This document shows, piece after piece, positions 1 to 64,000 of a stretch of DNA of 64,000 bases (position 1 is its first letter; each line of letters opens with the position of its first letter). The translations under genes and the position numbers were made by a program. The stretch covers positions 1 through 64,000 of the forward strand of contig CAUJDN010000051.1 in the NCBI GenBank assembly GCA_963169195.1, read 5' to 3'. The notes beneath the pieces were generated by a model. It did no database searches, had not been told where the DNA came from, and worked only from the letters and a program-made list of their open reading frames with translations. This DNA comes from Acidobacteriota bacterium. Lineage in GTDB: Bacteria > Acidobacteriota > Vicinamibacteria > Vicinamibacterales > UBA2999.

Positions 1-254
<254 letters not shown>

Positions 255-391
255 GAGTCTGGTTCGTCGAGGCCCCGCGAGGGGCGTTCGGCGGCCTTCT
301 CGACGATCGATCTGGCATTGCCGACGGTCTGGTGTGCGCGCCTATCTAGTTTTGAAGGAACCAGGGCTGCCCTGATGGGCAAGGGCGCCAG

Positions 392-403
392 GTTCTTTGA
401 CAA
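392..403 (+). promoter_or_regulatory. boxA-like antitermination site in the 16S-tRNA spacer
   Basis: GTTCTTTGACAA matches the boxA element of bacterial rRNA leaders and spacers, which binds NusB/S10 in the transcript and protects rRNA transcription from Rho. It lies about 60 bases before tRNA-Ile. The same word recurs at 738-749 and 771-782, which supports a functional role over chance. The rest of the 253-464 spacer shows no other gene. Confidence 0.6.
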
Positions 404-464
404 GTTCGAGTGAAGGATACGGGACGTCCGTGGCCCTGGAACGCCGGGGCTTGGGCGGTCACGG

Positions 465-541
<77 letters not shown>

Positions 542-557
542 TTCTCCAACGTCATCC

Positions 558-633
558 GGGGAATTAGCTCAGCTGGGAGAGCGCCTGGTTTGCAACCAGG
601 AGGTCACCGGTTCGATCCCGGTATTCTCCACCA
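558..633 (+). tRNA. tRNA-Ala (anticodon TGC)
   Basis: A complete cloverleaf of 76 nt: acceptor GGGGAAT pairs with ATTCTCC (one G-U), D stem GCTC/GAGC, anticodon stem CCTGG/CCAGG enclosing the TGC anticodon, T loop TTCGATC, and an encoded CCA at 631-633. It is the second spacer tRNA, 16 nt after tRNA-Ile. Confidence 0.98.
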
Positions 634-737
634 GCCTTCGCACGCGGCGGGCGCCGCGAGCTTCGGCTCGGCAGGCCCGGTTAGCGAAGGCTGTCGCGCC
701 GGAGTCCTGAGGACGGAGGCGGGCAACAAGTTTCCGG

Positions 738-782
738 ATTCTTTGACAACTGAATACTCTGCAATCGGTAGTTCTTTGACCA
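738..782 (+). promoter_or_regulatory. two boxA-like sites before 23S rRNA
   Basis: ATTCTTTGACAA (738-749) and GTTCTTTGACCA (771-782) are two further boxA-like words in the tRNA-Ala to 23S spacer. The second overlaps the outer part of the 23S processing stalk. A boxA just upstream of 23S is usual in bacterial rRNA operons; two within 45 bases is more than usual. Confidence 0.55.
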
Positions 783-808
783 CACACACGCAGTGTGCGG
801 AAATGAAA
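777..808 (+). other. 5' strand of the 23S rRNA processing stalk
   Basis: TGACCACACAC (777-787) and GGAAATGAAA (799-808) are exact reverse complements of GTGTGTGGTCA (3818-3828) and TTTCATTTCC (3798-3807) beyond the 3' end of 23S. Together they form the long duplex that brings the two ends of the 23S precursor together and is normally cut by RNase III. The complementarity is seen directly; the RNase III role is established for this structure in bacteria. Confidence 0.8.
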
Positions 809-812
809 ACTT

Positions 813-3796
<2,984 letters not shown>

Positions 3797-3797
3797 A

Positions 3798-3828
3798 TTT
3801 CATTTCCCGCTCCGCGGGTGTGTGGTCA
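3798..3828 (+). other. 3' strand of the 23S rRNA processing stalk
   Basis: TTTCATTTCC (3798-3807) and GTGTGTGGTCA (3818-3828) pair with the sequences at 799-808 and 777-787. The remainder of the 23S-5S spacer, to about 4068, is GC-rich and holds no tRNA or other gene that I can recognise. Confidence 0.8.
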
Positions 3829-4068
3829 GACAACTATCGCATTGCACTCGCCTGGCTCCCGTCCGGAGCCCCGGCGAAGCCTCGCCGAAGCCGCGTCCGC
3901 GGCCGGGGCGGGGGAGTATTCAGCTGCCAGGGAGCGCTCTTTACAACAAGATGCTCTGGGACGATCCGCCTTCGCGCCTCACCGCGCCGCGGCGCCACCG
4001 GCCGATATCTGGCCAGGCGCGCCGCCAACACGGCACGCGGCCGATGGGGGAACCCCAGACACCAAGTT

Positions 4069-4187
<119 letters not shown>

Positions 4188-4201
4188 TTCATCGCACACA
4201 C

Positions 4202-4234
4202 GAAAGGCCCGTGGGTTCACCCCACGGGCCTTTC
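4202..4234 (+). terminator. rRNA operon terminator hairpin
   Basis: A perfect 14-bp stem (GAAAGGCCCGTGGG, 4202-4215, with its complement at 4221-4234) closes a 5-base loop. It sits 15 nt after 5S. There is no long T tract after the stem, so it may act as a processing/stability hairpin or work with help, but its position and perfection favour a terminator. Confidence 0.75.
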
Positions 4235-4383
4235 GCGCGTACCCGCCAGCACGATCCTGGCGAGCGTCGGCGACGGCCCCCCGCCGGAAAGGCTTCGTGC
4301 GGGCCACCCCATCGGGCAGGGGTGTGAACCGTCGCCCTGGTCACCCCTTCCCATCGGTCCCCCGTCCGGGGCACAATCGACCC

Positions 4384-5676
4384 ATGCGGATGGGACGGGT
4401 GGCATGGGTTCTGGCCCTGCTGGCCGGCGCGAGCGTCGGGCCGGTGTCGGCCCAGACCGGCCCGCGCAATTGCAGTGTGACGTCGCAGAACCTCTACGTC
4501 CGCGACGTGATGCAGGACCTCTATCTCTGGTACTCGACCCTTCCGGATGTGAACCCGGCGGGCTTTCCGTCGCCGGAGGCGTATCTCGAAGCCGTCCGGT
4601 ACCGCCCGCTCGACAGCCGCTTCAGCTACATCACCTCCGCCGCGTCGTCCGACGCCTTCTACAGCGACAGCCAGTTCATCGGTTTCGGCTTCTCCACGCT
4701 CCTGTCCGGCGTCGAGTTGAGGGTGCTGCAGGTGTTCGCCGACAGCCCGGCGTCGGAGGCGGGCCTGGCGCGCGGCGACTCCATCCTCGAGATCGACGGG
4801 CGGCCCATCGAGGCGCTCGTGGCCTCGGGAGAGATCGGCGTGGCCTTCGGGCCGAGCGAGGTCGGGGCGTCGGCAGAGGTCTACTTCAGGTCCAGGACCG
4901 GCGAGGAGCGGCGCGCGCGCATGACGAAGCGCCTGGTGACCATCCCGACGGTCTCGGTCACGCGGGTGTTCGAGGTGGACGGCCGCAAGGTCGGGTATCT
5001 CTTCTTCCGCAATTTCGTGCGCCCGTCCTTCGCGGCCCTCGACGAGGCCTTCGCGTCGCTGGCCGAGGCGGGGGTTTCGGAGCTGGTGCTCGACCTTCGG
5101 TACAACGGCGGGGGGCTCGTCGACGTCGCGGTGCACCTGGGCAGCCTGATTGGCGGCGCGCTGACCGCCGGACAGCCTTTCGCCACCTACGCGCACAACG
5201 ATCGCAACACCTTCCGCAACGAGACGCTGCGCTTCGAGACGATCGAACAAGCCGCGCCGGTGCTGTCGCGGCTGATCGCCATCACATCGCGCGCGTCGGC
5301 CTCGGCCAGCGAGCTCGTCATCAACGCGCTCACGCCGTTCATGCCGGTCGTGACCATCGGCGACGTCACCTATGGCAAGCCCGTCGGCCAGTATCTGGTG
5401 CGGTTCTGCGAGAAGATGCTCGCGCCGGTGGCCTTCTCGCTGCGCAATGCCAACGACGAAGGTGACTACTTCGACGGGTTGCCCGCGACCTGCGCCGCGG
5501 CCGACGGGATCGACGCCGACCTGGGCGACGCCGGCGAAGCCTCCCTGGCCGAAGCTCTCCACTACGTCCGCCACGATGCCTGCAGCCGCCCACCTGACGC
5601 CGCCGCGACGCGCGCGCGCGGCGTGGAGTCCGGGCTTCGACCCATCGGCTGGCAGTCTGTCCTCAACGCACACTGA
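4384..5676 (+). CDS. S41 family peptidase with signal peptide (tail-specific protease type)
   Basis: A 430-residue secreted or periplasmic serine protease of the C-terminal processing (Prc/CtpA) family. The ATG at 4384 gives a clean signal peptide (VAWVLALLAGAS, then VSAQT); longer readings lack it. A PDZ-like region lies around residues 95-180 (GLARGDSILEIDG). The protease core shows LDLRYNGGG and the SASASE motif; S307 and K332 are 25 residues apart, the same spacing as the Ser-Lys dyad of E. coli Prc, so I infer they are catalytic. The gene stands alone between the rRNA operon and the symporter. Substrates are unknown. Confidence 0.9.
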   Translation: MRMGRVAWVLALLAGASVGPVSAQTGPRNCSVTSQNLYVRDVMQDLYLWYSTLPDVNPAGFPSPEAYLEAVRYRPLDSRFSYITSAASSDAFYSDSQFIGFGFSTLLSGVELRVLQVFADSPASEAGLARGDSILEIDGRPIEALVASGEIGVAFGPSEVGASAEVYFRSRTGEERRARMTKRLVTIPTVSVTRVFEVDGRKVGYLFFRNFVRPSFAALDEAFASLAEAGVSELVLDLRYNGGGLVDVAVHLGSLIGGALTAGQPFATYAHNDRNTFRNETLRFETIEQAAPVLSRLIAITSRASASASELVINALTPFMPVVTIGDVTYGKPVGQYLVRFCEKMLAPVAFSLRNANDEGDYFDGLPATCAAADGIDADLGDAGEASLAEALHYVRHDACSRPPDAAATRARGVESGLRPIGWQSVLNAH

Positions 5677-5809
5677 TACGGCCGGGCCGGGCCGCAACCG
5701 CCCGCACGGGCAATCGGGACCCGCCCGGTTGCAATGTATTGCTTCGTCAATCCGGCGCGGCCGAGTAAGCTGACACCGCTCCAGACGCGCCTGGGAGGGC
5801 GACGACACG

Positions 5810-7165
5810 ATGGTGGATCAGATTGCCGCGGCAAACAGCTGGTTGAATGGGTACGTGTGGGGATGGCCGATGATCGTGCTCCTGCTGGGCACGGGCATCC
5901 TGCTGACGGTGCTCACCGGAGCCGTCCAGTTCCGCTACCTGGGGTTCGCGCTTCGCGAGGTGCTGGGCAAGATCCGCCAGAAGCACACCGAGCCCGGGAG
6001 CGTGACGCCCTTCCAGGCCGTGGCCACGGCGCTGGCGTCGACCGTCGGCGTGGGCAACATCGCCGGCGTCGCCACCGCCATTTCCATCGGCGGGCCCGGC
6101 GCGCTGTTCTGGCTCTGGGTGTCGGGCCTGCTCGGCATGTGCACGAAGTTTGCCGAGATCGTCATCGCGATGGACTATCGCGAGGCCGACGAGAAGGGCA
6201 CCATGCGCGGCGGCGCGATGTATACGCTCAAGAACGGGCTGGGGCTGCCCTGGGCCGGCGCGATCTTCGCCGGCCTGGTGTCACTGGCCGCGTTCGGTAT
6301 CGGGAACATGGTGCAGGCCAATTCGGTGGCCGACAGCCTGCGCGCGACCTTCGGCATCTCACCGTCGGTGACAGGCATCGTCATGGCCATCCTGGCGGCG
6401 GCGGTGATCCTCGGCGGCATCCGGCGCATCGGCGAGGTGACGGAGATCCTCGTGCCCTTCATGGCCATTTTCTACCTCGGCGGCGGCATCATCATCCTGC
6501 TGCGATTCGCGAGCGAGGTACCAGGCGCCATCGCCCTGGTGTTCGAGAGCGCCTTCTCCGGAACGGCGGCCACCGGGGGATTCGCGGGGGCAACCGTGAT
6601 GATGGCCCTCCGCTTCGGTGTCGCCCGCGGCCTGTTCTCGAACGAGGCCGGCCTCGGCAGCGCCCCCATGGTGCACGCGGCGGCGAGGACGGACCACCCC
6701 GTGCGGCAGGGCCTCTACGGCATCTTCGAAGTGTGCGTGGACACCATCCTCGTCTGCACCGTGACAGGCCTGGCCATCCTGTGCACGGGCGTCTGGACGG
6801 ACGGCACGACCGGCGCCGCCCTTGCGGGGCACGCGTTCTCGGTCGGGCTCCCCGGCACCTGGGGCAACATCGTGGTGACGACGAGCCTCGTGCTGTTCGC
6901 GTATTCGACGCTGATCGGCTGGAGCTACTACGGCGAAACGGGCATCGTCTACCTGTTCGGGGCCCGCGCGGCCCTGCCGTATCGACTGCTGTGGCTCGTG
7001 TTCATCTATCTGGGCGCGATAGGGTCCCTGCACCTCGTGTGGGACATCGCCGACACGCTGAATGGCCTGATGGCGCTGCCGAACCTTCTCTCCGTGCTCG
7101 CCTCGATTCCCGTTCTTCTCAAGCTCAAGCGTGAGTTCTTCGCGGCCGAAGCCGCGCGGAGGTAG
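5810..7165 (+). CDS. alanine/glycine:cation symporter family protein
   Basis: A 451-residue inner-membrane transporter of the AGCS (alanine or glycine:cation symporter, DagA/AlsT) family, which couples uptake of small amino acids to Na+ entry. Family signatures are visible: GVGNIAGVATAISIGGPGALFW in outline, followed by GMCTKFAEIVIAMDYRE and FGVARGLFSNEAGLGSAP. Multiple hydrophobic helices run the whole length. The family normally has 440-550 residues, so it is complete. It ends 5 bases before the start of the next gene, so the two may be co-transcribed. The substrate is inferred from the family only. Confidence 0.93.
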   Translation: MVDQIAAANSWLNGYVWGWPMIVLLLGTGILLTVLTGAVQFRYLGFALREVLGKIRQKHTEPGSVTPFQAVATALASTVGVGNIAGVATAISIGGPGALFWLWVSGLLGMCTKFAEIVIAMDYREADEKGTMRGGAMYTLKNGLGLPWAGAIFAGLVSLAAFGIGNMVQANSVADSLRATFGISPSVTGIVMAILAAAVILGGIRRIGEVTEILVPFMAIFYLGGGIIILLRFASEVPGAIALVFESAFSGTAATGGFAGATVMMALRFGVARGLFSNEAGLGSAPMVHAAARTDHPVRQGLYGIFEVCVDTILVCTVTGLAILCTGVWTDGTTGAALAGHAFSVGLPGTWGNIVVTTSLVLFAYSTLIGWSYYGETGIVYLFGARAALPYRLLWLVFIYLGAIGSLHLVWDIADTLNGLMALPNLLSVLASIPVLLKLKREFFAAEAARR

Positions 7166-7170
7166 CCTCG

Positions 7171-9720
7171 ATGCCCGCGTCGTCCTTCCTGCGCGCCGGC
7201 GTCGGCGCCCTGATGTCGATCGCGCTGGCCGTCGACGCCGCTGACGCCCAGAACTACCCGAACGCGAAGACGGGCGGCAACTACATGCACAACTACCTGC
7301 TCCCGCCCGCGGCGAGCAGCACGCCGTGGTGGCCCTCGTGGTCGCCGGACGGCCAGTGGCTGGCCTTTGCCATGGACGGGTCGCTCTGGCGCATGCGGGT
7401 GGCCAACGGCCGGGCGGACGGCGTGGCCGAGGAGCTGCTTCGCGAGAAGGAGTATCTCTCGTCACCCGAGTGGTCGCCCGACGGCCGCTACCTGGCCTAC
7501 ACGGCCGACGACGACGGCCGGAGCATCAACGTGCGGATCGTGAACCTGGCGACCGGGGTGGTGACGGCGGTGACCACTGGTGCGGACGTCAACATCGAGC
7601 CCGCCTGGTCGCCCGACGGCCGCCGCCTCGCCTACGTCACGACCGCGCCGAACGGCTTCTACAACATTGCCGTCACCGACATCGCCGACGGGCGCACGGG
7701 CCGAACGATACAGGTGACCACGGACCACAGGTTCGGCGGGCCGCGCCTCTACTTCAGCGACGAGGACGTGCACCTGTCCCCGGCGTGGTCACCCGATGGC
7801 ACGGAGCTGCTCTTCATCTCGAATCGCGGCATTCCCCTGGGCTCGGGCGGCGTGTGGCGGGCGCCCGTGGAGGCGGACGTGATGAACGGTGGCCGGGCGC
7901 GACTGATCCACAAGGAAGAGACGCTCTACCGCACGCGCCCGCAGTGGTCGCCGGACGGCAAACGGTTCGTGTACGCGTCGCACCTCGGGGGACAGTTCAC
8001 GAACCTGTTCGTGCTGCCGACGGCGGGCGGCGAGCCCTACAAGATGACCTTCGGCGAGTACGACGCATTCCTGCCGCGCTGGTCGCCCGACGGCGAGTGG
8101 ATTGCGTACATCTCGAACGAGCAGGGGCTGCCCCAGCTGAAGCTGATCAAGGCATGGGGAGGCGAGGCGCGGCTGGCCCTCGTGACCAGGAAGCAGTGGA
8201 AGACCCCGATGGGGCGCCTCGACGTGCGCGTGGTGGACGAGCGTGGCCGCGAGACGCCGGCACGCGTCTATCACACGGCCTCCGACGGCAAGCCGTACAC
8301 GCCGTCGGACGCCTACGAGCGTCTGTCGACATTGAACCGCCATGTGTTCCACACGCGCGGCCGGTACACCACCGAGGCGCCGCCGGGGCCGTTCCGCATC
8401 GAGGCGATGAAGGGATTCGAGTACGCCGTGACCCGGCAGGACGTGGACGTGAGGGCCGGACAGACCACGCCGGTGACCGTCACCCTGAAGCGCATCGTCA
8501 ACCTGAAGGCGAAAGGATGGCGCTCGGGCAGCAATCACGTTCACATGAACTACGCGGGCAACCTCCACAACACGCCCGAGAACATCATGCTCATGAACGC
8601 GGCCGAGGACGCGGACATGGTCAGCCTGCAGATCGCGAACAAGGACAACCGGATCCTCGACTACCAGCACTACGTGCCTGGCCGCGACCACCATCCGCTC
8701 TCCACCGCCGACCGCGTGATGCACGTCGGGCAGGAGTACCGGCCCCCGTTCTACGGGCACATCTCGCTGTTCAACCTGAAGGAACACCTCATCTCGCCCT
8801 TCGTGACGGGATACGAGGGCACGGCGATCGAGAGCCTGTATCCCTCGAACACCGACATCTTCAGGTACGCGAAGCAGCAGGGAGGCATCGGCGCATACGT
8901 GCATCCGTACAACGGCGACCGGGATCCGCTGGAGACCGGCCTCGGCACCGCGAAGACGTTCCCCGTGGACGTGGCGCTCGGCGCCGTGAGCTACCACGAG
9001 CTGTGGTCGCAGAGCGCGGGTGACGCGCCCCTCATGGTGTGGTACCGGATTCTCAACACCGGCTTCCGCGTGCCGGTGACGGGCGGCGAGGACTCGATCT
9101 CCAACCTGCACCGCGTGGAGCTGGTGGGCGCATCCCGCGGCTACTTCCACCTGGGATCGGCCCCGCTGACCTGGGCCAACTGGATGAAGGCCATGCTCGC
9201 CGGGCGGGGGTTCGTCACCAACGGCCCGCTCATCGAGCTCACGGCCAATAAGGGCGTCATGCCCGGCGAGGAGATCGCGCTGCCGGCCGGAGGCGGCCCC
9301 GTATCCTTCCAGGCCACCGTGTCCACCGCGGCGCCTATCAGGCGGGTGGAGCTGGTGTCCGGAGGGGTGGTCGTCCACGGTATCGACGTGCCGGCAGGGG
9401 CGCAGACCGTGAACTTCGCGCACACGGTACAGGCTGCGAAGTCGGGCTGGTACTCCCTGAGAGCCGTGGGGACCGATCGGACGTTTCCCGTGGAGAACTC
9501 GCGCCCCCTCGCGGTGACCAACCCGATCTACGTCATGGTAGGCGGCCAGCTTATCCGCGACAAGGCCTCGGCGGACTACTTCGTGACGTGGATCGACACG
9601 CTCACCGGGATGGCCACCGCACACCCCGGCTGGCGCAGCGAGAAGGAGAAGGCGCACGTGCTGAGCCAGTTCAAGGAGGCGAGGGACATCTTCGTGGCAC
9701 GCGCGGCCGAGGCGCGCTGA
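7171..9720 (+). CDS. secreted TolB-like beta-propeller / CehA-McbA family metallohydrolase
   Basis: An 849-residue exported protein with an N-terminal signal peptide (ALMSIALAVDAADAQ). Residues about 40-340 contain at least six WSPDG-type PD40 repeats typical of TolB-like six-bladed propellers. After a carboxypeptidase-regulatory-like stretch, the C-terminal half (from about 440) resembles CehA/McbA metallohydrolases, with GSNHVHMNY and later AYVHPYN His motifs expected for a PHP/amidohydrolase-like metal site. This two-part layout is common in environmental Acidobacteriota, where such proteins are annotated as putative amidohydrolases. Substrate is not known. It follows the symporter by 5 bases. 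Confidence 0.85.
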   Translation: MPASSFLRAGVGALMSIALAVDAADAQNYPNAKTGGNYMHNYLLPPAASSTPWWPSWSPDGQWLAFAMDGSLWRMRVANGRADGVAEELLREKEYLSSPEWSPDGRYLAYTADDDGRSINVRIVNLATGVVTAVTTGADVNIEPAWSPDGRRLAYVTTAPNGFYNIAVTDIADGRTGRTIQVTTDHRFGGPRLYFSDEDVHLSPAWSPDGTELLFISNRGIPLGSGGVWRAPVEADVMNGGRARLIHKEETLYRTRPQWSPDGKRFVYASHLGGQFTNLFVLPTAGGEPYKMTFGEYDAFLPRWSPDGEWIAYISNEQGLPQLKLIKAWGGEARLALVTRKQWKTPMGRLDVRVVDERGRETPARVYHTASDGKPYTPSDAYERLSTLNRHVFHTRGRYTTEAPPGPFRIEAMKGFEYAVTRQDVDVRAGQTTPVTVTLKRIVNLKAKGWRSGSNHVHMNYAGNLHNTPENIMLMNAAEDADMVSLQIANKDNRILDYQHYVPGRDHHPLSTADRVMHVGQEYRPPFYGHISLFNLKEHLISPFVTGYEGTAIESLYPSNTDIFRYAKQQGGIGAYVHPYNGDRDPLETGLGTAKTFPVDVALGAVSYHELWSQSAGDAPLMVWYRILNTGFRVPVTGGEDSISNLHRVELVGASRGYFHLGSAPLTWANWMKAMLAGRGFVTNGPLIELTANKGVMPGEEIALPAGGGPVSFQATVSTAAPIRRVELVSGGVVVHGIDVPAGAQTVNFAHTVQAAKSGWYSLRAVGTDRTFPVENSRPLAVTNPIYVMVGGQLIRDKASADYFVTWIDTLTGMATAHPGWRSEKEKAHVLSQFKEARDIFVARAAEAR

Positions 9721-9751
9721 CGGCCGGGCGCGTCGGGCGTGACGCGCGAGA

Positions 9752-10834
9752 CTAGCCCTCCGCCTCGATGAGGGCTTCACGGGGAGCGTTCCCAGGTGGG
9801 GGAAGGGCGCCTCCGTCGATCTCGCGATCCATCACGAGGCACTCCGCCACGTGGTCCAGGGCGGCATCGTCGGTTCGGGCCAGCACCGCCTCAAGAGGCG
9901 TTCGCGGCTGGACGTCCACTTCACGGATCTGCATGGAAGGGAAGCTCCCATCCGGCCGCCTTGGCAGGTCGCGACACCAGAAGTCGAGGTGCCAGCGCGT
10001 GAACAGGCGGACCCTGGCGAGGCCGTGCTCGTCCCCGCCCCAGTGCGCCTTCGCGAGGGCGACGTAACGGCGATAGACGGCGAGGCGCTCCTCGCCGGTC
10101 ACATCGCGGTACTCGCCGGAGGCGTGCTCGCGGAAGATCCAGGGGCGAATGAGGGCAGCGCGGGCGGCCATCACGGCTGCGCATCCGGAGCTGGCCGAGA
10201 GCGCCCGTGCATCGTGGCCGAACAGCACGTCGCCGTTCCCGATGACGGGGATCGGCACGGTCGTCGCGATTTCCGCGATGGCGTCCCAGTCGGCGCGAGT
10301 CCGGTATCGTGCGTTCCGGGTGCGGCCGTGGACCGTCAGCGCATCGGCGCCGCCGTCGGCGATGGCACGAGCCTGATCCAGGTAGTTGCGCGAGTCGTCG
10401 TTCCACCCGAGGCGGATCTTGGCTGTGACCGGGATCGCGGCGACCGCGGTCTTCATGGCCTCGACGAGCCGCCGCTGGCGGCTCGGCTGCCGTCCGAGCG
10501 AGGCGCCCAGCCCCTTGTGCGTGAAGTGGTCGATGGGGCAGCCGCAGTTCAGATCCACCAGGTCCGCACCCCGGGCCTCGACCAGCGCAGCCGCCCACGC
10601 GAGCTCGGCCGGATTCGTACTGGCCAGCTGCACGCCGAAGAAGGGTTCGCCCTCGAAGCGCCGGATCAGGGCGAACTCGCTCGTCCTTCGCTGCTTCAGC
10701 CGGCGGGCCACCGTCATCTCGCTCATGGTGACGCGGGCGCCCAACTCGACGCACAGCTGCCGGTAGGGAAGGTTGGACCCCTTCGTCATCGGGCCCATGA
10801 CGAGGGCGCCGGCGAGGGTCTCACGGAGGGGCAT
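9752..10834 (-). CDS. tRNA-dihydrouridine synthase, Dus3-like
   Basis: A 360-residue FMN enzyme that should reduce uridine to dihydrouridine in tRNA with NADPH. The N-terminus reads MGPMTKGSNLPYRQLC and the active-site region VDLNCGCPIDHFTHKG, with C99 in the GCP motif as the expected catalytic acid. These words look more like the eukaryotic Dus3 group (APLTTVGNLPFRR, LNCGCPID) than like DusA, DusB or DusC (MAPM-G-TD-FR). Later motifs AKIRLGW, TVHGRTR and PVIGNGDV are common to all Dus enzymes. It is convergent with the preceding gene and divergent from the TraB/GumN gene, which leaves 58 bases for two promoters. Confidence 0.88.
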   Translation of the reverse strand: MPLRETLAGALVMGPMTKGSNLPYRQLCVELGARVTMSEMTVARRLKQRRTSEFALIRRFEGEPFFGVQLASTNPAELAWAAALVEARGADLVDLNCGCPIDHFTHKGLGASLGRQPSRQRRLVEAMKTAVAAIPVTAKIRLGWNDDSRNYLDQARAIADGGADALTVHGRTRNARYRTRADWDAIAEIATTVPIPVIGNGDVLFGHDARALSASSGCAAVMAARAALIRPWIFREHASGEYRDVTGEERLAVYRRYVALAKAHWGGDEHGLARVRLFTRWHLDFWCRDLPRRPDGSFPSMQIREVDVQPRTPLEAVLARTDDAALDHVAECLVMDREIDGGALPPPGNAPREALIEAEG

Positions 10835-10892
10835 GAAGGGTCGATGATACTGTCAGTGGGGTGCAGGGTGCCTGTGCGAAGGAGAGTGCGAC

Positions 10893-11807
10893 GTGCGCGC
10901 TGAAGGTGCCGGGATGAAGAAGCTGCAATGGACGCTGCGCGCATGGGCGTGCATGATGGCGCTCGCCGCGGCCAGCGGGGCTCTCGGGGCGCAGGAGGCG
11001 CCGAAGCACTTCCTCTGGAAGGTCACCTCGCCCGCGGGAGCCGAGGCCTACCTGTTCGGATCGATCCACGCGCTCGGCAAGGGCGTCTATCCCCTCAGCC
11101 CCGTCATCGAGGAGGCCTTCGCCGCCTCGAAGGTGCTCGTCGAGGAGGTGGACCTCGATGAGATGAACGATCCCGCGACGATGATCGGGCTCGTGGGCAA
11201 GGCGATGCTGCCGGACGGGCAGACGCTGGACCAATTGGTCTCGAAGGAGACGTTTGCCGCCGTGCGCGCGCGGGCCGACCGGCATGGCTTGCCGGTGCCG
11301 ATGCTGCAGCGCATGAAGCCGTGGATGGCGGCGGTCACGCTCGCGGCCGCCGAGCTGACCCGGGCGGGCTTCGATCCGTCCTTCGGCATCGACCGGCACT
11401 TCTACGATCGGGCCAGGGCCTCGGGCATGCCGCGCCGCGCGCTGGAGACCGTGGCGTACCAGTTCGACCGGCTGGACGGCCTTGGCTCCACGCAGCAGGA
11501 GGCATCCCTCAAGGCGATGCTCGCGGACATCGACACGCAGGCGGCCAATTTCCAGAGCATGGTCGATGCCTGGCGCCGAGGCGACACGGCGCGGGTCGAG
11601 CGCTTCCTCTTCGAAGGCTTCAAGGACGCTCCCGAGGTCGCCGAGCGGCTGCTCGCCGAGCGGAACCGGAACTGGGTGGAACCCGTGGAGACGTGCCTGA
11701 CCGAGCAGGCGCGCTGCTTCGTGGTGGTCGGCGCTGCGCACCTCGTCGGGCCTGACAGCCTCGTCGAGCTGCTGCGGGCCCGGAAGCACAGCGTGGTACA
11801 GCAATGA
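10893..11807 (+). CDS. TraB/GumN family protein with signal peptide
   Basis: A 304-residue exported protein. The GTG at 10893 is preceded at 8 bases by GGAG, and yields a signal peptide (WACMMALAAASGALGAQE). TraB/GumN family marks are LFGSIHALG near the N-terminus (GxxH), a central RNRNW, and VVVGAAHLVGPDS near the C-terminus (second GxxH). The His and Glu residues of these motifs suggest a metallopeptidase-like site, as proposed for the TIKI/TraB superfamily. Actual function in bacteria is not established. An in-frame ATG at 10914 is an alternative start. Confidence 0.85.
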   Translation: MRAEGAGMKKLQWTLRAWACMMALAAASGALGAQEAPKHFLWKVTSPAGAEAYLFGSIHALGKGVYPLSPVIEEAFAASKVLVEEVDLDEMNDPATMIGLVGKAMLPDGQTLDQLVSKETFAAVRARADRHGLPVPMLQRMKPWMAAVTLAAAELTRAGFDPSFGIDRHFYDRARASGMPRRALETVAYQFDRLDGLGSTQQEASLKAMLADIDTQAANFQSMVDAWRRGDTARVERFLFEGFKDAPEVAERLLAERNRNWVEPVETCLTEQARCFVVVGAAHLVGPDSLVELLRARKHSVVQQ

Positions 11808-11864
11808 GCGCCCGGCGCATCGCCCATTTCCGCAACAGCCGGGCGCGCACACGACGAGGGCGGT

Positions 11865-12506
11865 TCAGCGGCGCCTGATCTTCGCCACCTCGGCGCGCGC
11901 CTCGCACCCCTCGAGGTGATCGTTGACGAGGCCCATGGCCTGCATGAAGGCGTAGATCGTCGTGGGGCCGACGAAGGTCCATCCCCGCGCCTTCAGGTCC
12001 TTCGACAGCCGGTTCGAGGCCGGCGTACTGCTCGTGGTGCGGAGGGCCTCGTAGGAGCACACGGCGGGGCGTTCGTTCGGCGGTGGCTCCCACGCCCAGA
12101 AGTACTTCGCGAGCGACCCGCGCTCCTCGATGAGATCGAGCGCGCGTCTCGCGTTGTTGATCGCGGACTCGATCTTCCCACGGTGGCGCACGATGCCCGC
12201 GTTCTTCAGGAGCCGGTTGACGTCGCGCGCCGTGAAGCGCGCGACACGCTCCGGATTGAAGCCCTCGAACGCCTCGCGGAAATGATCCCGTTTGCGAAGG
12301 ATGGTGAGCCAGCTGAGGCCCGACTGGAACCCCTCGAGGCAGATCTTTTCGAACAGGCGATGGTCGTTGCGGACGGGACGCCCCCACTCCTCGTCGTGGT
12401 AGCGCACATACAGGGGGTCGGCCCCGGGCCACCAGCAGCGGGTGCGGCCGTCCGCTCCCGTCACCAGGCCGCCCGCCTGGTGCTGGCCCTCGTGATCACC
12501 GGACAT
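11865..12506 (-). CDS. tag: DNA-3-methyladenine glycosylase I
   Basis: A base-excision repair glycosylase that removes 3-methyladenine from alkylated DNA. RCWWPGADPLYVRYHDEEWG is the family N-terminal signature; the zinc-binding set is visible as the Cys of RCWW, the His of YHDEE, and the His and Cys of HLEGC near the C-terminus. The helix-hairpin-helix glycosylase core is complete. The reading frame is open upstream to 12641 with other ATGs (12641, 12599, 12569); the ATG at 12506 gives 213 residues, closest to the usual 190-210, and none has a convincing ribosome binding site. Confidence 0.88.
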   Translation of the reverse strand: MSGDHEGQHQAGGLVTGADGRTRCWWPGADPLYVRYHDEEWGRPVRNDHRLFEKICLEGFQSGLSWLTILRKRDHFREAFEGFNPERVARFTARDVNRLLKNAGIVRHRGKIESAINNARRALDLIEERGSLAKYFWAWEPPPNERPAVCSYEALRTTSSTPASNRLSKDLKARGWTFVGPTTIYAFMQAMGLVNDHLEGCEARAEVAKIRRR

Positions 12507-12721
12507 CGAAAAATCGGCCAAACCGAACACTCCGTTTGACGCGTGCCCGACGCCGTAGTCCTCGTCGGGCATGGCCGCAGCGCGGGGGGACTTTGCCATT
12601 GCGGCACCGATAGTAAACCACTTGAGGGGCGCCGGGAACACACCGCGGCGTGGGGACGTGCCAGGAGGCGAGTGGCAACGTGCGTGCGCAGGGGGGGCGG
12701 CCGGCGCCGAGGGCCCCAGGC

Positions 12722-13057
12722 CTAGCCCTTCCCGTGTCCCGGGGCGAGCACGGCGATGACCAGAAGGCGGCCCGGGCCGGGGTTTCGGACCCCGTGCGGG
12801 ACGCCCTCGGGAGCGATGAGCAGGTCACCGGCCGTCATGGGCAGCTCCCGGCCGTCGAGCAGGAACACGCCCGTACCCTCGGCGACGAGGTACGCTTTGT
12901 CCTGCCCCACGTGCGCGTGCAGGGCGTGGGACTGGCCCGGCTCGAACGCGTTCAGCCCCACCAGCAGCCGGGGCGACTGGAAGAGCGTGCTCTTGCCCAT
13001 CTTCCCGGGCGTGTAGGCCGCGTAATCGGCGGGACGGATGACGGAGGGGTGATTCAT
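12722..13057 (-). CDS. cupin domain protein
   Basis: A 111-residue single-domain cupin. The metal-binding cupin motif 1 is seen as HALHAHVGQDKAYLV and motif 2 as PEGVPHGVRNPG, which supply the usual His ligands. Its ATG overlaps the stop of the upstream methyltransferase by four bases, so the two are translationally coupled on the minus strand. Function beyond a likely metal-binding beta-barrel cannot be read from the sequence. Confidence 0.85.
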   Translation of the reverse strand: MNHPSVIRPADYAAYTPGKMGKSTLFQSPRLLVGLNAFEPGQSHALHAHVGQDKAYLVAEGTGVFLLDGRELPMTAGDLLIAPEGVPHGVRNPGPGRLLVIAVLAPGHGKG

Positions 13058-13866
13058 CGGTCGTGCCCCCGGGACGCGCTGGATGGCCGGGTGGCCTGCA
13101 TGTTCAGGCGCCAGTAGTCGAGCGTGAACGGCGGGTCCTGGGTCGCCGCCCGCGCCGTGACCTCATCGATGAACCGCGGGCGCAGCGGCTCGGGCAGCCG
13201 CGACAGGTGCGGGTGATAGATGACCGTGGTCACGAACTCGCGGTAGTCCGCTTCGCCTGCCAGCGTGGTCGGCGCGGGTTCCAGGCTGGTGACGACGCCG
13301 GTGAAGCCCGCCGCCTCGAGCCGATCCCGCGTCTCCGCGGCCGACGCGAAGGTCCAGGCGCCGGACCAGCCCTCGAAGTACGGCCGGAATCCCGGCTCGC
13401 GCATCACGCCTTCGGCCAGGGCGTGCGCCTCCGCGAGGTTCGGGCCGCCGCCACACTGGGCGTGCAGCCGCCCGCCGGGTCGAAGGGCGGCGAAGACGCT
13501 GGCGAAGAGCGCCGCGTGATCGGCGATCCAGTGGAACGTCGCCGTGCTGAAGACCAGGTCGGCCCACGCGTCGAACGGCAGCGCGGGCAACGCCACCTGG
13601 ACGAACGCCACCCGAGCGCCGAACGTCGGACGGAGGTTGGCCCGAGCCGTCTGCAGCATGTTCCACGACCGATCGATCGCCACGAGCCTGCCCGCCGGCA
13701 GCCGCGCCAGCAGCTCGCCCGTCAGCCGGCCCGATCCGCATCCCGCGTCGATGGCGCGCTCGTCTCCGCGCACGACGAGGCGTGCCAGCACGCGCTGCCC
13801 CCAGCTCGTCTGCGGGCCCGAGACTTTGTGGTAGGAAGTGGCATCCCATTCCCGGTTCACGGGCAT
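13054..13866 (-). CDS. class I SAM-dependent methyltransferase (trans-aconitate methyltransferase-like)
   Basis: A 270-residue methyltransferase. Motif I is AIDAGCGSGRLTGELL, followed by acidic motif II VAIDRSWNML, and the later ATFHWIADH and LRPGGRLHAQCGGG stretches. The combination WDATSYHKVSGPQ at the N-terminus and FHWI in the middle resembles Tam (trans-aconitate 2-methyltransferase) and related ubiE-like enzymes. Substrate is uncertain. It is coupled to the cupin gene by a 4-base overlap, and divergent from the small membrane protein gene at 13909. Confidence 0.82.
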   Translation of the reverse strand: MPVNREWDATSYHKVSGPQTSWGQRVLARLVVRGDERAIDAGCGSGRLTGELLARLPAGRLVAIDRSWNMLQTARANLRPTFGARVAFVQVALPALPFDAWADLVFSTATFHWIADHAALFASVFAALRPGGRLHAQCGGGPNLAEAHALAEGVMREPGFRPYFEGWSGAWTFASAAETRDRLEAAGFTGVVTSLEPAPTTLAGEADYREFVTTVIYHPHLSRLPEPLRPRFIDEVTARAATQDPPFTLDYWRLNMQATRPSSASRGHDR

Positions 13867-13908
13867 AGTGTACTCAGCCTGCGGCCGACCCTGTGGAGGA
13901 GTGACTCG

Positions 13909-14262
13909 ATGAAGAAGCCGGTCTTCGCCATGCTGCTCGGCGGCGTGCTCGGGGTGTTCGATGGACTGACGGCGCTCATTTCCGCACCACAGGAGGCGCC
14001 CAATATCGTCGGCATCGTGATCGGCTCGACGTTCAAGGGTGTCATCGTCGGGCTCATCGTCGGCATGGTGGCCGGGCGCACGCGGTCGGTGACGGTCGGC
14101 GTCGGTGTGGGGGTGGTGGTGGGCGCCCTGCTCGCCTACCTGGTCACGATCGGTGGCCCTTACCTGTGGGAGATCGTGCTGCCCGGATCGGTGGTCGGCC
14201 TGATTGTGGGGTTTGCCACCATGAAATACGAGGGCGGGCAGACGCCTGCCGCGCGGGCCTGA
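13909..14262 (+). CDS. small glycine-rich membrane protein, hypothetical
   Basis: A 117-residue protein with three or four hydrophobic helices rich in Gly and Val (GVLGVFDGL, VIGSTFKGVIVGLIVGMVAG, VGVGVGVVVGALLAYLV, VVGLIVGFATM). The spacing of Gly residues is glycine-zipper-like. The ATG at 13909 has GGAGG about 9-13 bases upstream; the open frame extends further left but that part is antisense to the methyltransferase. I recognise no family. It is convergent with the beta-lactamase-like gene. Confidence 0.7.
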   Translation: MKKPVFAMLLGGVLGVFDGLTALISAPQEAPNIVGIVIGSTFKGVIVGLIVGMVAGRTRSVTVGVGVGVVVGALLAYLVTIGGPYLWEIVLPGSVVGLIVGFATMKYEGGQTPAARA

Positions 14263-14277
14263 TCGCCCTGGCGGCCC

Positions 14278-16164
14278 TCAGTAGGCCCAGGGACGGAAGC
14301 CGACCAGTCCCCATGCCGCGATGAAGCCCGAGAGCGTCAGGCCGGCTGTCGTGACGAGCAGCGCGTAGCCGCGCAGCCACCGTCCGGCGCCGAGGCGCCA
14401 TGCGTGGACCAGCAGGGCAAGGGCCGCGAGCGAGGCGAGCGGCAGGGCCCACGATCCGATGAACGTGAGCCGGGTCCACACGGTCATCTGGCCCCATTCG
14501 CGCGCCGGCGCCCACAGGACCATACTCGCGAGCGCGGCTGCTGCGGCCGGGATGCACGCCAGGGTGAGCTTCAGGAGCCAGAACCCCGCGGGCCTCGCAC
14601 GTCTGGCGTGCGCGAGCCAGGCCACCAGCGCCATTGGTACGGTGGCCAGGAGGGCCAGGGCGGCCGCCACGGGCGTTCGCACGATCTCCACGTGCCAGCG
14701 CGGCACGCGCACGCCGAAGGAGCCATCCCCGAGGAAGACCGTGCGCCCGTCGTCAGCCGTCGTGAAGACGCGGCTGGGCGTCACGTCGTCCTCGCGTCGG
14801 AACAGCGTGCCGGAGACGGGCACCAGCACCTGCCGGCCCCCGAGCACGCCCCGGCTGACGAGACGGTTGCCCTCGGCGCTGATGGTCGCGCCGCCGGCCA
14901 GCCAGTCGACCGATGCGAACACCTCGTTGCGCGATCCCTCAGGGTGGTAGTAGCCGGCGTGCCCGGCCAGCACACCCGGCGCGATGGGCAGCTCCGGCTT
15001 CGCTGGCGGCTCGACGTCGCGCTTCAGGTAGCCGAGGGCGAGGGACGAAAGGCGATCGATGGCCTCCGGTGCGTACGTCCCGTTCAGCAGCACGACCCAT
15101 CCCGCGTCACGGGCCGCGGAATAGCCATACACGGAGGAGAACCCGTCAATCCCGCCGCCGTGCCCGAGCACGGCAAACCCGGCCAGCGACCGTGAGACGA
15201 TGCCGGTGCCGTACCCGTAAATGAGCCCGGCCCGTGCCGCGATGGACGTTCGCGGTCGCTCCATGTTGCTCAAGTACTCGGGGTCGATCACCAGCGTCTC
15301 GGTGGTCTCGCCCCAGTTGAGCAGCATCTGCACGAAGGAGGCGAGCTCCGCGGGCGAGGTGTGGAGGTTGCCCGCCGGCCGCAGGTAGATCCGGGAAAAG
15401 GGAACAGGCGGCCCGGTTGGTGCGTCGTATCCCTTCGCGAGGAGTGACACTTCCGGATCGCGCAAGACGAAGCTGCTCGTGCGCATGCCGAGCGGCTGGA
15501 AGATGCGCTCCTCGATCACATCCTCGTAGGCCCGGCCGGTGACCTTCTCGAGCACGTGCGCGGCAACCGCGTAACCCGGGTTCGAGTACGACATGCGGGT
15601 CCCCGGGCGCCACCGCACGCGTCGCGAGGCCGGACTCCTGCGCAGCACATCCAGCAATGGCAGATCCGGCGCGTCGTCGAGGTTGTACATCTCCCTGAAG
15701 TGCATGTCGTCGAACCCCGCCGTGTGCTGGAGCAGCTGCAGGACGGTCACGGGGCTCGACTGGTTCCACCGGTTGTCGATGCTCACGTCGGGCGCCAGCT
15801 CGGAGACCGGGGCCTCGATGTCCATGGCGCCGTCCTGGTATTGCTGCACGAGGGCCATGGCCACGAACGTCTTGCTGATGGAGCCGACGCGGAAGTGCGT
15901 GTCGGCCGTGACCGGCGTTCGCGCGTCGCGGTCGGCCAGGCCCACGCCGCCCGCCCACTCCACGCCTCCCGCGCGGACGAGTGCGAGGCCGGCGCCGGGG
16001 ATGCCCGTTTCCCGGAGGACCTGCTCGGCAGCGCCCCGGAATTCGTCCAGGGTCGCGGGTGCTCCCGCCGGCGCGGGCGAGGGTGCGGATGGCTGTCCGC
16101 ACGCCTGGACGGCCAGCGTCGTGACCGCGACGATGGCCGCACGCGCGGCAAGGGAGAGCGGCAT
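14278..16164 (-). CDS. beta-lactamase family serine hydrolase, membrane-anchored lipoprotein
   Basis: A 628-residue protein of the class C beta-lactamase/PBP4* (MEROPS S12) type. The start at 16164 gives a lipoprotein-like signal (TTLAVQACG). The catalytic set is S95-I-S-K98 (SxxK), YSNPGY (YxN), and HGGGIDG (HxG in place of KTG). Residues to about 420 form the hydrolase; after a beta-rich segment, the last 130 residues hold four predicted transmembrane helices. Such fusions are widespread and their substrates are unknown; it need not confer drug resistance. It is divergent from the thioesterase gene. Confidence 0.87.
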   Translation of the reverse strand: MPLSLAARAAIVAVTTLAVQACGQPSAPSPAPAGAPATLDEFRGAAEQVLRETGIPGAGLALVRAGGVEWAGGVGLADRDARTPVTADTHFRVGSISKTFVAMALVQQYQDGAMDIEAPVSELAPDVSIDNRWNQSSPVTVLQLLQHTAGFDDMHFREMYNLDDAPDLPLLDVLRRSPASRRVRWRPGTRMSYSNPGYAVAAHVLEKVTGRAYEDVIEERIFQPLGMRTSSFVLRDPEVSLLAKGYDAPTGPPVPFSRIYLRPAGNLHTSPAELASFVQMLLNWGETTETLVIDPEYLSNMERPRTSIAARAGLIYGYGTGIVSRSLAGFAVLGHGGGIDGFSSVYGYSAARDAGWVVLLNGTYAPEAIDRLSSLALGYLKRDVEPPAKPELPIAPGVLAGHAGYYHPEGSRNEVFASVDWLAGGATISAEGNRLVSRGVLGGRQVLVPVSGTLFRREDDVTPSRVFTTADDGRTVFLGDGSFGVRVPRWHVEIVRTPVAAALALLATVPMALVAWLAHARRARPAGFWLLKLTLACIPAAAAALASMVLWAPAREWGQMTVWTRLTFIGSWALPLASLAALALLVHAWRLGAGRWLRGYALLVTTAGLTLSGFIAAWGLVGFRPWAY

Positions 16165-16205
16165 GCGTGAGAATATAGCCCGCACAAGGAACGGCGAGGA
16201 CAGGC

Positions 16206-16664
16206 ATGGCTCATTTCCAGATCCGCAAGAAGGTGCACTGGTCGGACACCGACGCAGCCGGCGTGGCATGGTTTCCGAACTTCCTGGGCTGGTTCGAGGA
16301 CGCCGAAGAGGAACTGTTCGCCTCGCTCGGCCAGCCGCGCCAGGCGCTGCTCGACCGCCATCGCTTCGGCATGCCGCGCGTCGAGGTGAACGCCCGCTTT
16401 CGCGCACCCGCGCGCGCCGGGCAGCTCGTGCGGATCGGCATCGAGACCACGGTGGAGAACCTGCGACGACTGCGCCACCAGTTCGAGATTCGCGACGACG
16501 ACTCGGGCCAGCTCCTGGCCGAGGGCTACGTGCGTGTGGGCTCGGTGTCGATGGACACCTTCGCGCCGCGCGACCTGCCGCACGACGTCATCCAGATCCT
16601 GTCAGGTCTTCCCGATCTGGCCGAGCGTCAGGCGCGGGGCGAGGTGGAGCTCCCGTGGACGTAG
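16206..16664 (+). CDS. acyl-CoA thioesterase, 4-hydroxybenzoyl-CoA thioesterase (YbgC/FadM-like) family
   Basis: A 152-residue hot-dog-fold protein. The N-terminal signature WSDTDAAGVAWFPNFLGWFEDA matches the YbgC/FcbC group, in which the Asp of DTDAAG is catalytic. Length is normal for the family (130-155). A TATAGC -10-like word lies about 30 bases upstream. The gene is followed after 37 bases by a methyltransferase in the same direction. The acyl-CoA substrate cannot be predicted. Confidence 0.87.
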   Translation: MAHFQIRKKVHWSDTDAAGVAWFPNFLGWFEDAEEELFASLGQPRQALLDRHRFGMPRVEVNARFRAPARAGQLVRIGIETTVENLRRLRHQFEIRDDDSGQLLAEGYVRVGSVSMDTFAPRDLPHDVIQILSGLPDLAERQARGEVELPWT

Positions 16665-16701
16665 CCGAGGCGGCCGGGCGTCAGGAGCGGGGAAACGGGA
16701 G

Positions 16702-17532
16702 ATGGACAGGAGGCGCCGGATTGTGACGACGTCGAGGGCGGCGTCCCGGAAGGCGTCGGCGCACGCCGAAGGCCACCACGGATGGGATGAGTACGCGCCG
16801 TTCTACGACTGGGAGAACGCGCGCACCTTCGGTCGGCGCGACGTCCCCTTCTGGCAGCGGCTGGCCGCGTCGCGTGGCGGAGCGGTACTGGAACTCGGGG
16901 CCGGCACGGGCCGTGTCACCGTGCCGCTCGGGAAGGCCGCCGCGGCCCGGGTGGTGGGCATCGACCGGTCGGCCGCGATGCTGGCGCTGGGGCGTACCCG
17001 ACTGCGCCGCGCGCGGCTCGGCAACGTGTCGCTCGTCCGCGGCGACATCCGCCACCTGCCGTTCGCTCGCGGCGCGTTCGACACGGTCATCGCGCCGTAC
17101 GGCATCCTGCAGTCGCTGCTGCGCGAGGCCGATCTGAAGGCGACCCTGTCGGCCGTCGCGGGGGTGCTGCCGCGCGGCGGCGTGTTCGGGCTCGAGCTGG
17201 TGGCCGACCTGCCCGACTGGCGGGAATACCAGGGGCGGGTGAGCCTGAAGGGCCGGCGAGGCCGGGACGGAAGGCCGATCACCCTGCGGGAGTCGGTCCG
17301 GCAGGACCGCCGCCGGGGGCTCACGTACTTCGACCAGGAGTTCATCGAGGGCCGCGGCCGGACGGCCGTGCGCCAGCGGTTCACGCTGACCTTCCGCACG
17401 GTCTCGGTGCCCCGGATGGCCCGGCGGCTCGAGGCGGCGGGCTTCGAGGTGACGGCGGTGCTGGGCGACTACCAGGGCGGACCCTGGGACGCCCGGGCAG
17501 CGGTCTGGATACTGCTGGCGCGAAAGTCCTGA
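16702..17532 (+). CDS. class I SAM-dependent methyltransferase
   Basis: A 276-residue methyltransferase with a basic N-terminal stretch. Motif I is [17 protein letters not shown], motif II is [11 protein letters not shown], and motif III-IV is [27 protein letters not shown]. The ATG at 16702 is directly after GGGAG, so the real start might be a later GTG in the same frame; the first 35 residues are Arg-rich and poorly typical. Target not recognisable. Confidence 0.8.
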
Positions 17533-17575
17533 TAAACTACACAGTCCATTCCCTTTAGACCCTGGAGCATCTGCC

Positions 17576-18321
<746 letters not shown>

Positions 18322-18325
<4 letters not shown>

Positions 18326-18891
18326 AGGTCTTCGGCATCGACCCCGGCTCCGAGCGCACCGGGTTCGGGTGCGTGGACAGCGACGGGCGCCGCCACCGTC
18401 TCGTGCGGTGCGGCGCGGTGCGGGTCGAGGCGGCGTCTCCCTTCCCGGAGCGCCTGGGCGTCATCTACCGGGCGCTGGCCGACGAGATCGATCGGTGCCG
18501 GCCCGACTGCGTGGCCATCGAGAACCTGTTCTACTCCACCAACGTCCGCAGCGCCCTCAAGCTCGGCCACGCGCGCGGGGTGGCCATGCTGGCCGCGGTC
18601 GAGCGGGGCGTGCCGGTCATCGAATACACCCCGGCCGAGATCAAGCGCGCGGTGGTGGGCTATGGCCGTGCCGAGAAGTCCCAGGTGCAGCAGATGGTGA
18701 AGCTGCTGCTCGGCCTCGATCGGGTTCCGAGCCCGCACGACGCCGCCGATGCGCTGGCGGTGGCCATCTGCCACCTGCACCAGTCCGGAGGGCTGGCCGG
18801 GACGGTCAACGGCGCGGCGATCCCGTCGTGCCGTGCGAAGGGCCCGGCGGCGCCGGGGAGCTGGCGGCGGTACCGGCCGCCCACGCGATGA
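18322..18891 (+). CDS. ruvC: crossover junction endodeoxyribonuclease RuvC
   Basis: A 189-residue Holliday-junction resolvase. Acidic active-site motifs are visible as [12 protein letters not shown] (N-terminal Asp), [11 protein letters not shown] (Glu) and [13 protein letters not shown] (two Asp). The GTG start at 18322 overlaps the yebC stop (GTGA). The C-terminal end is slightly extended and basic. The ruvA ATG overlaps its stop codon, so the resolvase is translationally coupled to the RuvAB branch-migration genes. Confidence 0.96.
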
Positions 18892-19487
18892 TTGCCCACC
18901 TGCGCGGGCGCGTGCTCGACAAGCACCCGAATCGGCTCATCGTGGATGTGGGTGGCGTGGGATACGACCTCGCGGTGCCGCTGTCCACCTTCTACACCGC
19001 GGGCGAGCCGGGCGCCGACATTGCCCTCCGCGTGCACACGCACGTGCGCGAGGACCAGCTGGCGCTCTACGGCTTTGCCACGCCGCTCGAGTTGACGCTG
19101 TTCGAGCGCCTCATCGCGGTGTCCGGCATCGGACCGAAACTCGCGCTCGCGGTGCTCTCAGGCATCGAGCCGCGTGAGCTGGTCGGCGCGATCGAGCGCG
19201 GCGACATCGCCCGGTTGACGCGCATCCCGGGCGTGGGGAAGAAGACGGCGGAACGCATCGTCGTGGAGCTCCGGGACCGGCTGACCAGGGACGTGAAGGG
19301 ACTCGGAGGCGAGGCGGCCGCGATCCCTGCCGGCGACGCGCGCCGCGACGATCTCGCGTCCGCGCTGGCCAATCTCGGCTACGATCGACGGGCGGTGGGC
19401 TCGGCGCTCGACGCCGTGAAGGACCATGCCGACGCCCCGTTCGAGCAGCACCTGCGCGCCGCGCTCAAGGTACTCTCGCGCCCGTGA
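18888..19487 (+). CDS. ruvA: Holliday junction branch migration protein RuvA
   Basis: A 199-residue DNA-binding protein that forms tetramers on Holliday junctions and recruits RuvB. It begins [20 protein letters not shown], the OB-fold domain I; two helix-hairpin-helix motifs follow (SGIGPKLALAVLSG and PGVGKKTAERIVVELRDR). Domain III, which touches RuvB, is the last 45 residues (ASALANLGYDRRAVGSALD). It overlaps ruvC by four bases. Confidence 0.96.
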   Translation: MIAHLRGRVLDKHPNRLIVDVGGVGYDLAVPLSTFYTAGEPGADIALRVHTHVREDQLALYGFATPLELTLFERLIAVSGIGPKLALAVLSGIEPRELVGAIERGDIARLTRIPGVGKKTAERIVVELRDRLTRDVKGLGGEAAAIPAGDARRDDLASALANLGYDRRAVGSALDAVKDHADAPFEQHLRAALKVLSRP

Positions 19488-19499
19488 GGATCTCCCGAC

Positions 19500-19603
19500 G
19501 TGAGACCACGAAGACACGAAGAACCACGACGAATGCGACCAATCGCTGAGGCCGGTGTCTTCGTGCCCTTCGTGTGCCTTCGCGCCTTCGTGGTTTCTTG
19601 CCG
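19500..19603 (+). repeat. CACGAAG-type imperfect inverted repeat between ruvA and ruvB
   Basis: The left arm (from 19501) reads GAGACCACGAAGACACGAAG and the right arm (ending 19599) carries CTTCGTGCCCTTCGTG and CCTTCGTGGTTTC, so the two arms can pair over an interrupted stem. Related words occur at 47082-47118 and 61977-61993. It looks like a member of a dispersed intergenic repeat family rather than a gene. Confidence 0.6.
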
Positions 19604-20617
19604 ATGAGCGACTCCCGACTCGTCTCGGCGGCGCGCGTGGACGACGACGCGCAGTACGAGGCCGGCCTGCGGCCGCGGCGGCTGGACGACTACATCGGGC
19701 AGGATCGCGTCCGCGAGAACCTCCACGTGTCCGTCGCGGCCGCGTCGCAGCGGGGCGAGGCGCTGGATCACGTGCTGCTGTACGGCCCGCCCGGGCTGGG
19801 CAAGACGACGCTGGCATACGTGATTGCCAACGAGCTCGGCGTGCCCATCCGCACCACGGCCGGACCGGTGATCGAGAAGCCGGGCGACCTTGCGGGCATC
19901 CTGTCGAACCTGCAGCCGCGCGAAGTGCTGTTCATCGACGAGATTCACCGCATGTCGCCGTCGATCGAGGAAATCCTGTATCCGGCGATGGAGGACTTCG
20001 AACTGGACATCGTCATCGGCCAGGGTCCCGGGGCCCGATCGGTGAAAGTGCCCGTGGAGCCGTTCACGCTGGTCGGGGCGACCACGCGGGCAGGCCTGCT
20101 CACCTCGCCGCTCCGTGCGCGCTTCGGCATTGTCCATCGGCTCGATTTCTACACGGTGGCCGACATCGAGGAGATCGTCCGCCGCTCCGCCCGCATCCTC
20201 GGCGTCCCGATGGACGACGACGCCGCGCGGGAGGTGGCGGGGCGGTCGCGGGGGACGCCGCGCGTCGCGAACCGCCTGCTGCGGCGCGTCCGCGACTACG
20301 CGGAGGTGCGGGCTGACGGGCGCATCACCGTGGAGGTGGCACGCGCGGCCCTGACGCTGCTCGAGGTCGACGCGCACGGGCTCGACGAGATCGACCGCCG
20401 GCTGATGCTCACGATCATCGACAAGTTCGGGGGCGGCCCCGTCGGGCTGGGCACGCTGGCGGCCGCGACGAGCGAGGAGCCGGACGCCATCGAGGACATG
20501 CACGAGCCGTTTCTCATCCAGCTGGGATTCGTCGAGCGCACGCCGCGCGGCCGCGTGGCCACGGCACGCGCATACGACTACTTCGGGCGCAGCCTGCCCG
20601 GAAGGGGACTGTTTTGA
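19604..20617 (+). CDS. ruvB: Holliday junction branch migration DNA helicase RuvB
   Basis: A 337-residue AAA+ motor for branch migration. Visible motifs are [15 protein letters not shown] at the N-terminus, Walker [12 protein letters not shown], Walker [12 protein letters not shown], sensor 1 GATTRAGLL, and the C-terminal winged-helix [14 protein letters not shown]-like end ([18 protein letters not shown]). The ATG at 19604 is chosen because it starts the family N-terminus. A 116-bp gap holding an inverted repeat separates it from ruvA. Its TGA overlaps the fabH TTG. Confidence 0.96.
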
Positions 20618-21645
20618 CCGAGATGCTGAGAGCGCAACTGGCGGGTGCCGCGCCCATCCGGCGGGCCGCCATCAAGAGCCTGGCCACCTATGTGCCTCCG
20701 CGCGTGCTGACCAACGCCGACCTCGAGAAGATGGTGGAGACGTCGGACGAGTGGATCATGCAGCGCACGGGCATCCGCGAGCGTCACATCGCGGAGCCGG
20801 GGGTGGGGACGAGCGACCTGGCAAAGGAGGCGGCCATCGAGGCCATCCGCCGCGCGGGCCTCACGCCCGCCGACATCGACCTCATCATCGTCGGGACGGT
20901 GACGCCGGACATGCTGTTCCCCAGCACGGCGTGCCTGCTGCAGGACAAGATCGGGGCGACGCGCGCGTGGGGATTCGACCTCTCGGCCGCGTGCTCGGCG
21001 TTCAACTACGCGCTGACCGTGGGCAGCCAGATGGTGGCGGCGGGCGCGGCCACACACGTGCTGGTGGTCGGCGCCGACGTGATGTCGAGCATCATCGATT
21101 ACACCGATCGCGCGACGTGCGTGCTGTTCGGGGACGGCGCCGGTGCGGTGGTGCTGGGCGTGTCGGATGACCCGTCGACGGGCATTCTGGACTTCGAGCA
21201 CCAGGTGGACGGCAGCGGCGGTCCGGCGCTGTGCATGCCCGCCGGCGGGAGCCGGCAGCCGGCGTCTCACGAGACCGTCGATCAGCGCCTGCACTTCGTC
21301 AAGCAGGAAGGACAGGCCGTGTTCAAGTTCGCGGTGCGCAACACCGGCGAGATCTGCGAGCGCCTGCTGCAGCGCAACCAGGTCACGGCCAACGACCTGG
21401 ACCTGTTCGTCTCGCACCAGGCGAACCGCCGCATCATCATGTCCGTGGCCGAACGCATCGGGATGCCGGAGGACAAGGTCATCATCAACATCGACCGCTT
21501 CGGCAACACGACCGCCGGGACGATCCCGCTGGCCCTCAATGATGCCGTCACCAGCGGCCGGCTGAAGCGCGGCGACCTCATCCTGCTCGCGTCGGTGGGC
21601 GCGGGGTTCACGGTCGGTGCCGTCCTGGTCCGCTGGGCCTACTGA
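20614..21645 (+). CDS. fabH: beta-ketoacyl-ACP synthase III
   Basis: A 343-residue condensing enzyme that joins acetyl-CoA (or another primer) to malonyl-ACP to start fatty-acid synthesis. The catalytic triad is visible: C127 in [11 protein letters not shown], the His of SHQANRRI and the Asn of [26 protein letters not shown] is the family N-terminal signature. The TTG at 20614 overlaps the ruvB stop and has AAGGGG 6 bases upstream; an ATG at 20623 is an alternative. Placement of fabH straight after ruvB is unusual to me. Confidence 0.95.
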
Positions 21646-22054
21646 GCGCCCCGGCCCGCGGGCGCTCTCCGTCGCGTACTCACATTCTTGAACGGTACGG
21701 CCCATCGAGCCTGTGCCGTTTCAAGACAATCAATTTCGCGCGCAGACGTTTCTGTCTGGCTAACCCTTTGAGAACCAAGCGGTTGCATTGGTGTTCCAAT
21801 TCGGGCCATCGATTCGCAGCTGTTCCATGTTGAAGAAAGTGCGATAAGTCTCTTCGTTTCAGCAACTTGGACTGTTTAGTCTGCCCTGGGCGTGACAGTC
21901 CGTGTGCCAGTGAAGGTCAGGCCTGCCACTTGTCGTCACCCGGCCGGGATGGCGAAGGATCCCGCAACTGCATAGCGGTGCACAGATTTCCGCGCCCTCC
22001 GGCGACCCGCTGGAGTTGGCCAGCACCTTGCTCCATGCCGGGCCGGTAACGATT
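21646..22054. other. 409-bp gene-free spacer, less GC-rich, before the S8 protease
   Basis: I see no credible coding region on either strand. The stretch about 21680-21890 is visibly richer in A and T than its surroundings. A stem with one bulge can form between TGAACGGTAC (21689-21698) and GTGCCGTTTCA (21713-21723), with no T tract after it. The spacer probably carries the promoter and leader of the downstream protease unit; a small RNA cannot be excluded. Confidence 0.5.
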
Positions 22055-23680
22055 ATGTTCACGCGTCTCACCTCCATGATTACGTTGTTGTGCGGGATCG
22101 CCCTGCTGCCGGTGGTGGCGCTCGGGCAGCCCGCCGCCCGCCTCGACCGCGCGCTGGCCGAGGCGCGGCAGGAAGGTCGGCCGTCGCGGGTGATTGTGAA
22201 GGCCAAGCCGGGGTACCGAGCCTGGCTGACGCAGCAACTCGCTGCGCAGGGCCGGCACGTCGGGGCCGAGCACGAGTCGATCGACGCGCTGTCCGTCGAG
22301 CTCACGGCGGCCGAGGTCGAGGCCGTGTGTGCCGACCCCGCGACGGTTGGATGCTCCGTGGATGCGGTGGTCTCTCCCAGCGCGTCGTTCTTCGGGGTCG
22401 GCGCGGACGACCGGTTCGCCAGCAACACGGCCCTTGCGGCCATGGGGCTGTCCACCCGGCGCCGCGCCGGCGCCGGGGTCACGGTCGCGCTCATCGACTC
22501 GGGCATTCATCCTTCGGCCGCCTTTGCGGGCCGCATCAAGGCCTTCTTCGATTTCACGCAGGCCGATATCACGCGCTCGGCGCCCCACGACGACTACGGC
22601 CACGGCACCCACGTGGCGGGCCTCATCGGCGGCCGGCAGCCGGTGGACGACCGGGCCATGCAGGGGGTGGCTCCTCTCGTCCAGTTCGTGGGCATGAAGG
22701 TGCTCGACGCGACGGGACGCGGCCGGACGAGCGACGTCATCCGCGCGATTGAGTTCGCGGTCGCCAATCGGCGCCGCCTCGGCATCGACATCATCAACCT
22801 GTCACTGGGCCATCCGATCTTCGAGGCGGCCGCTGCCGATCCGCTGGTGCAGGCCGTGGAGCAGGCCGTGCGGGCGGGCCTCATCGTCGTGGCTTCGGCC
22901 GGCAACTACGGCGTGGGCGCGAACGGGGAGGTGGGATTCGCCGGCATCACGTCGCCGGGCAACGCGCCGTCGGCCATCACGGCCGGTGCGTTCAACCACA
23001 ACAGCACGTCCGGCCGCAGCGACGACCGCGTGTCGCCGTACAGCTCGCGCGGCCCGACGTGGTACGACGGACTCGCGAAGCCCGACTTCGTCGCGCCCGG
23101 CCACCTGCTACCGTCGGAGCTCGCGCCGGGAAGCGCGCTGGCCGAGTCGTATCCCGGCCTCGTCGTGACCGGCTCTTCGGGCCGGTCCTACCTGCGCCTG
23201 TCCGGCACGAGCATGGCGGCGGGCGTGACGAGCGGCCTGGTGGCACTCCTCAAGGACGAACTGCCCGCGCTGACGCCCAACCTGGCGAAGGCCCTGCTGC
23301 AGTTCACGGCGCTGCCGCTCGCCGACGAGAACGGCCTGCCATATCACCGGCTGGCGCAGGGCACCGGCGCGGCCAACGGCGAGGGCGCGCTGCGCCTGGC
23401 CTCGGCCATCGATCGCCGCGTGACCGACGTGGAGCAGACGTGGCTGTCGATGCCGCACTGCGACGACAGCCTGCGGGTCGACGGCGAGGCCACTGCGTGC
23501 CAGACCGTCGTCGGCGACGAGGCCTACGCGTGGGCGGGCAACATCGTGTGGGGCGACAACATCGTGTGGGGCGACTCCGTCTTCTACAACCTGCCGGTGT
23601 GGGGCCTCAACATCGTGTGGGGCGACAACATCGTGTGGAGCGCTGGCGCGGCCACTCAGGCGGATGGAGGGCAGCGCTAA
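22055..23680 (+). CDS. S8 family serine peptidase (subtilase) with C-terminal NIVWGD repeats
   Basis: An exported subtilisin-like protease of 541 residues from the ATG at 22055 (22016 and 22076 are other possible starts). A signal peptide (ITLLCGIALLPVVALGQ) is followed by an inhibitor-I9-like prodomain (about 35-100). The catalytic triad is D148 (VALIDSGIHP), H183 (YGHGTHVAG) and S386 (LSGTSMAAG). The last 40 residues contain four NIVW units, mostly as NIVWGDNIVWGD, with VWGLNIVWGD. This tail is encoded by near-perfect DNA repeats. I recall such tails in Acidobacteriota subtilases; their role is unknown. The stop TAA overlaps the ATG of the first GNAT gene (TAATG). Confidence 0.92.
   Translation: MFTRLTSMITLLCGIALLPVVALGQPAARLDRALAEARQEGRPSRVIVKAKPGYRAWLTQQLAAQGRHVGAEHESIDALSVELTAAEVEAVCADPATVGCSVDAVVSPSASFFGVGADDRFASNTALAAMGLSTRRRAGAGVTVALIDSGIHPSAAFAGRIKAFFDFTQADITRSAPHDDYGHGTHVAGLIGGRQPVDDRAMQGVAPLVQFVGMKVLDATGRGRTSDVIRAIEFAVANRRRLGIDIINLSLGHPIFEAAAADPLVQAVEQAVRAGLIVVASAGNYGVGANGEVGFAGITSPGNAPSAITAGAFNHNSTSGRSDDRVSPYSSRGPTWYDGLAKPDFVAPGHLLPSELAPGSALAESYPGLVVTGSSGRSYLRLSGTSMAAGVTSGLVALLKDELPALTPNLAKALLQFTALPLADENGLPYHRLAQGTGAANGEGALRLASAIDRRVTDVEQTWLSMPHCDDSLRVDGEATACQTVVGDEAYAWAGNIVWGDNIVWGDSVFYNLPVWGLNIVWGDNIVWSAGAATQADGGQR
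23539..23642 (+). repeat. in-frame tandem repeat coding NIVWGD
   Basis: The 18-base unit AACATCGTGTGGGGCGAC occurs in two directly adjacent pairs (near 23539-23574 and 23608-23642), separated by a spacer coding SVFYNLPVWGL. The codons are nearly identical between copies, which suggests recent expansion or strong selection. It lies at the extreme C-terminus of the S8 protease. Confidence 0.85.
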
Positions 23681-24351
23681 TGGACAAGATGGAATATCAA
23701 CCGAACCTTCAGCCTGCGGTCGCGACGGTCCAGCCGGCGCGCCCTGCCATCCTTCCAGCCACGACACTCGACTGGCGGCAGCAACTGCCGACGCTGGTCG
23801 GCACGCGCGTCACGCTGCGCGAGCTCAAGGTGTCGGACGCGCCGGCTCTGCTGGCGACGATGACGGCGGAGGAGGTGGCGCGGTTCATCTCGACGCCGCC
23901 CGACACCGTCGAGGGCTTCGAGCGCTTCATCCAGTGGGCGCAGCGCGAGCGCGAGTACGGGCGCTACGCCTGCTTCGCCGTGGTGCCCCACGGGATGACG
24001 CATCCGATCGGTCTCTTCCAGCTCCGCCAGGTCGCGGCCGGTTTCACGACGGCCGAATGGGGTTTCGCCATCGCCTCCGCGTTCTGGGGCGGCGGCTACT
24101 TCGTCGACGCGGCCCGGATGGTCGTGGACTTCGCGATCGAATCGGTCGGCGTGACACGGCTCGAGGCGCGGTCGGCGGTCGCCAACGGCCGCGGCAACGG
24201 CGCGCTGCGCAAGCTGGGCGCCGTGCAGGAAGGCGTCCTCCGCCGGGCGTTCCGCAAGGACGGCCGGCAGCTCGATCAGGCGCTCTGGTCGATCCTCGCC
24301 GCCGACTGGCGCCAGGCGAAGTCCGTGTGGCGCCCGGAGATCGTGCACTAG
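23680..24351 (+). CDS. GNAT family N-acetyltransferase (RimJ/RimL-like), copy 1
   Basis: A 223-residue acetyltransferase. After about 30 residues of Pro/Ala/Gln-rich leader, the GNAT domain begins LDWRQQLPTLVGTRVTLREL. The acetyl-CoA-binding region corresponds to EWGFAIASAFWGGGYFVDA and RLEARSAVANGRGNGALRKLG, the layout of RimJ/RimL proteins that acetylate N-terminal or other amines. Its ATG overlaps the protease stop, so translation of the two is coupled. A close paralogue follows. The acetyl acceptor is unknown; the protease or its repeat tail is one guess from context. Confidence 0.88.
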   Translation: MDKMEYQPNLQPAVATVQPARPAILPATTLDWRQQLPTLVGTRVTLRELKVSDAPALLATMTAEEVARFISTPPDTVEGFERFIQWAQREREYGRYACFAVVPHGMTHPIGLFQLRQVAAGFTTAEWGFAIASAFWGGGYFVDAARMVVDFAIESVGVTRLEARSAVANGRGNGALRKLGAVQEGVLRRAFRKDGRQLDQALWSILAADWRQAKSVWRPEIVH

Positions 24352-24383
24352 GCGCGCCATCGCCTGCAGCCGTGAAGCGCACC

Positions 24384-25073
24384 ATGCCACGTCCAAGCTC
24401 GAAGCGGCCGCCCGTGAGAAAGCCGGCGCTCCAGCCGGAGCCGGAGCGCCACGCGCTGGCCTCGTCGCCGGTGGCGGCCGCGGTGGCGCAGCTGGACTGG
24501 CAGCAGGGGCTGCCCACCTTCCGGCTGGCCACGTGCACGCTGCGCGAAGTGGAGATGACGGACGCCGCGTCGCTGATGGCACACCTGAGCAACGAGGAGG
24601 TCTCGCGGTTCATCCTTCCGCCGCCACGCTCGGTACAGAGCTTCGAGAACTACATCCTGAAGGCGCTCCGTGATCGCCAGGCCGGCCACTATGCGTGCTT
24701 CGTCGTGGTGCCGGACGGCATGGACGATCCCGTCGGCGTGTTCCAGCTCCGGCAGCTCGAGGCGGGCTTTGCCACGGCCGAGTGGGGGTTCGCCATCGGC
24801 TCCGCGTTCTGGGGTGCGGGCCTGTTCATGCAGTGCGCAAAGCAGGTCCTCGAGTTCGCATTCGAGACGATGGGGGTGCAGCGGCTCGAGGCGCGGGCCG
24901 CGGTGATGAATGGGCGTGGGAACGGCGCCCTCAGGAAACTCGGCGCGGTGCAGGAGGGCGTGTTGCGCCGCTCGTTCAAGCGTCACGGGCAGTTCTTCGA
25001 CCAGGTGCTCTGGTCGGTCCTGGCCGAGGACTGGCGCCTGCAGCGAAGCGCGCGACGCGGTCGCGTCCACTAG
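24384..25073 (+). CDS. GNAT family N-acetyltransferase (RimJ/RimL-like), copy 2
   Basis: A 229-residue paralogue of the preceding gene. It shares the layout LDWQQGLPTFRLATCTLRE, the core EWGFAIGSAFWGAGLFM and the stretch NGRGNGALRKLGAVQEGVLR. The start is uncertain: ATG 24384 is used here, GTG 24372 is in frame; neither has a clear ribosome binding site, so it may rely on read-on translation from copy 1, 32 bases upstream. A strong terminator follows at 25101, which closes the protease-GNAT-GNAT unit. Tandem duplication is the simplest origin. Confidence 0.87.
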   Translation: MPRPSSKRPPVRKPALQPEPERHALASSPVAAAVAQLDWQQGLPTFRLATCTLREVEMTDAASLMAHLSNEEVSRFILPPPRSVQSFENYILKALRDRQAGHYACFVVVPDGMDDPVGVFQLRQLEAGFATAEWGFAIGSAFWGAGLFMQCAKQVLEFAFETMGVQRLEARAAVMNGRGNGALRKLGAVQEGVLRRSFKRHGQFFDQVLWSVLAEDWRLQRSARRGRVH

Positions 25074-25100
25074 ATCGGTCGGCCCAAGTCACACGGTTGG

Positions 25101-25137
25101 GCCCGGGCATTCCAGGGATGCCCGGGCCTTTTTTTCT
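25101..25137 (+). terminator. strong intrinsic terminator after the GNAT pair
   Basis: A perfect 10-bp stem (GCCCGGGCAT, 25101-25110, with ATGCCCGGGC at 25118-25127) closes a 7-base loop and is followed at once by C and eight T. It is the clearest Rho-independent terminator in the window. Confidence 0.93.
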
Positions 25138-25223
25138 GCTCGCCCCGCCCGCCATGAGGCGCACGAAGGCCTTTCTCGAACGCACGACGACTCCCGGCCA
25201 CCGCGCGCAGTACACTCCAATGC

Positions 25224-26273
25224 GTGCTGGTGTCCGAGTTCGACTTCGACCTGCCTCCGGAACTCATCGCCCAGGAGCCTCCGTCCGAGCGCGGGGCCTC
25301 GCGGCTGCTCAGGCTGGGACGACATGACGGCGCCATCTCGCATCACCGGTTCTCGGACCTTCCCGATCTGCTGACCCCCGGCGACCTGCTGGTCGTCAAC
25401 GACACGCGGGTGTTTCCCGCGCGGCTCATCGGGCGGCGCCTGCCCGGCGGCGGCGCCGCCGAGTGCTTCCTGGTGAGGCCTGGCCCCGATCCCGACACGT
25501 GGGTGGCGCTCGTCCATCCCGGCCAGCGCCTCGGGCCCGGTTCGCAGATGGTGTTCGAGCGCGGCGGGCACCGGATCGACGCGGAGGTGATCAGCCGGCA
25601 CTTCCATGGGCGGCGGGTCGTCAGGCTGCGGACACCGGACGGCACGGCCCTGCGGGACGCCATCCACGTCGTGGGGCACATGCCGCTGCCTCCGTACGTG
25701 AAGCGCCAGGACACGCCTGCGGACCGCGAGCGCTACCAGACGGTCTACGCGCGCGCCGAAGGATCGATCGCCGCGCCGACGGCGGGCCTGCACTTCACCA
25801 GCGCCATCTTCGACGCGCTGCGGCAGCGCGGCATCGAGCGTGTCGCCCTCACGCTCCATGTGGGTTACGGCACGTTCCAGCCGGTGCGTGTCGAGAACGT
25901 GGACGAGCACCGGATGGAGGCCGAGCACTTCGAGATCGAGCCCGAGGCCGCCGCCGCGCTCTCGCGCGCCCGGGCCGGGAACCGCCGCATCGTCGCCGTC
26001 GGAACAACGACGACGAGAACGCTCGAATCGCTGGCACTCTCCGACGATGGCAGCGTGCAGCCGCAGAGGGGCGAAACCGCGCTCTTCATCCGGCCGGGGC
26101 ACGCGTTCCGCCTCGTCTCGGGGCTCATCACGAATTTCCACCTGCCGCGGTCGTCGCTGCTGATGCTGGTGTCGGCCTTTGCCGGTCGGGAGCACGTGCT
26201 GGCTGCCTACCGCGAGGCCGTGGCGGCGCGCTACCGCTTCTACAGCTACGGCGACGCGATGCTGATCCTCTAG
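25224..26273 (+). CDS. queA: tRNA preQ1(34) S-adenosylmethionine ribosyltransferase-isomerase QueA
   Basis: A 349-residue enzyme that transfers the ribosyl part of SAM to 7-aminomethyl-7-deazaguanine in tRNA, giving epoxyqueuosine. Signatures are FDFDLPPELIAQEPPSERG at the start, LLVVNDTRVFPARL, HVGYGTFQPV, and TNFHLPRSSLLMLVSAFAG at the end. GTG 25224 is used; GTG 25230 is an equal alternative. In many bacteria queA is close to ruvAB; here fabH and the protease-GNAT unit lie between. queE and queC are also in this window, about 17 kb on. Confidence 0.95.
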   Translation: MLVSEFDFDLPPELIAQEPPSERGASRLLRLGRHDGAISHHRFSDLPDLLTPGDLLVVNDTRVFPARLIGRRLPGGGAAECFLVRPGPDPDTWVALVHPGQRLGPGSQMVFERGGHRIDAEVISRHFHGRRVVRLRTPDGTALRDAIHVVGHMPLPPYVKRQDTPADRERYQTVYARAEGSIAAPTAGLHFTSAIFDALRQRGIERVALTLHVGYGTFQPVRVENVDEHRMEAEHFEIEPEAAAALSRARAGNRRIVAVGTTTTRTLESLALSDDGSVQPQRGETALFIRPGHAFRLVSGLITNFHLPRSSLLMLVSAFAGREHVLAAYREAVAARYRFYSYGDAMLIL

Positions 26274-26304
26274 GCGCGGCGACGCGTGTAGGCTATAGGC
26301 GCTC

Positions 26305-27252
26305 ATGAAGCTCCCGTACGAAGAGTTCGGCCTCGCACAGGTCCGCACCTACCCGCTGCGGTCCCGGGCCAGCAAGGTGCACGCGTCACAGTTCGGGCGG
26401 CCGCACCGGAAGGGCGAGGGGATGCGGTCGTTCCTCGACAGCCTGCCGCGCCTGCTCGCCGGCGACGACTTCCGCGAGGTGGTGGCCGCCCTGCTCGCGG
26501 CGCGGCGTGGCGACCGGGCCATCCTCTGGGGCGTGGGCGCGCACGTGCTGAAGGCGGGCCTCTCGCCCATCCTCGTGGACCTGATGGCGCGTGGCTTCGT
26601 CTCGGCTCTCGCGACCAACGGCGCCGGCCTGATCCACGACTTCGAAATCGCGCTGGCGGGCTCGACCTCCGAGGACGTGGACAGCGCGCTCGGACCGGGC
26701 ACGTTCGGGATGGCCGAGGAAACGGGCGCGGAGCTCAACCGGGCCATCACGGAGGGGGTCGGACAGGGCCTGGGCATTGGGCAGGCCGTGGGGCGATACC
26801 TGGTCGCGCGTCAGCCGGCGCACGTGGACCAGAGCCTGTTCGCGACCGCCGCGCGCCTCGAGATTCCCGTGACGGTCCACGTGGCCATTGGCACCGACAT
26901 CATCCACATGCACCCCGACGCGTCGGGCGCGGCCATCGGCGAGGGCAGCCTCCGCGATTTCCGTTACTTCGCCTCTTCGGTTGCCCGCCTCGCGGGCGGC
27001 GTGTACCTGAACTGCGGCTCCGCGGTCGTGCTGCCGGAGGTGTTCCTCAAGGCCGTGGCCCTGGCGCGGAATGCCGGGCATGCCCTGGACGGGCTGACGA
27101 CGGTGAACCTGGATTTCCTGCGGCACTACCGGCCGCAGACCAACGTCGTGATGCGGCCAACGGCTGGCGTGGGACGCGGCTACTCGCTTACTGGCCATCA
27201 CGAGATCCTCATCCCGCTGCTGGCCGCCGCGCTCGTGGAAGCGACTGCGTGA
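26305..27252 (+). CDS. deoxyhypusine synthase-like protein
   Basis: A 315-residue protein without obvious signal or membrane segments. The middle part, AILWGVGAHVLKAGLSPILV then ATNGAGLIHDFEIALAG, TSEDV, GTFGMAEETGAELNRAI, resembles in order the NAD-binding deoxyhypusine synthase core (nucleotide site, glycine-rich TTAGG-like segment, then G-F-E-N-GI region). Bacteria lack eIF5A, so bacterial members are thought to act on small polyamines (homospermidine synthase-like) or have unknown roles. The call rests on pattern likeness alone. A TATAGG -10-like word lies just before the start. The gene precedes tRNA-Met. Confidence 0.55.
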   Translation: MKLPYEEFGLAQVRTYPLRSRASKVHASQFGRPHRKGEGMRSFLDSLPRLLAGDDFREVVAALLAARRGDRAILWGVGAHVLKAGLSPILVDLMARGFVSALATNGAGLIHDFEIALAGSTSEDVDSALGPGTFGMAEETGAELNRAITEGVGQGLGIGQAVGRYLVARQPAHVDQSLFATAARLEIPVTVHVAIGTDIIHMHPDASGAAIGEGSLRDFRYFASSVARLAGGVYLNCGSAVVLPEVFLKAVALARNAGHALDGLTTVNLDFLRHYRPQTNVVMRPTAGVGRGYSLTGHHEILIPLLAAALVEATA

Positions 27253-27295
27253 CGCCGGTCCCGGCGGTAGGTGGAAGCGTCGAGCTGTACCCGTG

Positions 27296-27301
27296 TACAA
27301 T
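27296..27301 (+). promoter_or_regulatory. TACAAT -10 element before tRNA-Met
   Basis: TACAAT ends 11 bases before the first base of the tRNA, a fitting distance for a -10 hexamer. No clear -35 hexamer is present at 16-18 bases. The same hexamer stands just before three protein genes (42632, 43358, 47902). Confidence 0.5.
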
Positions 27302-27312
27302 CAATGGTTCGT

Positions 27313-27389
27313 GCCGGAGTAGCTCAGCCGGTTAGAGCGAGCGTCTCATAAGCGCTAGGTCGGCGGTTCGAGTCCGCCCTCCGGCACCA
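27313..27389 (+). tRNA. tRNA-Met (anticodon CAT), elongator type
   Basis: A 77-nt cloverleaf: acceptor GCCGGAG with CTCCGGC, D stem GCTC/GAGC, anticodon stem AGCGT/GCGCT with loop CTCATAA (anticodon CAT), T loop TTCGAGT and encoded CCA (387-389 of the 27,000s). The first acceptor pair is normal and the three G-C pairs of initiators are absent, so it is not initiator tRNA. A tRNA-Ile2 read by TilS also has CAT; notably tilS is the next gene, 53 bases downstream, so that identity should be kept in mind. Confidence 0.93.
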
Positions 27390-27442
27390 ATCGTCTCCCC
27401 TGAGCGGGTGCACCAGCGCGCCGCTCCCGTATCCTGAACGAC

Positions 27443-28828
27443 ATGAGCCTGGTCGCCCGCGTGCAGGCGTTTGCCAGCCAGCACGGCCTGTGGACGCCCG
27501 AGACACGGGTGGTCGCGGCGGTATCCGGCGGGTCCGACTCGGTGGCGCTCCTCTTCATCCTCGACGCGCTGGCCCGCCAGCGCATCCTCACGCTGGCGGG
27601 CGTGGCGCACCTCCATCACCACATTCGCGGCGCCGAGGCCGACGCCGATGCCGCGTTGGTGGAGGGCCTGGCCGCCCGGCTCGGGCTGCCGCTCGATCTC
27701 GGCCACGTCGATGTCCCCGCGCGTGCCCGCGCCAGCCGCTGCTCGGTCGAGCTGGCAGGCCGGCATGCACGTCTCGACTTCTTCCGGCACTCTCTCGGGT
27801 GCCTTCGCGGTGATGTCGTGGCCCTGGCCCACACGCGCGGCGACCAGGCGGAAACCGTGCTGATCCGACTTGTGCGCGGTTCCGGTCCCCGGGGGCTTGG
27901 CGGCATGGCACCCCGGGTCGATCAGCGCGTGCGGCCCCTGCTCGACGTCGGCCGGAACGAACTCCGTGCCTGGCTGCGCGACCGCGAGGAAGCCTGGCGC
28001 GAAGACGTGACCAACGACGACGTGAGCGTCGCGCGCAACCGCATCCGTCACGACGTGCTGCCGCGCCTGGCGTCGCTCAACGCCCGGGTCGAGCTGGCCC
28101 TGGCGCGTGCGGCTCGCATCCACGCCGCCGATGCGCAGCTTCTCGACCAGCTGGCCGCCGTCGAGGCGGACCGACTGGTGGTGCGGGACGGGCCACGCGT
28201 CAGGCTCGACCTGGCGGACCTGGCCGGCCTGCCGGAGGCCCTCGGGCGCCGCGTGGTGCTGAGGGCCCTTGAAACACTCGACTCGTCCCGGGCGTATGGA
28301 TTTGAAGAGAGCGACGCCGTGCTCGACACGGCGTCGGGGGCCGCTGCGAGGGACCTCGGGCCCGTTCGCGTGGAACGAATCGGCGGGTCTGTTGTCTTAA
28401 TCAGTAAGGGCGTTCGGGCTCCCCGTCAGCCTTCCGGGCCACCGGTGGCTCTCCCTCTCGACGTACCTGGCACGGCCCACCACCCCCAGGGCCACTGGGT
28501 GGTCGAGGCAGCCGGCCCAATGCCACGTGAGCAGGCCGGCCATCCCTCGGCGAGTCGCGCGGTCCTCGACGCCGAGGCCGTCGGCCGCCGGCTGACCGTT
28601 CGAGGCTGGCGCCCGGGCGACCGGGTCGAGCCCCTGGGGCTCGGCGGGCGCAAGAAAGTGCAAGACCTGTTCGTGGATCGAAAGGTGCCGCGCGACGAGC
28701 GCGGGCTGGTGCCGATCGTGACGGACTGGGCGGGGCGTATCGCGTGGGTCGCGGGCCACGTGGTGGGGGAGGCCTTCCGCGTGACCCCCGGTTCGGCGGC
28801 CGTGGTAGTCTTGACCCTGAGGCGGTAG
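27443..28828 (+). CDS. tilS: tRNA(Ile)-lysidine synthase
   Basis: A 461-residue ATP-dependent enzyme that turns C34 of tRNA-Ile2 (CAT) into lysidine, so that it reads AUA instead of AUG. The PP-loop is VSGGSDSVALLF near residue 30; other marks are HLHHHIRGAEADADA and ALAHTRGDQAETVLIRLVRGSG. The C-terminal TilS domain is seen in LTVRGWRPGDRVEPLGLGG and KKVQDLFVDRKVPRDER. Essential in most bacteria. It is followed after 18 bases by ftsH, and tilS-ftsH is a widely conserved pair. Confidence 0.95.
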   Translation: MSLVARVQAFASQHGLWTPETRVVAAVSGGSDSVALLFILDALARQRILTLAGVAHLHHHIRGAEADADAALVEGLAARLGLPLDLGHVDVPARARASRCSVELAGRHARLDFFRHSLGCLRGDVVALAHTRGDQAETVLIRLVRGSGPRGLGGMAPRVDQRVRPLLDVGRNELRAWLRDREEAWREDVTNDDVSVARNRIRHDVLPRLASLNARVELALARAARIHAADAQLLDQLAAVEADRLVVRDGPRVRLDLADLAGLPEALGRRVVLRALETLDSSRAYGFEESDAVLDTASGAAARDLGPVRVERIGGSVVLISKGVRAPRQPSGPPVALPLDVPGTAHHPQGHWVVEAAGPMPREQAGHPSASRAVLDAEAVGRRLTVRGWRPGDRVEPLGLGGRKKVQDLFVDRKVPRDERGLVPIVTDWAGRIAWVAGHVVGEAFRVTPGSAAVVVLTLRR

Positions 28829-28846
28829 ACTCGCCCGGAGGCAGCG

Positions 28847-30757
<1,911 letters not shown>

Positions 30758-30797
30758 GCGGTCGGCCCCGGGGACCGAGCCCCGGCGCGCGCCCACC

Positions 30798-31667
30798 ATG
30801 CCTCCCTCGGCCCGCCGACGCTTCTCCATCCCGCTGCCGGGCCGTTCGCCGCTCGAACTCGGCGATCGCGCCCTGGTGATGGGCGTCCTCAACCTCACGC
30901 CCGATTCGTTCTCGGCCGACGGCCTGCTCGCCGATCCTGCCCGGGCGCTCGACGCCCTGCGAGCCATGGAAGGGTCCGGCGCCGACATCATCGACATCGG
31001 CGCGGAATCCACGCGCCCCGGGGCGGCGCCCGTGAGCGCCGCGGAGGAGATCGCGCGCCTTCGCCCGGTGCTGCGCGCCATCGGCGGCCGCGCGCGGGTG
31101 CCGCTCTCCATCGACACGAGCAAGGCCGACGTCGCCAACTTCGCGCTGGACGAGGGCGTGGCCATCGTCAACGACGTCAGCGGGCTCGACTACGACGCGG
31201 CGATGGGGCCCCTCGTAGCGGCCCGGGGTGTGCCCATCGTGCTCATGCACATGCGCGGCCGGCCAGGGGACATGTACGCGGAAGCCACGTACGACGACGT
31301 GGTCGTGGAGGTCATGCGGCACCTGCAACGGCGCGTCGAGCGCGCCGTGGGTGTTGGCATCGCGTGGGATCGCGTGCTGCTCGACCCGGGGATTGGCTTC
31401 GCCAAGCGTCCCGAGCACAGCTTCCGCGTCCTGGCGGCCACGTCGCGGCTCCAGGCGTTGGGCCGGCCGCTGCTGGTCGGTCCCTCCCGGAAGTCGTTCA
31501 TGACGGCGGCCACCGGTCCGATGCCGGCCGCCGACCGTGACTGGCCCACGGCGGCCGCCGCCACGGCGGCCGTGCTGGGCGGTGCGCACATCGTCCGCGT
31601 GCATCGCGTCGCCGAGATGGTCCAGGTGGTCCGCGTTGCCGAGGCCATCCGCGCCGCTTCGGTGTAG
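30798..31667 (+). CDS. folP: dihydropteroate synthase
   Basis: A 289-residue TIM-barrel enzyme that joins p-aminobenzoate to 6-hydroxymethyl-dihydropterin diphosphate in folate synthesis; the target of sulfonamides. Signatures are VMGVLNLTPDSFSADG, DIIDIGAESTRPGAAPV, IVNDVSGLDYD, DPGIGFAKRPEH and GPSRKSF. ATG 30798 starts the protein 41 bases after ftsH; the open frame extends upstream inside ftsH but is not coding there. ftsH-folP-cdaA-cdaR-glmM order is shared by many bacteria. Confidence 0.95.
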   Translation: MPPSARRRFSIPLPGRSPLELGDRALVMGVLNLTPDSFSADGLLADPARALDALRAMEGSGADIIDIGAESTRPGAAPVSAAEEIARLRPVLRAIGGRARVPLSIDTSKADVANFALDEGVAIVNDVSGLDYDAAMGPLVAARGVPIVLMHMRGRPGDMYAEATYDDVVVEVMRHLQRRVERAVGVGIAWDRVLLDPGIGFAKRPEHSFRVLAATSRLQALGRPLLVGPSRKSFMTAATGPMPAADRDWPTAAAATAAVLGGAHIVRVHRVAEMVQVVRVAEAIRAASV

Positions 31668-31753
31668 GGCCGGGCGCCCGGGCGCGCTGCCGCCTTCCGC
31701 CCGCCGGAGGGTGGTCCTGCGATAGGATCAGCTACCGAGCCCCCGCCTTCCCG

Positions 31754-32566
31754 ATGACCTGGCTTTCCGAGCTGCTCCAGCGACCTGCCGTCACCTGGTG
31801 GGACCTTCTCGACATCGCGATCGTCTCGGTCGTCGTGTACGAGCTGTTGAAGCTGATTCGCGGCACGCGGGCGGTGCAGATGGCCATCGGGATCGCGGTG
31901 GTGGTCGGCATGTTCTACATCTCGCTCGGGCTGCAGCTCGAGACGCTGAACTGGCTCATCCGCAATATCGTCGGCTACGTGGTGTTCGCCGCGATCGTGC
32001 TGCTGCAGGCCGACATCCGGCGCGCCCTGATGCACCTGGGCCGCGCCCCGATCTTCCGCCGCTTCGAGCGCCAGGTCAGCGATGACGACACCATCGAGGA
32101 GCTGGTCGTCGCGGCCAGTGCCCTGTCGGCGAAGCGGACGGGAGCCATCATCGTGATCGAGCGGCGCGTCGGGCTCCGCAACTTCATCGAGAGCGGCATC
32201 CCGCTCGATGCGAAGCTCACCTACGACCTGCTGGTCAGCATCTTCCAGCCCACCTCGCCCCTGCACGACGGTGCGGTCATCGTGCAGGGCGACCGCGTTG
32301 CCGCAGCCGCCTGCTTCCTGCCGCTGTCGGTGAATCCGCGTCTCAGCCGCGACCTGGGCTCGCGGCATCGCGCGGCCCTCGGCGTCACCGAAGAGAACGA
32401 CGCGGTGGCCATCGTGGTCTCGGAGGAGACCGGCGGCGTTTCGCTCATCCTCGACGGCGCCCTCGAACGCAACCTGGACGCCGAGCGCCTGCGCGCCCGG
32501 CTGAAATCGCTGGTCACGCTGCGGCGAACGCTGAGCATGGCGCGGACGGCCGACGCGTTGAGCTGA
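31754..32566 (+). CDS. cdaA: diadenylate cyclase CdaA
   Basis: A 270-residue membrane enzyme that makes cyclic di-AMP from two ATP. Three N-terminal hydrophobic helices (IAIVSVVVYELLKLI, MAIGIAVVVGMFYISLGL, GYVVFAAIVLL) precede the DisA_N catalytic domain with the two hallmark motifs: D172-G-A (LHDGAVIV) and R204-H-R (GSRHRAALG). The stop overlaps the next ATG (TGATG). cdaA-cdaR-glmM is the classical c-di-AMP operon. A TAGGAT -10-like word is at 31723-31728. Confidence 0.96.
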   Translation: MTWLSELLQRPAVTWWDLLDIAIVSVVVYELLKLIRGTRAVQMAIGIAVVVGMFYISLGLQLETLNWLIRNIVGYVVFAAIVLLQADIRRALMHLGRAPIFRRFERQVSDDDTIEELVVAASALSAKRTGAIIVIERRVGLRNFIESGIPLDAKLTYDLLVSIFQPTSPLHDGAVIVQGDRVAAAACFLPLSVNPRLSRDLGSRHRAALGVTEENDAVAIVVSEETGGVSLILDGALERNLDAERLRARLKSLVTLRRTLSMARTADALS

Positions 32567-33216
32567 TGCCGTCGATCTCCATCCGCAACTTCGGGCTGAA
32601 GGCGCTGTCGATCTTCATCGCCGCGCTGCTGTGGCTGGTCGTGGCCGGCGACAGCGTGGTGGAGCGCGTGCTGCGCGTTCCCGTGGAGCTGCAGAACCTG
32701 CCGTCCGAGCTGGAGATCGTCAGCAATCCTCCCGACATGGTGGAGGTGCGGCTGCGCGGGTCGTCGGGGACGCTGAGCCGGATGGCGTCCGGGGACGTGG
32801 CCACGGTGATCGACCTTCGGGCGGCGCGCCCCGGCCGGCGCCTCTTTCACCTGACGCCTGGCCAGGTGAAGGCGCCCTACGGCCTCGAGACGGTCCAGGT
32901 CTCTCCAGCCACGCTGGCGCTGGAGTTCGAGACCTCGGGTGTCAGGGTGGTCCGTGTGTCGCCGACGGTCGACGGCCGGCCGGCCGCCGGCTTCGAATTG
33001 GCTGGCGTGAGGTCGGAGCCGGAGACCGTCGAAGTCGCCGGGCCAGCCAGCGCGCTGAAGCAGCTGCGCGAGGCCATCACCGAGCCGATCTCGGTGGCCG
33101 ACCGGCGCGAGACGGTGCAGGAGGTGGTGACGGTGGGCGTGATCGACCCTTCGGTGCGGGTCCGGTCGCCGCAGACCGTCACCGTGACGGTGACGATTGC
33201 GCCGGTGAAGCCATGA
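32566..33216 (+). CDS. cdaR: CdaR/YbbR-like domain protein
   Basis: A 216-residue extracytoplasmic protein with one N-terminal membrane helix (LSIFIAALLWLVVAG) and two YbbR-type beta domains (VPVELQNLPSELEIVSNPP, and SGVRVVRVSPTVDGRPA). Firmicute CdaR binds and modulates CdaA; the same role is inferred from the operon. Many CdaR proteins have four YbbR domains, so this is a short version. It overlaps cdaA by one base and glmM by four. Confidence 0.88.
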   Translation: MPSISIRNFGLKALSIFIAALLWLVVAGDSVVERVLRVPVELQNLPSELEIVSNPPDMVEVRLRGSSGTLSRMASGDVATVIDLRAARPGRRLFHLTPGQVKAPYGLETVQVSPATLALEFETSGVRVVRVSPTVDGRPAAGFELAGVRSEPETVEVAGPASALKQLREAITEPISVADRRETVQEVVTVGVIDPSVRVRSPQTVTVTVTIAPVKP

Positions 33217-34547
33217 GACTGTTCGGTACCGACGGCATACGCGGCAGGGCCGGGACGCCGCCGCTGGATCGCGACACGGTGTCGCGGGTGGGCGCGGCCC
33301 TGGTGCGGGCGCGTGAGAGCCGACCCGGGCCGATGCGCGTGCTCGTGGGGCGAGACACGCGCGAGTCCGGCACGTGGATCGAAGAGGAGTTGGCCCGCGG
33401 CTTGACGGGCGAAGGCACGGAGGTCGTCAGCGCGGGCATCCTGCCGACGCCGGCGGTCGCCTACCTCACGCCGCAGGGCGGATTCGACGCCGGCATCGTG
33501 ATCTCGGCGTCGCACAACCCGTTCGAGGACAACGGGATCAAGGTGTTCTCGCGCTCGGGGGAGAAGCTGGCCGAGGCGGTCGAGGCGCGAATCGAGTCGG
33601 TCGTGGACGACCACTCGTGGCAGGTGAAGGACGGGGGCACGCCGGTCATCGCGCGCCAGGATCTGTCGGCGGCGTACCTGGACCATGCGCGACGCATCCT
33701 GGGGGACGCCGGGCCCCTGCAGGGGTCGCGGCTCGTCCTCGACTGCGCCAACGGCGCGACGGCGCCCCTGGCGCCGGCGTTCCTGCGCTCGCTGGGTTTC
33801 GAAGTGGATGCCATCGGGGTAGCGCCCGACGGCCGAAACATCAATCTGCACTGCGGGTCCACGCACCTGGCGGCGGCCCGTGAGCGGGTCGTGGGCACCG
33901 GCGCTCGGCTCGGCATCGCCTTCGACGGCGATGGCGACCGCGCCTTGTTCGTGGACCATCGAGGTCAGGTCGTGGACGGCGACGCCGTGCTGCTGATCGC
34001 GGGCGAGCAGTTGAAGCGCGAGGGCCGGCTTCCGGGCGACGCGCTGGTCGCCACCGTCATGAGCAACATCGGCCTCGAGATCGCGCTCCGGGAGCGCCGC
34101 ATCGCGATGGCCCGGTGCCCGGTGGGCGACAAGCACGTCATGGAGGAGATGCGGCGGCGCGGGCTCGTCCTCGGCGGCGAGCAGTCGGGCCACATCATCT
34201 TCGCCGACCACCTGATGACCGGCGACGGTATCGGCACGGCGCTGCAGGTCCTGCGCATCATGGCCGCGACAGGACGGGAGCTCGCCGATCTGGCATCGGC
34301 GCTGGTCACCTACCCGCAGGTCCTGGTCAACGTGCGCGTCCGCGAGCGCGTCGACTTCACCGCTGTGCCCGCCATCGCCGACGCCATCCGCCGCGTGGAA
34401 ACGAGCGTGGACGGCCAGGGGCGCCTGCTCATCCGGTATTCGGGCACCGAGCCGCTGCTGCGCATCATGATCGAGGGCCGCCACGACGACGAGATCAGGG
34501 CCTGGGCCGAGGAGATTGCCGCCGTGGTCCGCGCGCACCTGGCGTAG
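33213..34547 (+). CDS. glmM: phosphoglucosamine mutase
   Basis: A 444-residue enzyme that converts glucosamine-6-phosphate to glucosamine-1-phosphate for peptidoglycan precursors. It starts MRLFGTDGIRGRAG; the phosphoserine loop is VISASHNPFEDNGIKVF, the Mg loop FDGDGDRALF, the sugar loop GGEQSGHII and the phosphate-binding end RYSGTEPLLRIM. Physical contact of GlmM with CdaA is known in other bacteria, so the operon links cell-wall precursor synthesis to c-di-AMP. ATGA overlap with cdaR. Confidence 0.96.
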   Translation: MRLFGTDGIRGRAGTPPLDRDTVSRVGAALVRARESRPGPMRVLVGRDTRESGTWIEEELARGLTGEGTEVVSAGILPTPAVAYLTPQGGFDAGIVISASHNPFEDNGIKVFSRSGEKLAEAVEARIESVVDDHSWQVKDGGTPVIARQDLSAAYLDHARRILGDAGPLQGSRLVLDCANGATAPLAPAFLRSLGFEVDAIGVAPDGRNINLHCGSTHLAAARERVVGTGARLGIAFDGDGDRALFVDHRGQVVDGDAVLLIAGEQLKREGRLPGDALVATVMSNIGLEIALRERRIAMARCPVGDKHVMEEMRRRGLVLGGEQSGHIIFADHLMTGDGIGTALQVLRIMAATGRELADLASALVTYPQVLVNVRVRERVDFTAVPAIADAIRRVETSVDGQGRLLIRYSGTEPLLRIMIEGRHDDEIRAWAEEIAAVVRAHLA

Positions 34548-34558
34548 TCGGGGGCCCG

Positions 34559-34586
34559 GCACCCCGCACCCCGCACCCATGCACCC
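34559..34586 (+). repeat. GCACCCC heptamer tandem repeat at the pdxJ start
   Basis: Four directly adjacent 7-base units (GCACCCC, GCACCCC, GCACCCA, TGCACCC). The pdxJ ATG lies in the third/fourth unit, and no ribosome binding site is present in the repeat. A related degenerate array precedes the arsR operator at 59500-59540. Confidence 0.7.
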
Positions 34587-35328
34587 TAGCCTTTCCGTCA
34601 ACGTGAACAAGGTCGCCACGCTCCGCAACTCGCGTGGGGGCCGGCTGCCCTCCGTCATCGACGCCGTGCGGGTGTGCCTCGACGCGGGTGCGCCGGGCAT
34701 CACGGTGCACCCGCGAGCCGACGAGCGCCACATCACCCGGCGCGACGTGCTGGAGATCGCCGACGAGCTCGCACCTCTGAAGGGGACCGTCGAGTTCAAC
34801 ATCGAAGGGGACCCTCGTCCCGATCTGGTCGCGATGGTCATGGCGGTCCGGCCGGACCAGTGCACGCTGGTTCCCGTGGTGCCCGGGGAGATCACCAGCC
34901 AGGCCGGCTGGTCGGCCTCCACCCCGCCGGAGGTTCTCGGCGACGTGATCGCGCGGATGAAAGGCGAGGGCATTCGCGTCAGCGTCTTCGTCGACCCGGA
35001 GCCCGAGCCCATCCGCTGGGCGCGGCGGCTCGGCGCCGACCGCGTGGAGCTCTACACCGAGCCGTTTGCCCGGGCCTTCGAGCGCGGGCCAGACACGGCC
35101 GCATCGTCGTTCGACCACTACGCGGCGGCGGCACGCATCGCGCACGAGGAGGGCCTCGGCGTGAACGCCGGCCACGATCTCGATCTGCGGAACCTGACGA
35201 TGTTCCACGCGCTGCCCCATCTGGACGAGGTGTCGATTGGCCACGCGCTCATCAGCCATGCCGTGTTCGTCGGCCTCCGACGGGCCGTGACCGACTATCT
35301 GGCGGCGCTCCGGGGAGCCCACGTGTGA
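34579..35328 (+). CDS. pdxJ: pyridoxine 5'-phosphate synthase
   Basis: A 249-residue TIM-barrel enzyme that condenses 3-amino-2-oxopropyl phosphate with deoxyxylulose phosphate to give vitamin B6 phosphate. Family signatures are SVNVNKVATLRNSRGG, GAPGITVHPRADERHI, EFNIEGDP, TLVPVVPGE, and NAGHDLDLRNL. The ATG at 34579 lies in a heptamer repeat without a clear ribosome binding site. Its stop overlaps the next ATG. Confidence 0.95.
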   Translation: MHPSLSVNVNKVATLRNSRGGRLPSVIDAVRVCLDAGAPGITVHPRADERHITRRDVLEIADELAPLKGTVEFNIEGDPRPDLVAMVMAVRPDQCTLVPVVPGEITSQAGWSASTPPEVLGDVIARMKGEGIRVSVFVDPEPEPIRWARRLGADRVELYTEPFARAFERGPDTAASSFDHYAAAARIAHEEGLGVNAGHDLDLRNLTMFHALPHLDEVSIGHALISHAVFVGLRRAVTDYLAALRGAHV

Positions 35329-36050
35329 TGAGGAGAGGCCGCGGCGTGCCAGTGTGGCTCTGGGCGCTGGTTCTCGTGGCGTGGGCCATTCCGCCCGGTG
35401 CGGAAGCGGCCGGCCGGCCGGTGGCGTTGGCGTCCCTCGACGGCACGAGCCTTGCGGGCCAGTTGTACGAGGCAGCGTCGCGGCCCGCGCCGGCGGTGGT
35501 CCTGGTCCACATGCTGTCGCGTTCGAAGGCCGACTGGGACTCGCTGGCCCAGGACCTCGAGCGGAGGGGCATCACGGCACTGGCCATCGACCTGCGCGGG
35601 CACGGCGCCTCGGGCGGCTCCGCCACCGCACTCGGGGCCATGGTGCAGGACGTGCGGGCCGCGGTCCAGTGGCTGGCGGCTCGACCGACCGTGCGGCCCG
35701 ATGCGGTGGGTGTGGCGGGCGCCTCGCTGGGCGCGAACCTGGCGCTGGTGGCCGCGGTCGAGCAGCCGCTGGTGCGCGTCGTGGCCGCGGTGTCGCCCAG
35801 CCTCGACTACCGGGGCGTGCGCGCCAGCGCGGACGTCATGCGGAAGCTGGGGGACCGGGGCATCTGGCTGGCGTGCAGCACCGAGGACCCGTACGCGCTG
35901 CGCACCCTGAAGGAGCTGACCGAGAGTTCGACCGTCCCGCGCGACCAGCAGCTCAGCACCGTGCCGGCGCACGGCACTCACCTGCTGGCCGCGGATCCCG
36001 TCCTGGCGCGGGCTCTGGTGGACTGGCTCCACCGGACGTTGTTATCCTGA
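35328..36050 (+). CDS. alpha/beta hydrolase with signal peptide
   Basis: A 240-residue exported hydrolase. Signal peptide: VWLWALVLVAWAIPPGAEAAG. Fold marks are VVLVHMLSRSKADW (oxyanion side), AIDLRGHGASGGS, the nucleophile elbow GVAGASLGANLALV, and the C-terminal VPAHGTHLL with the probable catalytic His. Closest to dienelactone-hydrolase-like small esterases. Substrate not known. The ATG overlaps the pdxJ stop, so it is in the same transcription unit; the following gene starts 3 bases after its stop. Confidence 0.85.
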   Translation: MRRGRGVPVWLWALVLVAWAIPPGAEAAGRPVALASLDGTSLAGQLYEAASRPAPAVVLVHMLSRSKADWDSLAQDLERRGITALAIDLRGHGASGGSATALGAMVQDVRAAVQWLAARPTVRPDAVGVAGASLGANLALVAAVEQPLVRVVAAVSPSLDYRGVRASADVMRKLGDRGIWLACSTEDPYALRTLKELTESSTVPRDQQLSTVPAHGTHLLAADPVLARALVDWLHRTLLS

Positions 36051-36053
36051 CGA

Positions 36054-36668
36054 GTGGCGATGCGAGCTGATTCGATCGTGTTTGCGGTGGCCGGCGTCCT
36101 CTTCGGCGTGATCGTCGGGTGGGTGCTGGGCAGCCAGCAGGCCCGGACCACGGTGCCCGCAGCGCCCGTGGCCCAGGCGACGGCCCAGGGTGCAGCCCAG
36201 CAGCCCGGCAGCCAGGCGATCCCGCTGGACCAGGAGCGCGTGCGGGCCCTCGAGTCCGTGGCCCAGCAGAATCCCAGGGACGCGCAGCCGCGCATGCAGC
36301 TCGGCAACATGTACTTCGACGCCGAGCAGTACCCGCAGGCCATCTCCTGGTACGAGCAGGCGTTCGCGCTCGATGCAAAGGATCCCAACCTGTCCACCGA
36401 TCTCGGCGTGGCGTACTACTACACGAACCAGCCCGATCGCGCGATCAAGCAGTTCGAGCACTCGCTCTCGGTGGATCCGAAGCACACGAAAACCCTTCTG
36501 AACATGGGCATCGTTCGCGCGTTCGGCAAGCAGGACCTGCAGGGGGCAGCCCAGGCGTGGGAGCAGGTGGTGGCGATCGCGCCGGACAGTCCCGAAGGGC
36601 AGGCCGCCCGGAAGGGCCTCGACGGCCTGAAGAACGCCCATCCCGCCGGCACCACCGGGGACAGGTAG
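36054..36668 (+). CDS. membrane-anchored TPR protein
   Basis: A 204-residue protein with one N-terminal membrane helix (IVFAVAGVLFGVIVGWVLGS), an Ala/Gln-rich linker and three or so tetratricopeptide repeats from residue 60 (NPRDAQPRMQLGNMYFDAEQ, DPNLSTDLGVAYYYTNQPD, DPKHTKTLLNMGIVRAFGKQ). It probably acts as a protein-protein scaffold facing the periplasm or cytoplasm. The GTG at 36054 or ATG at 36060 could start it. It sits in a tight run from cdaA to the class II aldolase. Confidence 0.83.
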   Translation: MAMRADSIVFAVAGVLFGVIVGWVLGSQQARTTVPAAPVAQATAQGAAQQPGSQAIPLDQERVRALESVAQQNPRDAQPRMQLGNMYFDAEQYPQAISWYEQAFALDAKDPNLSTDLGVAYYYTNQPDRAIKQFEHSLSVDPKHTKTLLNMGIVRAFGKQDLQGAAQAWEQVVAIAPDSPEGQAARKGLDGLKNAHPAGTTGDR

Positions 36669-36670
36669 CC

Positions 36671-36946
36671 GTGCTGCTGCGCACGCTGCTCCTCTTCCTG
36701 TTCTTCATGTTCCTGGCGCGCGCCGCCTGGCGCCTGCTGGAGGGGGTGGCGCGCGGGGCATCGGGGGACGCGCGCCCCGGTTCCTCCGGCGGGCGGCGGG
36801 CCCCGTCCCAACCAGCCGCGGTGAAGATGGCGCAGTGTCCCGTCTGCGGTACCTACGTGGTGCCCGAGAAGGCCATCAGTGGCGTCGGCCGCGGCCAGGC
36901 CCTGTACTTCTGCTCCGAGGAGTGCCGCGCGAAGTACGCGGCGTGA
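36671..36946 (+). CDS. small membrane protein with C-terminal zinc-ribbon (PP0621-like)
   Basis: A 91-residue protein: one N-terminal helix (LRTLLLFLFFMFLARAAW), a flexible middle, then CPVCGTYVVPEKAISG and YFCSEECRAKYAA, four Cys arranged as a YHS/TRASH-like zinc-binding unit. It resembles the PP0621 family of small proteins of unknown function. The start is GTG 36671, two bases after the TPR gene. One base separates its stop from the aldolase ATG. Confidence 0.75.
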   Translation: MLLRTLLLFLFFMFLARAAWRLLEGVARGASGDARPGSSGGRRAPSQPAAVKMAQCPVCGTYVVPEKAISGVGRGQALYFCSEECRAKYAA

Positions 36947-36947
36947 G

Positions 36948-37814
36948 ATGGCGGCGCGAACCGAAGAGCAGACCCGGGCGGACATCGTGGAGTGCGGGCG
37001 CCGACTCTGGCACCGCGGCTACGTCGCATCGAACGACGGGAATATCAGCGTCCGCCTGGACGATGCGCGGATCATCACCACGCCCACCGCCGTGTCGAAG
37101 GGGTTCATGACCCCGGACATGATGGTCATCACCGACCTCGACGGGAAGAAGCTCGCCGGGGAGCGCAGCGCCTCGTCGGAGCTCAAGATGCACCTCGAGG
37201 TGTACCGCAACCGCCCGGACGTGCGGGCGGTGGTGCACGCGCACCCTCCCACCGCGACCGGCTTCGCCGTCGCAGGCATCCCGCTCGATCGGGCCGTGCT
37301 GGCCGAGGTCATCACCACGCTCGGGAGCATCCCCATCGCCGAGTACGCCACCCCTTCCACGGAGGAGCTGCCGGCCGCCGTCCGCAAGTACATCAAGGCG
37401 CACGACGGGCTCCTGCTGGCCAATCACGGCGCGCTGGCGGTGGCGGGCGACGTCTACGCGGCGTACTACCGCATGGAGACCATCGAGCACTTTGCCACGA
37501 TCAGCCTGGTGGCGCGTACGCTCGGCCGCGAGCACCTCCTGTCGCGGGGCGAGGTGGATCGCCTGCAAGGCCTGCGCGGGATGTACGGCATCGCGTCGCC
37601 GGCGCCCATCTGCACCGACGAAACGATGGCACCCGGGGCAGGCGGGCAGCTGGACTGCCAGGTGGTCCAGGCGCCGGCCGCGGCCGGCGCGCGGCTGGTG
37701 CCCGACAGCCCCGGGCCGCCGGCAGTCCCGGCCACCGGCAGGGACGCCGAGATTCGGCTAACATACCGTGAACTCACCGCGCTGATCGAGGATGCGGTGA
37801 GGCAGTTGCGATAG
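36948..37814 (+). CDS. class II aldolase family protein, probable microcompartment cargo
   Basis: A 288-residue zinc aldolase of the FucA/adducin type. The zinc ligands H97, H99 (VVHAHPP) and H160 (LLANHGAL) and the catalytic E78 (SSELKMH) have the same spacing as E73, H92, H94 and H155 of E. coli L-fuculose-1-phosphate aldolase, so a sugar-phosphate cleavage giving DHAP and lactaldehyde is likely. The last 65 residues are extra: a Pro/Ala/Gly linker and an amphipathic helix (TYRELTALIEDAVRQLR) that looks like a microcompartment encapsulation peptide. Shell genes follow within 100 bases. This fits aldolase-type BMCs known for fucose/rhamnose use. Confidence 0.88.
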   Translation: MAARTEEQTRADIVECGRRLWHRGYVASNDGNISVRLDDARIITTPTAVSKGFMTPDMMVITDLDGKKLAGERSASSELKMHLEVYRNRPDVRAVVHAHPPTATGFAVAGIPLDRAVLAEVITTLGSIPIAEYATPSTEELPAAVRKYIKAHDGLLLANHGALAVAGDVYAAYYRMETIEHFATISLVARTLGREHLLSRGEVDRLQGLRGMYGIASPAPICTDETMAPGAGGQLDCQVVQAPAAAGARLVPDSPGPPAVPATGRDAEIRLTYRELTALIEDAVRQLR

Positions 37815-37852
37815 GTCTTGAGGTCTTGAGGTCTTGAGGTCTTGAGGTCTTG
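37813..37852 (+). repeat. AGGTCTTG octamer array, 5 copies
   Basis: Five perfect, directly adjacent copies of the 8-base word AGGTCTTG, 40 bp in all, that begin at the stop codon of the aldolase and end 59 bp before the BMC-H gene. A second 40-bp array of the same octamer family, same orientation, is at 40363-40402, at the other side of the shell-gene block. Confidence 0.95.
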
Positions 37853-37911
37853 GAGCCCGCCTGGCCCAAGTCCCCAGGACCCCGGGACCCCAAGTCCTCG
37901 CGGAGGAGCGA

Positions 37912-38202
37912 ATGGGCGAAGCACTGGGCATGGTCGAAACCAAGGGGCTCGTCGCGATGATCGAAGCGGCCGACGCCATGGTGAAGGCCGCCAAGGTGAC
38001 GTTGGTGGGTTGGGAGAAGATTGGCGCCGGCTACGTGACCGCGATCGTGCGCGGGGACGTGGCGGCCGTGAAGGCGGCCACGGATGCGGGCGCTGCCGCG
38101 GCGCGCCGCGTGGGTGAGCTCGTCTCGGTGCACGTCATCCCGCGCCCGCACGCCAACCTCGAAGACGTCCTGCCCATCGGCAAGGCCAGCGCGAAAGGCT
38201 AG
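37912..38202 (+). CDS. BMC domain shell protein (BMC-H)
   Basis: A 96-residue single-domain microcompartment shell protein that should form hexamers tiling the shell facets. It reads [57 protein letters not shown] and ends with [16 protein letters not shown], the standard PduA/CcmK/EutM layout. The KIGAGY segment lines the central pore. It is the only BMC-H in the window, followed after 18 bases by three EutN-type genes. Confidence 0.96.
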
Positions 38203-38220
38203 GCCCATCGGGCCGGGGCC

Positions 38221-38490
38221 ATGCTTCTCGCGCGCATCGTCGGCACGGTCGTGGCGACCCGGAAGGACCCGCGCCTGGTCAGCAGCAAGCTGCTCCTGGC
38301 GCGGCCCGTGGACCCGCGCGGCACGGTCGAAGGCAATTATCTCGTCGCGGTCGACACCGTAGACGCGGGCGTCGGCGAGACCGTGCTCATCGTCAGCGGC
38401 AGTTCCGCGCGCATGGCCGCGGGCATGAAGGACTGCCCGGTGGACGCTGCCGTGGTCGGCATCATCGATCACGTGGACGTCTCGGAGTAG
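38221..38490 (+). CDS. EutN/CcmL family shell vertex protein (BMC-P), copy 1
   Basis: An 89-residue BMC-P protein; pentamers of this family cap the vertices of the microcompartment shell. Marks are MLLARIVGTVVATRKDPRLVSSKL in outline, VDTVDAGVGETVLIVSGSSAR and the C-terminal VDAAVVGIIDHVDV. It has the ordinary length. First of three consecutive BMC-P genes; it ends 4 bases before copy 2. Confidence 0.95.
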   Translation: MLLARIVGTVVATRKDPRLVSSKLLLARPVDPRGTVEGNYLVAVDTVDAGVGETVLIVSGSSARMAAGMKDCPVDAAVVGIIDHVDVSE

Positions 38491-38494
38491 CGGC

Positions 38495-38848
38495 ATGCAA
38501 CTCGCCCGCGTCATCGGCGACATCGTCGCCACCCGCAAGGATTCCGCATTCGACGGCGTGACGCTGCTGCTCGTGCAGCCGCTCGGCGCCGATGGGGGGG
38601 CCGTGGGCCGTCCCCTCGTCGCGGTGGACGCGGTTGGCGCCGGCGTCGGCGAGCACGTGTTCTTCGTGCGCGGCAAGGAAGCCAGCTTCCCCTTTCATCC
38701 CGTCGAGGTGCCGGCTGATGCGGGCATCGTCGGCATCGTGGATCACTGGACCACGGGCGAGCGCGACGCGGTCACCAGGCCGTCACGACGCGCCGGGGCC
38801 ACGGCTGAACGGAGCGCCGGAACCTCAGCCCCGGCGAGACGCCGATGA
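38495..38848 (+). CDS. EutN/CcmL family shell vertex protein (BMC-P), copy 2, with C-terminal extension
   Basis: A 117-residue BMC-P protein. The core (about 1-85) is canonical: QLARVIGDIVATRKD, VDAVGAGVGEHVFFVRG, ADAGIVGIVDHW. About 30 extra residues follow, rich in Arg, Ala, Ser and Pro, absent from copies 1 and 3. Its stop overlaps the ATG of copy 3 by four bases. The loop KEASFPFHPVEVP is also longer than in copy 1. Confidence 0.93.
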   Translation: MQLARVIGDIVATRKDSAFDGVTLLLVQPLGADGGAVGRPLVAVDAVGAGVGEHVFFVRGKEASFPFHPVEVPADAGIVGIVDHWTTGERDAVTRPSRRAGATAERSAGTSAPARRR

Positions 38849-39123
38849 TTCTGGCGCGCGTGGTGGGCCAGGTCGTCTCCACGATGAAGCGCCCTCAGTT
38901 CGCGGGCGCGAAGCTGCTGCTCGTGCAGCCGGAGACGCCATCCGGCGAGGCGCGGGGTGCCACGCTGATGGCGATCGACTCGGTCGGCGCCGGCGTCAGC
39001 GAGCGCGTCATCGTGGTGCTCGAGGGGCGCGCCGCCGGCGAGGCGCTGGGGCGGAAGCTCTCGCCCGTGGATGCCGCCATCGTGGGCATCGTGGACCGCG
39101 TCGACGTGGAGGCGGGACCGTGA
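38845..39123 (+). CDS. EutN/CcmL family shell vertex protein (BMC-P), copy 3
   Basis: A 92-residue BMC-P protein: ILARVVGQVVSTMKRPQFAG, LMAIDSVGAGVSERVIVVLEG, VDAAIVGIVDRVDV. Overlaps copy 2 by four bases. Three different BMC-P proteins in one locus is known from Planctomycetes/Verrucomicrobia-type and related aldolase BMCs, where the copies are thought to occupy the twelve vertices alternatively. Confidence 0.95.
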   Translation: MILARVVGQVVSTMKRPQFAGAKLLLVQPETPSGEARGATLMAIDSVGAGVSERVIVVLEGRAAGEALGRKLSPVDAAIVGIVDRVDVEAGP

Positions 39124-39145
39124 ACCGGCTCGCCTGCGCCTCATC

Positions 39146-39370
39146 ATGACGGACGACGAACTCCGGCAGCTCGTGCGAAGCGCTGTCGCAAGGCACCTGG
39201 GGCCCCGACCGGCGTCGCCCTCGGCTCCGGCGGCCGCGCCTCCCACGGGTACCGCGCCGATCAGCCTCGCCCGGTACACCATTCCCCGTGCCGCGGGGGA
39301 TGTGACGTGCGTGATCGAGCCGGCGGTTCGCTGCAATCACTGTGGCTACTGCCAGTGCCACGGGCACTAG
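39146..39370 (+). CDS. 74-residue protein: encapsulation-like helix plus C-terminal Cys/His cluster
   Basis: I recognise no family. Residues 2-18 (TDDELRQLVRSAVARHL) form an amphipathic helix very like encapsulation peptides such as the N-terminus of PduP, followed by a Pro/Ala/Ser linker (20-38). The C-terminal part has C55 and then the dense cluster CNHCGYCQCHGH, C63-C66-C69-C71-H72-H74, ending at the last residue. This suggests a small metal-binding or Fe-S cargo directed to the shell lumen. ATG 39146 is 22 bases after the third BMC-P gene; the hydroxyacid dehydrogenase starts 35 bases downstream. Coding status is supported by its position in a tight gene run and by the two well-formed ends. 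Confidence 0.78.
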   Translation: MTDDELRQLVRSAVARHLGPRPASPSAPAAAPPTGTAPISLARYTIPRAAGDVTCVIEPAVRCNHCGYCQCHGH

Positions 39371-39405
39371 GGCAGGTGCGGGCGGGTACGGATGAGGGGG
39401 GATGG

Positions 39406-40350
39406 GTGGGACCGGGCGTTCTCGTCACGCGCAAGCTGCCCTCCTCCGTGATCGCACGGCTCGAGGCTTCGTGCCTGGTGGATCTCTGGACCGCGCGCGA
39501 GGCCATGCCGCGCGAGGAGCTGCTCTCGCGCGTGGCGGGCAAGGGCGCGCTGGTGTGCCTGCTCACCGACACGGTGGATGCCGCGGTGCTCGATGCGGCG
39601 GGGCCGTCGCTCAAGGTCGTGGCGAACGTCGCCGTCGGCTACAACAATATCGACGTCGCGGCGTGTCGCGCCCGAGGCGTCGTGGCGACCAACACACCCG
39701 ACGTGCTGACCAACGCCTGCGCGGACTTCACGTGGGGGCTCATTCTGGCCGTCACCCGGCGCCTGGGTGAAGGCGAGCGGGTGGTGCGCGCGGGGAAGTG
39801 GCAGGGCTGGGGCCTGGACTACATGCTGGGCATGGAGCTCCGCGGCAAGCAGCTTGGCGTCGTGGGCATGGGGCGCATCGGGCAGGCCGTGGCCGGGAAG
39901 GCGCCCGCGTTCGGCATGCGCGTCGCGTACACGGCGCGAAGGCCAGTCGACATGCCGGGCGCGGAGCACATGCCACTCGACCGCCTGCTGGCGAGCTCCG
40001 ACGTCGTCTCCCTGCACTGCCCGATGACCGACGAGACCCGCCACCTGATCGATCAGAAGGCACTCCTTCGGATGAAGCGGACGGCGTATCTCATCAACAC
40101 CGCGCGAGGGCCGGTGGTGGACGAGGCGGCGCTGGCCTGGGCGCTGAAGGAGGGACGTATCGCCGGGGCAGCGCTGGACGTCTACGAGCGCGAACCGATC
40201 GTCCACCCCGACCTGCTGCCGCTCGAGAACGTCCTGCTCATTCCGCACCTGGCGAGCGCCACGACCGAGACGAGGACCGCCATGGCCGACCTCGCCGTCT
40301 CCAACGCGCTTGCCGTGCTGGCGGGAAGGCCCCCGCTGACGCCCGTGTAG
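39406..40350 (+). CDS. D-2-hydroxyacid dehydrogenase (glyoxylate/hydroxypyruvate reductase-like)
   Basis: A 314-residue NAD(P)H-dependent dehydrogenase. Visible marks: VANVAVGYNNIDV, the Rossmann GVVGMGRIGQAVAGKA, the catalytic Arg in INTARGPVVDE, Glu in ALDVYEREP, and His in LIPHLASATTETR. The sequence is close to the GyaR/GrhA glyoxylate-hydroxypyruvate reductase group. Start GTG 39406 with a G-rich ribosome binding site five bases before; the open frame extends further left in the previous gene. Placement right after the BMC genes suggests a link, perhaps cofactor recycling or reduction of a BMC product, but no encapsulation peptide is visible. Confidence 0.9.
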   Translation: MGPGVLVTRKLPSSVIARLEASCLVDLWTAREAMPREELLSRVAGKGALVCLLTDTVDAAVLDAAGPSLKVVANVAVGYNNIDVAACRARGVVATNTPDVLTNACADFTWGLILAVTRRLGEGERVVRAGKWQGWGLDYMLGMELRGKQLGVVGMGRIGQAVAGKAPAFGMRVAYTARRPVDMPGAEHMPLDRLLASSDVVSLHCPMTDETRHLIDQKALLRMKRTAYLINTARGPVVDEAALAWALKEGRIAGAALDVYEREPIVHPDLLPLENVLLIPHLASATTETRTAMADLAVSNALAVLAGRPPLTPV

Positions 40351-40362
40351 AAGGGGACGGAG

Positions 40363-40402
40363 AGGTCTTGAAGTCTTGAGGTCTTGAAGTCTTGAAGTCT
40401 TG
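40363..40402 (+). repeat. A(A/G)GTCTTG octamer array, 5 copies
   Basis: Five adjacent octamers in the order AGGTCTTG, AAGTCTTG, AGGTCTTG, AAGTCTTG, AAGTCTTG. It lies 12 bp after the dehydrogenase stop and just before endonuclease III, in the same orientation and of the same 40-bp length as the array at 37813-37852. Confidence 0.95.
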
Positions 40403-40426
40403 AGGTGCTCGAGGACTGTCCCACGG

Positions 40427-41164
40427 ATGAAACGCCCGAAACCCGCCGTCGTCGAGCACGTGATGCGCACGCTGGCCCGCGAGATCGACGGGATGGAGCT
40501 GCCGGCCATCGAGAAGATCTCGGAGAGCCAGCAGGAGGATCCATTCCAGGTCCTCATCGCCACGCTGCTCTCGGCACGCACGCAGGACGCGACGACCCAC
40601 GCGGCGTCCACCAGACTCTTCCGCCGCGCCCGGACGCCGAACAGCATGGCGCGGCTCCCGGAAAGGGAGATCGAAGAGCTGATCTACCCCGTCAGTTTCT
40701 ACCGGAACAAGGCGCGCCACGTGAAGGCCACCGCCGAGGCGCTGGCCTCCCGGTTCGGGGGGCGGGTGCCGGGGACGCTCGAGGAGCTCGTCACGCTGCC
40801 GGGCGTGGGCCGCAAGACCGCCACGCTGGTGCTCATCCTGGCGTTCCAGAGCCGGCGGCACATCTGCGTCGACACGCACGTGCACCGCATCTCGAATCGG
40901 ATGGGCTGGGTGCGGACGAAGACACCCGAGCAGACGGAGCAGGCGCTGTACCGGAACACAGACGCGCGCTGGTGGCCTTACATCAACCTCTATCTCGTCA
41001 CCTGGGGGCAGAACGTGTGCCGCCCGGTGTATCCTCGATGCGGGGAGTGCGCCATCGCCGACACCTGCCCGCGCCTCGATGCGCGCGCGCAGGCGGCCAT
41101 GGACGCCTCGCAGACCAGGCGCCGGCCCATGCCGGCGCGGCCGACCCGGAACCGACGCACATGA
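40427..41164 (+). CDS. nth: endonuclease III
   Basis: A 245-residue base-excision repair enzyme with glycosylase and AP-lyase activity on oxidised pyrimidines. Marks are LIATLLSARTQDATT, the HhH with catalytic Lys LPGVGRKTATLVL, the catalytic Asp CVDTHVHRISNR, and the [4Fe-4S] cluster loop C-x6-C-x2-C-x5-C (CRPVYPRCGECAIADTC). A basic tail of about 25 residues follows the cluster. Its TGA overlaps the ATG of the cyclophilin gene. Confidence 0.96.
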   Translation: MKRPKPAVVEHVMRTLAREIDGMELPAIEKISESQQEDPFQVLIATLLSARTQDATTHAASTRLFRRARTPNSMARLPEREIEELIYPVSFYRNKARHVKATAEALASRFGGRVPGTLEELVTLPGVGRKTATLVLILAFQSRRHICVDTHVHRISNRMGWVRTKTPEQTEQALYRNTDARWWPYINLYLVTWGQNVCRPVYPRCGECAIADTCPRLDARAQAAMDASQTRRRPMPARPTRNRRT

Positions 41165-41739
41165 TGACCAGAGCATTCGGAACGACCCTGTTCGCCGTCT
41201 TCTGCGGCGCGCTCGTGCTGATGAGTGCATCACACGCGAGGGCGCAGGCAGCGCCCGCGGCCACGTCCCCGGGAGCGGGCCCGGTGATCGTCGTGGAGAC
41301 CGTGAAGGGCTCGTTCGAGTTCGAGACCTACCCGAACGAGGCGCCGAAGACCGTCGCCAGGATTGTCGAGCTGGTGAACAAGCGCTTCTACAACGGCCAG
41401 CGCGTGCACCGTGTCGTGCCCAACTTCGTGATGCAGCTCGGCGACCCCGCCACGCGCGACATGACCAGGCAGGCCGACTGGGGCCGCGGCGGCAGCGGCA
41501 CGCCCATCGGGGTCGCGGAGATCACCAAGACCCGCACGCACGTCCGGGGCGCCGTCGCCATGGCGCACGCCGGCGATGCCAGCAAGGCCGACAGCCAGTG
41601 GTACGTGACCCTCAGCCCACAGCCGAGGCTCGACGGTCAGTACACGGTGTTCGGGAACGTCATCTCCGGCATGGACGTCGTGAGCAAGCTCGCGGTCACC
41701 GATCGCATCGTCAGAGTAACCGTGCGGGGGGCAAAGTAG
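41161..41739 (+). CDS. peptidylprolyl isomerase, cyclophilin type, exported
   Basis: A 192-residue cyclophilin with signal peptide (FAVFCGALVLMSASHARAQA). The catalytic region reads GQRVHRVVPNFVMQLGDP (Arg and Phe of the active site), then GAVAMAHAGDASKADSQWYVTL. It is a short periplasmic type like PpiA. ATGA overlap with nth. The last 29 bases overlap the 3' end of the convergent DUF72 gene. Confidence 0.92.
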   Translation: MMTRAFGTTLFAVFCGALVLMSASHARAQAAPAATSPGAGPVIVVETVKGSFEFETYPNEAPKTVARIVELVNKRFYNGQRVHRVVPNFVMQLGDPATRDMTRQADWGRGGSGTPIGVAEITKTRTHVRGAVAMAHAGDASKADSQWYVTLSPQPRLDGQYTVFGNVISGMDVVSKLAVTDRIVRVTVRGAK

Positions 41740-42622
41740 CGACCTTGCCCTCGAGCATCGCGTAGCGCGCCACCAGTTCGCCAGGCATCCGGGCGGTCAC
41801 AGGTTCGCCGATCAAGTGGCGCACCATCGTCGCGTCGGCCACGGCCTGCGCGGCGAAGTGGTTGTTCATGTAGAGATAGAGCTTTCGCACCTGGCCTCGC
41901 GCCGCGCGGAGCTTCTCGACGATGGGCGCGAGCTCCTTCTCGCCGTACAGGTAGTTGTAGCGATCCTCGGCCTGCTCGTGCGCCCACCACCGGGCGGCGT
42001 TCCGGCCGTGCATCCGCACGTACATGAGGCGTGGGGAGTTCGGCGCCAGGTCCTGCCGGATGGACGACCCGAACTTCGGCTCGTCGATCTGGACCCAGGC
42101 GGCGTCCACGGCGGCCAGCAGTTGCCCGGTCTCCTGGCTGGCATCGCTCCACGAGCGATGGCGCAGCTCCACCGCGAGCGGGTAGGCGCCGAACGTGCGG
42201 AGCAGCCAGGCCAGGTACTCGCGCGCCTCGGGGGTGTCGTGGAACCGGGTCGGGAACTGTGCCAGCAGGGCGCCCAGCCGGCCGGCAGCGGCCAGCGGCT
42301 CGATTCCGGCCTTGAAGGCGTCGACGTCGGCCTGAGCCAGCGGTGAGGCATCCGTGGCCGTGGCCGGGTGGGTGAACTTCTGGAACAGCTTCACCGAGAA
42401 CTCGAAGTCCGGCGGTGTGCGGCGGACCCATGCCAGGCTGACGGCGGGGCGAGGCTGCCCATAGAACGTGCTGTTCACCTCTACCGTGTTGAAGCGGTCC
42501 GCATAGAAGGCGAGCTCGTCGAAGCCGCGCTGCCGGTCCTCGGGCCTGGGATAGAAGATGCCGTCCCAGGTTCCTCGTCCCTCGGGGTAGTGCCAGCCGG
42601 AGGTGCCGATGCGCAGGTCCAT
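41711..42622 (-). CDS. DUF72 domain protein (YecE-like)
   Basis: A 303-residue protein of the DUF72/YecE family, a TIM-barrel-like fold of unknown function. It begins RIGTSGWHYPEGRGTWDGIF with FYADRFNTVEVNSTFYGQP; later segments are FEFSVKLFQKFTH, AVELRHRSW and YVRMHGRN. Full length. The 3' end overlaps the cyclophilin gene by 29 bases. It is divergent from queE, and only 35 bases lie between the two starts. Confidence 0.9.
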   Translation of the reverse strand: MDLRIGTSGWHYPEGRGTWDGIFYPRPEDRQRGFDELAFYADRFNTVEVNSTFYGQPRPAVSLAWVRRTPPDFEFSVKLFQKFTHPATATDASPLAQADVDAFKAGIEPLAAAGRLGALLAQFPTRFHDTPEAREYLAWLLRTFGAYPLAVELRHRSWSDASQETGQLLAAVDAAWVQIDEPKFGSSIRQDLAPNSPRLMYVRMHGRNAARWWAHEQAEDRYNYLYGEKELAPIVEKLRAARGQVRKLYLYMNNHFAAQAVADATMVRHLIGEPVTARMPGELVARYAMLEGKVATLPPARLL

Positions 42623-42631
42623 GGTGCGTTC

Positions 42632-42637
42632 TACAAT
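42632..42637 (+). promoter_or_regulatory. TACAAT -10 element before queE
   Basis: TACAAT ends 20 bases before the GTG of queE. On the other strand the overlapping word CATAAT could serve the divergent DUF72 gene. No -35 hexamer is obvious. Confidence 0.4.
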
Positions 42638-42657
42638 TATGGATTCAGGCTCCGCCG

Positions 42658-43299
42658 GTGCTGACCATCAACGAGATCTTCCATTCGATCCAGGGCGAGT
42701 CCACCCGCGCGGGAGAGCCCTGCGTGTTCGTCCGGCTGACGGCCTGCGACCTGCGCTGCCGCTGGTGCGACACCCCGTACGCGTTTCACGAAGGCCGCAG
42801 GATGCCGGTGGACGAGGTCGTACGCGCCGTGGAGGCATACGGATGCTCCCTCGTGGAGATCACGGGTGGCGAGCCGCTCCTCCAGGCCGAGGTCGTGCCG
42901 CTGATGCAGCGCCTGCTCGCTTCGGGGAAGACCGTGATGATCGAGACCGGTGGCCACCGCAGCATCGCTGGCGTGCCGGAAGGCGTGATCCGCGTGATGG
43001 ACGTGAAGTGTCCCGGATCGGGCGAGGCCGGGAGGAACGACTGGTCCAACCTGACCCACCTGTCGCCGCGCGACGAGGTCAAGTTCGTCATCGCGGATCG
43101 CGAGGACTACGAGTTCGCACGCGGGGTCGTCACACGCGAGCGGCTGGCGCATCGCTGCGGTGCGGTGCTCTTCTCGCCCGTCCACGGGGAGCTCCATCCC
43201 CGGCAGCTGGCGGAATGGGTCCTCGGCGACCGCCTGCCCGTCCGCGTGCAGCTGCAGCTCCACAAGTACATCTGGGATCCTCAGACGCGGGGCGTCTAG
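42658..43299 (+). CDS. queE: 7-carboxy-7-deazaguanine synthase
   Basis: A 213-residue radical-SAM enzyme that contracts carboxy-tetrahydropterin to CDG, the second dedicated step to preQ0 and queuosine. It starts LTINEIFHSIQGESTRAG; the cluster-binding cysteines are C30, C34 and C37 (CX3CX2C in ACDLRCRWCD). Further marks are EITGGEPLLQ and DVKCPGSGE. The next gene, queC, uses its product; the gap of 72 bases contains a heptamer repeat and a TACAAT box. Confidence 0.95.
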   Translation: MLTINEIFHSIQGESTRAGEPCVFVRLTACDLRCRWCDTPYAFHEGRRMPVDEVVRAVEAYGCSLVEITGGEPLLQAEVVPLMQRLLASGKTVMIETGGHRSIAGVPEGVIRVMDVKCPGSGEAGRNDWSNLTHLSPRDEVKFVIADREDYEFARGVVTRERLAHRCGAVLFSPVHGELHPRQLAEWVLGDRLPVRVQLQLHKYIWDPQTRGV

Positions 43300-43302
43300 G
43301 AA

Positions 43303-43330
43303 AGTGAGAAGTGAGAAGTGAGAAGTGAGA
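43303..43330 (+). repeat. AGTGAGA heptamer array, 4 copies
   Basis: Four perfect, adjacent copies of AGTGAGA (28 bp) in the queE-queC gap, starting 3 bp after the queE stop. One more of several short 7-8 base arrays in the intergenic DNA of this window. Confidence 0.93.
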
Positions 43331-43357
43331 GGCGAAGGCCCCACCTCTGACTTTGCG

Positions 43358-43363
43358 TACAAT
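43358..43363 (+). promoter_or_regulatory. TACAAT -10 element before queC
   Basis: TACAAT ends 8 bases before the queC ATG, which would give a leader of only about two bases if it is a true -10 hexamer. This suggests near-leaderless translation of queC. Confidence 0.45.
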
Positions 43364-43371
43364 GTGACGCC

Positions 43372-44058
43372 ATGACCCCTGCGGTCGTCCTCCTGAGCGG
43401 GGGCCTCGATTCCTACACGGCCGCCGCCGTCGCCCGCCGGGATGGATTCGAGCTCTTCGCGCTCAGCTTCCGGTACGGGCAGCGGCACCGGCTCGAAATC
43501 GAATCCGCGCGCCGCGTGGCCCTGCACCTGGGCGTGTCGCGCCATCTCGTGCTGGACCTCGATTTGTCGGCCATCGGCGGATCGTCACTGACGTCGCCCG
43601 CGATCCCCGTGCCTCAGGACCGCACGATGGAGGGCACCGACATCCCGTCCACCTACGTGCCCGCCCGCAACACCATCTTCCTGTCCGTAGCGCTCGGGTG
43701 GGCCGAGGTGCTGGGCGCTGCGGACATCTTCATCGGCGTGAACGCGCTGGACTATTCGGGATACCCGGACTGCCGTCCGGAGTTCATCCACGCGTTCGAG
43801 CAGCTGGCTCGCGTGGCCACGCGCGCCGGCGTCGAGGGACGCCCGTTGACGGTTCACGCGCCGCTCATGCGAATGACGAAGGCCGGGATCATCGGGCTCG
43901 GCATGGCCCTCGGTCTCGACTATGGCCTGACGCTCAGCTGCTACGACCCCGCGCCCGACGGCACGCCGTGCGGGCGCTGCGACAGCTGCCGGCTGCGGGC
44001 CGAGGGCTTTGCCGCGGTGGGGGTGCCAGACCCGGCTGCACGGCCGCTCCCGCGCTGA
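43372..44058 (+). CDS. queC: 7-cyano-7-deazaguanine synthase
   Basis: A 228-residue ATP-dependent enzyme that turns CDG into preQ0. The PP-loop is [14 protein letters not shown]; other marks are [18 protein letters not shown], and [15 protein letters not shown]. The zinc site uses the C-terminal Cys set CYDP...CGRCDSC. It stands directly after queE and 2 bases before the histidine kinase ATG region. Confidence 0.96.
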
Positions 44059-44060
44059 AC

Positions 44061-45863
44061 ATGGCCTTCTCGCTGCGCCAGCAGGTCCTCGCCCTCAGCG
44101 CCGCGTTGACGCTCGTCGTCATCGCCGCGCTGCTCTACGCGTCGCGGCTCACCTACCAGGAGCAGGTGCGACAGCTCCAGGACGAAGCGGTGGCCATGAC
44201 CACCACGGTCGTCGCGTATCTCGAGCGACACCTCCAGACGGCCGACGTGGTCGGCCAGACGGCGGCCCGTCATCCGGCCCTGCAGCGGCTCGCCATGGAT
44301 CACGCCGGGGACGTGCTGCGACCGCTCATCGGGCCGGATCGCAGCTTCCTGAATGCCGTTGTCGCCGACGTCGAGGCTCGATCGCTGGCCTGGATGGCAC
44401 CGCCCGCCGCCGACGTGGAAGGTCAGTTGTCGCGCGAATGGCTTGCCGGCGTGGCCGCGAACGGGCGCCCCGCTGCGAGCCCAGTACTCGGGTCAGCCGA
44501 CAGCGCGGCGCACGTCCTGGTCCTCGCCCAACCCATCAGAGACAGGGAGGGAACGGCGGTGGGCGTGCTGGGGCTGGCGGTGCACCTCGAGCTGCTCGAG
44601 CGGGTGCTGACTAGGATTCCGCTGCCGGCGGGTTCGGTAATCACGGTCACCGACGAGCGCAACGTGGTGGTGGCGCGCAGCCTCGAGTCCAGCCGCTACG
44701 TGGGCCGCCCGGTCGAAGGCACTCCCGCCACACTCCGTCCCCTGCGGGAAGTACCACGCGCGGATCTTCGCACTGGCGTGGACGGCGTCGAGCGCGCCTC
44801 TGGCAATGCCATCGTCGAACGTGGGCCATGGCTCGTGAGCGTGGGCATTCCCACGGCGGTGGCCGCCGCCCGCACCGCGCCCATCTACCGACGCGACTTC
44901 GCCATCGTGCTGGGTGCGATGGGCGTCATCCTCGGCCTGGCGCTCTTCCTGGTGCACCGGTGGCTGGCGGCGTTGCACGAGGTGGGGCGTGCCGCGGAGC
45001 GGGTGTCGGAGGGCGACCTCTCCCCGCTCGAGCCCGGGCACTTCGGCTCCACCGAGATCGACCAGCTCCACACCGGCATCGTGGGGATGATCAACAGCCT
45101 CCGGGAGGCGCAGGAGGCCGTGACGGCACAGATGTCGGAGGAGCGGCGCGTGCGCGAGGAGAAGGAGCTGTTACAGCGGCAGCTCATCCGCCAGGAACGG
45201 CTGGCCGCCATCGGCGTGCTCGTCTCAGGCGTCGCCCACGAGTTGAACAACCCGCTGCAGGCCATCATGGGCTTCGCCGAACTCCTGCAGCTGCACGAGG
45301 ACGTGCCCGAGGCCGTGCGGCAGGACCTGTCGCTCATCCGCCGCGAGAGTGCGCGGGCCAGCGGCATCATCCGGAACCTCCAGCGATTCGGGCGGCAGAC
45401 CTCCGAGCCCTCGCCGGTGAGGCTGACCGACGTCGTGGCCTCGGTCCTCGAACTGCGCCAGCGGAAGATCGAGTCACAGGGCATCCGACTCGACATCGAG
45501 GATCAGTCCGAGGCGCGCGTGTCGGCGGTGTTCACCGAGCTGCAGCAGGTGGTGCTGAACTTCCTGATCAACGCCGAGCAGGCGGTGGAGGCGCTCGACA
45601 CGCCGAGGCGTCGTGTGAAGATCCGCACGAGCGACGGACGCAATTCGGCCCGGCTCGAAGTGGAGGACCACGGCGACGGCGTGCCGCCGGCCGACGAGGC
45701 CAAGCTGTTCCAGCCGTTCTTCACCACGAAGCCTGTCGGCGAGGGCACGGGGCTGGGACTGTCGGTCAGCTACGGCATCATCACGTCGCACGGTGGCGAA
45801 ATCGGCTACCGCCGCTCCCACACCGGCGGCGCCGTCTTCTACTTCGAGCTCCCGACGCGATGA
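44061..45863 (+). CDS. membrane sensor histidine kinase with extracytoplasmic sensor and HAMP
   Basis: A 600-residue kinase. Helix 1 (VLALSAALTLVVIAALLYAS) and helix 2 (FAIVLGAMGVILGLALFLVHRW, about 275-297) enclose a Cache-like sensor. A HAMP segment (RAAERVSEGDLSPLE) and a coiled coil lead to the HisKA box with the phospho-acceptor H393 (GVAHELNNPLQAIMGFAELL). The ATPase domain shows N-box VVLNFLINAEQAVE, G1 DHGDGVPP and G2 GTGLGLS. This is the NtrB/ZraS-like class. No response regulator lies beside it, so it is an orphan. It overlaps the following gene by four bases. Confidence 0.93.
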   Translation: MAFSLRQQVLALSAALTLVVIAALLYASRLTYQEQVRQLQDEAVAMTTTVVAYLERHLQTADVVGQTAARHPALQRLAMDHAGDVLRPLIGPDRSFLNAVVADVEARSLAWMAPPAADVEGQLSREWLAGVAANGRPAASPVLGSADSAAHVLVLAQPIRDREGTAVGVLGLAVHLELLERVLTRIPLPAGSVITVTDERNVVVARSLESSRYVGRPVEGTPATLRPLREVPRADLRTGVDGVERASGNAIVERGPWLVSVGIPTAVAAARTAPIYRRDFAIVLGAMGVILGLALFLVHRWLAALHEVGRAAERVSEGDLSPLEPGHFGSTEIDQLHTGIVGMINSLREAQEAVTAQMSEERRVREEKELLQRQLIRQERLAAIGVLVSGVAHELNNPLQAIMGFAELLQLHEDVPEAVRQDLSLIRRESARASGIIRNLQRFGRQTSEPSPVRLTDVVASVLELRQRKIESQGIRLDIEDQSEARVSAVFTELQQVVLNFLINAEQAVEALDTPRRRVKIRTSDGRNSARLEVEDHGDGVPPADEAKLFQPFFTTKPVGEGTGLGLSVSYGIITSHGGEIGYRRSHTGGAVFYFELPTR

Positions 45864-47071
45864 AGACCGAGCGCCTGTACTACACCGATGCCTATCGCAC
45901 CACGTTCGAGGCTGCCGTGGTCGCCTGTGCGGCCCGTCCCGGAGCGACTGAGGGTGCCCCGGCCTCGCACGCGGTGGAGCTGGTCTCGTCCGCGTTCTAC
46001 CCGACATCAGGCGGGCAGCCCTTCGACACGGGCACGCTGGGCGCTGCGCGCGTGCAGGATGTCATCGACGAAGACGACGGGCGGGTGGTGCACGTCACCG
46101 ACCGGCCCCTTGCGCCAGGGGCCGTCGTGACCGGAACCATCGACTGGGCGCGGCGCTTCGACCACATGCAGCAGCACACGGGGCAGCACCTGCTGTCGGC
46201 GGCATTCGACCGGCTGTTGTCGAACCGGACCGAGAGCTTCCACCTGGGCGCCGAGTCGTGTTCGATCGACCTGGCCCGCGAGGTCTCGGCCGCCGACGTC
46301 GCACGGGCCGTGGACGAGGCCAACCGCATCGTGTGGGAGGATCGCCCGGTGAGCGTGCGGTTCGTGTCGGAGCAGGAGGTCGCAGCCCTTCCGCTCAGGA
46401 AGGAGACGGCCCGCGGCGGCACGCTGCGCCTGGTCGAGGTGGCCGACTTCGACCTCTCGGCGTGCGGCGGCACACACGTCGCCCGCACCGGCGGCGTCGG
46501 CATCATCGTGGCGAGCGGGTGGGAGAGATTCAGGGGAGGCACGCGCCTGCAGTTCCTCTGTGGCGGACGGGTGCGGCGGCGGTTCGACCTGTGGCGTGAC
46601 GCGCTGGCCGCGACGATGAAGCACCTGTCCGTGGCGGCGGAAGAACTGGCCGGCGGCGTGGAGCGGCTGCAGGGCGAGAACAAGGCCCTGCAACGCGCAC
46701 TGCGGTCCCGGCAGGAGACGCTGGCGGGTTACGAGGCCAGGGCGCTTGTGGACCGCGGCACGCGCGTGGGATCGCGCCTGGTGGTCGTGGACGCCCTGCC
46801 GGATCTGGACGCGTCGGGGCTGAAGGCCATGGCCGCGGCGGCCGCCAGCGAGCCCGGCGCCGCCGTCGCGCTGTTCAGCGACACATCACCCGCGCTGGTG
46901 GTCGTCGCGCGCCATGTCGACGCGGGCGTGGATGCGGGCGCCGTGCTGAAGGCGCTGGTCGGGCAGTTCGGCGGGAAGGGCGGCGGCAAGCCGGACCTGG
47001 CGCAGGGAGGCGGCCTTCAGGGCGACGCGGCCGCCCTGATCACCGCCGCGCGTGAGCTTCTGTCGCGATGA
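45860..47071 (+). CDS. alanyl-tRNA editing protein AlaX, long form with DHHA1 domain
   Basis: A 403-residue homologue of the editing half of alanyl-tRNA synthetase that should hydrolyse Ser-tRNA-Ala or Gly-tRNA-Ala. The zinc site is H-x3-H (HTGQHLLSAAFDRL) plus the C and H of SACGGTHV. A coiled-coil region (LQGENKALQRALRSRQETL) joins a C-terminal DHHA1 domain with GGKGGGKPDLAQGGG, as in AlaRS. This AlaX-L-like layout is complete. The ATGA overlap with the histidine kinase gene is probably transcriptional convenience only. Confidence 0.92.
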   Translation: MKTERLYYTDAYRTTFEAAVVACAARPGATEGAPASHAVELVSSAFYPTSGGQPFDTGTLGAARVQDVIDEDDGRVVHVTDRPLAPGAVVTGTIDWARRFDHMQQHTGQHLLSAAFDRLLSNRTESFHLGAESCSIDLAREVSAADVARAVDEANRIVWEDRPVSVRFVSEQEVAALPLRKETARGGTLRLVEVADFDLSACGGTHVARTGGVGIIVASGWERFRGGTRLQFLCGGRVRRRFDLWRDALAATMKHLSVAAEELAGGVERLQGENKALQRALRSRQETLAGYEARALVDRGTRVGSRLVVVDALPDLDASGLKAMAAAAASEPGAAVALFSDTSPALVVVARHVDAGVDAGAVLKALVGQFGGKGGGKPDLAQGGGLQGDAAALITAARELLSR

Positions 47072-47081
47072 GAGAGAAGGA

Positions 47082-47118
47082 CCTTCGTGACGCCCTTCGT
47101 GTCGTCGTGGTTTCCCGT
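47082..47118 (+). repeat. CCTTCGTG-type intergenic repeat
   Basis: AGGACCTTCGTGACGCCCTT followed by CGTGTCGTCGTGGTTTCCC resembles one arm of the inverted repeat between ruvA and ruvB (19500-19603). It fills the 49-bp gap between convergent genes. Confidence 0.5.
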
Positions 47119-47120
47119 CC

Positions 47121-47888
47121 CTATCTGGGCGCCATGCGGAGTGCGCCGTCGATGCGGATGACCTCGCCGTTCAGCATCTCGTTCTCGATGACGTGGCGCG
47201 CGAGCGCCGCGTATTCGGCGGGGCGGCCCAGCCGGGACGGGAACGGCACCTGCTGGCCCAGCGATACGCGGGCCGCCTCCGGAAGCGCCGCCAGCAGCGG
47301 CGTGTCGAAGATGCCGGGCGCGATGGTGACGCAGCGGATGCCGAGCGCGGCGAACTCGCGCGCCACCGGCAGCGTGAGCCCGACGATGCCGCCCTTGGAC
47401 GCCGCATAGGCCGGCTGGCCAATCTGGCCGTCGAAGGCGGCGATCGAGGCCGTGTTGATGATCACGCCGCGCTCGCCGGTTTCGAGCGGCGTGTTCTGCG
47501 CCATCACCGCCGCCGCCAGGCGGATCACGTTGAACGTGCCTACCAGGTTCACGCGGACCGTCTTCTCGAAGAGATCCAGCGGGTGCGGGCCGTTCCTGCC
47601 CAGGACCTTGGCGGCGGGGCCGATGCCCGCGGCGTTGACCACGCCGTAGAGGTTGCCGAAGGCCGAGACGGCCAGATCAACGGCTGCCTGGACCTGCTCC
47701 TCGCTGGTGACGTCCGCCCGTGCGAACCGTGCCTGGACGCCGAGCGCCTGCTCGGCGGCCCGGCCCGTCTCGGCGTTGACGTCCAGCAGCACGGTGTTGC
47801 CGCCCGATGCCAGGATGGCTTCCGCCGCCGCGCGCCCCAGTCCCGAGGCACCGCCGGTCACGATGAACGTGTGTCCTGAGATGTGCAT
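47121..47888 (-). CDS. SDR family NAD(P)-dependent oxidoreductase (type 2 3-hydroxyacyl-CoA dehydrogenase-like)
   Basis: A 255-residue short-chain dehydrogenase. Cofactor motif [15 protein letters not shown] with Asp in LLDVNAETG, favouring [11 protein letters not shown]; catalytic Ser region [11 protein letters not shown] and YAASKGG. The sequence as a whole ([12 protein letters not shown]..., [20 protein letters not shown]) is like HSD17B10-type 3-hydroxyacyl-CoA dehydrogenases. It is divergent from the aldehyde dehydrogenase gene, only 22 bases apart. Confidence 0.9.
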
Positions 47889-47901
47889 GATGGGTGAGGA
47901 C

Positions 47902-47907
47902 TACAAT
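47902..47907 (+). promoter_or_regulatory. TACAAT -10 element directly before the aldehyde dehydrogenase
   Basis: TACAAT ends 3 bases before the ATG at 47911 and 9 before the ATG at 47917. If it is a real -10 hexamer the transcript would start at or near 47914, which makes 47917 the likely start codon of a leaderless mRNA. Confidence 0.4.
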
Positions 47908-47910
47908 TGT

Positions 47911-49332
47911 ATGCCCATGCATTCCCACGACAAGCACTACTACGACGGCGCCTGGCAGGTCTCCATGGGTGCCGACGCCATCGAGGTTCTCTCGTCTGCC
48001 ACCGAGGAAGTGGTCGGCCGTGTGCCCCGCGGCGGCGTCGAGGACGTGGACCGTGCGGTGAAGGCCGCGCGCCGCGCGTTCGAGTCGTGGAGCCGCATTC
48101 CGGTGGAGGAGCGCGCGCAGTGGCTCGAGAAGCTGGCAGCCGCCCTGAAGCCGCGCGTGCCGCAGATCGCGGAGGTCATCTCCCACGAGGTGGGCACGGC
48201 CGCCGGGTATTCGAAGAAGGTGCAGGCCGAGTTCCCCGTGACGATGGTCGGGATGAACGCGCGCTTCATCCGGAACGCAAGGCTCGAGGAAGACCTGGGC
48301 AACTCCCTCGTCGTCAAGGAGCCGGTCGGCATCGTCGGGGGCATCACGCCGTGGAACTATCCCCTGCACCAGGTGGTCTGCAAGGTCGGGCCGGCACTGG
48401 CGGCCGGCTGCACGGTGGTGCTCAAGCCCGCGGAGGCCGCGCCGCTGAGCGCGTTCATGCTGGCGGAGGCCGCGCACGAGATCGGCCTGCCCGCCGGGGT
48501 CCTCAACATCGTCTCGGGAGATGGGCCCGTCGTGGGCGAGGCCATCGTGACCCACCCCGGCGTCGACATGGTCAGCTTCACGGGCTCCCTCCGGGCCGGG
48601 CGCCGCGTGGCCGCGCTCGCGGGTGACGGAATCAAGAAGGTGTGTCTCGAGCTCGGCGGCAAGTCCGCCTTCATCGTGCTGGACGACGCGCCGTTCGACA
48701 AGGCCGTCCCGGCGGGCGTGAACAACTGCATGCAGAACTCGGGGCAGACGTGCTCGGCGTGGACGCGCATGCTCGTGCCGCGCGGGCGGCACGACGAGGC
48801 CGTGGAACTCGCGAAGGCGCAGCTCGAGAAGCTCACACTGGGCGATCCCTTCGACCCGAACACCAGGCTCGGCCCGCTGTCGTCCGCGAAACAGCGCGAG
48901 ACGGTCCTCGGCTACGTCGAGAAGGGGCGTGCGGAGGGCGCGACGCTCGTGGTCGGCGGGGGCCGGCCTGCCTCCCTGCCGACCGGGTATTACGTGGAGC
49001 CGACGATCTTCTCGAACGTGTCTCCGTCGATGACGATCGCGCAGGAGGAGATCTTCGGGCCGGTGCTGTCGATCATCCCCTACGACACCGAGGCGGAGGC
49101 GATTCGCATCGCCAACGACTCGATCTACGGCCTGGCCGGCGGCGTGTGGGCCGGGACGAAGGAGCACGCGATGGCCGTGGCGCGGCAGTTCCGGACGGGG
49201 CAGGTCGACATCAACGGCGGCCGCTACAACCCGCTGGCGCCGTTCGGCGGCTACAAGAAGTCCGGTGTCGGGCGCGAGATTGGACCACTGGCCCTGGACG
49301 AGTTCTTCCAGCTCAAGGCCATCCAGCAGTAG
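47911..49332 (+). CDS. aldehyde dehydrogenase family protein
   Basis: A 473-residue NAD(P)-dependent aldehyde dehydrogenase (ATG 47911; ATG 47917 equally possible). Cofactor site [26 protein letters not shown] in outline; catalytic Glu in [11 protein letters not shown]; catalytic Cys in [27 protein letters not shown] near the C-terminus. It resembles betaine/aminobutyraldehyde-type enzymes. No encapsulation peptide is seen at the His-rich N-terminus, so I do not count it as a microcompartment enzyme although shell genes lie 8 kb away. It ends 14 bases before the next gene. Confidence 0.93.
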
Positions 49333-49346
49333 GAGCCGGCCGACCC

Positions 49347-50453
49347 TTGGCGAAGAACCTGCCCGGGCTCATGGCGGCGGCCGCCGTGATGGTTGCGGGG
49401 TTCTGGCTGGCCGACCGCATCGGCGCCGCCATCCTCGCCGCACAGGGGCTCAGCGGCAGCAGCCCGGTGTCGGGCGTGCCGGTCGCGATTGTCCTCGGCC
49501 TGCTGCTGCGCAACGCGCTGCCGCTGCCCGCGTCGCTCGCGCCGGGCCTGAAGCTCGCGACGACCACGGTGCTCAGGCTGGGCATCGTGCTCGTCGGCAT
49601 CCGGCTCAGCCTCTTCGACGTCTTGAGGCTGGGGCTCGCGGGGCTGCCGGTCGTGATGGCCGCCATCGCCACTGGTCTCGTCTTCGTCACATGGTTCAAC
49701 CGCAAGCTGGGGCTTCCGCCGCGGCTGGGCACCCTCATCGCTGCCGGCACGAGCATCTGCGGCGTGACGGCCATCGTGTCGACGGCGCCCGCCATCGAGG
49801 CCGACGAGCGCGAGGTCGCCTACGCGGTGGCCAACGTCGTGGCGTTCGGGCTGTTCGGGATGCTCGTCTACCCGTACCTCGCGCACGCGGTGCTCACGGG
49901 CTCGGAGACGGTTGGCCTGTTCCTCGGCACGGCCGTGCACGACACCTCGCAGGTGGTCGGCGCCGCGCTCACCTACAAGCAGATCTACGCGGACGACGTG
50001 GTGCTGCGGACGGCCACCGTGACGAAGCTGACGCGGAACATCTTCCTGGCGGCGGTGATCCCCGTCCTCACGTGGATGCACGTGCGGTCCACGCACGGGC
50101 ACCGGCATGCGATGACGATGTCGTGGACGCAGTTCGTGCCGGGGTTCGTCCTCGGGTTCCTGGCCATGGCCGTGGTGCGATCGATCGGGGATGCCACGCT
50201 CGGCTCGTCGGGCGCCGCCTTCGGAGTCATGGGCGCGTCCGGCTGGCGCTGGCTCACCAGCCGGGTGGGCGACCTCTGGGCGTCGCAGATCTTCCTTGGC
50301 ACGGCCATGGCGGCCGTGGGCCTCAACACGAGCTTCACGGTGTTCCAGGGCGTCGGCCTCAGACCCTTTGCTGTCGGCCTGGCCGGGGCGCTGGTGGTTG
50401 GGGCGGTCGGGATGGGGATGGCCGTGGCGCTGGGCCGCTTCGTGACCCTCTGA
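49347..50453 (+). CDS. YeiH/UPF0324 family putative sulfate exporter
   Basis: A 368-residue polytopic membrane protein with about ten helices. Family marks are GLLLRNALPLPASLAPGLK, VLRLGIVLVGIRLSLFDV, AGTSICGVTAIVSTAPAIEA and FLGTAVHDTSQVVGAALTY. The family is annotated as putative sulfate exporters on limited evidence. The TTG at 49347 is preceded by AGGAG at 11 bases; ATG 49371 is the alternative. Probably co-transcribed with the aldehyde dehydrogenase. Confidence 0.88.
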   Translation: MAKNLPGLMAAAAVMVAGFWLADRIGAAILAAQGLSGSSPVSGVPVAIVLGLLLRNALPLPASLAPGLKLATTTVLRLGIVLVGIRLSLFDVLRLGLAGLPVVMAAIATGLVFVTWFNRKLGLPPRLGTLIAAGTSICGVTAIVSTAPAIEADEREVAYAVANVVAFGLFGMLVYPYLAHAVLTGSETVGLFLGTAVHDTSQVVGAALTYKQIYADDVVLRTATVTKLTRNIFLAAVIPVLTWMHVRSTHGHRHAMTMSWTQFVPGFVLGFLAMAVVRSIGDATLGSSGAAFGVMGASGWRWLTSRVGDLWASQIFLGTAMAAVGLNTSFTVFQGVGLRPFAVGLAGALVVGAVGMGMAVALGRFVTL

Positions 50454-50516
50454 GGGCTCGATGGCCCGTGGGCCGCACCTTCGGGGCGGCGGGCCCGCGC
50501 CTCTCGGGTCGGAGAC

Positions 50517-52031
50517 CTATCGCCGGGTGAACGCCGCGATCCGCCCGAGCGCCTTGTCCATCATGTCGTCGATCTCCCTTGACGGAACGGTGTAGTTGTT
50601 CGCCAGGAACGAGAACACCAGCGGCTCGTCGTCCGCCGTGAGCACGTAGCCCGACAGCGAACGGATGTTGAACATCGATCCCGTCTTCGCCCACACACGA
50701 TGCTCGGCGGGCGTGCCCTTCATCCGCGTCTCGAGCGAGCCGGCCGCGCCCGCCACGGGCAGTGCGTTTCGGTAGGGGCCCAGCAGCGCCGGCTCGTTCC
50801 AGATCCGGGTGAGGAGCGTCCCGAGCGCCTCGGCGCTGACCATGTCGTACCGCGAGAGGCCGGACCCGTCGAAGGCCGCGTACAGCTCGGGCGCGACGCC
50901 CAGGGTGGTGAGCGTCTCGCGCAGCGTCGTCAGCCCCTCGGCCTCGCTCGCCGGCGCTCCCGGCGGCGAGAGCGACCAGAGGAGCGTCTCGGCGTAGCCA
51001 TTGCGGCTCCACTTCTGCAGCACGTCCACGATCTCGAAGAGCGGCGCCGACTGATCCGTCACCCAGGTTTCGGCCTTCGACATGTCCAGGGGCTTCACCA
51101 TCGCGTCCACGTCCATCGCGGCGCCGCTCACGAAGACGCCCTTGCGTGCCAGCGCCTCGCGGAACGCGTTCACGAACAGCAGGGTGGGGTTCTCGACCGC
51201 CGCATACACGATGCGCGGCTTCGCGCCCACGGCAATCTGGCCGCGCACGGTGAGGATGGTGAACCCCGGTACGCGCTCGACGACGATGCGCGTAGGCTCG
51301 TTCTCGGCGACCGTGGTGACGCCGTGGTCGATGAGCATCCCGCTGCCGGGCGGCGACGTGCTGATGATGGCGCGCGCGCCCGGCTCGAGGCCGGGGCCGA
51401 TCATCAGCTCCACCTCGTTCTCGTGGTACTGCAGCGCGCCGACGGGTGAGCCGTAGCCGAGCGCGAGGTCCTCCCACGACCAGCCCGAGCCCCACCCCGG
51501 CTCGGCGAACGCGTTGTCGTCGCCGATGAGGTTGCCGCCGACGACCTTCACGCCGCGCGCGGCAATCTGGCCCGCCCAGTCGTCGAGCGCGGCCCAGCGA
51601 TCCGGGTGGCGCGGGTTGATCGTGGGGTCGCCGCCGCCGACGACGATGAGGTCGCCCTCGAGCGTGCCGTTGTCGAGGAGGGTCCCGCTGGCGAGGACCT
51701 TCGTGGTGTAGCGATGGTCCCAGCCCAGCTTGACGGCCGCCGCGGCCGCGGTCAGGAGCTTCTGGTTCGAGGCCGGCACCATCATGCGGCGCTCGTTGAG
51801 CGAGTAGATCGTGTCGCCGGTGGTGAGGGAGCGCACCAGCACGGCCAGCTGCGCGTGGCCGAGAGCCGGCGCCTGGAAGAGCCCCGTCAGGTCCGCCTGG
51901 AGCTGCTCGGTGGGGGAGCGCGCGGGCGCGGGCGGCGATTGGGGGGGCGGCGAGGGCGTGCGCGCGGCGCAGGCGCCGGCCAGGAGAGAGCTCGCCAGTG
52001 CCAGCGCGCCCGCGCGCGAGCAGAACGTCAC
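50517..52031 (-). CDS. dacB: D-alanyl-D-alanine carboxypeptidase/endopeptidase (PBP4 type)
   Basis: A 504-residue serine peptidase acting on peptidoglycan cross-links, of the S13 family. The N-terminal signal (ALALASSLLAGACAAR) looks lipoprotein-like. Catalytic motifs: SxxK in PASNQKLLTAA, SxN in KWSRNGYAE, KTG in VWAKTGSMFN. Residues between the first two motifs hold the extra domains normal for PBP4. The GTG start at 52031 overlaps the stop of the DUF4340 gene (GTGA), which places this wall enzyme at the end of the Gld-like ABC operon. Confidence 0.93.
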   Translation of the reverse strand: MTFCSRAGALALASSLLAGACAARTPSPPPQSPPAPARSPTEQLQADLTGLFQAPALGHAQLAVLVRSLTTGDTIYSLNERRMMVPASNQKLLTAAAAAVKLGWDHRYTTKVLASGTLLDNGTLEGDLIVVGGGDPTINPRHPDRWAALDDWAGQIAARGVKVVGGNLIGDDNAFAEPGWGSGWSWEDLALGYGSPVGALQYHENEVELMIGPGLEPGARAIISTSPPGSGMLIDHGVTTVAENEPTRIVVERVPGFTILTVRGQIAVGAKPRIVYAAVENPTLLFVNAFREALARKGVFVSGAAMDVDAMVKPLDMSKAETWVTDQSAPLFEIVDVLQKWSRNGYAETLLWSLSPPGAPASEAEGLTTLRETLTTLGVAPELYAAFDGSGLSRYDMVSAEALGTLLTRIWNEPALLGPYRNALPVAGAAGSLETRMKGTPAEHRVWAKTGSMFNIRSLSGYVLTADDEPLVFSFLANNYTVPSREIDDMMDKALGRIAAFTRR

Positions 52032-53398
52032 GGCTTGGCCGTGGCCTCGGTGGTGGCCGCCGGCGGGGCCACGGCAGCGTCGAGCGCCTGGAAGGCGGCG
52101 TCCACGACGGCCTGATCGACCTCGCCCGTGACCGGCTCGCCCTCCCGGTTGCCGTAGTGCTTCTGCCCCGCCCGGCCCACGCGGACCCGCTCGAACTTGC
52201 CGCCGTCGTAGCTGACGGCCGCGTTCAGGACCGGCGCGCCGAGTCCGGTGCTCGTGGTCGGGGGCACGAACGTCGTCACGCGCAGGTCCGTCAGCTTGTT
52301 GAGGAAGTCGTCCACCTTCACGCGGTCCGCGTCCGCGGCCTGCCCGCCCTCCGGCGTCACGCGCCACTTCTCGGTGTCGCCGTCCTTGACCTTCTCGAAG
52401 GTCCAGGTCTGTGCGGGGCCACCGGTGGCGCGGGTGATTCGCACGCGATCCATCGAGAAGGGCCGCGCGTCGAACAGTTCCTTCTTGCGGTAGTCGTCGA
52501 AGGGCTTCGTCAGGTCCTCGGCGAGGGTCGTGTCGAGCGTGAACACCATCGACCGTGCCACGTCGCGCGCGTAGGGCTGCGCGCCCTCTGACCTGCCGAT
52601 TTCCAGCACCGCCTGGCTGCTGCCGGCGCCGGCCGCAATGCGCATCGTCGGCCGGTCGAGGCCGAACTTCGCCAGGTCCGCGGCGCTGTCCTCGACGATC
52701 GAGGCCATGCCCGCGGTGGAGAGGCGAGTCAGCAGGCCCTCCACCGTCGAGTAGTCGGCGCGTCCCTTCGCGGGTTGCTCGATGGTCCAGTCGCTGCCGG
52801 AGCGCGCGAGGCGCATGACCTCCGATCCGCGCGCCAGCTCCAGGCTGTCCACCGTGTCGCGCTCGAACTTCACGACGCGCTTGTCGCGCAGGTCGAAGGG
52901 CTTCTTGTCGAAGGTGGTTTCGATGTACGAGGAGACGAGGAACACCTTCTTCTCGCCCGCCTTCATCGCGTAGAGGTCGCCCTGCATCGGCGTCTTGTCG
53001 CCGAGGTGCACTTCGCCGCTCACGTTGCCGTCGGCCTTGAACGCCACCGTGATGCGCGGCTCGGCCAGGCCGTACGGCGCCAGATCCGACGCGTTCTCGT
53101 CGATGACGCGGCTGGTCTCCATCGAGGCGATGTTGGTCACCAGGCTCGACGCCTCGGTGGCGTCCGCCTCGGTGGCCATGGGCTCGGTCAGCTGCCAACC
53201 CGTGTCCTTCTTCACGAGGACCGTCGTGGCCCCGCCTGCCGTGACACGCACCTCCTGGATGTTCCCGGACTCGACGGCGAACACCTTCTCGTTCGGCTCG
53301 AGCCCGGGCGCGGGCTTGTCGGACTCGACGAAGTAGATATAGGCGCCCAGCCCCGCCAGGACGAGGACGAGCGCCAGCGTGGACCACAGGCCGCGCAT
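52028..53398 (-). CDS. DUF4340 domain protein
   Basis: A 456-residue protein with one N-terminal membrane helix (WSTLALVLVLAGLGAYIYFVES) and a large extracytoplasmic part containing DUF4340 repeats (GWQLTEPMATEADATEASSL, DWTIEQPAKGRADYSTVEGL, KWRVTPEGGQAADADRVKV). Such proteins are regularly encoded beside GldG-like ABC components; the biochemical role is unknown. It lies 2 bases after the GldG-like gene and overlaps dacB. Confidence 0.88.
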   Translation of the reverse strand: MRGLWSTLALVLVLAGLGAYIYFVESDKPAPGLEPNEKVFAVESGNIQEVRVTAGGATTVLVKKDTGWQLTEPMATEADATEASSLVTNIASMETSRVIDENASDLAPYGLAEPRITVAFKADGNVSGEVHLGDKTPMQGDLYAMKAGEKKVFLVSSYIETTFDKKPFDLRDKRVVKFERDTVDSLELARGSEVMRLARSGSDWTIEQPAKGRADYSTVEGLLTRLSTAGMASIVEDSAADLAKFGLDRPTMRIAAGAGSSQAVLEIGRSEGAQPYARDVARSMVFTLDTTLAEDLTKPFDDYRKKELFDARPFSMDRVRITRATGGPAQTWTFEKVKDGDTEKWRVTPEGGQAADADRVKVDDFLNKLTDLRVTTFVPPTTSTGLGAPVLNAAVSYDGGKFERVRVGRAGQKHYGNREGEPVTGEVDQAVVDAAFQALDAAVAPPAATTEATAKP

Positions 53399-53400
53399 GG

Positions 53401-55035
53401 CTACCGCCTCCCGTACCAGTTGTAGACGCCGGCCGCGAAGACGAGGCCGGGGATGAGGAGCACCGACAGCCAGAAGATGCGGCTCTGCTGGTCTGCGGTG
53501 AGCGTGAGCCGCCGATCCTCGGGCTCGCGCGGGCGGATGGCGATGAGGTTCTCCTGCTGCGCCAGCCAGTTCACCGTGTTCATGAAGAAGTCGCGGTTGC
53601 CCTGCACGCCCAGCACGCCGTTGGAGATGAAGTCCGAGTCGCCGATGACGGCCAGTCGCGACTCCGGCTTGGGCGCCTCCTGCCCCTCGGGCGTCTCCGG
53701 CTTCGGCTCGGGCTGCGCGGGCGGTTCGGCCGCCGGTGCCGAGACGGCCGCCGCCAGCGAGATGGGCCCGGGCTTGTCACCCTTGTCCGCGTTCAGCTCC
53801 ACGCGGCCGTCGCCCTTCGCGAGCGCCGCGATGTCGGCCTCGGCCCAGCTCTGCGCGCTGGTCTGCACGAGGGACTGCGGAAAACGGCCTTCCACGCCGC
53901 CGTCCACGGGCGCCACCGACCGCGCGAGCGGGTAGGCGGTCATCAGCTGGAAGTTCGTGGTGATCGGATGCGCCGGGTAGCTGGTCGCCACCGGCACCGA
54001 CGCATCGGTGCCGAGCAGCTGCCCGATGCCGCTGGCGTCGACCACGATGTTCGAGCCGATGTCGAAGCCCCACTCACGGAGGAAGGCGTCCAGCAGCGGC
54101 GTGCCGGGCCGCGACGGGTCGTCCACCGGGTCGAGCAGGGCCAGCACCTTGCCGCCGCGCGCGACGTACTGCTTCAGCGCGTCGACCTCCGGCTGCAGGA
54201 AGTCGGTCTGCGGGCCGGCGATGACGACGACGGTGGCGTCGGCCGGCACCTCCTTCGCCTGCACGAGCACGAGCTTGTCCACGCCGTAGTTGTCGGCGGA
54301 CAGCGCGCTCGAGATCGCGCTGTAGCCGCTGCGCTGGTCGCTGTTGGCGGTGTCCTTCTCGCCGTGGCCCTGCGTGAAGTACACCTTCTTCTCCGCGCCG
54401 GTCACCACCTTGATGAGCGCGTTGGCGAGGGCCTGCTCGTCGCTGCTGGTGGCGCGCTCGGTGCGGTCCTTGTACTCGACGACGATCGTCCCGAGCGACT
54501 GGATCTGCGCCGCCCTGGCGCGCAGCGGGTTCTTCTCCGGGTCGACGTACTCCGCCGAGACCTGCGAGGACTGGTAGGTGTAGGCGTCCAGCCGGTCCCG
54601 GTAGCCATCCAGCGCCAGCTCGCGGTCGAACACCGTGAACTTCACTGGCGCGTCCAGGTTCTGGAGGATCTTGATGGTCTGCTCCGAGAGGCTGTAGACC
54701 TGGTTGGCCGTCAGGTCCCACCGCTTGTTCTGGCGCGAGGCCAGGTAGTTGACGGCGACGAGGATGCCGGCGAACACCAGCACGCCCACGAGGGAGAGGG
54801 TCCCGTACCGCGCGCTCCTCCCCTGGTAGAACGTGGCGATGTCGCGCCACTGGCCGGCCAGGTACACCAGCACGAGGGCCAGGCCGCCCCACGCGGCGTA
54901 CTGCTGGTACTGCGCCCACTCGGGCCGCAGGAACCGGATGGCGACCGAGGCGAAGACCAGCAGCGTGCCGACCCACCCGATGACGCCGAACACCGTCGGC
55001 GCGCCCGTGCCCTTCTTCTGGGTTTCGGTGCTCAT
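53401..55035 (-). CDS. GldG family ABC-associated protein
   Basis: A 544-residue membrane-anchored protein with helices near the N-terminus (VIGWVGTLLVFASVAIRFL, AAWGGLALVLVYLAGQW, LVGVLVFAGILVAVNYLA) and one at the C-terminal end (IFWLSVLLIPGLVFAAGVYNWYGRR). The soluble centre carries the GldG/IFT52-like fold (KVYFTQGHGEKD, ATVVVIAGPQTDFLQPEVDAL, GGKVLALLDPVDDP). A Pro/Glu-rich insert lies near residues 430-460. GldG works with GldA and GldF in Bacteroidota gliding; homologues elsewhere have unknown cargo. Confidence 0.9.
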   Translation of the reverse strand: MSTETQKKGTGAPTVFGVIGWVGTLLVFASVAIRFLRPEWAQYQQYAAWGGLALVLVYLAGQWRDIATFYQGRSARYGTLSLVGVLVFAGILVAVNYLASRQNKRWDLTANQVYSLSEQTIKILQNLDAPVKFTVFDRELALDGYRDRLDAYTYQSSQVSAEYVDPEKNPLRARAAQIQSLGTIVVEYKDRTERATSSDEQALANALIKVVTGAEKKVYFTQGHGEKDTANSDQRSGYSAISSALSADNYGVDKLVLVQAKEVPADATVVVIAGPQTDFLQPEVDALKQYVARGGKVLALLDPVDDPSRPGTPLLDAFLREWGFDIGSNIVVDASGIGQLLGTDASVPVATSYPAHPITTNFQLMTAYPLARSVAPVDGGVEGRFPQSLVQTSAQSWAEADIAALAKGDGRVELNADKGDKPGPISLAAAVSAPAAEPPAQPEPKPETPEGQEAPKPESRLAVIGDSDFISNGVLGVQGNRDFFMNTVNWLAQQENLIAIRPREPEDRRLTLTADQQSRIFWLSVLLIPGLVFAAGVYNWYGRR

Positions 55036-55039
55036 GCGC

Positions 55040-55807
55040 TCAGCCCCTCCACCGTTCGCTGTCCACCGACTTCATCGTCAGGAACAGGCCCATGGCGATG
55101 AAGCTCAGGTAGTAGACGACGTGCTTGGTGTCGATGATGCCCTTGGCGAAGTCGTCGAAGTGCTCGGTGATGGACAGGTAGTTGAGCACCGTCTGCAGGG
55201 TCGGGCCGACGAAGGTCGATACCCAGTTGACGACCCACAGCAGCAGGAACACCGAGAAGGTGATCATGCCGGCCACGATCTGGTTCCTGGTGAGGCTCGA
55301 GATGAAGAGCCCCAGCGACAGGAAGCTGCCGCCCATCAGCAGCAGCCCGAGGTAGCCCGTGGCGATGGGCTTCCACTCGGGGTTGCCGAAGGCGAACAGG
55401 ATGGCCATGTGCACGAGGGTCACCCCCAGCATCACGGCATAGAGCGCCAGGGCCCCGAGGAACTTGCCGAGGATGATCTGCCAGTCGGTGAGCGGCGACG
55501 TGAGGAGCAGCTCGATGGTGCCCGAGCGCTTCTCCTCCGCGTAGGTCCGCATCGTGATGAGCGGAAACACCAGCAGCATGATGACGGTGGCGTTCATCAG
55601 GAGCGGCGCCACCAGCATCTGGTTCAGGTTCATCGAGCCCCCGGGGCCGCCCATCGCCATCTGCATGCTCTGGCGCTCGAAGAACGCGACCAGCGTGTAG
55701 AAGAACCAGCCGAAGAGCAGCGCGTAGAAGCCCACGAGCACGTAGCCGATGGGCGAGGCGAAGTAGCCGCGCAGCTCCTTGCCGGCAATGGCGAGGATGT
55801 TACGCAT
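55040..55807 (-). CDS. ABC transporter permease, GldF-like
   Basis: A 255-residue ABC-2-type permease with six helices. It starts NILAIAGKELRGYFASPIGYV, and contains the family segment MRTYAEEKRSGTIELLLTSPLTDWQIILGKFLGA. It overlaps the ATPase gene by 8 bases and precedes the GldG-like gene by 4. With these it forms a typical GldA-F-G-like exporter or membrane-remodelling complex. Confidence 0.92.
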   Translation of the reverse strand: MRNILAIAGKELRGYFASPIGYVLVGFYALLFGWFFYTLVAFFERQSMQMAMGGPGGSMNLNQMLVAPLLMNATVIMLLVFPLITMRTYAEEKRSGTIELLLTSPLTDWQIILGKFLGALALYAVMLGVTLVHMAILFAFGNPEWKPIATGYLGLLLMGGSFLSLGLFISSLTRNQIVAGMITFSVFLLLWVVNWVSTFVGPTLQTVLNYLSITEHFDDFAKGIIDTKHVVYYLSFIAMGLFLTMKSVDSERWRG

Positions 55808-56786
55808 GGGCCACCTCCTCGCTCGTGCCCTCCGCGGGCGGCGCCGGCGCCTCGGCCGACTCGTCGGTGATGACGCTGAGGAAGATGTCCTCGAGGCTCA
55901 TGCGCATGGGCCTCAGCTCCAGCAGGCCCCAGCCGCGTGCGACGATGGCCGAGGCCAGATCCCGGCGCACGTCGGCGCCCTTCTCGGTATCCACCTCGAA
56001 GCTCGCCAGCTCGGCCTTCGGTTCGGACGGGGTCACGCGGGTGACGCCGCGGACGTTCTGCAGCGCCCCCTGCACCTCCGCGGCGGGGCCGTCGGCCTGC
56101 ACGAAGATGGTGGCGGCGCCCTGCAGCCGCGACGTGAGGTTCTCGGGCGAGTCCACCGCCACGACGCGGCCCTTGTTGATGATGACCACGCGCTGGCAGG
56201 TCTGCGAGACCTCGGGGAGGATGTGCGTGCTGAGGATGATGGTGTGCGTGCCCGCGAGCTCGCGAATGAGCTGCCGGGTCTCGATGATCTGCCTCGGATC
56301 CAGACCCGCGGTGGGCTCGTCGAGGACCAGCACGTCCGGGTTGTGGATGATGGCCTGCGCGAGCCCGACCCGCTGCCGGTAGCCCTTCGAGAGCTTGCCG
56401 CAATGGCGGTCCGCCATGTCGGCCACCCACGTCCGCTTCATCACTTCGCCCACGCGGTCCTTGATGTGCGAGCGGATGCCCTTGATCTTCGCGACGAAGG
56501 TCAGGTACTCGCGGACCGTCATGTCGGGATAGAGCGGCGGGGTCTCCGGCAGGTAGCCGGTCCGGCGCTTGGCCTCGATCGGCTGCTCGAAGACGTCGTA
56601 GCCGGCGACAAGGGCCTTGCCGCTGGTGGCCGGCATATAGCCGGTAATTATGCGCATTGTCGTGGTCTTCCCGGCACCATTGGGACCCAGGAAGCCGAGG
56701 ATCTGTCCCGATTCGACACGAAAACTCACATCGTCCACGGCCGTGAACGGCCCGTAGCGCTTGGACAGGTGGTCCACCTCGATCAC
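55800..56786 (-). CDS. ABC transporter ATP-binding protein, GldA-like
   Basis: A 328-residue ATPase. The GTG at 56786 is preferred: GGAG stands 8 bases before it and it begins at IEVDHLSKRYGPFTAVDDVSF; the frame is open 33 codons further up without family likeness. Walker A GPNGAGKTTTM, signature LSKGYRQRVGLA (divergent from LSGGQ), Walker B VLVLDEPTAGLD. The C-terminal 100 residues hold the extension usual in ABC-2 drug/GldA-type ATPases. First gene of the minus-strand operon ending with dacB; divergent from the penicillin-acylase gene. Confidence 0.93.
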   Translation of the reverse strand: MIEVDHLSKRYGPFTAVDDVSFRVESGQILGFLGPNGAGKTTTMRIITGYMPATSGKALVAGYDVFEQPIEAKRRTGYLPETPPLYPDMTVREYLTFVAKIKGIRSHIKDRVGEVMKRTWVADMADRHCGKLSKGYRQRVGLAQAIIHNPDVLVLDEPTAGLDPRQIIETRQLIRELAGTHTIILSTHILPEVSQTCQRVVIINKGRVVAVDSPENLTSRLQGAATIFVQADGPAAEVQGALQNVRGVTRVTPSEPKAELASFEVDTEKGADVRRDLASAIVARGWGLLELRPMRMSLEDIFLSVITDESAEAPAPPAEGTSEEVAHA

Positions 56787-56908
56787 GGTATCGCTCCGAT
56801 AATTGGAAAACGGTGTAAGCTCTAGACCCGGCGTCACATAGTGATGCCAGCCCCCCATCCTAGTCGAACCGCCGCGGGGCGGCAAGCTCGCCCGGGAGCC
56901 GACGCACG

Positions 56909-59440
56909 TTGAAGCGCCTGATCACGTCCGGACTGCTCGTCCTCCTGGGTGCCCTTGCGGGCGGTGCATGGTGGTGGGCCAGGCAGTCCCTGCCTGCCCT
57001 GGACGGCGAACTGGGGGTCGCCGGCCTGATCGACCCTGTCGAGGTGGTCTTCGACGGCCACGGCGTGCCCCACGTCTACGCCCGTGATCCGGCGGACGCC
57101 TGGTTCGCCGCGGGTGTCATGCACGCGCGTGACCGCCTGTGGCAGATGGAGCTGTACCGGCGCGTGACCAGCGGACGGCTGTCCGAGGTGATGGGCGAGG
57201 TCACCCTGCCCGTCGACAAGCGGTTCCTCACGCTGGGCCTGCGGGCCAGTGCCGACGCCGAGTGGTCGCGCCTCGGGTCCGGGGCGCGCGCCGCGCTCGA
57301 GCGCTATGCGGCCGGCGTGAACGCGGTGGCGAGCCGGCTGACGTCCAGGCAGCGGCCTCTCGAGATGCAGCTGCTGGGCATCACACCCGCGGCGTGGACG
57401 CCCGTGGACGCGCTGGCCGTGGCGCGCCTGCTCGCCTGGCGGCTGGCGGAGAACCACCAGGGCGAGCTCGTGCGTGCCGCCGTCGCAGCCAAGCTGGGGG
57501 AGGGCGCCGCGCGTGAGCTGGGAGGACGCTACCCGTCGGACGGGCCGACCGTGCTGCAGGAACGGGACCGGTCGGTTTTGCCTGCGCCGGGCGGGGGCGA
57601 ACGCCGTGACGGCGTCTCGGCCCCGGCGGCCGCGGTCACGCGGCCACCGGCTGCGGCCGGCGCGCCTTCCGCGCGAGGACTGCAGGCCGCGCGGATGGAA
57701 CAGGCGTGGCCCGCGGGACTCGAGTGGCTGCGGCCCATGGCCCGGCGCGGCAACAGCAACAACTGGGTGGTGTCCGGCCAGCGAACCGCCAGCGGCCGTC
57801 CCATCCTGGCCAACGATCCGCACCTGCTCGTGGAGTTTCCGGCCACGTGGTACGAGATGCACCTCGTCGCGGCGGGCCTGGACGTGACGGGCGTCACGCT
57901 GCCCGGTGTGCCGTTCGTGGTCATCGGCCACAACGCGCGCATCGCGTGGGGCTTCACCAACTCCGGCGCGGACGTCCAGGACCTGTACCTCGAGCGCATC
58001 GATCTCGCGCGCAGGCGCTACCTGGCGGCTGGCGGCTGGCAGCCGGCACGGGTGACGCGCGTGGAGATTCCCGTGCGCGGGCGCGGGCAGGCCGAGCCCT
58101 ACGACATCTGGGAGACCGAGCACGGGCCCATCTACGCGGATCCGTCGCTCGACTGGGACGCGCCGCCGGCGTGGACGACGCCGGGGCAGGAGGCTTCGCC
58201 GCAGGGACAGGTGCAGGCCTATGCGCTGCGCTGGACGGGACCCGGCGCCGACGTCCTGGGCAGCTTCGAGGCGCTCAACCGCGCCACGGACTGGGCCAGC
58301 TTCCAGGCGGCCATCGACCGGTTCGACATGCCGTCCCAGAACGTGGTCTACGCGGACGTCGACGGGAACATCGGCTATGCGCTGAGCGGCCGTGTGCCCG
58401 TGCGGACGAGTGGCGACGGCACGATGCCGGTCGCGGGCAACTCGGGTGCCGGCTGGGCGGACGGCGTGGCCTCCCTGTCACTGCCGCGCGTGCTGAATCC
58501 CGGGGCCGGGTACGTGGCTTCGTCGAACAACGAGGTCGATCGGTCGCCTGGAACGATGATCACCCGGGACTGGGCCGCGCCGTATCGCGCGCTCCGCCTG
58601 CAGCAGGTGCTGGCGGAGGGCCGCGGGCTGGGCGTGGCGCAGATGGCGGCGCTGCAGAACGACCTCAGGAGCGCGTCCGCCTCGCGCGTGCTCGCCGGCG
58701 CTCCACAGGCGCTCGCGTCGGCGAAGGCGCAGGGAGCCGAGACCTCCGCCGTCGACGCGCTGACCGAGCTGGCCGCGTGGGATCAGGTGGTGGACGCACG
58801 GCCGGTCGTGACGCTGTACCAGGCGTTCGAGGATGCGCTCTGGCGGCGCACGTTCGTGGACGAAATGGACGAACCGCTGTTCCGCGTCTTCTACCAGTGG
58901 GCTGGCGGCGAGCGCCCGGCGGGCCTGCACGCCATCGTCGACGAGCGGCAGTCGCGGTGGTTCGACGACATCGCCACGGTGGAGAAGCGCGAGACCCGCG
59001 ACGACATCTACGTGCTGGCGGCCCGCGACGCCGCCGAGCGCGTGAGCGCCGAGTTCGGCAACGGGTCGGGACGGGCGTGGGACCGCGTGCACGCCATCCG
59101 CTTCGAGCACGCGCTCGGCGACGGGTCGTGGGCCCTGTCGTGGATGCTCGGCAGGGGGCCGGTACCGATCGGGGGGGACGGCACCACCGTGATGCGCGTG
59201 AGCTGGAACCGCCTGCGGCCGTTCGAGGCCTGGGAATATCCCTCGTGGCGGCAGGTGCTCGACGTGGGCCGGTGGGACGAGTCCCGCGTGGTGCTGCCCG
59301 CCGGTCAGTCGGGCCACGTGCTCAGCCCGCACCATTTCGACCAGAACGAGCTCTGGCGCACGGGCCAGTACCGTGTCCACGCGTTCTCGCGGGATGCCGT
59401 GCTCCAGTCGCGCGCGCACCGCCTGGTGCTGGTGCCCTGA
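56909..59440 (+). CDS. penicillin acylase family protein
   Basis: An 843-residue N-terminal nucleophile hydrolase precursor with one N-terminal membrane helix or signal (LITSGLLVLLGALAGGAWWW). The alpha-chain starts VEVVFDGHGVPHVYARDPADAWFAAG in outline; the cleavage site and nucleophile are in RRGNSNNWVV, with S283 the new N-terminus after self-cleavage. Between them is an Ala/Pro-rich linker (about 225-260), as expected of the excised spacer region. Family substrates include acyl-homoserine lactones and other amides; the true one cannot be told. TTG start with GGGAG 10 bases before. Confidence 0.92.
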   Translation: MKRLITSGLLVLLGALAGGAWWWARQSLPALDGELGVAGLIDPVEVVFDGHGVPHVYARDPADAWFAAGVMHARDRLWQMELYRRVTSGRLSEVMGEVTLPVDKRFLTLGLRASADAEWSRLGSGARAALERYAAGVNAVASRLTSRQRPLEMQLLGITPAAWTPVDALAVARLLAWRLAENHQGELVRAAVAAKLGEGAARELGGRYPSDGPTVLQERDRSVLPAPGGGERRDGVSAPAAAVTRPPAAAGAPSARGLQAARMEQAWPAGLEWLRPMARRGNSNNWVVSGQRTASGRPILANDPHLLVEFPATWYEMHLVAAGLDVTGVTLPGVPFVVIGHNARIAWGFTNSGADVQDLYLERIDLARRRYLAAGGWQPARVTRVEIPVRGRGQAEPYDIWETEHGPIYADPSLDWDAPPAWTTPGQEASPQGQVQAYALRWTGPGADVLGSFEALNRATDWASFQAAIDRFDMPSQNVVYADVDGNIGYALSGRVPVRTSGDGTMPVAGNSGAGWADGVASLSLPRVLNPGAGYVASSNNEVDRSPGTMITRDWAAPYRALRLQQVLAEGRGLGVAQMAALQNDLRSASASRVLAGAPQALASAKAQGAETSAVDALTELAAWDQVVDARPVVTLYQAFEDALWRRTFVDEMDEPLFRVFYQWAGGERPAGLHAIVDERQSRWFDDIATVEKRETRDDIYVLAARDAAERVSAEFGNGSGRAWDRVHAIRFEHALGDGSWALSWMLGRGPVPIGGDGTTVMRVSWNRLRPFEAWEYPSWRQVLDVGRWDESRVVLPAGQSGHVLSPHHFDQNELWRTGQYRVHAFSRDAVLQSRAHRLVLVP

Positions 59441-59499
59441 CGAAGGGCCGCGCCTGCGGCGCGGTGGGGCCGTGGCTCTGCCGCGGGAGGGGTTCTCCG

Positions 59500-59540
59500 C
59501 ACTCCGCTCCCCTGCACCTTGCACCCCTGCACCCCGCTCC
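59500..59540 (+). repeat. degenerate (T)GCACCCC heptamer-like repeat
   Basis: Units such as CCTGCACC, TTGCACC, CCTGCACC and CCGCTCC follow one another directly between the acylase gene and the arsR operator. It resembles the array at the pdxJ start (34559-34586). Confidence 0.55.
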
Positions 59541-59543
59541 GAT

Positions 59544-59569
59544 AACATATGAACACCTGCTCATATGTT
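59544..59569 (+). promoter_or_regulatory. ArsR-family operator palindrome overlapping the arsR start codon
   Basis: AACATATGAACA and TGCTCATATGTT are reverse complements in 11 of 12 positions with a 2-base centre, the 12-2-12 form known for ArsR/SmtB/CadC operators (ATA-TGAACA core with TGCTCATAT). The ATG at 59565 lies inside the right half. Bound repressor would cover the start of its own gene, so metal-controlled autoregulation of the arsR-ATPase pair is expected. Confidence 0.85.
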
Positions 59570-59975
59570 CAAGCCTGCCGACTCCTGTGACGTCATCCAG
59601 ATCGATCTCGCCCGCGTCAGGCGGTTGAGGGCCGCGCTGGTCGGCGGCGACGCCGTCACGGGCCTGGCCGACACCTTCCGCGCCCTCGGGGATCCGACGC
59701 GCGTCCGCATCCTGGACGTGCTGTCGCATGGCGAGCTGTGCGTGTGCGACCTGGCCGCGGTGCTGTCGCTCTCGCAGTCGGCGGTCTCCCACCAGCTGCG
59801 GCTCCTCCGCAGCCTGCGGCTGGTCCGCGCCCGGCGTGACGGACGCATGGTCTTCTACGCGCTCGACGACCTGCACGTCGTGGACCTGCTGAGGCAGGGA
59901 CTGAAGCACGTCGGGGAGGCGCCCGCCCGCGCCGCCGCGAGGCGGCCGACCTCGCGCACCCGGAGCGTGCGGTGA
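59565..59975 (+). CDS. ArsR/SmtB family metal-responsive repressor, CadC-like
   Basis: A 136-residue winged-helix repressor. Helix alpha-3 metal motif is ELCVCDLA with C59 and C61, plus a cysteine at position 8; CadC of S. aureus uses C7, C11, C58 and C60 for Cd/Pb, so a very similar site is inferred, with one N-terminal Cys missing. Recognition region SQSAVSHQLRLLRSLRLVRARRDGR. The tail is basic. The gene overlaps the P-type ATPase gene by four bases. Bound metal ions should release it from the palindrome at 59544-59569. Confidence 0.93.
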   Translation: MFKPADSCDVIQIDLARVRRLRAALVGGDAVTGLADTFRALGDPTRVRILDVLSHGELCVCDLAAVLSLSQSAVSHQLRLLRSLRLVRARRDGRMVFYALDDLHVVDLLRQGLKHVGEAPARAAARRPTSRTRSVR

Positions 59976-61897
59976 GCGCTCACGCGCACGGCGCGGCGGT
60001 CGGGTGTGACCACTGCGTCGCGGAGCCGCCGCGGCCCACGGCGGCGCGCGCGCGCGGCGTGCTCGCCACGCTGGCGGCCGTGCTCCTCGGCGTCGGGTGC
60101 CTCGCGGACCTGGCGTGGGGCACGCCGACGTGGTCGCAGCCGGTCTTCCTCGCGGCGGTGGCCGCGGGCATCGTCTTCCCGGCGCAGCGGGCCTGGACGG
60201 CCCTGGGCCGTGGCACGCTCGACATCAACGCGCTCATGGTCATCGCCGTGGCCGGCGCCATCGTGATTGGGGAGTGGGAAGAGGCCGCCATGGTGGTGTT
60301 CCTCTTCGCCGTGGCGCAGTGGCTCGAATCGCGGAGCGTCGAGCGCGCCCGCCGGGCGATCCGGTCGCTCCTCGACCTCACGCCTCCCCAGGCGCGCCTC
60401 GAGGAGCACGGCGCCGAGCGCCTGGTACCGGTCGATGTCGTCGCGCCGGGGCAGACCATCCGCGTGGCCCCCGGGGAGCGCGTCCCGCTGGACGGGACGG
60501 TGCTCGACGGGCGGTCGGACGTCGATCAGGCGCCCATCACGGGCGAGTCGGTGCCCGTCGAGAAGGCCGTCGGCGACGACGTGTTCGCCGGCACCATCAA
60601 CGGCCATGGCGCCCTCACGGTCAGCGTGACGCGTCGCCGCGACGACACGACGCTGGCGCGCATCATCCACCTCGTGGAGCAGGCGCAATCGGAGCGCGCG
60701 CCGGTGCAGCAGTTCATCGACCGCTTCGCCGAGTGGTACACGCCCGCCGTCGTGGTGCTGGCTGCGCTCATCGGCGTCGTGCCGACGCTGGCGGGCGGCG
60801 ACGCCGCCACCTGGATATATCGCGCGCTCGTCGTGCTGGTCGTGGCGTGCCCCTGCGCGCTGGTGATCTCGACGCCGGTGTCGATGGTGTCGGCGCTGGC
60901 CGGCGCGGCCCGGCACGGCGTGCTCATCAAGGGCGGCGCCGCGCTCGAGCGCCTCGCCGGCGTGTCCACGCTCGCCTTCGACAAGACCGGGACCCTCACC
61001 CGCGGCGAGGTTGCGGTCGGCGTGACGGAACCGCTGGACGGGATCGGCGAGGAGGAGCTGCTGCGCCTGGCGGCGGCCGTGGAGCAGCACTCGGAGCATC
61101 CCGTGGGCACGGCCATCGTGCGCGCCGCGCGGGATCGTGGTCTCGCGCTGGCTCGTGCGACGGCCGTCCGGGCGCTGCCCGGCCTCGGCGTCGAGGGGAT
61201 CATCGACGGCGCCACCGTGCTGTGCGCGGCGCCGCGCATCCTCGACGAGCAGCAACGGCTAGACGCCGGCCTCGCGGCGCGGGCCGACCGCATTGTCGCC
61301 GCCGGCATGTCACCCGTCGTGGTGCTGCGCGACGGGCGGGCCCTGGGCCTCATCGGCGTGGCCGATCGCGAGCGCGACGCGGCGCGCGCCGTCGTCTCGG
61401 ACCTGCACCGGCAGGGCATCTCGAGGGTGGCGATGCTGACCGGCGATCATGCCGCCACGGCGCGGGCCGTCGCGGCGCGCGTCGGGGTGGACGACGTGCG
61501 CGCCGAACTGCTGCCGGCCGACAAGGTCGCCGCCATCGGCAGCCTGCGTCGCGGCGGCCGCATCGCGATGGTCGGCGACGGCATCAACGATGCGCCGGCG
61601 CTGGCTGCCGCCGACGTGGGCATCGTCATGGGCGCCATCGGCAGCGACGCCGCCATCGAGACCGCCGACATCGCGCTGATGGCCGACGACCTCTCGAAGG
61701 TGCCCTACGCGATCCGGCTGAGCCGCGCGACGGTGCGGAACGTGCGTGCGAACGTGGCCATCGCGCTCGGGCTGAAGGCGGCCTTCGTGGTGGCGGCGGC
61801 GGCGGGCGTCGCCACGTTGTGGATGGCCGTGTTGGCCGACACCGGGGCGTCGGTCATCGTGCTCGCCAACGCACTGCGGCTCCGGCGGTTCGCATAG
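59972..61897 (+). CDS. heavy-metal P-type ATPase (Zn/Cd/Pb exporter type)
   Basis: A 641-residue P1B ATPase. Membrane metal site CPC (C293-P-C295 in VVACPCALVIST), phosphorylation site D337 (DKTGTLTRG), TGE in APITGESVPVEK, GDGINDAPALAAADVG, and HP in EQHSEHPVGTA. The last helix has ADTGASVIVLANALRL, as in CadA/ZntA. No N-terminal HMA domain is present; only a short HAHGAAVGCDHC segment could bind metal. GTGA overlap with the CadC-like repressor indicates a two-gene metal-efflux operon. Confidence 0.94.
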   Translation: MSAHAHGAAVGCDHCVAEPPRPTAARARGVLATLAAVLLGVGCLADLAWGTPTWSQPVFLAAVAAGIVFPAQRAWTALGRGTLDINALMVIAVAGAIVIGEWEEAAMVVFLFAVAQWLESRSVERARRAIRSLLDLTPPQARLEEHGAERLVPVDVVAPGQTIRVAPGERVPLDGTVLDGRSDVDQAPITGESVPVEKAVGDDVFAGTINGHGALTVSVTRRRDDTTLARIIHLVEQAQSERAPVQQFIDRFAEWYTPAVVVLAALIGVVPTLAGGDAATWIYRALVVLVVACPCALVISTPVSMVSALAGAARHGVLIKGGAALERLAGVSTLAFDKTGTLTRGEVAVGVTEPLDGIGEEELLRLAAAVEQHSEHPVGTAIVRAARDRGLALARATAVRALPGLGVEGIIDGATVLCAAPRILDEQQRLDAGLAARADRIVAAGMSPVVVLRDGRALGLIGVADRERDAARAVVSDLHRQGISRVAMLTGDHAATARAVAARVGVDDVRAELLPADKVAAIGSLRRGGRIAMVGDGINDAPALAAADVGIVMGAIGSDAAIETADIALMADDLSKVPYAIRLSRATVRNVRANVAIALGLKAAFVVAAAAGVATLWMAVLADTGASVIVLANALRLRRFA

Positions 61898-61976
61898 CGG
61901 GCCGTGGGCCGTGTCACGGGACCGCGCCGATCACGCCCGCACGAGCGGGACGAGGGGCACCGGTGTTCCCGGTCGT

Positions 61977-61993
61977 TCATCGCGCCCTTCGTG
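61977..61993 (+). repeat. CCCTTCGTG-type intergenic repeat fragment
   Basis: TCATCGCGCCCTTCGTGTC followed by CCACGGGTTTGG resembles the right arm of the ruvA-ruvB repeat. It lies in the 134-bp gap between convergent genes; nothing else is visible in that gap. Confidence 0.35.
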
Positions 61994-62031
61994 TCCCACG
62001 GGTTTGGTGACGCGCCGCTGCCGCGCCCGGC

Positions 62032-62790
62032 TCACTCGCCCGGTGGATCCGTCGGCCCGGGAGCCGCTTCGGCCTTTGCCTTGTCCTCGGCGAAGTGGGC
62101 GTCCACGAAGTCGTCGATGGCCGTCTGGTCCGTCGCGTCCACGCGCGTGAAGCACAGGCCCATGCCCGACTTGGCGTCGCTCCAGCACACGCGCGCATCC
62201 AGGTCGATGTCCTTCTTCGACCCCGGCAGGCGGAAGCGCAGCTTCACGTCCGTATCGCGCTCGAGCGGGCTCGTGGTGCGGATGGCCATCCCGCCGCGGT
62301 TGATGTTCAACGTGAGCGCCGCGGCGATGGTGCCGCCCGCGCGATAGGCGATGGGGATGCCCAGCACGAGGCGCGGCGAGCCGCGCCGATTGAAGTTGTC
62401 GGGGAACAGGTGCGGCGCGAGCGCGGGGAGGATGTGCTGTGCCGCGCTGTACTCGTTGATGTAGCCGCTGACGCCCAGCGACGCCAGCGCCCGCACCTCG
62501 TCGGCGCTCGAGACCGTCCCGCTGAACACCAGGATGGGGAGGCGCCCGCCATCGAGCTTCCGCACGGCCCGGATGAGCTCGACGCCGGACTGGTGGGGCA
62601 GCTTCAGGTCGACGAGGAGAAGGTCGATGTCCTCCAGGTCGGCGCGCACGCGTGCCAGCAGTTCCGCGGCGCTCCTGGCAAACGTCGCACGGTGTCCCGC
62701 GCCCTCGATCGCGGCCATGAAGCGCTCGCGGACGAAGGGCGTGTCGTCTGCGATCAGCACCGTCTTGCCCGGCCCGGCAGATGACGTCAT
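62032..62790 (-). CDS. response regulator with receiver and PilZ domains
   Basis: A 252-residue two-domain regulator. Receiver domain: acidic pair IADDTPF, phospho-acceptor D61 (LLLVDLKLP), Ser/Thr site VFSGTVSS and a Lys position altered (SGYINEYS where most have a Lys), so phosphorylation signalling may be atypical. PilZ-like domain from about residue 135: NRRGSPRLVLGIPIAYR, LNINRGGMAIRT, and GMGLCFTRV. In place of RxxxR it has RRGSPR. It may respond to c-di-GMP. Divergent from the LysW-like gene. A short Pro/Ala/Glu tail ends the protein. Confidence 0.88.
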   Translation of the reverse strand: MTSSAGPGKTVLIADDTPFVRERFMAAIEGAGHRATFARSAAELLARVRADLEDIDLLLVDLKLPHQSGVELIRAVRKLDGGRLPILVFSGTVSSADEVRALASLGVSGYINEYSAAQHILPALAPHLFPDNFNRRGSPRLVLGIPIAYRAGGTIAAALTLNINRGGMAIRTTSPLERDTDVKLRFRLPGSKKDIDLDARVCWSDAKSGMGLCFTRVDATDQTAIDDFVDAHFAEDKAKAEAAPGPTDPPGE

Positions 62791-62799
62791 ACGCCCGTG

Positions 62800-62809
62800 A
62801 GTATATAAT
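62800..62809. promoter_or_regulatory. overlapping divergent -10 hexamers
   Basis: AGTATATAAT contains TATAAT on the plus strand (62804-62809), 36 bases before the LysW-like ATG, and TATACT on the minus strand (62800-62805), 10 bases before the response-regulator ATG. Both are near consensus. The two genes would compete for RNA polymerase at this site. Confidence 0.6.
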
Positions 62810-62844
62810 CCCTTCAGGTTCATCGGCCGCAAGGAGCCTTTTTC

Positions 62845-63108
62845 ATGTCTGCCATCTGTCCCGAGTGCGATTCCGCCGTCGAGATCGACGAAATGGACGT
62901 CGACGTCGGCGACGAGCTCACCTGCTCGGAGTGCGGCTCTCTGCTCCGCGTGGCCAGCGACTCGCCCCTCGAGCTCGAAGTCGCCGACGACGACGACCTG
63001 GACGATGAGGACGAAGACGAGGACGACGTCGAGGACGAGGATGGGGAACTCGACGAAGACGACGACGAGGACGAGGACGAGGACGAGGAGTTCGACGACG
63101 AAGACTGA
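62845..63108 (+). CDS. LysW-like zinc-ribbon protein with long acidic tail
   Basis: An 87-residue protein. Residues 1-45 (SAICPECDSAVEIDEMDVDV, GDELTCSECGSLLRV) match LysW, the small amino-group carrier protein, with zinc ligands C5, C8, C27 and C30. LysW ends in a Glu that carries the substrate (EDWGE-like). Here that end is replaced by about 40 residues made almost only of Asp and Glu, ending DDED. AAGGAG stands 8 bases before the ATG. LarE follows after one base. No lysine/arginine synthesis genes are in the window, so carrier work in that pathway is not implied; metal or protein binding is an alternative. Confidence 0.85.
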   Translation: MSAICPECDSAVEIDEMDVDVGDELTCSECGSLLRVASDSPLELEVADDDDLDDEDEDEDDVEDEDGELDEDDDEDEDEDEEFDDED

Positions 63109-63109
63109 C

Positions 63110-63928
63110 GTGGTCGGCCTGAAGGCCGCCCGCCTCGAGGCCCGGCTCGCCGAGCTCGGGTCGGTCATCGTCGCGTTCAGCGGCGGCGTCGACAGTGCCT
63201 ACCTGGCCGTGACGGCGTCCCGACTCCTGGGCCCTCGCGCCCTCGCCATCACGGCCGTCAGTGCCAGCTACCCGGAGACACACCGGCAGCTGGCGCTGCG
63301 CGTGGCCCGCGAGTTCTCCCTGCACCACGAGTTCATCGAGACCGGGGAGATCGACCGCCCCGAGTACCGCGCCAACCCGTCCAACCGCTGCTACTTCTGC
63401 AAGGACGAGCTGTACGTGCACCTCGCCGCGACCGCCCGCGCGCGCGGCATCGCGCACGTGGTCGACGGCAACAACGCCGACGACCGCGGCGACTACCGGC
63501 CCGGCCGGCAGGCCGCTCGCGAGCACGGCGTGCTGAGCCCGCTGGACGAAGCGGACCTCACCAAGGACGACATCCGCCAGCTGGCGCGCCGCGCCGGCAT
63601 GAGCACGTGGGACGAGCCCGCCTCGGCGTGCCTGTCCTCCCGCATTCCGTACGGCAGCGCGGTCACCCGCGAGAAGCTGCGGCAGATCGAGCGGGCCGAA
63701 GAGGCAGTCCGGGCGCTGGGATTCCGCATCTTCCGCGTGCGCCACCACGATGTCACGGCCCGCCTGGAGATCTCGCGCGGTGAAATGGCGCGCGCGCTCG
63801 AGCCCGGCGTCAACGAGCGCCTCGTCGCTGCCCTGAAGGCTGTGGGGTACCAGTTCGTGAGCCTCGACCTGCAGGGCTACCGGCTGGGCAGCCACAACGA
63901 GGCGCTCAGCCTTCGGCCCGTGCCGTGA
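63110..63928 (+). CDS. larE: ATP-dependent sacrificial sulfur transferase LarE
   Basis: A 272-residue PP-loop enzyme. In lactobacilli LarE gives sulfur from its own Cys to the nicotinic-acid-derived NPN (nickel-pincer) cofactor of lactate racemase and relatives. The PP-loop is VAFSGGVDSAYLA (S24 first), other marks are NRCYFCKDELY and DGNNADDRGDYRPG, and the sacrificial Cys is C174 in SACLSSRIPYG, close to C176 of L. plantarum. Start GTG 63110, one base after the LysW-like gene. LarB and LarC are not in the window. Its TGA overlaps the next GTG. Confidence 0.94.
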   Translation: MVGLKAARLEARLAELGSVIVAFSGGVDSAYLAVTASRLLGPRALAITAVSASYPETHRQLALRVAREFSLHHEFIETGEIDRPEYRANPSNRCYFCKDELYVHLAATARARGIAHVVDGNNADDRGDYRPGRQAAREHGVLSPLDEADLTKDDIRQLARRAGMSTWDEPASACLSSRIPYGSAVTREKLRQIERAEEAVRALGFRIFRVRHHDVTARLEISRGEMARALEPGVNERLVAALKAVGYQFVSLDLQGYRLGSHNEALSLRPVP

Positions 63929-64000
63929 GCCCGCGTCGCGCGCTCGTCGTGCTTGCCCTGGCGGTCGGGCTCGCCCATCTGCCTTTCATCGCCTCGAGCC
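63925..64000 (+). CDS. membrane or exported protein, N-terminus only (cut by window end)
   Basis: GTG 63925 overlaps the larE stop (GTGA). The 25 residues in the window read as a basic start followed by a hydrophobic helix (ALVVLALAVGLAHLPF), so a signal peptide or first membrane segment. Function cannot be told from this fragment. Confidence 0.55.
   Translation, partial: MSPRRALVVLALAVGLAHLPFIASS

Follow-up and report, generated by a model that had tools for sequence, protein, structure and literature searches.

The subtilase Tk-SP of Thermococcus kodakarensis possesses a C-terminal extension, and in its ProN-Tk-SP form (PDB 3afg) it shares a pro-domain and a peptidase S8 core with the protease of the locus described here. 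In contrast to Tk-SP, the family of the latter carries a tryptophan hexapeptide tail of variable length and has a GNAT acetyltransferase or a MASE9-HD-GYP protein as its operon partner. On the acetyltransferase side, TTHA1799, PacT (PA3270) and PA3944 have the fold and the W-G-x-G acetyl-CoA region in common with the GNATs of this locus, although identity is about 25%; PacT, like these GNATs, lacks the serine at the NxxS position. PacT is described as a toxin partnered by an Xre antitoxin (PMC9561280), whereas here the partner is a protease. No Xre antitoxin of a PacTA-type toxin-antitoxin pair was found among the identified neighbours (the S8 protease, a second GNAT and QueA). A possible analogue for the MASE9-linked loci is LapD-LapG, a c-di-GMP-controlled periplasmic protease system, as both may combine c-di-GMP-type signalling in the cytosol with proteolysis beyond the inner membrane. 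That system, which includes no GNAT, uses a cysteine protease (LapG) and, as receptor, the degenerate GGDEF-EAL protein LapD.

Subtilases of the mycosin, PatA and IetS types also share the S8 core, but the protease studied here scores far below their curated cut-offs: 112.1 against 278.75 for the type VII mycosin (TIGR03921), 37.2 against 421.05 for the PatA/PatG RiPP protease (TIGR03895), and 56.1 against 900 for the IetS anti-phage peptidase (NF042956). T7SS, cyanobactin and defence genes were likewise absent from the identified neighbours in the window, the stretch of 64,000 nucleotides that was analysed. We rejected a RiPP precursor or maturation locus (PatA far below its cut-off, no enzyme of RiPP type among the neighbours identified in the window) and a defence system (PADLOC matches, subtilase and IetS, to the S8 core only and none to the GNATs). 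The original prediction had stated that its author knew of no such system, and no description was found in the open PMC literature, outside which lie most subscription journals and all preprints. Within the same literature, no paper contained NIVWG or the name MASE9, and none dealt with an operon of HD-GYP and a subtilisin-like protease with c-di-GMP.

The window derives from a member of the Vicinamibacterales, an order of soil and water bacteria within the Acidobacteriota, and begins with an rRNA operon (SSU end, two tRNAs, LSU and 5S; 1-4186). The unit itself consists of three plus-strand open reading frames: a pre-pro-subtilase of family S8 with a W-repeat tail (22055-23680; 541 residues; PF00082, E 8.8e-48), the RimJ/RimL-like acetyltransferase GNAT1, without signal peptide (23680-24351; PF13302, E 7.6e-22), and its paralogue GNAT2 (24384-25073; PF13302, E 7.8e-21), which forms its own orthologue group in the genus. 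The protease stop TAA (23678-23680) and the GNAT1 ATG share one A in a TAATG; between GNAT1 and GNAT2 lies a gap of 32 bases. At this coupling site (23665-23682, plus strand), an RBS-like GGAGG for GNAT1 precedes the TAATG and sits within the last codons of the protease (Gly-Gly-Gln-Arg), so that the protease owes its C-terminal GG to the ribosome-binding-site-like sequence of its neighbour. A terminator-like hairpin of 14 pairs with a loop of 3 and a T run follows on the plus strand (25099-25129). Upstream, fabH ends at 21645, leaving a plus-strand spacer of 409 bp (21646-22054) that probably contains the promoter, though no sigma-70-like site was found in it. The upstream neighbours RuvB and FabH and the downstream neighbour QueA all score above their NCBIfam cut-offs, with QueA followed by a GSU2086-family protein and TilS. 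No non-coding RNA in the unit exceeded its gathering score, the RNA search having returned rRNA and tRNA only. In the nearest relative, G004, the spacer is 76% identical over 379 bp and the first 62 bases 3' of GNAT2 are 95% identical, and three further members of the genus gave no match to the spacer. Hence the shared stop and start, the GNAT gap, the closing terminator, the opening spacer and the site between ruv-fabH and queA stand as originally predicted. The claim of a self-contained three-gene module was right as to the unit, but its three-gene make-up was seen only in the window's genus, in which the GNAT is duplicated; the widespread form is a subtilase plus one GNAT.

The protease belongs to peptidase S8 (PF00082, 163.5 bits against a gathering score of 21.8), with the match spanning the catalytic domain (22469-23326), and its Asp-His-Ser triad, D148, H183 and S386, is invariant in 35 aligned sequences. 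All its parts lie on the plus strand. A putative signal peptide of about residues 1-24 (22055-22126), with a hydrophobic stretch followed by ALG-QP, precedes a propeptide-like region (residues 25-117; 22127-22405) that AlphaFold2 models as strands and helices, at a mean pLDDT above 90 in residues 31-100. The whole model has a mean pLDDT of 86.1; its best fold match is ProN-Tk-SP, and pro-subtilisins are among the best matches. The tail (23540-23638; unit of 18 nt) reads NIVWGD three times, then NIVWSA and PVWG. Its first two NIVW units are modelled as four-residue strands (496-499 and 502-505) with GD turns, and pLDDT falls below 50 in residues 522-541. The tail had been described as a tryptophan- and aspartate-rich repeat with nearly identical codons; this is borne out by the 12 bases AACATCGTGTGG, which recur four times unchanged, once per NIVW unit, with the correction that the window's tail is short, with four such units. 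G004 carries 16 NIVWG units in a protease 87% identical overall, which indicates that array length changes fast. Of 193 class genomes, 40 contained the two-unit tail pattern and none its reversed control, and thus the tail occurs above chance.

Both GNATs are members of Acetyltransf_3 (PF13302; 78.9 and 75.6 bits against a gathering score of 25.4), and structure matching confirmed the GNAT fold (Foldseek E down to 6.6e-15). The GNAT1 model has a mean pLDDT of 90.4 with low confidence in the first 30 residues; its nearest structures are TTHA1799 (2z0z), PacT and RimJ, the fold matches include MccE and SpeG, and PA3944 is among the sequence relatives. The NCBIfam cut-offs for the RimJ, RimL and SpeG equivalogs were not reached (best 24.5 against 190 bits). 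Glycine or alanine occupies the NxxS serine position in 82 of 88 GNAT domains, and the glutamate of EWGF is kept in 86 of the 88. The missing serine was dropped as a sign of inactivity, since in the alignment PacT lacks it too. At a match strength of E up to 1e-25, the GNAT family appeared in 24 of 396 sampled phylum genomes, all of the window's order, among the matches listed, and its core clade is linked mostly to tailed S8 genes.

The pairing of the two proteins recurs well beyond the window. Scanning all genome contigs (66 stretches) and the 193 class genomes (40 matching) for NIVWGxNIVWG gave, after merging, 73 distinct tail genes picked by the NIVWG DNA motif alone. A GNAT lay directly downstream of 48, 18 had none, and 7 were censored by a contig or locus end, giving 48 of 66 uncensored genes; three of the 18 had only a MASE9 gene downstream, and one had MASE9 downstream and a GNAT upstream. 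An alternative count (52 with GNAT, 20 without and 12 censored; n=84) was set aside, as it includes loci chosen by their GNAT. Independently of the tail, 15 of 129 S8 places in 25 genomes (one of 130 rows, the fragment G032:C326, being omitted) had a same-strand GNAT no more than 2 kb downstream, where chance would give 0.05; the GNATs compared were the 44 strong matches in those genomes. Likewise, among the matches listed (E up to 1e-25), 38 of the 40 genomes with the tail pattern contained the GNAT versus 44 of the other 153 (Fisher p 5e-15, which overstates the association because the genomes are related). NIVWG-tailed proteases thus do prefer GNAT neighbours, the point on which the original prediction had staked itself. 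With the first in-frame ATG or GTG taken as the start, 25 of 52 junctions are overlaps of 1-4 bases, 10 have a gap of 0-2 and 13 one of 3-50 bases, and 4 are otherwise arranged; 32 of the 52 tailed proteins with a GNAT have GG within their last six residues. Within the order, no fewer than six families (f1, f2, f5, f9, f11 and f15) show the pairing. Judged from these gene arrangements, Vicinamibacterales-type Acidobacteriota possess the subtilase-GNAT unit as a conserved operon with translational coupling. Records suggesting spread to other phyla ('Cyanobacteria', 'Acidimicrobiia') were rejected as mis-binned titles, their contigs matching in length those of the order-mates G139, G017 and G106.

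The window's tail is one variant within a wider subtilase family. Nearly all of 112 S8 relatives carry W-repeat tails (NIVWG, TIIWA, TIIWG, GIAWS, NIVWS, NIIWT, RVIWG and others), a few being cut by contig ends or tail-less. Their partners, in loci chosen in several ways, were a GNAT in 52, MASE9 in 21, both in 1, an upstream GNAT in 2, none in 20 and censored in 16. Across the 129 S8 places, a MASE9 gene lay within 3.2 kb of 12 (0.06 expected), and MASE9 or HD_5 near at least 19, the HD counts being lower bounds as HD_5 rows were chosen by eye; a single place had both GNAT and MASE9. In the order, the gene next downstream of a tailed subtilase is usually a GNAT or else MASE9. The MASE9 partners are membrane proteins with HD_5, with or without GAF and GGDEF, and most full-length ones keep the HD-GYP motif intact (HHExxDGxGYP or HHExxNGxGYP). 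Furthermore, at least 6 of the 44 GNATs have a same-strand MASE9 or HD_5 neighbour (0.04 expected for MASE9). NIVWG tails occur in 46 of 52 GNAT-linked versus 3 of 21 MASE9-linked proteins. We claim no statistical tie between tail motif and partner type, as the tree offers 4 independent pairs and significance is lost with shared descent; a functional match between tail and partner is suggested rather than demonstrated. Five loci under Solibacter, Terriglobia, Bryobacter and Bryobacterales titles (L144, L146, L151, L153 and L187) form one S8 clade with NIVWG tails and no GNAT, with MASE9 nearby in L144, L146 and L187, which suggests that tailed subtilase loci gained the GNAT later.

A natural experiment separating GNAT function from the protease is provided by G002, a member of the same genus, with the unit at the same fabH-queA site. 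There, the protease is a pseudogene (G002:C8; L115 3153-4040; L260) in which about residues 178-477, the catalytic core, are unmatched, internal stops occur and tail fragments are left. Both GNAT frames are open and fall within the two orthologue groups of the genus. Their identity to the window is 63% for GNAT1 (69-71% in G001/G003) and 64% for GNAT2 (63-65%), compared with 86 for fabH (87-91, on a partial copy) and 68 for queA (72-77). Unless the loss is very recent, the open frames point to a use of the GNATs independent of the protease. Moreover, a profile search of G002 gave no HD_5 and no MASE9 match, which fits poorly with an obligate link to that signalling.

We tentatively favour, at somewhat less than an even chance, a reading in which the operon co-produces an outside protease arm and an interchangeable inside arm, either the GNAT or MASE9-HD-GYP. 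The subtilase, with its putative export signal and beta-repeat tail, would be co-produced with a RimJ/RimL-like acetyltransferase that stays in the cytosol; the protease would work beyond the inner membrane, where the tail may serve assembly, retention or recognition. The matching inside arm would be encoded in the downstream slot. In one form it would be a c-di-GMP-type membrane enzyme that senses a signal; in the other, a GNAT whose substrate is a cytosolic amine (the N-terminus of a protein or peptide, or some other small amine) and not the tail. The idea that GNAT and MASE9 share a single functional slot is inferred from gene position. Against this reading count the 18 of 66 tail genes without a downstream GNAT, and the one S8 place in 129 where both partners meet. 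Either way, the association gives a handle on three poorly assigned groups, namely tailed subtilases, a lineage-specific GNAT clade and MASE9 sensors.

Of the other explanations, the one that survives best, though we consider it unlikely, is that the GNAT has a protective or nutritional role, N-acetylating the peptides, amino acids or amines that come in once the subtilase has digested protein outside, in detoxification, immunity or catabolism. Orphan immunity genes outlive their partner, as the GNATs outlast the protease in G002, and MccE and SpeG are among the fold matches. PA3944, one of the sequence relatives, is described as acetylating polymyxin B (PMC8072286), but PA3944-type enzymes are only about 25% identical to the GNAT. 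In addition, a casual reading of the loci revealed no transporter or toxin gene as constant neighbour, and the MASE9 partner is left unexplained. Plain co-expression, by which the operon would merely set the dosage of two enzymes that a single condition calls for, without a shared pathway, appears less likely again. It agrees with the GNATs retained alone in G002 and with the tail genes lacking a GNAT, yet the recurrence in at least six families, always on the same strand in the 25 genomes and with variable gene order (the GNAT precedes the S8 gene in L127, L129, L135 and L166), argues for selection on the pairing.

The original prediction, in which the GNATs may modify by acetylation the protease, the tail or a product of cleavage, we regard as improbable, in spite of tight translational coupling kept over many loci and a core GNAT clade that goes mostly with tailed S8 genes. 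Acetyl-CoA is cytosolic, and tail acetylation is disfavoured because the window's tail contains no lysine and the protease carries a putative export signal. Tails are also lysine-poor overall (60 of 11,382 residues in 102 tails; 911 of 34,183 in catalytic domains), and on this composition the tail was ruled out as a lysine-acetylation target. Both GNATs remain intact in G002 despite the lost protease core, and GNAT-MASE9 pairs exist without the protease: in G027 and G031, which contain GNAT-MASE9/HD pairs, the sole S8 places match PF00082 weakly (best 3e-13 and 6e-14). Acetylation before export may still take place elsewhere in the pre-protein. Slightly more improbable still is a trans-envelope module in which W-repeat tails would assemble or shed repeat peptides, MASE9-HD-GYP would read the outside, the GNAT would mark a cytosolic product, and tail and partner would be matched.

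Several other arrangements were observed around tailed subtilases. In L241, L245-L249, L252, L257 and others, subtilases with TIIWAD, TIIWGD or GIAWSD tails are followed by MASE9-HD-GYP genes. A second type of S8 locus, in which a same-strand HD_5 gene lies at a distance of 0.8-2.6 kb, is present in 12 of the 25 genomes (G000:C65, G003:C124, G004:C101, G005:C19, G006:C16, G007:C53, G008:C197, G009:C10, G010:C117, G013:C137, G014:C10 and G015:C23). Fused GNAT-GNAT reading frames occur in L126, L127, L128 and L135, beside MASE9 genes or tailed subtilases. Finally, in L099 and L159 the tailed subtilase is followed by a response-regulator-like gene, and the next gene in L099 encodes a PAS histidine kinase.

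Follow-up and report, generated by a model that had tools for sequence, protein, structure and literature searches.

A cysteine-tailed protein family of Acidobacteriota encoded beside BMC-P genes: a candidate assembly or linker protein of ACI-type microcompartments

What might a protein of only 74 residues, with a helix at one end and a cluster of cysteines at the other, be doing in a bacterial microcompartment locus rich in shell genes? The question is raised by a small gene in the window, i.e., the whole stretch of 64,000 nucleotides of contig G000:C51 that was analyzed, where it lies between the third of three BMC-P genes and a D-2-hydroxyacid dehydrogenase-like gene (Table 1). A sequence-only reading had assigned this gene to a microcompartment locus, and the aldolase, BMC-H gene and BMC-P triplet upstream of it, with their ACI-like arrangement, agree with that assignment. 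Translation of 39146–39370 on the plus strand gives exactly the 74 residues then proposed, MTDDELRQLVRSAVARHLG...CVIEPAVRCNHCGYCQCHGH followed by a stop (in full, MTDDELRQLVRSAVARHLGPRPASPSAPAAAPPTGTAPISLARYTIPRAAGDVTCVIEPAVRCNHCGYCQCHGH), and homologues are present in related genomes. A chance open reading frame is ruled out by these homologues, by the matches to the tail pattern when set against its control and by pN/pS; on such sequence criteria, the stretch is a real gene belonging to a family, more than a local oddity.

Table 1. Features of the microcompartment locus in the window and parts of the 74-residue product
Feature	Position	Strand	Basis
Class II aldolase (PF00596) with C-terminal encapsulation-peptide-like helix	36948..37814	+	E 4e-49
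BMC-H shell protein	37912..38202	+	sequence; syntenic in relatives
BMC-P 1 (PF03319)	38221..38490	+	Pfam
BMC-P 2 (PF03319)	38495..38848	+	Pfam
BMC-P 3 (PF03319), immediately 5' of the 74-aa gene	38845..39123	+	Pfam; synteny
74-aa Cys-tailed BMC protein gene	39146..39370	+	translation; homologues
Residues 1-19, encapsulation-peptide-like helix	39146..39202	+	AF2 helix 3-18, pLDDT about 81-92
Residues 20-50, variable Pro/Ala linker	39203..39295	+	pN/pS 0.70
Residues 55-74, Cys tail C-x2-E-x4-C-x2-C-x2-C-x3-G-H plus stop	39308..39370	+	
D-2-hydroxyacid dehydrogenase-like gene, start codon uncertain	39406..40350	+	sequence, synteny

The three BMC-P genes match PF03319 with E-values from 5e-31 to 3e-26, the aldolase carries its C-terminal helix (TYRELTALIEDAVRQLR; hydrophobic moment p 0.03) after a Pro/Ala linker, and the dehydrogenase-like gene is, from its sequence and synteny, a putative member of the pfam00389/02826 type. 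As set out in the article text of Sutter et al. 2021 (PMC8217296), the ACI locus combines a class II aldolase with a C-terminal encapsulation peptide, a hydroxyacid dehydrogenase, a BMC-P triplet and BMC-H with an AldDh on a satellite and 'several proteins of unknown function'. The aldolase with its encapsulation peptide, the BMC-P triplet, BMC-H and the satellite AldDh all have matches here, and the locus, as read from its genes, fits that published definition of an ACI-type microcompartment. On a separate contig of the same genome (G000:C61; L188, about 7241–9436, minus strand), a second BMC-H gene lies beside the gene of a 605-aa aldehyde dehydrogenase (PF00171); with a long Pro/Ala linker and a CEDDVRTAVKEGRKILVGERTIITPAARD segment at its C-terminus, this enzyme agrees with the satellite AldDh of ACI loci. 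The window itself encodes a further PF00171 enzyme (E 5e-159), an aldehyde dehydrogenase with no obvious encapsulation peptide, at 47653–49332, about 7 kb 3' of the BMC cluster. Scans around the locus returned one minus-strand promoter-like match, no terminator and no Rfam RNA family.

The small protein itself was described from the outset as a helix with an encapsulation-peptide-like pattern followed by a Pro/Ala-rich linker, and both elements are present, the linker being variable. The helix is modeled by AF2 with a pLDDT of 92 over residues 1–10 and 81 over residues 11–20, and its R7 is invariant across the window's order; both AF2 models are confident for this helix only and have low pTM (0.27 and 0.30). 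The amphipathicity test was uninformative, as the hydrophobic moment of the helix was not higher than that of shuffles (p 0.44). Within the linker, the Ser of an HxS motif (S40) is conserved, being invariant in alignment A4. Among 13 close relatives, pN/pS by Nei-Gojobori counts is lowest in the tail (0.15), intermediate in the helix (0.44) and highest in the linker (0.70); with synonymous sites nearly saturated, these ratios are to be compared with one another and not taken as absolute values. Judged by these ratios, the Cys tail is under strong purifying selection; for the Cys/His set a dN/dS comparison had been suggested, and pN/pS serves in its place.

The exact ligand set had to be revised. 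In an alignment of 29 sequences, R7, C55, E58, C63, H65, C66, G67, C69 and G73 are invariant and H74 nearly so, with position 71 occupied by C, S, T or A and position 72 by H, Y or L. The initial motif, C-x2-C-x2-C-x-C-H-x-H, had rightly picked out C63, C66 and C69, which are kept in the order, but had overlooked C55 and had included C71 and H72; a set containing the latter two is ruled out, as both vary among homologues. From the aligned sequences, the conserved tail is C55-x2-[E/D]-x4-C63-x2-C66-x2-C69-x3-G-[H/F/Y]-COOH. All four of its cysteines are invariant within the window's order. Beyond the order, some members have N, Q, R or E in place of the His at residue 65, the stretch from the first cysteine to the second can be longer by one residue, the acidic residue can be Asp, and Ser replaces the third cysteine (C66) in families f16, f17, f19, f26 and f52 (e.g., CVGSGQCRTLGH, CVSSGACEMRGF and CCGSGRCKTLGF). 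The core that does not vary in the members examined comprises C55, the acidic residue 58, C63, C69 and G73; the last residue is nearly always H, F or Y, with the L040 member ending in L. That the cysteines form the very end of the protein, as first read, holds generally, for a stop directly follows the motif in 34 of 34 true matches of a pattern that did not require one.

The family extends well past the window. Among 99 related genomes, the search recovered convincing homologues in 71, to which inspection by hand added G022, missed by the search. A degenerate DNA pattern for the tail (C-x2-E-x4-C-x-H-C-x2-C-x3-G-[HYF]-stop) was present in 41 of 396 Acidobacteriota genomes, each of them with BMC-P genes (hypergeometric 7e-18, ignoring relatedness), and its reversed control in none. 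The CDHC pattern without the stop, applied to 84,980 species with one genome per species, matched 35 contigs, 34 of which belong to the family and were nearly all deposited as Acidobacteria; a match on a Chitinophagaceae contig with no BMC was rejected as a chance hit. Two metagenome-assembled genomes with this pattern, L132 and L102, were deposited as Acidimicrobiia and carry ACI-like loci; the contig of L102 probably corresponds to G061:C14 of the window's order, and its deposited name looks wrong. A profile that included the divergent forms matched 35 of 80 BMC-positive genomes vs 1 of 80 BMC-negative ones, the sole exception being a fragment in a 67%-complete genome whose genus includes BMC-positive genomes. 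The total comes to 113 Acidobacteriota genomes, in most of which the gene adjoins BMC-P genes, so that the motif does recur beside BMC genes elsewhere, where a profile search had been advised. Outside Acidobacteriota, the searches covered the CDHC tail form and plasmids; tblastn against plasmids with the 74-aa protein, a long form and tails gave nothing useful. The 74-aa form has no match among Pfam or NCBIfam models, in keeping with the early remark that no protein of this form had been described, the ACI locus itself being published. It is apparently not described in the text of PMC8217296, the supplementary tables of which may list the gene without comment. The family is both widespread in Acidobacteriota and previously undescribed.

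Its neighborhood is equally consistent. The order aldolase, BMC-H, BMC-P1, P2, P3, 74-aa gene and (dehydrogenase) is kept across the window's order; the dehydrogenase is syntenic in many relatives and was not found at that place in L061–L063, in which the Cys-tail gene is retained even so. The split loci L052, L121, L190, L193 and L195 have the Cys-tail gene beside BMC-P2/P3 and apart from both aldolase and BMC-H. Some genomes of the Pyrinomonadaceae type have it as a single, unlinked gene; in G326, a pdxJ-like and a lemA-like gene flank it, and the distance to a BMC-P gene is about 28 kb. Among such genomes, the gene lies beyond reach of the ACI genes in L055 (7393–7665; a lone gene flanked by pdxJ-like and lemA-like genes), L108, L112, L117, L119, L124 and L135. 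Within the window's order, all 72 carriers have BMC-P, as against 12 of 27 non-carriers that lack it (Fisher 2e-8, ignoring relatedness). The Cys-tail gene depends genomically on BMC-P and is linked most closely to BMC-P3.

The reverse does not hold, since 15 non-carriers have BMC-P: nine in f4 and f11, five in f8 and G003, whose locus ends at a contig break. The nine in f4 and f11 appear to have another locus type, judged from the differing layout of the two inspected loci without the gene (L066 and L187) and, for the rest, from family and BMC-P spacing. A general BMC marker is ruled out, as the f4 and f11 genomes have BMC-P and no copy. In L066, L071 and L187, about 2 kb separates BMC-P1 from the BMC-P2/P3 pair and the Cys-tail gene is absent; these are probably a different compartment type. 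The f8 genomes (G049, G070, G079 and G087 among the five) have an ACI-like locus with no detectable Cys-tail gene, from which it follows that the protein is common but not indispensable.

In other families, the tail forms the C-terminus of a longer BMC protein. In G340, G297, G115, G100 and G140, the gene that follows the BMC-P genes encodes about 146–242 aa, with an extra domain between the N-terminal helix and the Cys tail. The alignment of G340 with G297 reaches the last residue with the tails in register (E 7e-10), and that with G115 does likewise (E 9e-6). Residues 6–160 of G340 match NCBIfam TIGR02536 (E 7e-10) at 38.9 bits, below the curated cut-off of 152.6 bits, and the 74-aa form has no such match. 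From these alignments, the 74-aa protein is best seen as the short form of a BMC protein that has a TIGR02536-like long form. It had been granted that homologues might reveal an N-terminal piece of a longer enzyme; that is ruled out, as the tail always ends the protein, even though longer forms with a further domain occur.

Taken together, we consider the 74-aa protein to be possibly, at a probability of roughly 0.42, a PduM-like assembly or linker protein of the ACI compartment with a putative metal-binding clasp. The N-terminal helix would act as an encapsulation peptide docking the protein to the enzyme core or shell, and the flexible linker would span from it to a C-terminal Cys3-4 metal knuckle; the knuckle, ending in the conserved Gly-His/Phe/Tyr carboxyl terminus, would clasp a partner, for which the BMC-P3 vertex region or an enzyme of the core is the most plausible candidate, so that the protein would join two parts of the compartment. 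The tail probably binds metal, with Zn(II) and [4Fe-4S] about equally likely. This reading is favored because the gene order is kept and split loci keep the gene with BMC-P2/P3; because carriers always have BMC-P, even when, as in G326, the gene is unlinked; because PduM has a part in joining shell to core and pduM abuts pduN; because the long relatives align in tail register and G340 matches TIGR02536; because the gene is retained where the dehydrogenase is missing from its usual place (L061–L063); and because purifying selection on the tail is strong and the locus shows no gene for a redox partner. Counted against it are the tailless E. coli PduM, the non-significant match of the long form G115 to PF15953, the PduM family (E 0.17), the sub-threshold TIGR02536 score of G340, the helix p of 0.44 against shuffles, the low pTM and the f8 loci with no copy. 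A bolder version, speculative and improbable, would see in the protein a new kind of assembly factor: an encapsulation peptide fused straight to a metal-cluster tail with an invariable Gly-aromatic/His carboxyl end, by which it would grip the pentameric vertex or the enzyme core and so make assembly metal- or redox-dependent.

The foremost alternative, though still an unlikely one, is that the protein would be a lumenal [4Fe-4S] mini-ferredoxin or redox sensor, in which C63-x2-C66-x2-C69 and C55 ligate an electron-exchanging cluster. CxxCGxC with one remote Cys is the classical [4Fe-4S] arrangement, and ferredoxins also tolerate change at the central Cys position, which is the variable ligand here; the CxxCGxC pattern and the central Cys-to-Ser change in several lineages together lean to Fe-S. 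Two weak matches to the EFR1 ferredoxin model (E 0.009 and 0.02) point the same way, with E-values near 0.01 and phylogeny uncorrected. However, no PduS-like, flavoprotein, ferredoxin or ferredoxin-reductase gene was seen in the locus, a search of 177,635 PDB sequences with the tail profile brought up no ferredoxin at E<=10, and the known locus enzymes would, as we presume from their families, be NAD- or CoA-linked. The sequence-only reading had envisaged a lumenal role in electron transfer or metal delivery; that idea is weakened by this want of a reductase or ferredoxin partner gene in the locus.

Next in standing, and likewise unlikely, is a structural zinc knuckle that would fold the tail into an interaction module for binding one cargo enzyme, with no redox or assembly role. 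In the PDB, the tail profile scored best against the structural-zinc loops of two dehydrogenases of the sorbitol/idonate type (5vm2, E 0.018; 6dkh, E 0.4), and two column-permuted controls that preserved the Cys spacing matched unrelated proteins (E 0.41 and 4.1), a result that leans to zinc. Yet those E-values are marginal, the fourth Cys lies upstream (C55) and not downstream as in the dehydrogenases, and the loss of C66 in several lineages leaves three cysteines. Derivation from a medium-chain dehydrogenase fragment was ruled out, the likeness being limited to the motif: the 74-aa protein has no Pfam dehydrogenase match, and the PDB likeness is confined to about 13 residues.

A metal (zinc) chaperone or thiol relay, supplying the class II aldolase, a metal-dependent enzyme, or handling aldehyde or CoA in the shell, is the least probable: linkage to the aldolase in the order and the lack of a PduL-type PTAC (PF06130) in 12 carrier genomes speak for it, but split loci separate the gene from the aldolase while BMC-P remains beside it, and the aldolase persists in four f8 genomes in which no Cys-tail gene is detectable. 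The 12 carriers without PF06130 phosphotransacylase include G000 itself, and this lack leaves CoA recycling in the compartment type unexplained.

Acidobacteriota, the hosts of ACI compartments, can dominate soils, and the family offers a sequence handle on a missing ACI part, a conserved accessory with a metal-type tail encoded after the BMC-P vertex genes. With minimal 74-aa forms linked to longer TIGR02536-like proteins, a tie between core and shell becomes testable in a very small module, and engineering would gain an attractive linker in a 74-aa non-enzyme that combines an encapsulation-peptide-like helix with a metal tail.

Among known systems, several offer partial parallels. The zinc loop of medium-chain dehydrogenases of the sorbitol/idonate type shares the IEPxVxCxHCxYC motif with the tail over about 13 residues (E 0.018), whereas the 74-aa protein lacks the dehydrogenase domain. 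PduT and PduK have Fe-S or Cys motifs as well, but on BMC-domain shell proteins, and the 74-aa protein has no BMC domain. The microcompartment family TIGR02536 ('eut_hyp') resembles the long relative G340 over most of its length; the match excludes the tail, and the short form is without that domain. With PduM (PF15953/TIGR04493), the comparison is one of kind: homology to E. coli PduM is not supported, its similarity to the long form G340 not being significant, the 74-aa form does not match PF15953/TIGR04493, and the Cys tail is absent from E. coli PduM. PduM has a proven N-terminal signal sequence and is associated with the enzyme core, and without it core and shell come partly apart (PMC9132943, PMC12108088); its gene in E. 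coli directly adjoins the BMC-P gene pduN. Both are small non-enzymes with an N-terminal signal sequence, putative in the case of the 74-aa protein, whose genes lie beside BMC-P.
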